This document shows, in pieces, positions 1-32,395 of a stretch of 32,395 nucleotides of DNA; position 1 is the first letter of the stretch; every line of letters starts with the position of its first letter. A model generated the notes under the pieces. That model ran no database searches, was not told where the DNA came from, and saw only the letters and a program-made list of their open reading frames with translations. The position numbers were made by a program, and so were the translations under genes. Source of the DNA: Deltaproteobacteria bacterium (GTDB lineage Bacteria; Desulfobacterota; Syntrophia; Syntrophales; UBA5619); contig JAPLJY010000110.1 in assembly GCA_026388345.1 (NCBI GenBank), positions 1 through 32,395 of the forward strand, written 5' to 3'.

Positions 1-2
1 GG

Positions 3-215
3 GACGCCTTCATGACCGGCTTTTCGCTCGACATCGTTGACATCGCGCGGCTCCGCTTCTACACCTTCTTCACGAAGCAGGGCCTCACGCTCCACCAGGC
101 CGGCGTCTCGGCCCTCAGCCGCTTCCTGAATGCGAGACTGAATCTCTATTCCAACGTCTATTTCCACCGGACGACCCGGGCGCTCGACCTCCACCTCCAG
201 GAGATCTTCCGATAG
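3..215 (+). CDS. HD-superfamily phosphohydrolase, internal part (5' end outside window, ends at in-frame TAG)
   Basis: The reading frame is open from the window edge to a TAG at 213-215. The translation carries a stretch typical of COG1078-type HD phosphohydrolases just after their catalytic half: LHQAGVSALSRFLNARLNLY, then VYFHRTTRALDLHL. The HD metal-binding motifs would lie upstream, outside the window. The frame resumes unbroken one codon after the stop (ATG at 219), and the next piece continues the family sequence, so the two pieces are most likely one gene of which about 250 codons are visible. I therefore read the TAG as a nonsense change or sequence error, not a natural end. Substrate is unknown; relatives hydrolyse nucleotides. 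Family membership is from recognised sequence pattern only. Confidence 0.6.
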   Translation, partial: DAFMTGFSLDIVDIARLRFYTFFTKQGLTLHQAGVSALSRFLNARLNLYSNVYFHRTTRALDLHLQEIFR

Positions 216-218
216 ACG

Positions 219-764
219 ATGGACCTGATCCTGCCTGCGAGTCCTGCCGATAATCTGGATGCATACCTGGATTGCGACGAGTGGCGTCTCTTTTCCGAGG
301 TCCGGTCGTGGCGCGACAGTGCTGATCGGCGGAAACGGACGCTCGGGCGGGAATGGGAAAAGCTCCATCACCGGGAGGTCAAGTGGAAGATGTCGTTTTC
401 GGCGGAGCTCTCCATCGACCAGATCCAGAGAGGGACCCGCTTCTCCCCCGCGCCCGACTATGAGAAACAGATCCGCTCCTGCCTGCCCGGCCCGCTGAAG
501 AAAAAACCCTTCCGCGTCGATCTGGCGACGCAGGACCCGCGGCCGATCAACCCGATGGCGGAGACGGAAAAACGGGTGAACATCTTCGATCCCGCGACGG
601 GGACGACCTCCCCGGAGCCTCTTCGGGAGATCTACCGCTTCATCCCGGCCCGGGTCGTCCATCTCCGGGTCTTTTCCCTGAACCACGACCACGACGACCT
701 CCTCGCCCGCGCGGCGGAGCGCGTCCTCGGCAGCGTGGACGGGGCTTCCCGGACCAACATTTGA
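219..764 (+). CDS. C-terminal part of the same HD phosphohydrolase
   Basis: 181 codons in the same frame as the preceding fragment, separated from it only by TAG and one ACG codon. No convincing ribosome binding site precedes the ATG at 219, which argues against an independent start. The sequence has the helical then basic/beta C-terminal region that follows the HD domain in this family; no catalytic motif lies in this part. It ends in TGA at 762-764, about 10 bases before the nrdD ATG, or overlapping a possible nrdD TTG start at 761 by three bases, so translation of the two genes is probably coupled. If the upstream TAG is real in the organism, this part is probably untranslated or made poorly. 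Confidence 0.55.
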   Translation: MDLILPASPADNLDAYLDCDEWRLFSEVRSWRDSADRRKRTLGREWEKLHHREVKWKMSFSAELSIDQIQRGTRFSPAPDYEKQIRSCLPGPLKKKPFRVDLATQDPRPINPMAETEKRVNIFDPATGTTSPEPLREIYRFIPARVVHLRVFSLNHDHDDLLARAAERVLGSVDGASRTNI

Positions 765-772
765 ACCCGACC

Positions 773-2854
773 ATGACGACAGATCCGGAAACCACCGACA
801 TCACGCTCTTCGTCCGGACCTCCGACGAGGAGGCCGCCCGCTGGAACCGCAGGAGGATTGTCGAGGCGCTGATCCGCGAGACGGGGATCGACGAGGAGAC
901 CGCCGAGGCGATCAGCCGGGAGGTGGAGAAACAGATCGTCTCCTCCGGGATCGGTCATCTCACGACGGCGCTCATCCGGGAGCTGGTGGACGCCAAACTG
1001 ATCGAAAGGGGGCTGGAACAGGCGCGCCGGCTCCACGCCCGACTCGGTTTCCCCCTCTACGACGTGCGGCAGCTCATCTTCCACCAGAACAAGGAAAACG
1101 CGAACGTCCCCCACGCCCCAGAGGGGACGAGTCTGGCTCTCGTCGAGGGGATCAAGCGGGAATACGCCCTCCACGACGTCTTCTCCCGAGAGGTGGGCGA
1201 CGCCCATGTCTCCGGTGACCTTCACCTCCACGGCCTGGGATACATCGACAGGCCCTACAGCGTCTGCCAGTCGCTCGAGTACCTCAAGCGATTCGGCCTG
1301 AAACTCCCCCATTCCGTGACGGTCGCCGGACCGGCGCGTCATGCGGAGGTGCTGCTGGCCCACATGGTCCGTTTTGCCTCCGCGCTCCGGGGGCACTTCG
1401 CCGGCGTGATCGGCTGGGATGCGGTCAACCTCTCCTTCGCCCCCTATCTGACGGGGATGGGGGAGCGGGAGGTCGAGCAGTTCGCCCAGATGCTGATCTA
1501 TGAATTCTCCCAGCTCACCTCCGCCCGGGGGGGGCAGGCGATCTTCACCGACATCCATCTTTGCTGGGAGGTCCCCGCATCTCTGGCCGAGCTGCCCGCG
1601 GTCGGTCCCGGCGGAAGGCCCATCGGCCGGACCTGCCGGGAGTTCGGGGAGGAGGCCCGGCGTTTTGCCCGGGCGCTGATGCGTGTTTACCGTCAGGGAG
1701 ACGCGGCGGAAAAGCCGTTCATCTTTCCGCGGCCGATTCTCCACATCACGGACGAATTCTTCCTGACCCCCGGCCACGCGGAGTTTCTGGAGGAGGTTTG
1801 CGGCGTCGCCGCGGCGAAAGGGAACCCCTGCATCGTCCTGGATCGGGAGCAGGGCGCCCGCATAGCCTCCTGCGGCTGCATGGACCCGGAGGGGGGGGCC
1901 GCGGGAGGCGGCGAGCCCTGGGAAAGGAGATGCGCGTCGATCCAGAACGTCACCCTCAACCTGCCCCGCCTCGGATACCGGACCCGGGAAAGCGATGACG
2001 GCAAACTTTTTTCTCTGCTCGACGAGGTGATTGGGCTCGCGGTCCAGGCCCACATCCAGAAGCGCGGCTTCATCGAAAAGCTGCTCTCCCTGGGCGACGC
2101 CGGGCCGCTCGCCATGCTGGCGATGCAAAACGACGGGTCGCCCTATCTCAGGATGAACGAGGCAACCTATCTGATCGGGGTAACGGGACTCAACGAACTC
2201 GTCCAGATCCGCAAGGGCCAGCAGCTTCACGAGTCGGAAGAGGCCCTGGCCTGGGGCCTTTCGGTCATCGGCCATATCCGGGAGGAGGCCGAGAGGCTCG
2301 GCGGCGTCCACGGGATGAAATTGATCCTGGAACAGACCCCCGCGGAGACGACCGCCTACCGTTTCGCCCGTCTCGACCTGAAGCAGTTTTCCCCGCTGCC
2401 GGGCCGATACGTCCGGGGTGATCTTGCCGGAGGGGAGATCTACTACACGAATTCAACCCACCTGTCCCCGGCGGCGCCGGTCGATCCGCCGATACGGATC
2501 CGGATGGAGGGACAATTCCACCCCTTCTTCCGGGCGGGGGCCATCACCCACATCGAACTGGGGGCCGCCGAGCCCCCGGCGGGCGTCCTGGCCGCCATGG
2601 TCGTCCGGGCATTTCGCAAAACCCAGAGCAACCAGATCGTCTTTTCCCCCGAGTTCACTTCCTGCGCCGGCTGTGGCGCCACCCTGCGGGGACTCCTTGA
2701 GAAATGCAGCCATTGCGGTTCCGCAGATGTGGACGGCCTCGCCCGGATCACCCAGTATATGAGCTGGGTCTCCGGCTGGAACCGGGGGAAGCGCGCCGAG
2801 CTCCGCGACCGGAACCGTAACCGGGACGCCTTTGCCGCTGAAACCCTTTCCTGA
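773..2854 (+). CDS. nrdD: Anaerobic (class III) ribonucleoside-triphosphate reductase, with atypical radical loop
   Basis: Family role: reduces ribonucleotides to deoxyribonucleotides without oxygen, using a glycyl radical installed by the radical-SAM activase NrdG. The 693-residue product has an N-terminal ATP-cone (about residues 10-95; WNRRRIVEALIRETGI), the NrdD barrel with signatures such as SGDLHLHGLGYIDRPYSVCQ, GHFAGVIGWDAVNLSFAPYL and QNVTLNLPRLGYR, and a C-terminal two-CxxC zinc site (CAGCGA...CSHCGS). The radical loop following the zinc site reads RITQYMSWVSGWNRGK, where the family normally has R-x-x-G-Y; the codon at 2753-2755 is CAG (Gln661). No nrdG lies in the window. A TTG at 761 is an alternative start giving four more residues; I prefer the ATG at 773. 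Identification of the family is secure; activity is uncertain because of the missing Gly. Confidence 0.93.
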   Translation: MTTDPETTDITLFVRTSDEEAARWNRRRIVEALIRETGIDEETAEAISREVEKQIVSSGIGHLTTALIRELVDAKLIERGLEQARRLHARLGFPLYDVRQLIFHQNKENANVPHAPEGTSLALVEGIKREYALHDVFSREVGDAHVSGDLHLHGLGYIDRPYSVCQSLEYLKRFGLKLPHSVTVAGPARHAEVLLAHMVRFASALRGHFAGVIGWDAVNLSFAPYLTGMGEREVEQFAQMLIYEFSQLTSARGGQAIFTDIHLCWEVPASLAELPAVGPGGRPIGRTCREFGEEARRFARALMRVYRQGDAAEKPFIFPRPILHITDEFFLTPGHAEFLEEVCGVAAAKGNPCIVLDREQGARIASCGCMDPEGGAAGGGEPWERRCASIQNVTLNLPRLGYRTRESDDGKLFSLLDEVIGLAVQAHIQKRGFIEKLLSLGDAGPLAMLAMQNDGSPYLRMNEATYLIGVTGLNELVQIRKGQQLHESEEALAWGLSVIGHIREEAERLGGVHGMKLILEQTPAETTAYRFARLDLKQFSPLPGRYVRGDLAGGEIYYTNSTHLSPAAPVDPPIRIRMEGQFHPFFRAGAITHIELGAAEPPAGVLAAMVVRAFRKTQSNQIVFSPEFTSCAGCGATLRGLLEKCSHCGSADVDGLARITQYMSWVSGWNRGKRAELRDRNRNRDAFAAETLS

Positions 2855-2988
2855 TTCTGCGTTACGGCTGATCCGGTGAATGCATGTTTTGGATTTGAAA
2901 AGGCAAGGTTCGTCTGATCTCTCGGCTTCACATACAACTGTTTAGACTGACAGTATTGATAATATTCGTGCTTTCCGTTTAAAAGCAT

Positions 2989-3114
2989 TGATAACGTCCA
3001 GAGCTCAGGCACAGCCGCCGAGCGGGACGTGGAATGGAATAATGACATGCAAATTTCATAAATCAATCGCAACTGGCAGGAGCGGCGGCTGTTGCCTGCA
3101 GCGATTTGTTAGGC
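2989..3114 (-). other. attC recombination site of the cassette
   Basis: On the minus strand the site runs from GCCTAAC (3114-3108; consensus RYYYAAC) to GTTATCA (2995-2989; partial match to GTTRRRY), 126 bases, within the usual attC size range. The inner arms AGGCAACAGCCGCCG and CGGCGGCTGTGCCT pair over 14 bp with one unpaired A, the kind of extrahelical base integrases use to choose strand. The central part, about 50 bases, is unpaired or weakly paired. Confidence 0.75.
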
Positions 3115-3401
3115 CACGGTTTCATAAAACTATCTTGTGTGTCTTCTGCCTCTGCAAATCTTGTCAAAAATCAAAAACGGCATAAAAATAAAAACGATAA
3201 CAAAATAAACCCAGAGCATGGGTGCGACAAGCACAAGTCCGACGACCTTCAGCCATCCAATCTTCTGCACAAATCCGACAGCTAACGCCAACATCCCGAT
3301 AATGCCAGGCAGCGCGCAACGCTTCATAATCGGCGAGATTGCGAACGGAGCCAACAGGCGATTCTTTGTTTTATCTGATAGCGGCATACGAAGTGGCCTA
3401 A
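2995..3401 (-). mobile_element. Single integron gene cassette (no integrase in window)
   Basis: Read on the minus strand, the unit begins with TTAGGC (3401-3396) right after a G, contains one small ORF starting 8 bases later, and ends with an attC site whose last cassette base is the G complementary to C2995. If the unit is circularised, that G joins TTAGGC to form GTTAGGC, the exact reverse complement of the attC outer box GCCTAAC (3114-3108). This is the expected relation for a real cassette. In the integrated state the right box is GTTATCA, i.e. flanking DNA, which suggests insertion at a secondary site or next to lost cassettes. The segment is AT-richer than nrdD. No intI gene or second clear attC was found. 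Confidence 0.75.
3130..3387 (-). CDS. Small cassette-encoded membrane protein, unknown function
   Basis: 85 codons on the minus strand filling the integron cassette: the ATG lies 9 bases from the cassette boundary and the stop 16 bases before the attC box, the compact layout typical of cassette genes. The product has a short basic N-terminus, two hydrophobic segments (about residues 25-45 and 47-75, rich in V, L, F) and a basic tail (KICRGRRHTR), so it is probably a two-helix inner-membrane protein. I do not recognise a family. It has no obvious promoter of its own. Confidence 0.6.
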   Translation of the reverse strand: MPLSDKTKNRLLAPFAISPIMKRCALPGIIGMLALAVGFVQKIGWLKVVGLVLVAPMLWVYFVIVFIFMPFLIFDKICRGRRHTR

Positions 3402-3414
3402 CTATGTTTATATG

Positions 3415-3564
3415 GGTCCGTATAAAAACCCAAATACTGCACTTTTTGCCATATAAGATGCTGCCGTAAAATGTGATAGTACGCTAATAAACATCATCAT
3501 ATCGCATGCATGTTCAGCTATCGCGTTTTTTATTGTAGCGTCTTATACGGATCAGTATAAACCC
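3415..3564. repeat. Imperfect inverted-repeat pair in AT-rich intergenic DNA
   Basis: GGTCCGTATAA (3415-3425) is matched by its reverse complement with one mismatch at 3543-3553 (TTATACGGATC). Both copies are followed by related GTATAA-ACCC sequences (3420-3431 and 3555-3564). The about 117 bases between contain no gene I can support. It may be a small decayed element or an old recombination scar next to the cassette; function unknown. Confidence 0.3.
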
Positions 3565-3589
3565 CTCGACCCTCTAATCCGGAATAAAA

Positions 3590-3621
3590 AACCCCGCGCT
3601 TTTATAAAAAGAAACGGGGTT
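3590..3621 (-). terminator. Candidate Rho-independent terminator (minus strand)
   Basis: AACCCCG (3590-3596) pairs with CGGGGTT (3615-3621). On the minus strand the stem is followed by a run of T (complement of the A-run at 3585-3589). The loop is 18 bases, long for a terminator, and no minus-strand gene lies directly upstream, so it may be a relic. Confidence 0.4.
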
Positions 3622-3729
3622 GTGTCAGCCAATCAATATTTCCCTCCAGAATGGTTATACGGGATGGAACTTATTCAGCTACATTTATACGTTGAGCTTA
3701 ATATCATGATTTTCATTTTAATATTATTC

Positions 3730-3759
3730 TTGACAATAAATTGCGGACTATGCTATCGA
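3730..3759 (+). promoter_or_regulatory. Candidate promoter for the IclR gene
   Basis: A perfect -35 hexamer TTGACA at 3730-3735 is followed after 18 bases by TATCGA preceded by TGC (extended -10 pattern) at 3754-3759, about 30 bases before the ATG at 3791. The -10 is weak; TACAAT at 3765-3770 is an alternative but would leave almost no leader. Confidence 0.35.
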
Positions 3760-3790
3760 AGTTTTACAATGCAAAACGAGGTTTTATTAG

Positions 3791-4627
3791 ATGAAATCTA
3801 TTAAAACCGAAGCAAAAGAAAGGCCATCACGCTACAATGTTGAAGCATTGGCGCGCGGCTTAGATATTCTCGGACTTTTCTCTACTCAAAACACATCCCT
3901 TAGTTTAATCGAAACAGCTTCCCTGCTTGAACTGAATAAAAGCACTGTTTTCCGACTTCTTTCCACATTAGAATCAATGGGCTACCTCGAACGGGATCCT
4001 CAAACGCGCCGTTATCGTCCTTCTCTTAAAATCCTTCACCTTGGCTTTACGGTCATCAACAGCCTCGAGGTGCGCAATGTCTCAAGGCCTCATCTTGAAC
4101 GTTTGGCGCACGAATTGGAAGAAACCGTCAGCTTGTGCGTGTTGGACGGAAATTATGTGATTTATGTGGACAGGATACGGAACAAGTCGATTGTCGGTGT
4201 AATGCTCAAGATAGGATCCCGGATTCCTGCCCATTGCACCACTATCGGTAAGGTTCTCTTGGCGGACCTTACGCCGGATGAACTCGACATTTATTTTAAT
4301 CATGCTGAACTGACCCCGTGCACGACTCGTACAATCAGCGAACGAGAGCCCCTGCGATCTGAACTCGTGAAAGTGAGGAAAAAAGGTTATGCGATTTGCA
4401 ATGGAGAACTTGCAGTAGGATTAAGGGCTGCCGGCGCTCCTATTTTTAATCACCAACAAAAGGCTATAGCTGCGATCAATGTCTCAGGCTCATCAACCAC
4501 CATCAGCATCAACCATCTGAAAAAAACAATTGTTCCGGCGGTTGTCAGGACTGCCGCACAGATATCTTTCGCTCTCGGCTATCCTCCCACGGAGATGAAA
4601 GAGGGATGGAAGAGCATTCTTAAGTGA
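3791..4627 (+). CDS. IclR-family transcriptional regulator
   Basis: 278 residues, the usual size for IclR proteins. Residues about 14-75 form the N-terminal winged helix-turn-helix (ALARGLDILGLF, then LNKSTVFRLLSTLESMGYLE), and residues about 90-265 the effector-binding domain (GSRIPAHCTTIGKVLLADL; GLRAAGAPIF), which binds small carboxylic or aromatic acids in relatives such as PcaU/PcaR. GAGG at 3778-3781 is a well-spaced ribosome binding site. It is encoded 221 bases upstream of and in line with the CoA-transferase genes, so by analogy it probably controls that transport and activation module in response to the substrate or a breakdown product. Base composition is AT-richer than the genes that follow. 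The ligand cannot be told from sequence. Confidence 0.9.
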   Translation: MKSIKTEAKERPSRYNVEALARGLDILGLFSTQNTSLSLIETASLLELNKSTVFRLLSTLESMGYLERDPQTRRYRPSLKILHLGFTVINSLEVRNVSRPHLERLAHELEETVSLCVLDGNYVIYVDRIRNKSIVGVMLKIGSRIPAHCTTIGKVLLADLTPDELDIYFNHAELTPCTTRTISEREPLRSELVKVRKKGYAICNGELAVGLRAAGAPIFNHQQKAIAAINVSGSSTTISINHLKKTIVPAVVRTAAQISFALGYPPTEMKEGWKSILK

Positions 4628-4632
4628 ATGCA

Positions 4633-4655
4633 GCAAACCGGCACCAATGGTTTGC
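4633..4655. promoter_or_regulatory. Inverted repeat just after the IclR gene
   Basis: GCAAACC (4633-4639) and GGTTTGC (4649-4655) are perfect 7-bp arms around 9 bases, beginning 6 bases past the regulator's stop. There is no T-run, so it is either a weak terminator or an operator in the 221-bp gap before the CoA-transferase genes. A second small palindrome, CTTCTT-TGC-AAGAAG, lies at 4745-4759 in the same gap and is another operator candidate. Confidence 0.3.
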
Positions 4656-4848
4656 ATGAGCATTTGATGGTTCCGAAAAAAGACCAGAAATTATTTTTCC
4701 CTTCAATACAGAAGTCGTAAAAAATTAGCTCTTAATGGATTTTGCTTCTTTGCAAGAAGAGATGCCATTTCAGCGATAACGACCAACAAGTCTTTAGCGG
4801 TTATGGAATTGAATTGCGAAAAATCTATTGAGGAGAGAATAAAAGTTC

Positions 4849-5829
4849 ATGAATACACAAGAAAATAAAATCATGTCACTAAGCGATGCCATCCGGAAAT
4901 ATGTCAAGGACGGCAGCCATATTTCCATCGGCGGTTTCACAATCAACCGGAATCCCATGGCGGCGGTCTACGAGATCATCCGCCAGGGGATCCGGGACCT
5001 GTATCTCTATGCCCATTCCAACGGTCAGGGCGCCGATGAACTGATCGGCGGAGGATGCGTTTCGAGGCTGGACATCGCCTACGGAGGGAACGGAAAATAT
5101 GCGGCCACCTGCATCCGCTTCCGGAAGGCTGTTCAGGAGGGAACGATCCGGATTGAGGATTATTCGAACTTCCAGATGTGCCTGCGCTTCATGGCTGGGG
5201 CCATGGGGATGCCTTTTCTCCCCACCGTATCGTCCTTGGGGACCGATCTGGTGAACGTCTGGGGATTTTCCGAAGAGGAAAGGAAGCGGGATTCCAAGAT
5301 GCCCGACAAGAAGCTGGTCGTGATGGACAGTCCGTTCGGCGGATGGATGGACACCCCGAAGGTCGTCCTGGTGCCCGCCATCCGGCCCGATGTCACGATT
5401 CTGCACGTCCAGAAAGCGGACAAACAGGGGACGGGAAGGATACAGGGGCTGACCTTCGCCGATGTGGAACAGGCGAAGTCCGCCGAGCATGTCATCCTCA
5501 CCTGCGAGGAGTTGGTCGATAACGCTGTCTTGAGGCGGAATCCCGATCAAAACAACATTCCCTTCATCCATGTCGACGCGGTGGTCCACGTTCCGTACGG
5601 CGCCCTTCCGACAGCCTGTTACGGGTATTACGATTATGACCCCGCCTGCCTGCTGCATTACGTCAAATGTGCCAAGGATGACGAACTCCATCGCGAATAC
5701 CTCCAGAAATTCATCCATGGGGTGAAGGATCACGAAGAATTCATTGCGCTGAACGGGGGGCAAGAACGGTTGGACAAGATCAAGGCGGATCCCGAAACGG
5801 GATATGCGGTCAATCTGGCACGGGGCTAA
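4849..5829 (+). CDS. Family I CoA-transferase, subunit A (glutaconate CoA-transferase-like)
   Basis: 326 residues, close to glutaconate CoA-transferase subunit A (about 320). The N-terminal MSLSDAIRKYVKDGSHISIG and the following GGF and HSNGQGADELIGGGCVSRLD segments match the family I alpha-subunit fold that binds CoA. Together with the next gene it should move CoA from an acyl-CoA donor to a carboxylic acid. GAGGAGAG about 10 bases upstream is a strong ribosome binding site. The next gene begins 11 bases after the stop, consistent with an A/B operon. The presence of an IclR gene upstream and a TRAP transporter downstream suggests that an imported acid is the acceptor. Glutaconate, 3-oxoadipate and related acids are all possible; the acceptor is not determinable here. 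Confidence 0.88.
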   Translation: MNTQENKIMSLSDAIRKYVKDGSHISIGGFTINRNPMAAVYEIIRQGIRDLYLYAHSNGQGADELIGGGCVSRLDIAYGGNGKYAATCIRFRKAVQEGTIRIEDYSNFQMCLRFMAGAMGMPFLPTVSSLGTDLVNVWGFSEEERKRDSKMPDKKLVVMDSPFGGWMDTPKVVLVPAIRPDVTILHVQKADKQGTGRIQGLTFADVEQAKSAEHVILTCEELVDNAVLRRNPDQNNIPFIHVDAVVHVPYGALPTACYGYYDYDPACLLHYVKCAKDDELHREYLQKFIHGVKDHEEFIALNGGQERLDKIKADPETGYAVNLARG

Positions 5830-5840
5830 AGGAGGAGGCG

Positions 5841-6605
5841 ATGGAAGAATACACATTGCGGGAAATGATGACGATTGTGGCTGCCAGGGAGATCAGGAAC
5901 GGCGATATCGTGTTCGGGGGTACGGGAATCTCCATGCTGGCCGCTATGGCCGCCAAAAACATCAACGCCCCCGAGAGCGTCATGTTCTTTGAAACCGGGG
6001 CGATTGACTCCAAACTGGACGAGATCCCACTGGCCGTGTCGGATTCGCGGGTGATGTACCTTGCAGCAACCAACAGCGGGCTTTTCGACGCTTTCACCAC
6101 GATGCAAAATCCAATTACCGGCAGACACGTCATTGGGATCCTGGGGGCGGCGCAGATCGACCTCTACGGCAATCTCAATACAACTGTCATCGGCAACTAC
6201 GTTAAACCCAAGACCCGTTTTTCGGGCAGCGGCGGTGGCTGCGACGTAGCCTCCTTCGTCCCGCGCTGCATCATTTTCATGCAGCAGGAGAAAAAGCGCT
6301 TCGTGAGCAAACTGGATTATTTCACGAGCCCCGGTCATATGGACGGCGCCGACGGACGCCGGAAAGCAGGTTTGCGCGAGGGAGGTCCGACGGTCGTGAT
6401 CACGAACATGGCAGTCTTCCGGTTCGACGGGAGGACCAAGCAGATGTATCTGGCGGGATACTATCCAGGCATCACCACCCGGCAGATCCTGGAAAACATG
6501 GATTTTACGGTGGACGTTTCCCGGGCGGCGGAGGTGGCTCCACCGACCCCGGAAGAGCTGAAGATTCTCAGGGAAAAATGCGATCCCCAGAGGCTGATTC
6601 TCTAA
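5841..6605 (+). CDS. Family I CoA-transferase, subunit B (glutaconate CoA-transferase-like)
   Basis: 254 residues, the size of GctB/CatJ-type beta subunits. The segment FFETG (Glu51) sits where the catalytic glutamate (E-x-G motif) lies in family I CoA-transferases, and SGSGGGCDVAS matches the glycine-rich oxyanion-hole motif (usually SGGGNDxAS), here with Cys in place of Asn. The GAGG-rich ribosome binding site lies between the stop of subunit A and the ATG. Subunits A and B form the active enzyme in the cytoplasm. The 140-base gap after this gene contains a small GGCTTC...GAAGCC repeat but no clear terminator, so read-through into the TRAP genes is possible. Confidence 0.88.
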   Translation: MEEYTLREMMTIVAAREIRNGDIVFGGTGISMLAAMAAKNINAPESVMFFETGAIDSKLDEIPLAVSDSRVMYLAATNSGLFDAFTTMQNPITGRHVIGILGAAQIDLYGNLNTTVIGNYVKPKTRFSGSGGGCDVASFVPRCIIFMQQEKKRFVSKLDYFTSPGHMDGADGRRKAGLREGGPTVVITNMAVFRFDGRTKQMYLAGYYPGITTRQILENMDFTVDVSRAAEVAPPTPEELKILREKCDPQRLIL

Positions 6606-6745
6606 CAGAGGCGTGGTCTGCTACTGCTGATCGAGCGGAGAAACAAAAGAGGAAGGAGTTTATCAATATGCGACAGGTTGTACGGGGGCTTCTTTGATAG
6701 CCAGAAGGAAGCCGGAAACTTGAATAAATTGAAAAAGGAGGGGCA

Positions 6746-7786
6746 ATGATGAAGGAAAACAAAGTCGCTAAAACGGGTTTTGACGGTTTATTCAGGGAAA
6801 ACTGGGAGCTGAAGAGACGGGATTTTCTCAAGCTGGGTCTCGTAGCGGGAGGAGCCCTGGCATTGGGTAATCCCGGAGACCTTTTTGCCCAGGCCAACAA
6901 GAGGATTTCCATAGCAACCGGGGGCATGGGGGGCGTTTATTTCGTCATTGGCGGTGGCATTGCGAGTCTCGCCACAAAGTACGGAGGTGTCGAGGCGGCA
7001 GCCGAAGTCACCGCCGCGTCGGTAGACAACTGTAAGCTCTTGGCCGCAAAGAAATCCGACTTTGGCCTCATTATGAGCGACACCGGTTATGACGCATTCA
7101 AGGGAACGGGTCACTTCAAAGGCAAACCCCTTCCCGTGAGGACGGTTACGGTAATGTATCCCAACCTTATGCATGTAGTAACATTGGAAGGCAAGGGGAT
7201 AACAAAGGTGTCAGACCTGAAGGGTAAGAGAATCTCTACAGGCGCTCCCGGGAGCGGCACTGAAGTGAAAGCACTGAGAGTGCTGGAAGCAGCCGGCATA
7301 AATGTAGACAAGGATGTCAAGCGGGACAGGCTCGGGGCTGGTGAGTCGGGAGGTGCAATGAAAGATGGCAAAATCGATGCCTATTTCTGGGATGGTGGAG
7401 TGCCTACCTCGTCGGTTCTTGACCTTGCTGCATCACCGGGAATTAAGATGATTCTTATTCAGCATGATGAGCTAATCTCGAAGATGGTCGACAAATACGG
7501 CCCTGTGTACTACAAATCTGTGATACCCAAGAAGGTATATACAGGTGTCGAACAGGACACCCAGGTGGCAGCCGTGGCGAATCTACTGATGTGCCATCAG
7601 GATTTGGATGAAAAGACTGTCTACAACGTCTTGGTCTCCATTTTTGATCATTTGAAAGAACTGGCCGCAATACACAAAGAGGCTTTGAACATCACCCTGA
7701 AGGATGGTTCGGCCAACACAGCTGTCCCTTATCATAAGGGCGCCCAGAAATTCTTCAAGGAGAGAAAGTTCGAGGTACCCGCGTGA
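6746..7786 (+). CDS. TAXI-family TRAP transporter substrate-binding protein, Tat-exported
   Basis: 346 residues. An N-terminal twin-arginine signal (KRRDFLKLGLVAGGALALG, residues about 24-42) predicts folded export through Tat, followed by the TAXI receptor domain (SIATGGMGGVYFVIGGGIAS; SDLKGKRISTGAPGSGTEVK; DAYFWDGGVPTSSVLDLA). Such periplasmic receptors capture organic acids or other anions and hand them to a TRAP permease. AAAGGAGGGG just upstream is a very strong ribosome binding site; ATG 6749 is an equally usable start. The stop overlaps the next gene by 4 bases. The length of the N-terminus ahead of the twin-arginine motif (23 residues) is a little long but within the Tat range. Confidence 0.92.
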   Translation: MMKENKVAKTGFDGLFRENWELKRRDFLKLGLVAGGALALGNPGDLFAQANKRISIATGGMGGVYFVIGGGIASLATKYGGVEAAAEVTAASVDNCKLLAAKKSDFGLIMSDTGYDAFKGTGHFKGKPLPVRTVTVMYPNLMHVVTLEGKGITKVSDLKGKRISTGAPGSGTEVKALRVLEAAGINVDKDVKRDRLGAGESGGAMKDGKIDAYFWDGGVPTSSVLDLAASPGIKMILIQHDELISKMVDKYGPVYYKSVIPKKVYTGVEQDTQVAAVANLLMCHQDLDEKTVYNVLVSIFDHLKELAAIHKEALNITLKDGSANTAVPYHKGAQKFFKERKFEVPA

Positions 7787-8256
7787 ACTGGATTTCAAGG
7801 TACAGGAGCGCAAGGCTCCTGTACCTTTGTTTGTTTGTAGTCGGAGTTCTCACTGCAGGATTTTTGTTACGGTTTCAGGTTCTCAAGATAGGGAACGAAG
7901 GACCATGTGTGCCGGTGTCCGAGGGCGACGTCATTTCCCTGCGGTACACGCATTCCATGTATGGTGTGCCGGTGGAGGAAAGACTCCGTGTGGAAGGCCG
8001 CCGTCTGGTACTCTTCCACGTGGTGACTAGTGATGCCGCACTCGAGTATTACGGGATTGAGGGTAGGGATGAAGGCAACACAAGAAGAGTACTTGATCAA
8101 TTCAATATCCCCCGGGACAGCGTCGGCGGACAGACGCTCACCGTGAGAAGCAGGCGGATTGTGTTGCGAGACCTGCCGGGTGAGCAGGGAAACGTGACGA
8201 TACGATTAGCAAGAGAACCGATCCTGCTATATGTTGTATATTGCATCTGGAGGTAA
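7783..8256 (+). CDS. DUF1850 protein of the TAXI-TRAP operon
   Basis: 157 codons starting with GTG at 7783, overlapping the receptor stop by 4 bases (translational coupling). There is one N-terminal hydrophobic segment (residues about 11-29) followed by an extracytoplasmic beta-rich domain. The YTHSMYGVPVEE motif is the hallmark of DUF1850 proteins, which are usually encoded between TAXI receptors and fused TRAP permeases, exactly as here. The biochemical role is not established; a membrane-anchored periplasmic helper of the transporter is the likely job. Confidence 0.85.
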   Translation: MNWISRYRSARLLYLCLFVVGVLTAGFLLRFQVLKIGNEGPCVPVSEGDVISLRYTHSMYGVPVEERLRVEGRRLVLFHVVTSDAALEYYGIEGRDEGNTRRVLDQFNIPRDSVGGQTLTVRSRRIVLRDLPGEQGNVTIRLAREPILLYVVYCIWR

Positions 8257-8258
8257 AT

Positions 8259-10244
8259 ATGGACGAGAAGGGGAAGTCAATACTTGATGAAGCTACGGAG
8301 CAATTGACGGAGGAGCAGAAGAAGAAACTCGATGAGATTATTGAAGAAGAAGAGGGGGTAACAAGAAAAGTTACCGGCTTTTGGAATGTCACAACTACAG
8401 TGCTTGCCGTGGCGATGTCGCTCTTCGCAATTTACGCCACCATATTTCCCGTTACAACCCAGATGCTCAGGGGAGGACACGTTGCCTTTATGCTTGTCCT
8501 CTCTTTTCTTTACTACCCTATGGCGAAAAAGTACAAAGGGAAGGTCACTATTATCGACATCATTCTGGCACTCGCAGCGGTGGCAAGCATCCTTTACATG
8601 TACATCGATTTCGAAGAGTTTATCTACCGGGCTGTGACCCCCGAGTTGTGGGACACGATACTCGGAGTTGTTTTCATGCTGCTCATTCTGGAAGCCACAA
8701 GACGAAGCGCAGGGTTGATCATGCCGGTCTCGTGTATCCTGTTTCTCGTGTATGCCTATGTGGGGCCGTGGCTCCCGGCGCCATGGACGCACAGGGGCTA
8801 TGATGTCGAGCGCATCATAGGACATATGTACATGACGCTTGAAGGGATTTTCGGAGTTCCCATCGAGGTGTCATCGACTATCATTATTATGTTTACCATC
8901 TTCGGAGCATTCCTCACCGTATCAGGGGCGGGGAAATTTTACGTTGATTTTGCCTTTACCGCAATGGGGAGGAAGCCGACAGCCGCAGGCCGGTCTGTGG
9001 TGGCAACGTCCTATCTGCTGGCCATGGCTTCGGGTTCGGGGGTTGCAAACACCGTCGCCATCGGTTCCGTAGCCTATCCGATGCTTAAGAAAGCTGGGTA
9101 TGACAAAGCAAATGCAGGGGGGTTCCTTGCTGCAGGCGGCATGGGGGCAATAACAACTCCACCGGTTATGGGTGCTGCTGCGTTTCTTATCGCCGAATTT
9201 CTGAGGATAAGCTATATTGATGTGATTAAGCTGGCTGTCATACCTGCAGCCCTTTACTACTGGGGACTTCTCCTCATGGTCGAGTTCGACGCGAAGAAAT
9301 TTGGTCTGAAAGCGGTGGCGATAGAGAAGAAGTACACTCTCTGGGAACTGACGAAGATGTATGGTTTCCATTTTCTGCCCCTTGTTGCCATAATAGCTTT
9401 TCTGGTGAAAGGGTATACGCCCGCGGTCTCGGTTCTCGCCGCAATCATCACATGCTTTCTTACATGTTTTATTCGTAAAGATACAAGGTTCAACCTGAGG
9501 AAACTGATTGAATCACTAAAGCAGGGGTCCCTGACAGTCCTTAATGTGGCAGCAATATGCGCGTCCGCAGGGATGATTGTAGGCGTGGTCAGCTTAACAG
9601 GTCTCGGGCTGAAACTCTCTACCATTATCATTCAGTATGCTGGCGGAAGCATTTTCTTTACCACGCTCTACACAGGTATCCTCCTGTGGATTATCGGACT
9701 TGCCGTACCGATAACTGCAACGTATATCATCGCAGCCGTGATAGCTGCGCCAGCGCTCGTGCAGCTGGGTGTCCCGGACTACGCCGCCCACATGTTTATC
9801 TTCTACTACGCCCTGCTCTCCGAGGTTTCTCCCCCTACCGCGCTCTCACCATTCGCAGCAGCGGCAATCACGGGGGGTGATCCCTTCAAGACGACCCTGA
9901 TGGCATGGAAATATTGCATTCCTGCTTTTCTTATGCCCTTTATCTTCACCGTTATTCCTGAAGGGCGAGTATTGCTCCTTCACTGGGAGGGGGTTAGTGT
10001 GGTAAATGGGATGTGGATTCTTTTTACCTCATTTCTCGGCATAGGGATGCTCGCATCCGGTGCTTCCGGCTACTTCCTAAGGAAGTCGAATATACTGGAG
10101 CGAATCATTATGATTGTAGGTGCGCTAGGATTTATCATTCCTTACAGCATCGGGGATATAGGGGGGTTGGCTTGTCTCATTATCGTGATATTTCTCCAGA
10201 AATTTTCGAAGGGACGGGGAGCCCCGGTGCAGGCAGTTTCCTGA
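8259..10244 (+). CDS. TRAP transporter permease, fused 4TM/12TM type
   Basis: 661 residues. It starts at the ATG at 8259, preceded by GGAGG, 2 bases after the previous stop. The first 40 residues are very acidic and helical, followed by a small membrane domain equivalent to DctQ (about 45-180) and the large DctM-type permease domain (about 190-620) with repeated glycine-rich pore segments (FGAFLTVSGAGKF; AMASGSGVANTVAIGSVAYP; GGMGAITTPPVMGAAAFLIA; SEVSPPTALSPFAAAAITGG). It uses the cation gradient to import the substrate delivered by the TAXI receptor. Together with the CoA-transferase pair it forms a coherent uptake and activation set. No separate dctQ gene is needed because of the fusion. 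Confidence 0.94.
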   Translation: MDEKGKSILDEATEQLTEEQKKKLDEIIEEEEGVTRKVTGFWNVTTTVLAVAMSLFAIYATIFPVTTQMLRGGHVAFMLVLSFLYYPMAKKYKGKVTIIDIILALAAVASILYMYIDFEEFIYRAVTPELWDTILGVVFMLLILEATRRSAGLIMPVSCILFLVYAYVGPWLPAPWTHRGYDVERIIGHMYMTLEGIFGVPIEVSSTIIIMFTIFGAFLTVSGAGKFYVDFAFTAMGRKPTAAGRSVVATSYLLAMASGSGVANTVAIGSVAYPMLKKAGYDKANAGGFLAAGGMGAITTPPVMGAAAFLIAEFLRISYIDVIKLAVIPAALYYWGLLLMVEFDAKKFGLKAVAIEKKYTLWELTKMYGFHFLPLVAIIAFLVKGYTPAVSVLAAIITCFLTCFIRKDTRFNLRKLIESLKQGSLTVLNVAAICASAGMIVGVVSLTGLGLKLSTIIIQYAGGSIFFTTLYTGILLWIIGLAVPITATYIIAAVIAAPALVQLGVPDYAAHMFIFYYALLSEVSPPTALSPFAAAAITGGDPFKTTLMAWKYCIPAFLMPFIFTVIPEGRVLLLHWEGVSVVNGMWILFTSFLGIGMLASGASGYFLRKSNILERIIMIVGALGFIIPYSIGDIGGLACLIIVIFLQKFSKGRGAPVQAVS

Positions 10245-10271
10245 TAACGGGTATAGTTCTCAGTTTTTAAC

Positions 10272-10312
10272 AACACAAGGGCCAGCACAGAAGACGTGCT
10301 GGCCCTTGTGTT
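10272..10312 (+). terminator. Long perfect hairpin after the TRAP operon
   Basis: AACACAAGGGCCAGCAC (10272-10288) and its exact reverse complement (10296-10312) form a 17-bp stem with a 7-base loop, 27 bases after the permease stop. There is no T-run on either side, so it is not a classic Rho-independent terminator; it could be a transcript-stabilising or Rho-assisted terminator hairpin, or the end of a lost mobile element. Confidence 0.55.
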
Positions 10313-10321
10313 AAGGGCTGT

Positions 10322-10501
10322 CTCTTGGAAGGCTTTCTTGAGCGCGATTATTGCGGCACTCAGGGCGCCTATTATCTGTGGCTCCACATAGGTATTCAGT
10401 GGAGACCCAACGGCCTTCTCCAATTCCTTATACCATGGTGATGTTTTTCGCCACTCCGCCACATCGGGGCACCGGGGCAGTCCACCCGCCGAGAGGTCCA
10501 T
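10322..10501 (-). pseudogene. Fragment of a BadF/HgdC-type activase (CoA dehydratase/reductase activator)
   Basis: A minus-strand frame gives about 60 residues resembling the C-terminal end of BadF/BadG/HgdC ATPases: KELEKAVGSPLNTYVEPQII followed by GALSAAIIALKKA, comparable to the family's ...PQxxGALGAAL... ending. Those ATPases activate 2-hydroxyacyl-CoA dehydratases or benzoyl-CoA reductases by ATP-driven electron transfer. The nucleotide-binding and Fe-S parts are absent, and the frame runs on into the hairpin, so this is a remnant. A neighbour of this kind fits a glutaconate-type CoA-transferase pathway, but the link is inference. Similarity is by eye on a short piece. Confidence 0.45.
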
Positions 10502-10523
10502 TCTGTCGAGAGGTAAGAGCCTT

Positions 10524-10628
10524 TTACACGGGGGTAAAAAAAGAAGGTATGCTAATTATTATATAGGCATCAAACTTGTCCTTTGAAACATCGATACCCA
10601 GAAAACCGCCAAAAGATGTCTCGTTCAT
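10524..10628 (-). pseudogene. 5' fragment of an IS110-family transposase
   Basis: From the ATG at 10628 the minus strand reads MNETSFGGFLGIDVSKDKFD, the hallmark N-terminus of IS110/IS1111 DEDD recombinases, whose GIDVSKDKxD contains the first catalytic Asp. It is preceded by a strong ribosome binding site (AGGAGG, 8 bases before the ATG). The similarity stops after about 22 codons and the frame ends at a TAA (10524-10526). The rest of the transposase is missing, so the element is dead. It lies against the activase fragment, suggesting that deletion accompanied insertion or decay. Confidence 0.7.
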
Positions 10629-10815
10629 GTTTTCACACCTCCTGTCATGAGATGGGAAAAGCAGAGAACCAGGACCTCCCAAACCAATCTTCCATCGTAA
10701 CAAGGATTCAAAGATCCAATCAACTTATCATGGTTCAGGAAGGCATGGGACATACTGTAGTAAGGATTTAAAAACCCAGGAAGTACAAAGTTCTCCCGCC
10801 TTTCCATGGTTCATT
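10629..10815 (-). other. Non-coding left-end region of the IS110 remnant
   Basis: About 190 non-coding bases lie upstream of the transposase start. In IS110-group elements this side carries the promoter and the bridge RNA. Here two imperfect 17-base direct repeats (AAGGATTCAAAGATCCA at 10702-10718 and AAGGATTTAAAAACCCA at 10762-10778) lie 60 bases apart. The outer boundary of the element could not be fixed. No gene is supported in 10629-10889. Confidence 0.35.
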
Positions 10816-10889
10816 CTTTAATCTCACAATACCACATTAAATACCGGTATACATGAACTCATGGTAGGAGGAAGAAGACAAGCGCCGTC

Positions 10890-11174
10890 TCACTTGAACA
10901 GGGAGGCCAACTTTGCCTTTGCGGGATCTCCGGCAGCCTTTCCCTGATTGCCGGAAGCGGCATCCCTGAAGACGAAATAATCGCAGAAATTGCTCCGTTC
11001 CTTTTCAACCACCCTTTCGGTCTGGGGCTCCCTGCACCCATTGTAGGCCCCCGGTGCTTGGAAGGCGCAATTGAGACAGCAGCGCAAGTCGGATCCGCAA
11101 AAGGGGCAGACATCCTTCCTGCCCACCGGAGTCTTGATTTCCAAATCCTTCGAACATTTATGGCATTTTTTCAT
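10890..11174 (-). CDS. Small zinc-ribbon protein, unknown function
   Basis: 94 residues from the ATG at 11174, which overlaps the 3' end of the nitroreductase gene by 17 bases. The first 40 residues hold paired cysteines (KKCHKCSKDL; CPFCGSDLRCCLNC) expected to bind one or two zinc ions. They are followed by a conserved CREPQTERVVEKERSNFCDY segment seen in many deltaproteobacterial small proteins of unknown role, then a low-complexity Ala/Lys tail. It is probably co-transcribed with the nitroreductase. Possible longer starts up to 11228 lie inside the neighbouring gene and are less likely. Confidence 0.75.
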   Translation of the reverse strand: MKKCHKCSKDLEIKTPVGRKDVCPFCGSDLRCCLNCAFQAPGAYNGCREPQTERVVEKERSNFCDYFVFRDAASGNQGKAAGDPAKAKLASLFK

Positions 11175-11859
11175 CTTGCATCCTGCCCATCGGGATGATG
11201 TAGACCGGCTGCTCGCTTTCGGGAACATTCAGCACCTTCCGCACATCTTCATCCCTGAATCCGCCCATGACGACAGCCCCGATTTTCCGGGAATGGGCCT
11301 GCAGAAGGATATTCTGTGCGGCGTGGCCGCGCTCCAGATAGATCCACTTCGCTTTGGAGGTGCGGGTCATGCCGGTCACCACGATGACCGCCGCCGCGCC
11401 CCGGATCGGGGCCTGCCCGACCGCTGCATGGAGTTCCGCCTTCTTGTCGCTCTCATGGACTTTGAGAATTTTGTGCCCCTGGGGCTGGTATCGATACAGG
11501 CCCACCGGCACACCGTCCACCTTTCCCACCAGGAGGTAGAGGTTCAGCGGATAGAGGGCGCGGGCCGAGGGCGCCGTCCTCAGTCCCTGTTTCGTTTCCG
11601 TGATCCCCTGGGCCGCCCAGAGGATCTGAGAAATATCCGCCAGGGTCAGCGGTTCATCCTTGTAAGCCCGGACCGATCGCCTCTCCAGCAGGGCCTTTTC
11701 AAGCGACATCGGCCCGTCGAAGACCGGCGGCGGCAGATCGATCGCCGCTTTTGGATTGGCTTCCTGTGCCCGGGCCAATCGGAGCCCCGTGCAGGGTTGG
11801 AAAAGCATGGCCAGAGATGCAAACAGGACAAGGATGGTTGTTGTGGTCGTCTTTTTCAT
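11158..11859 (-). CDS. Exported SagB/nitroreductase-family FMN oxidoreductase
   Basis: 233 residues. An N-terminal signal peptide (MKKTTTTTILVLFASLAMLF, cleavage plausible near ARAQEA) precedes a nitroreductase fold of the SagB/ThcOx type: LLERRSVRAYKDEPLTLADI (FMN phosphate contacts at the RRSVR motif), LWAAQGIT, APSARALYPLNLYLLVGKVD, GHAAQNILLQAHSRKIGAVV. Members bind FMN and oxidise or reduce diverse substrates; the substrate is unknown. Its export is notable because most family members are cytoplasmic. AGGAGGCATTC before the ATG contains the ribosome binding site. It probably forms an operon with the zinc-ribbon gene. Confidence 0.85.
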   Translation of the reverse strand: MKKTTTTTILVLFASLAMLFQPCTGLRLARAQEANPKAAIDLPPPVFDGPMSLEKALLERRSVRAYKDEPLTLADISQILWAAQGITETKQGLRTAPSARALYPLNLYLLVGKVDGVPVGLYRYQPQGHKILKVHESDKKAELHAAVGQAPIRGAAAVIVVTGMTRTSKAKWIYLERGHAAQNILLQAHSRKIGAVVMGGFRDEDVRKVLNVPESEQPVYIIPMGRMQDEKMP

Positions 11860-12019
11860 GAATGCCTCCTGATCCTGCTTAACCGCCTCTTCCGGAGCGC
11901 CGGTTTATTTTCAATCTGACATACAATTCGGGATCCGTCAATGAAGGATGCCGGTCGGAATCACGGAGAATCCGCGGATGATTGTTTGACAAAAACCCGG
12001 CGGGGGGGAATGCGGTGCG

Positions 12020-12040
12020 GGATCAACGGCAGGTTGATCC
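12020..12040. promoter_or_regulatory. Palindrome upstream of the gmhA-grpE-dnaK promoter
   Basis: GGATCAAC (12020-12027), 5 bases, GTTGATCC (12033-12040): a perfect 8-bp inverted repeat about 50 bases ahead of the -35 box, in the 294-base gap between divergent genes. It could be an activator site or a minor terminator. It is not a CIRCE element (that has 9-base arms of a different sequence around 9 bases). Confidence 0.3.
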
Positions 12041-12089
12041 GGGTTTTGCATGGACGCCAGGGGCGGGGAATTAAATTACCCGGCTTCCC

Positions 12090-12118
12090 TTGACAGGGTC
12101 CGGGCCGATTCTTATATT
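12090..12118 (+). promoter_or_regulatory. Sigma-70-type promoter of the gmhA-grpE-dnaK operon
   Basis: TTGACA (12090-12095), exactly 17 bases, TATATT (12113-12118): a near-perfect housekeeping promoter. Predicted transcription start near 12125, giving a leader of about 38 bases before the ATG at 12163. Confidence 0.8.
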
Positions 12119-12162
12119 AGGCGCGATTTGAGGGATACGTTGGAAATCTCAGGATGAACGCG

Positions 12163-12747
12163 ATGGAAGATTATATTATTAAGATATTCCGGGAGTCGGG
12201 CCAGGTCAAGGAGGTTTTCGTCAACGAAAACCTCAACCGGATCGTGGCCGTGGTCGGGGCGGTGACGGCGGCGCTGAAGGCGGGCAACAAGATCCTTCTG
12301 TTCGGAAACGGAGGGTCCGCGGCGGATGCCCAGCACCTTGCGGCGGAATTTGTGAACCGGTTCGTCATCGAGAGGCCGCCCCTTCCCGCCATTGCGCTGA
12401 CGACCGATACGTCGATCATCACCAGCATCGGGAATGACTACGACTTTGCGGAGATCTTCAGCAAGCAGATCCGGGCCATCGGCCGGAAGGGCGATATCGC
12501 CTGGGGAATGAGCACCAGCGGGACCTCCGTGAACGTGGTCAAAGGGCTGGAGGCGGCGAAAAAGATAGGAATGGTCACGATCGGTCTGACCGGACGGGAC
12601 GGCGGCGATGTCGCGAAGATTGTGGATCACGCGCTGAACGTTTCTTCCACCAGCACCCCCCGCATCCAGGAGGTGCACATTACGGTGGGGCATGTGATCT
12701 GCGAGATGGTTGATTTCAAACTCTTCCAGAGACCGGATATGAAATAG
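12163..12747 (+). CDS. gmhA: Sedoheptulose 7-phosphate isomerase
   Basis: 194 residues, the normal GmhA length. Converts D-sedoheptulose 7-phosphate to D-glycero-D-manno-heptose 7-phosphate, the first step of ADP-heptose synthesis for the lipopolysaccharide inner core, in the cytoplasm. A SIS sugar-isomerase fold is shown by LLFGNGGSAADAQHLAAEF, ALTTDTSIITSIGNDYDF and GMSTSGTSVNVVKGLEAAKK. An earlier ATG at 12154 exists, but CAGGA at 12149-12153 is correctly spaced for 12163. It heads an operon with grpE and dnaK, 7 bases before the grpE ATG; the presence of a Gram-negative outer membrane follows from it. A phosphoheptose isomerase in a chaperone operon is an unusual pairing. Confidence 0.93.
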   Translation: MEDYIIKIFRESGQVKEVFVNENLNRIVAVVGAVTAALKAGNKILLFGNGGSAADAQHLAAEFVNRFVIERPPLPAIALTTDTSIITSIGNDYDFAEIFSKQIRAIGRKGDIAWGMSTSGTSVNVVKGLEAAKKIGMVTIGLTGRDGGDVAKIVDHALNVSSTSTPRIQEVHITVGHVICEMVDFKLFQRPDMK

Positions 12748-12754
12748 GAGAGTC

Positions 12755-13390
12755 ATGGTCGCAAAGATGAAAAAGGATACGGTGGAGATCAGCGGAGGCC
12801 TTTCGAGGAAGGCCGGGGAACCGAAGGCAACGGCAGGTGAGCCGGAGGTGGAGGTTCCCGCGAAGAAGGATCAGGTGGAAGAGCTGATGGTGAAACTTCA
12901 GGAAGCGGAGGAGAAGGCCGCGGAAAATTACGACAAATACGTGCGTGCCGTCGCCGAGCTCGACAATTACCGGAAACGCGCGGCCCGGGAGAAGGCGGAC
13001 GCGATTCAATACGGTAACGAGAATCTGCTCCGGGACATCCTGCCGCTCGTCGACGGGATGGACCGGGCCCTGGAACATGCCTGCAATTCTGAGGACTTTG
13101 ATGCCTTCAGAAAGGGGCTCAAGCTGCTTCAGGGACAGCTCATGGGTTGTCTGCAGAAACATGGTGTGGAGATGATTGATACCGCGGGGAAGGATTTCGA
13201 TCCCCATATCCACGAGGCGATGATGCAGGTGGAGAGCGCCCAACATGAGGATAGCCAGGTGGTCGGCGAATTCGAAAAGGGGTATCTGCTCAACGGCAGG
13301 CTGCTCCGGCCGGCGAAAGTTTCCGTCTGCAAACGCCCTTCGATGGGCGGTGACCGGGAAAATAATTGCGAAGAGGCGAAGAATAATTAA
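12755..13390 (+). CDS. grpE: Nucleotide exchange factor GrpE
   Basis: 211 residues. A variable charged N-terminus is followed by a long coiled-coil (about 45-110; EELMVKLQEAEEKAAENYDK, then ELDNYRKRAAREK) and the C-terminal beta domain with the GrpE signature GKDFDPHIHEAMMQVES and VVGEFEKGYLLNGRLLRPAK. It releases ADP from DnaK. A good GGAG ribosome binding site overlaps the gmhA stop, and dnaK starts 18 bases after the stop. The C-terminal tail is extended and rich in Asn/Glu. dnaJ and hrcA are not in the window. Confidence 0.95.
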   Translation: MVAKMKKDTVEISGGLSRKAGEPKATAGEPEVEVPAKKDQVEELMVKLQEAEEKAAENYDKYVRAVAELDNYRKRAAREKADAIQYGNENLLRDILPLVDGMDRALEHACNSEDFDAFRKGLKLLQGQLMGCLQKHGVEMIDTAGKDFDPHIHEAMMQVESAQHEDSQVVGEFEKGYLLNGRLLRPAKVSVCKRPSMGGDRENNCEEAKNN

Positions 13391-13408
13391 GAAGGAGGAA
13401 TCGTTATC

Positions 13409-15343
<1,935 letters not shown>

Positions 15344-15363
15344 TTTTTGTTTGAGACCGGTCG

Positions 15364-15399
15364 GCCCGGGCGTCCCTTGCGGATGCCCGGGCTTTTTTT
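15364..15399 (+). terminator. Rho-independent terminator of the dnaK operon
   Basis: GCCCGGGC plus GTCC (15364-15375) pairs with GGAT plus GCCCGGGC (15381-15392), giving a 12-bp stem including one G-U pair, with a 5-base loop CTTGC and seven T at 15393-15399. A textbook terminator. Confidence 0.95.
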
Positions 15400-15538
15400 A
15401 TCGACGATGGGTTCCGATGTGGTATAAAGAGCCCGGAAGAAGGTTAACGGAAAAGGGAACGGGAGGGTGGAGACACATCCCGCCCGACGGGGGTGGGGGC
15501 CGGTGGTATGGGAACGGGGGGGTGAATCAGAGGAACCG

Positions 15539-16144
15539 ATGATGAAACGGGCGCACGGGGTGATGCGACGGATGATAACGGCGGCGTTTCTGCTGATCCT
15601 CCTGTTTCTTCCGCAGGCGGGGAGCGCTGCGCAACCCGGAGGCAAGCCCGTAGTCGCTTCTCCGCGGGCGGTTGCTGAGGTGAAACTGCTCCTGGACAGC
15701 GATTACTTCACGGCGCTTCTAAACGGCATCGATCGCGCCCGGGCTGAGATCTCCCTTTCCGCCTACCTATTCCGCACGATCGAGAATGCACAGGGTTATC
15801 CCGAGGCGGTTCTGAAAAGCCTCGTTGCGGCGGTTAGGAGAGGGGTCCGCGTCGAGGCGATCCTGGAAAGGAATCGGGATGCCGACGACCTCAGCCGGAA
15901 CAATGCCGAGACGACGGAGAGGCTCAGGCAGGAAGGAATCCGGGTCTGTCTGGATGCCCCGGACCGGCAGACGCACACGAAGCTTGTCGTGATCGACCGG
16001 CGGTACGTCCTGATCGGGAGCCACAACCTGACACAGTCGGCCCTGAAGTACAACCATGAGGCCTCCGTCTGGATCGATTCGGCCCCGCTGGCGGAGGAGA
16101 CCCTCCGGTATATGAAGTCCCTCTGTCCCGATGAATGGAAGTGA
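15539..16144 (+). CDS. Exported phospholipase D-like (HKD) protein
   Basis: 201 residues from the ATG at 15539 (GAGGAA is correctly spaced; an upstream in-frame start at 15467 would spoil the signal peptide). The N-terminal signal segment MRRMITAAFLLILLFLPQAG ends near GSAAQ. The mature protein has one PLD domain with a single catalytic HKD motif, HTKLVVID (His, Lys, Asp), followed by GSHNLTQSALKYNHEASV. Single-HKD members such as the nuclease Nuc work as dimers and cut DNA or phosphodiesters, so an exported nuclease or phosphodiesterase is likely. It stands alone between the dnaK terminator and surE. Substrate is unproven. Confidence 0.82.
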   Translation: MMKRAHGVMRRMITAAFLLILLFLPQAGSAAQPGGKPVVASPRAVAEVKLLLDSDYFTALLNGIDRARAEISLSAYLFRTIENAQGYPEAVLKSLVAAVRRGVRVEAILERNRDADDLSRNNAETTERLRQEGIRVCLDAPDRQTHTKLVVIDRRYVLIGSHNLTQSALKYNHEASVWIDSAPLAEETLRYMKSLCPDEWK

Positions 16145-16271
16145 AAACCGTGACGCGGCGAAAATGATAGCAATTTCCCCTCCCGGAGCGGAAGCCGGGT
16201 GGCCTTCGCCCGGGGATTGCCCAGATACGTTCTGCCGGTCGGGGACGGCCGGATGATAGAGGAGGAGCTGA

Positions 16272-17039
16272 ATGGCAAAACGATTTCTTCTGACCAACGA
16301 CGACGGGATCTATGCACGGGGCCTCCTGGCCCTCTATCGGGAGCTCTCCCGGGACGCGGAGTGTCTCATCGTGGCGCCCGAGGTCGAGCAGAGCGCGGTC
16401 GGCCACGCGATCACGATCTCCCGGCCGCTGATGGTCCGGAAGGCCCGGAAGAACGGGGGATTCCTCGGCTATGCCGTTCTCGGTACGCCGGCCGACTGCG
16501 TCAAGATCGGCCTGGGCGAGCTGGCAGGGGGGCCGGTGGACCTGGTTGTCTCCGGGATCAACCGCGGGGCGAACGTGGGGATCAATGTCCTCTATTCGGG
16601 GACCGTCTCCGCGGCGACGGAGGCGGCGATCCTGGGGGTGCCGTCGCTCGCGATTTCGCTCGATACGCATGAGGAGGCGGACTATACGGCGGCCGCCCGT
16701 TTTGCCCGGAAGATGGCCGCCTTCATCCTCGAAAATCCACTGCCGAACGTCGCGCTGAACGTGAACGTCCCGGCGGTTCCGGAAGGGGAGATCCGGGGCG
16801 TCGTCGTGACAAAACAGGGTCGGGCGCGCCTGATGGAGAGCTTCGACAAGAGGATCGATCCGCGCGACAACACCTACTACTGGCTGGCCGGCGAGACGGA
16901 GCTCCCCTCGCAGGAGCAGGACGATACGGACGCCAGCGCCCTGAAGCGGGGGATGATCACCATCACCCCGATTTATTATGACCTCACCCGCTACGACCTG
17001 CTGGAAGGCCTGAGAGCCCGCATTAAAAAACACTTCTGA
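16272..17039 (+). CDS. surE: 5'/3'-nucleotidase SurE
   Basis: 255 residues, normal for SurE. The N-terminal FLLTNDDGIYARGL carries the metal-binding Asp pair (Asp10, Asp11), with VEQSAVGHAIT and SGINRGANVGINVLYSGTVS completing the divalent-metal active site. It removes phosphate from nucleoside monophosphates, is important in stationary phase and stress in other bacteria, and is cytoplasmic. GAGGAGGAG upstream is a strong ribosome binding site. Both neighbours are on the same strand but well separated (127 and 125 bases), so it may be transcribed alone. Confidence 0.95.
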   Translation: MAKRFLLTNDDGIYARGLLALYRELSRDAECLIVAPEVEQSAVGHAITISRPLMVRKARKNGGFLGYAVLGTPADCVKIGLGELAGGPVDLVVSGINRGANVGINVLYSGTVSAATEAAILGVPSLAISLDTHEEADYTAAARFARKMAAFILENPLPNVALNVNVPAVPEGEIRGVVVTKQGRARLMESFDKRIDPRDNTYYWLAGETELPSQEQDDTDASALKRGMITITPIYYDLTRYDLLEGLRARIKKHF

Positions 17040-17069
17040 CCGGTAGTGATTACTTTTTTACCGGAGCCC

Positions 17070-17098
17070 TTGACAGCACCCCTTTCTATCATTATATT
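17070..17098 (+). promoter_or_regulatory. Promoter of the hgcC-like/arsM cluster
   Basis: TTGACA (17070-17075), 17 bases, TATATT (17093-17098): the same near-consensus hexamers as the dnaK operon promoter. Predicted start about 17105, within or just before the palindrome at 17109-17127. Confidence 0.78.
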
Positions 17099-17108
17099 CA
17101 GCTTAATC

Positions 17109-17127
17109 TGATAATACTGAATTATCA
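17109..17127. promoter_or_regulatory. Palindromic operator candidate downstream of the -10 box
   Basis: TGATAAT, 5 bases, ATTATCA: perfect 7-bp arms centred about 20 bases after the -10 box; a further TTATCAG at 17131-17137 can pair with CTGATAA at 17108-17114. The position over the transcription start suggests repressor binding. AT-rich dyads are typical of ArsR-type metalloid sensors, but no arsR is in the window; autoregulation by the AbrB-fold protein is the other option. Confidence 0.55.
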
Positions 17128-17164
17128 ATTTTATCAGAAATAAATGCGAATGGAGGTTTTTACA

Positions 17165-17449
17165 ATGGAGAATACCGATTCAAAGGCGTCCTGCTGCGAG
17201 GGCGGGAGCGCGGGCATGAGCTGCTGCCGTGTCGAGGCGCTGCTCGGCGTCGATGAGCGGGGACAGATGGTGCTTCCCAAGGAATTGAGGGACAGGGCGA
17301 ACATCAAGGCGGGGGACAAGCTGGCGGTTGTCAGTTGGGAGAAGGACGGAGAGATCTGCTGCCTTTCCCTGATCAAGGCCGACAACCTCGCCGAGCGGGT
17401 GAGGGAGTTTCTCGGTCCGGTCATGCGGGAGGGGGGCTCCGGTTCATAG
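17165..17449 (+). CDS. AbrB/MazE-fold protein resembling HgcC (HgcAB-associated)
   Basis: 94 residues from the ATG at 17165, preceded by GGAGG. The N-terminus is cysteine-rich (SKASCCEGG, MSCCRVEALL), followed by a SpoVT/AbrB swapped-hairpin domain (GVDERGQMVLPKELRDRANI, then KAGDKLAVVSWEKDGEICCL) and a helical tail. Proteins of this pattern are annotated as HgcAB-associated HgcC and occur beside hgcAB mercury-methylation genes or beside arsM. Here it lies 78 bases before arsM under a shared promoter. The Cys pairs could bind a thiophilic metal or metalloid, making it a candidate sensor for the palindrome upstream; this is inference. hgcA and hgcB are not in the window. Confidence 0.75.
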   Translation: MENTDSKASCCEGGSAGMSCCRVEALLGVDERGQMVLPKELRDRANIKAGDKLAVVSWEKDGEICCLSLIKADNLAERVREFLGPVMREGGSGS

Positions 17450-17469
17450 ACACATCGACGAAGACGCCG

Positions 17470-17486
17470 CCGAAGCGTGGCTTCGG
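17470..17486 (+). promoter_or_regulatory. Intercistronic hairpin before arsM
   Basis: CCGAAGC (17470-17476), loop GTG, GCTTCGG (17480-17486): a perfect 7-bp stem between the hgcC-like stop and the arsM ribosome binding site. No T-run follows; it could set relative expression of the two genes. Confidence 0.4.
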
Positions 17487-17527
17487 GGGGCGATCAGAAA
17501 AGGTATCTGAAAGGGAGGAATGATACG

Positions 17528-18373
17528 ATGGAACAGGGAGAAATCAGAAAGGCCGTCCGGGACGGCTACGGAAAGATCGCGAAGAATTCAGGAAGTTGCT
17601 GCCTTCCCGGGGCATCTTGCGGCTGCGGCGGCACTTCGGTGGAAACGATCAGCCAAGGGGTGGGTTACACCCCGGAGGAGATGCAGACCGTTCCGGAGGG
17701 TGCGAACCTCGGCCTGGGATGCGGTAATCCGGTGGCGCTGGCGTCCCTGAAGGAGGGCGAAACAGTGGTCGATCTGGGGTCCGGCGCCGGTTTTGATGCC
17801 TTTCTCGCTGCCCGGGCTGTGGGGAAAAGCGGGCGGGTGATCGGCGTGGACATGACGCCGGAGATGATCGACAAGGCACGGGGGAACGCCCGGAAGGGTG
17901 ACTATGAAAACGTGTCGTTCCGTCTGGGGGAGATTGAGAATCTTCCGGTCGCCGACCGTACCGCCGATGTCATTATCTCGAATTGCGTGATCAACCTCTC
18001 CCCCGACAAGGAGCGGGTCTTCCGGGAGGCCTTCCGGGTTCTCAAACCGGGCGGCCGGTTGATGGTCTCCGATATCGTCCTGCTGAACCGGCTGTCCCCT
18101 GCGCTGAAAGAATCCATCGAGGCCTATGTCGGCTGTGTTGCCGGCGCGGTGATGAAAGAGGATTATCTCCGGGCGATCCGGGAGGCCGGTTTCGAGGATA
18201 TTCAGATCGTCGGCGAAACCACCTTCCCCGTCAGTGATCTTCTCGATAATCCCGCAGTACGGGAGCGCTTCGCCCAGGCGGATCACCTGGAGGCGCAGGT
18301 TGAGGAAATCAGTTCATCCATCGCCAGCATCAAGGTTCAGGCTGTAAAGCCGGTGATGAACAAAGGGCATTGA
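17528..18373 (+). CDS. arsM: Arsenite S-adenosylmethionine methyltransferase
   Basis: 281 residues from the ATG at 17528, with GGAGG spaced 9 bases upstream. It transfers methyl groups from S-adenosylmethionine to As(III), giving methylated, partly volatile arsenicals. The Rossmann motif is VVDLGSGAGFDAFLAARAVG, with MTPEMIDKARGNARK after it. The three cysteines that bind arsenic in this family are present: Cys65 (GLGCGNP), Cys153 (SNCVINLSPDKERVFREAFR) and Cys203 (YVGCVAGAV). An extra Cys-rich N-terminus (SGSCCLPGASCGCGG) is typical of anaerobe-type ArsM. It sits between the HgcC-like gene and the selenoprotein candidate, forming a probable three-gene metalloid unit. Confidence 0.95.
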   Translation: MEQGEIRKAVRDGYGKIAKNSGSCCLPGASCGCGGTSVETISQGVGYTPEEMQTVPEGANLGLGCGNPVALASLKEGETVVDLGSGAGFDAFLAARAVGKSGRVIGVDMTPEMIDKARGNARKGDYENVSFRLGEIENLPVADRTADVIISNCVINLSPDKERVFREAFRVLKPGGRLMVSDIVLLNRLSPALKESIEAYVGCVAGAVMKEDYLRAIREAGFEDIQIVGETTFPVSDLLDNPAVRERFAQADHLEAQVEEISSSIASIKVQAVKPVMNKGH

Positions 18374-18405
18374 CATAGGTGACTTATCTTTTTCCCCGCG
18401 CATTT

Positions 18406-18456
18406 CCCGCCGGGCGCCTCCGGATTGCAGGTCATCCGGGCGGCCCCTCCGGCGGG
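18406..18456 (+). promoter_or_regulatory. Two-part GC-rich hairpin between arsM and the selenoprotein gene
   Basis: Outer arms CCCGCCGG (18406-18413) and CCGGCGGG (18449-18456) and inner arms CCGGAT (18420-18425) and ATCCGG (18434-18439) fold around the loop TGCAGGTC, with an internal bulge between the two stems. It has no T-run. It may be an attenuating or stabilising RNA element in the 121-base gap. Confidence 0.4.
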
Positions 18457-18494
18457 GACGCGCTGGAAAACCTGACAGGATGAGGTGTTTCATC

Positions 18495-18740
18495 ATGGCG
18501 AAAAAAATCATCATCTACGGGACGGAGACCTGACCCTTCGCGAAACAGGCCAGGTCGGCCTACGGGGAGCGGGCGGTCTTTTTCAATGTCGATGAAAACC
18601 CGGAGAAACGGCAGGAGATGCTCGCCCTGACCGGGGGAAGGGAGCAGGTGCCCGTGATCGTGGAAGACGGGAAGGTCACGATCGGTTTCCTGGGGGAGTT
18701 CTCCCTGCGCGGCGCCGTTCCTCTGTTCGGCGGCACCTGA
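18495..18740 (+). CDS. Glutaredoxin-like selenoprotein candidate (Sec at in-frame TGA 18531-18533)
   Basis: Reading TGA at 18531-18533 as selenocysteine gives an 81-residue thioredoxin-fold protein: start MAKKIIIYGTETUPFAKQAR, the cis-proline motif QVPVIVEDGKVTIGFLGEFS, and the end GAVPLFGGT before TGA 18738-18740. The Sec occupies the first Cys of the glutaredoxin CPYC site (here U-P-F-A, a monoselenol). GAGG lies 9 bases before the ATG. A SECIS-like hairpin with loop AGGTC lies 18 bases after the TGA. Small Sec/Cys glutaredoxin-like proteins beside arsM genes are known in deltaproteobacteria (NCBI labels such as UXX-star). A role in reducing arsenicals or handling metalloids with ArsM is plausible. 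The alternative, a pseudogene with a nonsense codon, is less likely because the rest of the frame is intact and conserved-looking. Confidence 0.82.
18531..18560 (+). promoter_or_regulatory. UGA codon plus bacterial SECIS-like element
   Basis: The TGA is followed by 14 bases, then GGCC (18548-18551), loop AGGTC (18552-18556), GGCC (18557-18560). Bacterial SECIS elements recognised by SelB have a short stem with a GG(U) in the loop about 16-20 bases after the UGA; the loop here starts 18 bases after it. The lower stem is weak. Confidence 0.65.
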
Positions 18741-18750
18741 CCCGTCTGAC

Positions 18751-18767
18751 GCCTCCCGGCGGGAGGC
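18751..18767 (+). terminator. Hairpin after the selenoprotein gene
   Basis: GCCTCCC, GGC, GGGAGGC: a perfect 7-bp stem beginning 11 bases past the stop. The downstream sequence has only an interrupted T-run (GGGTCTTTT at 18775-18783), so termination is likely but not textbook. Confidence 0.5.
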
Positions 18768-18922
18768 TTGAAAGGGTCTTTTCCCGGTCCGTCACAAAAC
18801 GGCGCGGCATTCCGTAAATTCCGGCAGTTCAACAGGGAAACTGTGGGTCTGATCAGGTGAAGCAGGACGGCAGGAAGGCGCCGGTTCCGGTCTGCGACGA
18901 TGAGCTGTTGCCTATATTCCAT

Positions 18923-18951
18923 TTGACATCCGAAGGGGTATCCGATAACTT
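18923..18951 (+). promoter_or_regulatory. Candidate promoter for the hybrid kinase gene
   Basis: TTGACA (18923-18928), 17 bases, TAACTT (18946-18951): a perfect -35 box with a weak -10 box, in the 292-base gap before the ATG at 19033. Nothing else with gene-like character was seen in 18768-19032. Confidence 0.4.
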
Positions 18952-19032
18952 TTATACGGCCAATGCGTTACGTATCCATACCACCCGTCTTTCTTTTCAA
19001 CCGAAAATGGTTGTCATAGCAGGGGGCAGCAG

Positions 19033-21396
19033 ATGAACGACCCATCCGGGACAAATACCGAAATGATCGAAGAGATATCCGTCTTAAAGCAGAGAATCCG
19101 GGAACTGGAGCAGTCGGAAGCAGAGCGCAAACAGGCGGAGGAGGAGCTGCGGAAGCGCGAGGCGCGGTACCGCACCCTTTTTGAGCAGGCGGCGGTGGGC
19201 GTGGCTGAGATCGAAATCATCACGGGCCGTTTCCTCACGGTCAACCGGCGGCTTTGCGAACTCGTCGGCAGGACGGAGGAGGAACTGCTTGCCACCACCT
19301 ACTTGGCGATTACGCATCCGGATGATCTTCAGTTGCATGAGGACAAATCGGCGCTGCTGCTGGCCGGAAAAATCGGACACTACACCTTGGAGAAGAGATA
19401 CATCTCTAAGGACGGGGCAATCATCTGGGTGAATATCACGGTATCGCATCCCTGGAAGCCGGGGGAAAAATCCGGGTGTAACATCGTTGTGGTTGAGGAC
19501 ATCACCGAACGCAGGCGGGCGGAGGATGCACTGCAGGAGAAGACGGAGGAACTTGACAGGTACTTTTCGACGGCTCTGGACCTGTTCTGCATCGCCGACA
19601 CCGACGGTTGCTTCCGGCACCTGAACCGGCAGTGGGAAGTGACTCTGGGTTACTCTCTGGTGGAACTGGAGGGGCGGCGTTTTCTTGATTTTGTGCACCC
19701 GGACGACATGGAATCAACCCTACAGGCAATCTCGCGGCTTGACAGCCAGGAGCAGGTCCTGAACTTCGTCAATCGCTATCGCTGCAAGGACGGTTCTTAC
19801 CGCTGGATCGAGTGGCGTTCCTCTCCAAGAGGCAAGCTCATTTATGCCGCCGCTCGCGATATCACCGAGCGCAAGCGAGCGGAGGAGGAACTGCGGGAAA
19901 GCGAGGAGCGGTTTCGTGCCTTGAGTGAGAACGCGCCGGATATTATCTACACCGTGAATCTTGACGGAACCATCACTTATGTGAATCCATCCTGGATGCG
20001 GGTTTTAGGGCATGGCGAAGAAGACTTGCTGGGGCGTTATTTCACGGATTTTGCGAGGGAAGAGGATAGGAGAGCCTATAGAAAACTACTCAAAGGCGTT
20101 CGGGACGATCGGAAAAACGTTCATAATTACATTGGGGTTATGCTGGCCAAGGACGGAACGGAACGGGTGTTCAACATGAACAGCGCCTTCAACCGGGACT
20201 CGAAAGGCCACATCATCGGCGTCGTGGGTACCATGAAGGACATCACGGAACTGAGAGATATGGAAAAGAAGCTCAATCATGCCCAGAAGATGGAGGCCGT
20301 CGGCACGTTGGCCGGCGGCATTGCCCACGACTTCAACAACCTGCTCATGGGGATTCAGGGGTATACGTCCCTGACGTTGCTGGATCTGGATCCCTCTCAT
20401 CCGCATTATGAGCGGCTCAAGCGGATTGAGGAGCAGGTGCAGAGCGGGGCGGATTTAACCAGGCAACTGTTGGGTTTTGCCAGTGGGGGAAGATATGAGG
20501 TGAAGCCCGCCGATATGAACGACATCCTTAAAAAGAGCTCCTCGATGTTCGGCAGAACCAAAAAGGAGATCACCATCCATCGGAAATACGGGAAAGACCT
20601 CTCGGCGGTGGAGGTGGACCGGGGACAGATGGAGCAGGTGTTCATGAATCTGTATGTGAATGCCTGGCAGGCGATGCCCGGGGGCGGGGAGATCTATCTG
20701 GAGACGGAAAATGTTCTTCTGGATGATGAACAGGCGTTTTCCTATGCCATCAGTCCGGGGAGATATGTGAAGATATCGGTCACCGATACCGGTACGGGGA
20801 TGGACGATAAGACCAGGGAGCGGATCTTTGATCCCTTCTTCACGACGAAGGGGATGGGAAGGGGGACGGGCCTGGGATTGGCGACGGTCTACGGGATAAT
20901 CAAGGGTCACAAGGGGGCGATCAACGTGGACAGCGAGCCCGGTCACGGGACGACGTTCAATATCTATCTGCCCGCTTCGGAGAGGGAGGTGGTGAAGGAA
21001 AAGACGGAGACCGGGGCCGTCGCCAGGGGGACAGAGACGATCCTGCTGGTGGATGATGAAAAGATGGTCCTGGAGGTGAGCCGGGAGATGTTGGAGTCCA
21101 TGGGGTACCGGGTCTATGCGGCCGGGAGCGGTCCGGAGGCGCTCGCCGTTTACCTGGAAAAGCGGAAGGAGATCGACCTGGTGATTCTGGACATGATCAT
21201 GCCGGGGATATCGGGAGGAGAGACCTTCGATCGTCTCCGGGAGATCAATTCCGCGATCAAGGTTCTTCTTTCCAGCGGTTACAGCATCAACGGCGAGGCG
21301 AGCCATATCCTGGACCGCGGCTGCAACGGGTTCCTCCAGAAGCCCTTCCATCTCGAGAAACTTTCCGACAAGGTCAGGGAGATGCTGGAAAAGTAG
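19033..21396 (+). CDS. Soluble hybrid histidine kinase: three PAS domains, HisKA, HATPase and receiver
   Basis: 787 residues, no membrane segment or signal peptide, so it is a cytoplasmic sensor. An initial coiled coil (about 8-42) leads to PAS1 (about 45-160), PAS2 (about 175-285) and PAS3 (about 300-410), each ending with a DITE motif and linked by short helices. HisKA carries the phospho-accepting His432 in [18 protein letters not shown]. The HATPase domain has [17 protein letters not shown] (N box), [16 protein letters not shown] and [13 protein letters not shown]. The C-terminal receiver (about 668-785) has DD acid residues in LLVDDEK, phospho-Asp720 in ILDMIMPG, and the Lys in FLQKPF. 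No separate response regulator is adjacent, so output is by phosphorelay. Its last 23 bases overlap the end of the convergent restriction gene. The signal sensed is unknown. Confidence 0.94.
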
Positions 21397-24300
21397 GAAG
21401 AATCTCCCCCGTGGCGGCAATTTTTTCTTCCACGAGACGGATCTCAGCCTCCGTAAGATCGTAGAGGTCGTAGACCAGCCGGTCGATCTGCCGGTCGGCG
21501 GCGTCGATCTGGCGCTTGAGGTTCGTGTGTTCGTGGTCCGTCCGGGCGGCGGCCAGCCTCCGGTGGAGGGCGAGCATCTCCTCGACCAGGGCGACCATCC
21601 GGTCGTGCCGCTCCCGGTCCGCCGTGTCGGCGAAGTCGATGCGGCGGATGGGCGTCTGAGCAACGAAGACGGCGGAGAAATTGAAGCTGTGGCCCTGGAG
21701 GTCCGTGCAGACGCTATGAATAAACAGGCGCAGCAGCGACGAGTTCAGAAGGCCGAGGAGATACATCGACCCCTCCGGGACAAGAAAGACCTTGTTGTTG
21801 GCATAGGTTCCCGCATTGTCCCAGGTGAAGCGGGCGCTGCCGGCAATCTCCGGCCAGAGAATCTTCGGTTTCTCAAATTCGGTGTAATAATCGACGGCAT
21901 CCTGAATCTCGTACCACAGATAGGCGCCCGGTTTTCTTCCTTTCCAGTCGGCGCCCTTCCAATCCTTCGGCTTCGGCAGCAGTTGTTCCTTGAACCGTTT
22001 CAGGTGACTTTCAACGGCCGGATAGCGTTTGATATCGACGCCGCGCCGTGTGAAGATGAAAAAGTGATCGCTCGTCGGCGGTTCGTATCTCTTGATGTCC
22101 CGCCCCGCGAGAAATGGTTTGATCAGCTCCGAGCTTTTGGGGTCTTCGGCGATGAGGCGCTCCCGCATCGCCGCGTCGATGACGAATGCCTCGTTGAAGC
22201 CGGTTTTAATGCCATAATAGATCTGGCCGTTCACATATTCTTTCAAGGGGACGCCCGTTTGGCGGAGCTTTTTCAGCAGGGCAGCGGTCCCCTCATCGCT
22301 CAGGGACCAGCCGCCGTCTTCGAGAGACTCCCGCCGGACCTCGTAGCGATGTCCCCGCACATAGGCCGCGAGGCTGTCGAATTGGAGGGTGTCGGCCTTC
22401 ACCACGCCGAAGGTATCGGAGGGTTTTCCTTTCCGAATCCGGATGATGCAGGGATAGGTCGTCGCTCCCGTAAAAACCGGCAGATCTCCGAAATCGACGA
22501 TCTCCTCGATCCCCTGACCCTTTAGCCAGTTGCGCAGGGGCCGACCGTAGCCGGCGCGCAGCCACTTGTTGGCCACGATATAGGAAAAATAACCGTCCGG
22601 CCGCAGCAGGGCGACACCTTTTTCGATGAAATAGGCGTACAGGTCGGCGACTCCGTCATAGACCCGATAGTGTTTTTGAAAATAGGCCTTGAAATCCCCC
22701 AGCATCTCCTGGCGGACATACGGCGGGTTGCCGATCACGGCATCGAAGCCGCCTGCCCGGTCCGGCGACGCAGCTTCCCGCCCGCCGTGCGTCTCGGACG
22801 GCAGGCGTCCGTTCTCAACGGCGAAAACCTCCGGGAACTCCTTTTCCCAGTCGAAGCAATTGATCCGGTACTGATCCTCGTCGCCCAGGAGGTTGAGCTG
22901 CGCACCGTCGTAGAATCCCGTACCGATCAGGGAGTTGCCGCAGCGGATATTCCCGGAGAGGTCGGGGAGGGCGCGCTCCTGAAAGAGCCTGATCTGGTTC
23001 GAGAGGGTCTCCCCGCTCTCCCCCTCCAGGACCTTGAGGAGGAGCGAGAGCTTTGTCACCTCGACGGCCTGGGGGTCGATGTCCGCGCCGTAGATGCTGT
23101 TGAGCAGAATCCGCTTGCGTTCCGCCGTGGTCAGCCGCCACTCGCCGCCGGCGGCCTGATAGAGGACCGGCCGCCGCCCCTTCGTCCGCTTCTCCGGTCC
23201 GCCCGCCACATAGCGGTCCCGGTACCCGTCGAGGAGGCGCTGATAGGCCTGGATGAGGAAGGAGCCGGAACCGCAGGCGGGATCGAGGATCCGGAGCCGG
23301 TCGGCCTGGGCGGGGGTCCGGCCTTCGAGGAGGCGGCCGACCGTTTCCTCGACGATATAATCGACGATGTATTTCGGGGTGTAGAAGACGCCGCCCGCCT
23401 TCTTCACCTCGGGCTTGTCCTCCACCTTCGCCTGGTGGCCGGCGGTGAGGCGGATGATCTTGCCGAGGAACTGTTCGTAGACCCGGCCGAGAATGTCGGC
23501 GGGGAGAACAGAGAATTCATACGGGGAATCAGGGTAGTATAGCCCCCGGAAGATCTCTTTGAGCGCCTTGTCGTCGATGGCGAGGTCCAGCGTGAGCCGA
23601 TCCGGAGACGCCGCGCGGCCCTTCTCCTGCCGGAAGTGAAACAGGCCGGAGTTGTACCGGTCGTCGGCCCGGTAGAAGATCCCGATGAGACGTTTATAAA
23701 CGCCGGGGCCGTTCTGGAGACCCTGGAGCTGGCCGTAGGGCTCGATCCCCCGGTCCTCGCAGATCCGAAGAAAGATGATCCGGTTGATCGTGAGCGTCAC
23801 CGCCGTGTTCAGCTCCCGCTGGCTCAGGGCAGGGTTCCGCAGCGCGATGGTCCGGGCGAGGAGATCCCGCCAGGATTCGATTTCCCGGAGGAAGGCCTCG
23901 TCCACGCCGGCGGTGCCCCTCTTCAGGCGGGTCGATTCGGCGTAGCGGTCGAAGGCCCCCCGGAGGATCGCCTCCCGGGCGAAGACGGCGGCGATCTCCT
24001 CCCAGCGGGCGGCGTAATCCCGGAAGCTGAAGAACAGAATCCGGGCCGTCGCGGGCCGGTCGTTCTGGTCCGGCTTGATCCGGCAGTCGTAAACGGCAAA
24101 TTCCTCGAAGTTCGTGAGGATGGAAAGGGGCAGCCCGGCGGACCAGGCGTAGCGGCGGAGCTGGTAGGCGGGGGCGGCGTCCTCGGCGATGCGGATGGCG
24201 GGCTTTTTCGCCTCCACGAAGAACTTCCGCGTCCCGCCGATGCGGAAGCAATAGTCCGGGGCCTTCACCGCGCCGCCGATCCGGATCGCGTCCTCGTGGA

Positions 24301-24481
24301 TCACGTCCTTGTAGGCCTCGGCGTGGCCGGCGATATTGTCCAGATCCCAGCCCAGCGCGCCGAAGAGAGGATCGATGAACTCCCGCCGGAGTTGTGTTTC
24401 GTTGTAGGCGCCGGAGGCGTAGGCCGCGAGGTTTTCCGTGAAACGCGCGACAAGATCGAGAACTTCCTGGGGAGCAGGCAT
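21374..24481 (-). CDS. Single-chain (type IIG-like) restriction-modification enzyme
   Basis: 1035 residues combining nuclease, methyltransferase and DNA-recognition parts, as in Eco57I/BpuSI-type enzymes. The N-terminal PD-(D/E)XK nuclease site is visible as PDYCFRIGGTRKFFVEAKK (Asp76, Glu90, Lys92). The adenine-N6 methyltransferase has FYTPKYIVDYIV, motif I DPACGSGSFL (400-409), a motif II acidic residue in YGADIDPQAVEV, and motif IV NPPY (585-588). The C-terminal 350 residues form the TaqI-type specificity region (GRDIKRY; WYEIQDAVDYY), ending in a coiled coil. It cuts unmodified foreign DNA and protects host sites. All motifs are intact, so it is probably active. No separate methylase or specificity subunit is next to it. 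Its 3' end overlaps the kinase gene by 23 bases. Confidence 0.93.
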   Translation of the reverse strand: MPAPQEVLDLVARFTENLAAYASGAYNETQLRREFIDPLFGALGWDLDNIAGHAEAYKDVIHEDAIRIGGAVKAPDYCFRIGGTRKFFVEAKKPAIRIAEDAAPAYQLRRYAWSAGLPLSILTNFEEFAVYDCRIKPDQNDRPATARILFFSFRDYAARWEEIAAVFAREAILRGAFDRYAESTRLKRGTAGVDEAFLREIESWRDLLARTIALRNPALSQRELNTAVTLTINRIIFLRICEDRGIEPYGQLQGLQNGPGVYKRLIGIFYRADDRYNSGLFHFRQEKGRAASPDRLTLDLAIDDKALKEIFRGLYYPDSPYEFSVLPADILGRVYEQFLGKIIRLTAGHQAKVEDKPEVKKAGGVFYTPKYIVDYIVEETVGRLLEGRTPAQADRLRILDPACGSGSFLIQAYQRLLDGYRDRYVAGGPEKRTKGRRPVLYQAAGGEWRLTTAERKRILLNSIYGADIDPQAVEVTKLSLLLKVLEGESGETLSNQIRLFQERALPDLSGNIRCGNSLIGTGFYDGAQLNLLGDEDQYRINCFDWEKEFPEVFAVENGRLPSETHGGREAASPDRAGGFDAVIGNPPYVRQEMLGDFKAYFQKHYRVYDGVADLYAYFIEKGVALLRPDGYFSYIVANKWLRAGYGRPLRNWLKGQGIEEIVDFGDLPVFTGATTYPCIIRIRKGKPSDTFGVVKADTLQFDSLAAYVRGHRYEVRRESLEDGGWSLSDEGTAALLKKLRQTGVPLKEYVNGQIYYGIKTGFNEAFVIDAAMRERLIAEDPKSSELIKPFLAGRDIKRYEPPTSDHFFIFTRRGVDIKRYPAVESHLKRFKEQLLPKPKDWKGADWKGRKPGAYLWYEIQDAVDYYTEFEKPKILWPEIAGSARFTWDNAGTYANNKVFLVPEGSMYLLGLLNSSLLRLFIHSVCTDLQGHSFNFSAVFVAQTPIRRIDFADTADRERHDRMVALVEEMLALHRRLAAARTDHEHTNLKRQIDAADRQIDRLVYDLYDLTEAEIRLVEEKIAATGEILPTFPASP

Positions 24482-24578
24482 GATGAAATCCTCCGTTCAT
24501 TTCCCGTCGTCGGGAACGGCTACTTCCCCGCGTCGTACAACCGGATGACCGTGTTCGTGATGTCCACCGCTGCCGCCA

Positions 24579-26369
24579 TCAGGCGTAGAGGGCGTCGATC
24601 CGGTCCTTGAACTTCTCCAGAACCACCCGCCGTTTGAGCTTCATCGTCTGGGTCAGCATCCCATTCTCCAGCGTGAAACCCTCCGTCAGGTAGATGAATT
24701 TCTTTGGGATCTCGTAGCCGCCGTAGCGCCCCTCAAGAACCTTGAGGATCTCGCCGGTCATCATCGCCTGGATCTCCTCGTTCCCCACGAGCTGCCGGAT
24801 GTCGCCGGAGATCCCGTGTTTCTCCGCGTACCGTTCAACCAGCGGAAAGTCGGGGACGACCAGGCAGGTGGTGAAGGGACGGTTTTCGCCGGTGATCACC
24901 ACATTCTGCACCCAGGGCACCAGGGAGATATCCTCCTCCAGCGCGGCGGGGAAGACGAATTTGCCGTTCTCTAACTTGAACTGCTCCTTGATCCGGCCGG
25001 TGATGTAAAGATAGCCGTCCCCGTCGAGGCGCCCCCGGTCCCCCGTCCGCACGCCGCCGTCCGGGGTCATCACCTCCCGGGTCTTGTCGGGCTTGTTGTG
25101 GTAGCCCTTCATCACGTTCGGCCCGTAGACGACGATCTCCCCATCCTTCGCCCCCTCCTCGACGACCGAGGAATCGATGACGATCCGCACCTTGTCGATC
25201 GCCCGCCCGACGCTGCCCAGCCGATAGGCGAAGGAGGCGTTCATCGCGATCGCGGGCGATGTCTCGGTCATGCCGTAACAGTCGTAAATCGGGATGCCGA
25301 CGTCGAAAAAGAAATGGGCGATATCGACATTCATCGCGGCGCTCCCGCTCATCGCCCCCATGAGCCGTCCGCCCATCTTCTGGCGGATCTTCGCGAAGAC
25401 GATCCGGTCGGCCAGTTTGAATTTCAGCTCATTGACAAAATCGCTCCGGCCGGATGCCGCCAGCTCCCGCCGCCTCTTTCCCGCCTCGATCCCCATCGTG
25501 AAGAGCTTCCGGGCCAGGCCGCCCTGTTCGTTCATCTTCTCCCAGAGGCCGTTGTAGATCCGGTTGAAGACGCGGGGGACCGCGATCAGCCAGGTGGGCC
25601 GGACCAGGGCCATGTCCTGGACGACCGTTTTCACGCTTTCGATGAAGCCGATCGATCCGCCGAGGTAGACCATGGCATTGAGTTCCGCCGTCTGGCCGTA
25701 GGAGTGGGCCCAGGGGAGGATGGAGAGACTGACGCCCTGCTCGGTCAGTTCCGGAAACATGCTCACCCCCGCCATGGAATTGCTCGTGCAGTTTCCGTGG
25801 GAGAGGAGGACCCCTTTGGGTTCGCCGGTGGTCCCCGAGGTGTAGATCAGGCCTGCGATCTCGTCGGGATCCGGATGGATGGCCGGTATCGGGCGCTCGC
25901 GGCCCGCCGCCTCCAGGGCCGCCATGCTCTCCGGGCCCTCGCCTTCGATGAGGATCATCTTTTGGAGGGTCGGGATCTTCTCCGGAAAATCACTGACCTT
26001 CTCCAGGATTTCCGGACGGGAGACAAACAGGACCTTCACGGTGCTGTCGGTCACGATGTACTGCCAGGTCCGGGGGAGCTCCGCCTCGTACATCGGAACA
26101 AAACGGCCTCCCAGACCGTAGGTTGCATAGGCGGCGATCGCCCACTCCGTCCGGTTGTTGGCGATGATCCCCACGGCGTCGCCCCGGCCGACCCCCAGCC
26201 CGGCCAGAGCGCCCCGCAGGTCGTCCACCCTCCGGCCTATCTGACGGTAGGTCAGCCATTCGTAAACGCCCTGAGGGTTTTTTGTCCCGAACATCGGGCG
26301 ATCCGGATATTTCGCCACGCTGTTCTCCATAAATTCAACGAGATTGTCCGGTTTGTCCTTCTTTTCCAT
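24579..26369 (-). CDS. Long-chain acyl-CoA synthetase (AMP-forming)
   Basis: 596 residues, the FadD15/Faa1 size class. It activates a fatty acid to acyl-adenylate and then acyl-CoA. The motifs are IYTSGTTGEPKGVLLSHG (ATP-phosphate loop, residues about 175-192), YGMTETSP (365-372), VRTGDRGRLDGDGYLYITGR (about 440-460; TGD and the hinge) and the C-terminal TQTMKLKRRVVLEKF with the catalytic Lys region. AGAGGAGGAA before the ATG is a strong ribosome binding site. It is separated by 97 bases from the restriction gene downstream and by 129 bases from the diguanylate cyclase gene upstream, all on the minus strand. Exact chain-length preference is not predictable. Confidence 0.94.
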   Translation of the reverse strand: MEKKDKPDNLVEFMENSVAKYPDRPMFGTKNPQGVYEWLTYRQIGRRVDDLRGALAGLGVGRGDAVGIIANNRTEWAIAAYATYGLGGRFVPMYEAELPRTWQYIVTDSTVKVLFVSRPEILEKVSDFPEKIPTLQKMILIEGEGPESMAALEAAGRERPIPAIHPDPDEIAGLIYTSGTTGEPKGVLLSHGNCTSNSMAGVSMFPELTEQGVSLSILPWAHSYGQTAELNAMVYLGGSIGFIESVKTVVQDMALVRPTWLIAVPRVFNRIYNGLWEKMNEQGGLARKLFTMGIEAGKRRRELAASGRSDFVNELKFKLADRIVFAKIRQKMGGRLMGAMSGSAAMNVDIAHFFFDVGIPIYDCYGMTETSPAIAMNASFAYRLGSVGRAIDKVRIVIDSSVVEEGAKDGEIVVYGPNVMKGYHNKPDKTREVMTPDGGVRTGDRGRLDGDGYLYITGRIKEQFKLENGKFVFPAALEEDISLVPWVQNVVITGENRPFTTCLVVPDFPLVERYAEKHGISGDIRQLVGNEEIQAMMTGEILKVLEGRYGGYEIPKKFIYLTEGFTLENGMLTQTMKLKRRVVLEKFKDRIDALYA

Positions 26370-26498
26370 GGTTCCTCCTCTTCTGCAAGAAAATGAATGA
26401 TCAAGATATCCAGCGCCTCATGAGAATAGCAGCTTGGGGAACAAAGTTTTCATCCGTTCCGGATGCCCGGGAGAGTCCGGCGGAGCGGTCTTCTCCCG

Positions 26499-27719
26499 TT
26501 ACAACGAAAGGGTTCCGCTCGTCACCGCGGGCGCGGACGGTGCGGCCACGACCCGGTTTCGGCCGTTTCTTTTGGCTTCATACATGGCGTCGTCCGCCCG
26601 TTTCAACACCGCATCCAATCCACTGTCGTCCGGCGACAGCAATGCGACCCCGATGCTGACGGTGACTTTCAGCACCGTATTTCCCGCATCGATTGCGGTT
26701 TCGGCAATGGCCGCCCTCAGCCGTTCCGCGGTCGCCCGGCCGCCGGCCATGTCGGTCTCCTGCTGAAGGATCGCAAATTCCTCGCCGCCGAGACGCCCGA
26801 AAACATCGATGTCGCGCAGGAGGTTGCGGATGGCGGCCGTCATCGCCACCAGCACCTTGTCGCCGACGGCATGTCCATACGTATCGTTGACCTGTTTGAA
26901 GTTGTCCAGATCGAGCATCAGCGCCGCAAGGGGATGGCCGTACCGCCGCGCCCGCTGAATTTCCCGTTCCCCGGCTTCAAAAAAACGCCGGCGGTTGGCG
27001 ATGCCGGTCAGAAAATCGGTTGCAGCCAGGCGCAGCAACTCCACCTGGGCTTTTTTCAGGTCCACCTCCAGCCGTTCGCTGTTGAGCATCACAAAACCGA
27101 ATGTCCAGGTGATTCCCAGAAGCAGGGCGAGAAGAAACGTCAACGTCTGGATCAGGTTGGGCGCCAAAAGGTCGTGGGGACCCGGGCTCAGCAATGTGAA
27201 AATAACGCGGAAAACCAGGAATATGGCGTGTATTGCAAACAGGCTGCCCGTAAACAGGAAGGAGAACCGCAGGCCGCGCGGGGCATTGCGGAACAGTTCC
27301 CAGGCCACCAGACCGGAAACCACCGCCACGAAAAACGAAAAAATGATGATGCGCACACCGACGTTGTCGATGACATATGTATAATAGGCTATCCCCAACG
27401 CCTGGAAAATGACGATGGAAAAGCTGAGGATCCTGCGGCCGGCGACGCCGCGAAAACACCGGACGCCTTCCAGAAACAGTACCGAGCCGGACAGGACGAG
27501 GAGATTGGCCAGGATGATGCTCAGGATATCCGGAATCATCCCGCGCAGGGCCATCAGCATGAATCCTGCGGCATTCGACGCATTTCCCGCCGTCCAGAAG
27601 CCGAAACCGGGGTAGGTCTTGCGCGATCGCCAGATCAGGAACAGGACAATGCTCAGAAGGGCCGAAACGACCGTCAGGACCACCGTGAGCGAACGTATGT
27701 CGAGCGACCATGACAGCAT
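26499..27719 (-). CDS. Membrane-bound GGDEF diguanylate cyclase
   Basis: 406 residues. The N-terminal 210 residues form about six or seven membrane helices (for example LTVVLTVVSALLSIVLFLIW and IIIFSFFVAVVSGLVAW), followed by a short coiled coil (about 213-230) and a GGDEF domain starting at ATDFLTGIANRRRFFEAGER. The active-site motif is GGEEF (311-315), and the inhibitory c-di-GMP site RxxD is present as RDID (302-305), exactly five residues before it. The protein should make c-di-GMP from GTP with product inhibition, responding to an unknown membrane-associated signal. The C-terminal tail (APSAPAVTSGTLSL) is short and disordered. The gene is alone, on the same strand as its downstream neighbour. 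Confidence 0.94.
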   Translation of the reverse strand: MLSWSLDIRSLTVVLTVVSALLSIVLFLIWRSRKTYPGFGFWTAGNASNAAGFMLMALRGMIPDILSIILANLLVLSGSVLFLEGVRCFRGVAGRRILSFSIVIFQALGIAYYTYVIDNVGVRIIIFSFFVAVVSGLVAWELFRNAPRGLRFSFLFTGSLFAIHAIFLVFRVIFTLLSPGPHDLLAPNLIQTLTFLLALLLGITWTFGFVMLNSERLEVDLKKAQVELLRLAATDFLTGIANRRRFFEAGEREIQRARRYGHPLAALMLDLDNFKQVNDTYGHAVGDKVLVAMTAAIRNLLRDIDVFGRLGGEEFAILQQETDMAGGRATAERLRAAIAETAIDAGNTVLKVTVSIGVALLSPDDSGLDAVLKRADDAMYEAKRNGRNRVVAAPSAPAVTSGTLSL

Positions 27720-27932
27720 GATGATTCCTGTTCAAAAGGTACGAAGCGGGCGGGCAGCCGCCACCTTCCTTAATTACAGGGTCAAGATAATCCCCGGCCG
27801 CCCCCGCCGGTTCCGGGAATGCACCGGATCCGTATTCCGACATGTTTTCCGCAATGGATCGATGCTACTACCATACGCCGTATTTTGCATCCATTTTTCT
27901 TATTCTTGAGAACAACGGGCTCAAGCCGACCT

Positions 27933-29300
27933 TCAGACAGTGAGCACGAAGGCCGCGGCCGCCTCGCCCGCAACGAAGCCGGTGGAGAAGGCCGCCTGGA
28001 GGTTGTAGCCCCCCGTGTCGGCGTCGATGTCCATCACCTCCCCGCAGAAGAAAAGGCCGGAAACGAGGCGCGAGACCATCGTCCGCGGATCGATCTCCTT
28101 GAGCGCAACCCCGCCCGCCGTAACGATTGCCGCGGTCATGGGCAGGGGTCCTTGGATGTTGAAGCGGAGGGCCTTGAGGAGACAGAGGAGTTTCTCCCGC
28201 TCCGCGGCGCTGATCTGATGGCCCGGCCGGTCCGCGGGGATGCCGGTCATCTCGATGAAAGGCTCGATCATCTTGTGGGGAAGAAGCCCCGCCAGGAGGT
28301 TGCGGAAACCCCGTTTGCCGAAGTTGTCGAAATCCCGCTGGAGGCGGGCGCGAAGTTCTTCCGCCGTGAGGGCTGGCTTCAGATCAATCGTGACGCCGAC
28401 CGGGCCTTCCGCAAGGGCGTCCACGACCGAAAGGCTCATGAGGAGCGTGATCGGCCCGCCGATCCCGAAATGGGTGAAGAGCATCTCGCCCATCCGGCTT
28501 TCGATGACCGGGCCTTTCCGGCGCCTCTGCTCCAACCCCCGGCCGACATCCTTTGCGGGGATCAGGGAGGGATCGATCCCCTCCGCCGGACCGCGAAAGG
28601 CGGTGAGTCGGACGTTCTTGAGGCTCACCCCCTGCATCGCCTTCGCCCGTTCGAGCTCTATCACGACGAGCGGAACGAGGGCGGGCCGGAGTTTCGTTAC
28701 GGTGTGGCCGAGAGCCGCCGCCATCCGGAAGCCGTCGCCGGTGGAACCCGTCGCGGGCCAGGTGGCGCCGCCGGTCGCCAGGATGACGGCGCGGGCGGGA
28801 AGGATGATCCCCTTCCCTGTCCGGACCCCCTCGACGCGGCCATCGCGGACGGCGATTCCGGCCACGGGGACGCCGGTGCGGATCTTCACACCATATTCCT
28901 TCAGATAACGCCGGAAGGCCTTCACGACGTCCGCCGCATCGTCGGAGACGGGAAAGACCCGCCCGCCGCGTTCGACCTTCGTCTCTACGCCATACTGTTT
29001 CAGGAAGGCGAGAAGATCATCGCGGAAGAAGCGGTGGAAGGCGCCGTGTAGAAAGCGGCCGTTTGGGCCGTACATGGAGAGGAAATCCTCGAGATCACGG
29101 GCGTTCGTCAGGTTGCAGCGGCTCTTCCCGCTGACGAGAATCTTCTTCCCGGGGCCGTCCGTCTTTTCCAGCAAGAGAACCTCGGCGCCCATTTCTGCGG
29201 CCCGTCCGGCGGCCATCATCCCGCCGGCGCCGGCGCCGACGACGATCACGCGGTCGGCTTCCATTCCCGGTTTCGGCACCCATTTTATTAAATTATCCAT
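27933..29300 (-). CDS. HI0933/BaiN-family FAD-dependent oxidoreductase
   Basis: 455 residues from the ATG at 29300 (a GTG lies one codon earlier at 29303; ATG 29264, right before VIVVGAGAGG, is another possible start). The N-terminal FAD dinucleotide fold is VIVVGAGAGGMMAAGRAAEM, followed by the family hallmark KKILVSGKSRCNLTN and the C-terminal FAD contact GGYNLQAAFSTGFVAGEAAA. Family members are flavoproteins resembling bile-acid BaiN and E. coli YhiN; the natural substrate is mostly unknown. LEKTDGPGKK is the ribose-binding stretch after the second beta strand. There are 213 bases between its stop and the upstream end of the diguanylate cyclase gene; no gene was seen there. Confidence 0.9.
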   Translation of the reverse strand: MDNLIKWVPKPGMEADRVIVVGAGAGGMMAAGRAAEMGAEVLLLEKTDGPGKKILVSGKSRCNLTNARDLEDFLSMYGPNGRFLHGAFHRFFRDDLLAFLKQYGVETKVERGGRVFPVSDDAADVVKAFRRYLKEYGVKIRTGVPVAGIAVRDGRVEGVRTGKGIILPARAVILATGGATWPATGSTGDGFRMAAALGHTVTKLRPALVPLVVIELERAKAMQGVSLKNVRLTAFRGPAEGIDPSLIPAKDVGRGLEQRRRKGPVIESRMGEMLFTHFGIGGPITLLMSLSVVDALAEGPVGVTIDLKPALTAEELRARLQRDFDNFGKRGFRNLLAGLLPHKMIEPFIEMTGIPADRPGHQISAAEREKLLCLLKALRFNIQGPLPMTAAIVTAGGVALKEIDPRTMVSRLVSGLFFCGEVMDIDADTGGYNLQAAFSTGFVAGEAAAAFVLTV

Positions 29301-29596
29301 CACAATTACGGTTGTTTAGAGAGAGCCCCTAACCCCTTTTATTCCTTTTGGGATACTTTTCTCGGGTATAGTTCCCTTGTAGAACCGGGCGCCTAAAAAT
29401 ATCGAAGCAACCCTTTCTCACGCTAATTTTTGACGGTCGAAGGAGTTATTTTAAATCTACCAGCAACCTCATGCCTGTGTCAAATATACCTTCCTGCCGC
29501 ATACATCTTTTTCCATCCTGATGTCTCCGATCCGGAATCGGACGGTAACATCATCGATGATCTCCCGGGTTCAACCCTGGAAAGTTCTTCAAAGTC

Positions 29597-29700
29597 ATTA
29601 TTACTCCGGCAATCAAACATGTAAATTAAATCTGTATAATGCCCGTATTTCTTGCAAACTGCACCCGTGCTTTGATATATTTAGTTGCCGGAGTAATAAT
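29597..29700. repeat. 16-bp perfect inverted repeat enclosing 72 bp (MITE-like or hairpin element)
   Basis: ATTATTACTCCGGCAA (29597-29612) and TTGCCGGAGTAATAAT (29685-29700) are exact reverse complements separated by 72 AT-rich bases. The arms do not extend outward or inward and no target duplication is visible. It lies in the 740-base gene-poor stretch 29304-30043, where I see no other convincing gene. It may be a tiny non-autonomous transposon or a remnant of element ends. Confidence 0.6.
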
Positions 29701-29889
29701 TCTAAATTCCTGGTCCCTGTTGTCTGTCGCGTTCAAAAGTGGGAGGACTCTCTCGGAATCCCCCTTTTCATATTACGGATGAATCGCTGTCATATAGTTT
29801 GCTCTTATGAGATAATGGCAAAATTCGAAAATTAGCTGAATTTTGCAATCAATAGTATGAACCACGGGGCGCGTACCAAACCCTAAATT

Positions 29890-29905
29890 CCGCCGCATGC
29901 GGCGG
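29890..29905. repeat. 16-bp perfect palindrome
   Basis: CCGCCGCATGCGGCGG is self-complementary and very GC-rich within AT-rich DNA, about 140 bases ahead of the truncated transposase. It could be part of the left end of that insertion sequence or a REP-like site. Confidence 0.45.
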
Positions 29906-30043
29906 TGAATAACCACCCGTTTTTTAATGGATTTAAAGTCTTGAAAATAAATGAAGAAACTGCTATTTCTTCCCTCACATTTGAACATACAAGATAGGAG
30001 GTACGCTGTAAGGAATGAGCCTCTCTTCAAAATTTGGCATAGC

Positions 30044-30277
30044 ATGCAAAACACAATTTTCCCAGAATTGGAAAAGGAATTGGATCCGCTGACGGAAAAG
30101 CAGCAGGGGTTTGTGCGGGTGATCGAACTTGCAAAGGTTCAGAAACACATGAGCCCGTATCGGCGGCAAGGGATCGGACGCAAGCGGGACGATCGACTGG
30201 CCATCTTAAAGGCGTTCGTGGCTAAGGCGGGTTACAATTTTCCAAATAACGAAAAATTTAAACCGATAGAGACCTGA
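30044..30277 (+). pseudogene. Truncated IS1182-like transposase (N-terminal part)
   Basis: From the ATG at 30044 the frame reads MQNTIFPELEKELDPLTEKQ and continues VRVIELAKVQKH... RKRDDRLAILKAFVAKAGYN, matching the N-terminal region of IS1182/IS5-like transposases (family pattern FPExxxELGPLTxKxxxLVxVLELxR... GRPxKDRxAIARAFVAKAVYNLPTT). Similarity stops at YNFP, the catalytic DDE domain is missing, and the frame ends at TGA 30275-30277 after unrelated residues. A longer in-frame start at 29951 is less likely. The element is inactive; the repeat that follows 14 bases later may have replaced its 3' part. Confidence 0.65.
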
Positions 30278-30291
30278 ATGTTTGCGCATAT

Positions 30292-30385
30292 TGTCATTCT
30301 GAGGAGCCTTGCAACGAAAAATATCCGTGATGTTAGATTCTTCGAATAGTTTACCCTTGAGCGAAGCAAAGGGCCCAGAATGACA
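30292..30385. repeat. TGTCATTCTG...CAGAATGACA dispersed-repeat copy
   Basis: The 94-bp unit has 10-bp perfect terminal inverted repeats TGTCATTCTG (30292-30301) and CAGAATGACA (30376-30385), with internal GATTCTTCG and GAGCGAAGCAAAGGG segments. The same outline (TGTCATTCTGAG...GAAGCGAAGAATCT...CAGAATGACA) is a well-known repeat found in many copies across unrelated bacterial genomes. It lies between the truncated transposase and the long gene downstream. Confidence 0.7.
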
Positions 30386-30431
30386 CGATGGGTGTTTTTC
30401 AAAACGGTTTCAAGCAAGCAAATATTTGCAG

Positions 30432-30917
30432 ATGAGCACTGAGTTTATGGCCCCGCAGGACAGAATGCAAAAAAAGCCGGAGATCAAGTTCGTAGAACAG
30501 CTCATCTATGCTTTAAATTTCATAAAAATGCAGGTGGGAATGTATCCTGAGGGTCATAGCATGATCTCGCAGGGTCTTGATAGTGTTTTAGATGTGCTTC
30601 AAGAGATTTTTGTCCTTATGGGGCAGATCACCATCAAAGTGGAAGATGATGCCCTGTATGTGGGTGAAGATATTTTAGATAAAAAAAATCGTAACAATAT
30701 GCAATTTGCCAAATGGTTGAATGATCTGTATATTACTTCAATAACGTTATCATGGGGCTTGACGAGAGACGAATTGTTAAAGTTCCAGAAGATTCTTGCA
30801 ATGAAAACATCGGATATCCTGGTCTTAGGAAATATCGAGAAAGTCTTTGCCGATAGCCGCTTTACACATATCAAGGTGAAAGGTCTCGATTTAGGCAATT
30901 TCAGCCCTACGAGTTAA
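30432..30917 (+). CDS. N-terminal part of a long repeat-containing protein, ends at TAA in the first 84-bp repeat
   Basis: 161 residues from ATG 30432 (ATG 30447 is also possible; neither has a strong ribosome binding site). The region KFVEQLIYALNFIKMQVGMY followed by PEGHSMI resembles the N-terminal domain of deltaproteobacterial HEAT-repeat proteins of unknown function, with a YP-x-GH motif and then a beta segment ITIKVEDDALYVGEDILDKK. The frame hits TAA at 30915-30917 but continues open to the window end, so this is very probably the front of one gene interrupted by a single base change. Composition is AT-rich compared with the rest of the window. Function is unknown; a cytoplasmic scaffold-like protein is likely. 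Confidence 0.65.
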   Translation: MSTEFMAPQDRMQKKPEIKFVEQLIYALNFIKMQVGMYPEGHSMISQGLDSVLDVLQEIFVLMGQITIKVEDDALYVGEDILDKKNRNNMQFAKWLNDLYITSITLSWGLTRDELLKFQKILAMKTSDILVLGNIEKVFADSRFTHIKVKGLDLGNFSPTS

Positions 30918-31211
30918 AAGTTAATTGATCGTGAAACTTTGAAAGGCAAAAAGCCAAATGTGAAAGGTCCCGATTTAGGCTATCTCAGTTCTGTGGATGA
31001 AAAGATAACGGACCGTGGAAAATTGAAAGACAAAAAGCTAAATGTGCCAGGTCTCGATTTAGGCAATTTCAGCCCTACTATTGAAAAGTTAACTGATCGT
31101 GAGAGTTTGAAAGGCAAACAACCAGATGTAAAAGGTCCCGATGTAAGCTATCTCAGTTCTATGGATGAAAAGATAACGGACCGTGAGGAATTAGAAGACA
31201 AGAAGCAACTT
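30876..31211 (+). repeat. Four 84-bp tandem repeats within the coding frame
   Basis: Units at 30876-30959, 30960-31043, 31044-31127 and 31128-31211, each 28 codons. Units 1 and 3 are most alike (GLDLGNFSPT), as are 2 and 4 (GPDxxYLSSxDEKITDR), giving a higher-order 168-bp doublet. The encoded pattern is VKG-x-DLG-x5-x2-EK-x-TDR-x2-LK-x-KK. Arrays of this kind arise by slippage and are error-prone in assembly. Confidence 0.9.
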
Positions 31212-32395
31212 GAAGACGAATTTTGGCGAAAATTTACTTCCTCTTTAATTACCCAGAGCACGGATGAAGGGGAACAAAAGTCGCGATCCCCAGAATATTC
31301 CAACATCGATTCTCATGACTTTGTAAAGTGTCTGAACGAAGAAACGATCAACTGGGACGTCTTCTTGAATGATTACCGCTCTTTGATAATCCAATATCTT
31401 CGTTCCGAGGATGAAGAAAAAAAACCAACGTTTAAGAATATCATTTCCAGAATAGACAGTCTGGTCAAAGATTTTCATCCCCAACTCAAACAACAGATGC
31501 TCCATGTCACAGAGAATGAGCTATCTTCGCTACCACCGTCCATAATTAATTCAAATAAGATCAGTTGTTTCAACTATGAGACGATTGCCGGGATTCTCCG
31601 CGGTGCCAGCGACGAAAAAAGAGGAATATCGCCCTCCCTCTCTCTCCTTTTCCAAAAATTGTCAACAATCCATGATAAATCGTTGGATGGCTCCGGAAAA
31701 GCTATCTTGAATGGTTCTTCCCCGATTAATGAAACCTTTACGTCCGCCAAGGAAATCGAGAAACTCATCGAACGCGAACAATACGAAAGTTATGTCCCTG
31801 CCGATTATAAAGAGATTCTCACGCGAAAATCAATGGTTGTCGATGTTGACGAGAAAATAAATCAGGAACATTTTATTATAGGAGAATATATCAATACTCT
31901 CGAAGATCCAAGTTTGAATCTTCAGATAAGTAAACTGTTCATAGCGCTCATGGATGAAGACCTGAATGAAGATGAGTATCGGGAAATTTCCATTTACATT
32001 ACCAAAAACATATCCGAGTTGATTTTATCAGGACATTTTTCTTTTCTCACCGATGTTCTTGATACTTATAAGAGGCATTCACAGGAAAAACCCTCGGAGA
32101 AGATTCGAAGACTCGCGGATTCCGGAATAACGGTTTTCCAGGATACAAAGACCCTGTCGCGTGATCTTAAACCATTGTTTTTACAGGGGATATCACTTGA
32201 CTCTCTGGTCGGTTTCGTCGTGGCGTGCGGTGCTCAAAATATCCCTTGGCTTTTGGATCTATATCTGGAGACGTGGTCGCCAAAAGGACAAGCTATGATT
32301 GTTGAAGTATTGCGGCATTTCCGTGAAGAGGCCATAAGTAACGCATTAAATAGGCTCTCGGAAACATCCATTCAATTTATAAAAAAATTGCTTAT
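30918..32395 (+). pseudogene. Continuation of the interrupted gene, open to the window end
   Basis: The same frame as the previous entry stays open for about 490 codons and runs off the window. It begins inside four 28-residue repeats (pattern VKGxDLGxxSxxxEKxTDRxxL), then has an acidic segment and a long, mostly helical region: TSAKEIEKLIEREQYESYVP; IQISKLFIALMDEDLNEDEY in variant form; ISLDSLVGFVVACGAQNIPW; VEVLRHFREEAISNAL. The last part looks like HEAT-type helical repeats. Independent translation could only start at weak internal starts such as ATG 31161, without a clear ribosome binding site. If the TAA is a sequence error, the two entries are one intact gene of at least 650 codons. No catalytic motif was recognised. 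Confidence 0.6.

Follow-up and report, generated by a model that had tools for sequence, protein, structure and literature searches.

The open reading frame that starts with the ATG at position 18495 of the window (the whole stretch of DNA analysed here, 32,395 nt in length) raises two questions, namely whether the TGA in its 13th codon (18531-18533) is read as selenocysteine (Sec) and, if so, what role such a small selenoprotein could have next to an arsenite methyltransferase gene. The original prediction had placed this codon at the redox position of a glutaredoxin-like protein of 81 residues and had suggested that the product is a partner of ArsM. The frame past the codon, described there as intact, is indeed open up to the TGA at 18738-18740, and dN and dS values of 0.055 and 0.195 in comparison to the closest relative (L001) point to purifying selection acting on the codons past TGA13. 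Not every TGA can encode an amino acid in this organism, as both arsM (TGA 18371-18373) and surE (TGA 17037-17039) terminate in this codon. From the comparison with related sequences it appears most likely that the gene ends at 18749 and that its product contains Sec at the positions 13 and 82 (Table 1).

Table 1. Predicted features in and around the UXX-star gene of the window.
Feature	Position	Strand	Basis
Sigma-70-like promoter match, TTGACA-17-TATATT, ahead of the hgcC-arsM-UXX-star set	17070..17098	+	consensus scan only; 2 in the region, 0.5 expected
HgcC-family AbrB-type protein, CC motifs, upstream of arsM	17165..17449	+	NF040962, 125.7 bits vs 70 (scanned from the longer start 17144)
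arsM, arsenite methyltransferase, 281 aa, Cys-type, no in-frame TGA	17528..18373	+	NF008823/PRK11873, 358 bits vs 263
UXX-star family 1 double selenoprotein (predicted), 84 residues (U13, U82), no Cys, stop TGA 18747-18749	18495..18749	+	frame, profile score
Sec codon 1 (TGA, by comparison), UPFA motif, glutaredoxin active-site position	18531..18533	+	TGA in 61, Cys in 17 of 78 scored sequences
SECIS 1 (candidate): apical stem 18547-18551/18557-18561, loop AGGUC 18552-18556, 18 nt past UGA	18534..18572	+	comparison; single-sequence z -1.4
Probable Sec codon 2 (TGA), which opens the U-X-X-stop tail (UPV-stop) at the C terminus	18738..18740	+	comparison
Probable SECIS 2: stem 18751-18757/18761-18767, loop GGC 18758-18760, 17 nt past UGA, beyond the stop codon	18741..18776	+	single-sequence z -1.6

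The gene had been treated as an unknown one. However, with its full 84 residues the product reached 83.9 bits against NF041114, 'UXX-star selenoprotein family 1' (81.9 bits for the frame to 18740; cut-off 72), and 69.0 bits against the wider model NF041212 (68.7 bits for the frame to 18740; cut-off 66), and two of its relatives (P0040 and P0043) carry the NCBI label 'UXX-star (seleno)protein family 1'. The window gene adds a member to an established family to which no function has been assigned. With U read as C, the product also scored 38.6 bits with the Pfam Glutaredoxin model (cut-off 22.9) and 32.2 bits with glutaredoxin 3 (TIGR02181), the latter being below the curated cut-off of 90. An AlphaFold2 model based on 73 sequences, across which the active-site column (Sec/Cys, TGA read as Cys) was invariant, exhibited a mean pLDDT of 80.5, with the stretch 68-74 under 50; a Foldseek search yielded two matches under E 0.001, both of them glutaredoxins with a TM of 0.62. 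A glutaredoxin fold is predicted on this basis. Fold and motif position are shared with bacterial glutaredoxins such as glutaredoxin 3 and cGrx1 (7c10/7c12), of which cGrx1 presumably originates from a natural selenoprotein; unlike these, the window product does not contain the second active-site Cys and bears a C-terminal Sec tail.

The NF041114 model comprises 70 positions, the last of which aligns to the final residue of the U-x-V tails. According to our own reading of this alignment, the name 'UXX-star' would denote a C-terminal Sec, two residues and the stop. For family 1, the 2026 review PMC13188914 lists a UxxT motif and two Sec, which means that the second Sec was already known for this family. 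The window gene has UPFA instead of UxxT, which we take as a motif difference inside the family, with the curated score still being passed. In common with family 1 (also 'Distant Grx-like protein 1') it has the curated score, the glutaredoxin-like domain, a predicted Sec at the CxxC position and the C-terminal U-x-V-stop. Two canonical members, however, comprise only 68 and 71 residues, whereas the 84-residue window product contains extra residues before the C-terminal GGTU, and it differs further by the arsenic-gene neighbourhood described below, with arsM as the neighbour in the window.

For codon 13, a protein search returned 190 homologues. Among the best 120 of these and the query (121 proteins) a regular expression found CPFC in 98, CPYC in two, WPFC in three, GPFC in one and CPFA in one, the query itself. 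No motif was found in the other 16, of which 13 are too short, at 52-66 residues, to include the position and three are misses of the regular expression. The expected Cys-containing homologues hence exist (CPFC or CPYC in 100 of these 121 proteins). A scan of species genomes provided 80 loci, or 81 sequences together with the window, 78 of which could be scored at codon 13 (all but L062, L079 and L080). TGA was present in 61 of them and a Cys codon in 17 (11 TGC, six TGT); every scored sequence carries a Cys codon or a TGA at the aligned position, one of the two points on which the original prediction had staked its reading. Judged by their record titles, the loci stem from Syntrophales and other deltaproteobacterial bins, Spirochaetes, Acidobacteria, Planctomycetes and others. 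This comparison says that the TGA of codon 13 is read as Sec.

A SECIS element with the loop AGGTC had been proposed 18 nt past this TGA. The loop (18552-18556) does begin at that distance, on a stem of 5 bp. The bacterial SECIS model given in the legend to Fig. 2 of PMC13188914 (upper stem of 4-16 bp, loop of 3-9 nt with a G in the first two positions, spacing of 16-37 nt, MFE <= -7.5) finds a match there with 5 bp, AGGUC, 18 nt and -15.7. Taken as a single sequence the hairpin is unremarkable and ordinary for a GC-rich coding sequence: its z-score is -1.4 with 17 of 200 dinucleotide shuffles folding equally well, six extra bases change this to -0.2 and 76 of 200, and the observed energy is attained by 99 of 400 synonymous-codon shuffles of the window peptide, while a pentaloop at +18 arises in 62 of the 400. 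Across the sequences, however, the element appears clear, as a covarying hairpin at a fixed distance that marks the TGA members. A strict rule (stem of at least 4 bp, pentaloop exactly at +18, G in the first two loop positions) applied to 50 of 61 TGA members and to only two of 17 Cys members (Fisher 1.7e-7). The loop-closing pair between nt 18 and nt 24 past the codon is formed in all 60 distinct TGA sequences (CG 34, TA 22, TG 4) and in five of the 17 Cys sequences. The looser published limits include 45 of 61 TGA members, but also six of 17 Cys members. The strict rule excludes eleven TGA members: in L001 the loop AAGTC breaks the rule on the G, and in the ten others the 4-bp stem is missing. 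The SECIS proposal therefore stands by virtue of the family, while the structure in the window is weak in isolation.

The TGA at 18738-18740, which had been taken as the end of the product, is probably a second Sec codon that was missed; the tail of the gene reads TGA CCC GTC TGA at 18738-18749 (GGT-U-P-V-stop) and the product would have 84 instead of 81 residues. A C-terminal TGA was found by pattern in 76 of the 81 sequences. The pattern misses L030, L055 and L058, whose printed frames have a TGA followed by GV, as well as L062, which has Trp (TGG) at this site, and L078, the frame of which is broken; L050, which is counted among the 76, has a stop just ahead of the motif. Past the TGA, Val occupies position +2 in 74 of 76 sequences, encoded by all four GTN codons and thereby free in its third base, and a stop follows at +3 in 54. 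Both features are almost invariable in the canonical group (Val in 49 and stop in 48 of 49 sequences). The 27 sequences of the window's group all have C as the middle base of the +1 codon, and 25 of them have Val at +2; the stop is at +3 in six, the sequences without it continuing for some codons further. In 62 of 76 sequences the C-terminal TGA is followed by a hairpin of bSECIS type with an energy of -7.5 kcal/mol or better. The one of the window (7 bp, GGC, 17 nt, -16.9) fits the bSECIS model, with a z-score of -1.6 in the window sequence alone, and the DNA similarity between the window and its nearest relative (86.5%) extends to 18767, the last base of this second hairpin. Among the best 120 of the 190 database proteins, 116 end exactly before the C-terminal TGA codon, and three (P0081, P0105 and P0109) continue past it with a W at this codon, which would be expected if TGA had been taken as either stop or Trp.

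The C-terminal TGA is kept in all 17 members with Cys at position 13, and the genomes of all 17 contain SelB over the cut-off. The C-terminal Sec hence appears to be the constant element of the family, with site 1 alternating between Sec and Cys. Of the 74 members that could be scored at both sites, 72 have no Cys or Sec beyond site 1, site 2 and an optional CxxC partner. This second Cys of the UxxC/CxxC motif is retained in 23 of 27 sequences of the long branch to which the window belongs; Cys is wholly absent in L001 and in the window product, for which Sec13 and Sec82 are the only predicted chalcogen residues. From this distribution we infer that both sites work as a pair.

Insertion of Sec in the window's organism would depend on a machinery that can be seen in the genome of the nearest relative (G001), where SelB (372.8 bits; cut-off 242), tRNA-Sec (78.8; 47), SelA (619; 268) and SelD (381; 125) were all found; an absence of these genes, which the original prediction had named as a refutation, does not apply to this relative. 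Nine of 13 genomes with Sec at position 13 contain SelB over the cut-off, and none was found at E 1e-60 in the genomes of L002, L013, L032 and L064. These four are bins and may be incomplete, but the missing matches speak against the two-Sec reading. SelB does not discriminate carriers of the family within the class of G001, as it occurs in 141 of 155 genomes, that is in 63 of 67 with and 78 of 88 without the UXX-star family (p = 0.27). The SelD gene of G001 (L115, G001:C58) has one in-frame TGA and SelD is probably a selenoprotein itself.

Genes within 5 kb of each locus (less at contig ends) were searched by phmmer using one query each for ACR3, ArsR, ArsC, ArsM, HgcC, an ArsP_1-type permease and a DsbD_TM protein. 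Either the queries or their kin were identified as ACR3 (379.8 bits over 282.8), ArsR/SmtB (87.5 over 55), ArsP_1 and DsbD_TM; pI258-type ArsC was assigned at 137.3 bits, under its cut-off of 174.3. ACR3, ArsC or ArsM was found at 24 of the 26 best-matching loci (L001-L026, the branch), but at only one of the 54 others; the corresponding Fisher value of 5e-17 overstates the difference, as the loci are related. ACR3 itself was detected at 22 of the 26 branch loci, at varying distances and always on the same strand as the UXX-star gene, while at L012 and L018 the permease was the sole match within 5 kb. Outside the branch, L031 is the sole locus with ACR3 (plus ArsR), and L030 has a DsbD_TM protein. 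No ACR3 or ArsC was found within 5 kb of the window gene, whose sole arsenic neighbour is arsM. In a midpoint-rooted tree of few columns and 76 rows (61 of the 80 loci, with 19 left out, plus the window, 11 database proteins and three further loci), L001-L026 and the window are placed on one side of a 96/93 split, which L031 joins as the next neighbour (89/84, below the tool's star); the window and L001 are grouped at 100/99 and nested inside the branch. The arsenic link thus appears to be broader than ArsM, with the branch sitting in arsenic-detoxification clusters. Among the literature matches listed, no title or abstract start tied UXX-star proteins to ars clusters, although an earlier publication is possible.

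Direct adjacency to arsM was seen only in the window, in L001/G001, which shares the gene order from grpE/dnaK through surE, hgcC and arsM, and in G344, where a CPFA form with C-terminal TGA lies downstream of arsM and a small Cys-rich gene. The latter (L116 7210-7488, minus strand) encodes a Cys-/Met-rich protein of 93 residues between arsM and the UXX-star gene, for which neither Pfam nor NCBIfam gave a match at the applied cut-offs. Among the 155 genomes of the class of G001 the UXX-star family occurs in 67 (E 1e-12) and arsM in 40 (E 1e-50), in the sample of the phylum in 102 (E 1e-16) and 116 (E 1e-70) of 395. Pairs of both genes within 5 kb, counted by eye from the tables, exist in G001, G344, G108 (2.2 kb apart on opposite strands), G333 and G356 (both 4.3 kb, apparently the same cluster, with arsR and acr3). 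At L020 arsM lies on the opposite strand at a distance slightly below 5 kb, and in G283 at 6.5 kb in a cluster with ACR3, ArsC and arsM. The ArsM link therefore appears recurrent but rare, and the arsM setting looks like a derived placement of a gene that serves arsenic clusters elsewhere on the branch. Of the partnership originally proposed, the connection to arsenic is borne out by these neighbourhoods, whereas the specific one to ArsM stays a suggestion.

Selenium in the context of arsenic methylation is also represented by the ArsM/AhpD, ArsM/DUF2284 and MTase/UXPK-star selenoproteins (NF041537, NF041536 and NF047649), but there, according to their names, methyltransferase fusions bear the Sec. 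The window ArsM has no in-frame TGA and stays far below the cut-offs of these models (211.6 of 510 bits for NF041537, 196.7 of 575 for NF041536 and 199.7 of 460 for NF047649). MTH895/ArsE-type proteins (TIGR00412) are likewise small thioredoxin-like proteins of arsenic clusters, but form a separate family; the member at L117 shares its cluster with a UXX-star gene and has no in-frame TGA.

The reading that we prefer, at a probability of about 0.65, is a two-Sec protein of glutaredoxin fold with two SECIS elements, the selenol pair of which serves arsenic detoxification and, in the window, ArsM as its client. According to the comparison each UGA would be decoded through a SECIS hairpin of its own, the second of which would lie past the stop codon. 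The first helix would have Sec13 at its N terminus, and Sec82 would lie three codons ahead of the stop. The two selenols most likely act as a pair, either by forming a diselenide or by holding As(III) or methyl-As(III) between them, and would thereby give electrons to, or carry arsenic for, detoxification enzymes. In the lineage of the window this enzyme would be ArsM. A more specific version sees the branch as a dedicated arsenic redoxin, in which the constant C-terminal Sec pairs with residue 13 and the Cys-free, two-selenol form of the arsM lineage runs a diselenide or As(III) bis-selenolate cycle that feeds or re-reduces ArsM; this version is tentative and we regard it as somewhat doubtful.

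Several other explanations have to be weighed against this two-Sec reading. In one sequence an in-frame TGA is what gene decay would be expected to look like. A sequencing error or a decayed gene is nevertheless hardly conceivable and for the window gene is refuted by the comparison, given that 61 of 78 sequences, which by record title belong to several phyla, have TGA at the same codon and that dN is low relative to dS. That only UGA13 is decoded, with an ordinary stop at 18738 and a terminator in place of SECIS 2, would agree with the ends of the 116 database protein calls among the best 120 of 190 and with the insignificant second hairpin in the single sequence. Against it stand the conservation of x-Val-stop past the TGA with free third codon positions and a hairpin in 62 of 76 sequences; moreover, the stem lacks a directly following T-run, and no terminator was called at this place by the scan. 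We regard this explanation as very improbable.

The remaining alternatives accept both Sec residues and concern the function of the protein. It is unlikely, in our view, that it acts as an As(III) chaperone or buffer rather than as a reductant, with both selenols binding arsenic and handing it to ArsM or ACR3. The window product, with two chalcogens that are both Sec and no resolving residue at the CxxC position, would suit such a role, and PMC13188914 considers that Sec residues of UXX-star proteins may be metal-binding ligands. However, the second Cys retained in most long-branch sequences (23 of 27) fits redox turnover. Still less probable is a true double selenoprotein with a general redox role, for which the arsenic setting would reflect stress co-regulation or hitch-hiking and ArsM would not be a client. 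The rarity of arsM adjacency and the scarcity of ACR3/ArsR outside the branch (only L031 of 54 loci, with L030 having DsbD_TM) agree with this idea. Against it stand the 24 of 26 branch loci near ACR3, ArsC or ArsM at varying distances but with ACR3 always on the same strand, as well as the fact that the outside locus L031 branches right beside the arsenic clade (89/84).

In the available excerpt of PMC13188914 no established function is given for UXX-star selenoproteins. The arsenic connection of the branch, which is not visible from the window sequence alone as seen by the original prediction, offers a concrete substrate hypothesis for them and seems to be the most useful part of this analysis. 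The arsM-linked, Cys-free member would in addition be a clean object for studying the role of two selenocysteines in a small protein. Annotation of such genes loses both of their ends, namely the codons ahead of the first UGA and those past the second.

Some further observations concern the wider surroundings. Clusters of UXX-star, arsR-like, acr3, DsbD_TM and rhodanese-like genes were seen at L117 and L118 (G333 and G356) and at L120 (G283), those at L117 and L118 additionally holding an ArsE-type thioredoxin and arsM. The gene immediately ahead of arsM in the window belongs to the HgcAB-associated HgcC family, and HgcC and ArsM matches are co-located also in L001 and in G108 (L119). G001 exhibits a partial HgcA-like match with one TGA on another contig (165 bits, under the cut-off of 275), and no such match was found in G108 or G344. 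In the phylum sample, arsM matches with in-frame TGA codons occur in G225, G493, G511, G283 and others, and these are possible ArsM selenoproteins. On the minus strand of the window, positions 21374-24481 encode a protein of 1035 residues that had no NCBIfam match at 1e-40 and whose sequence, as we assume, resembles a restriction-modification enzyme.
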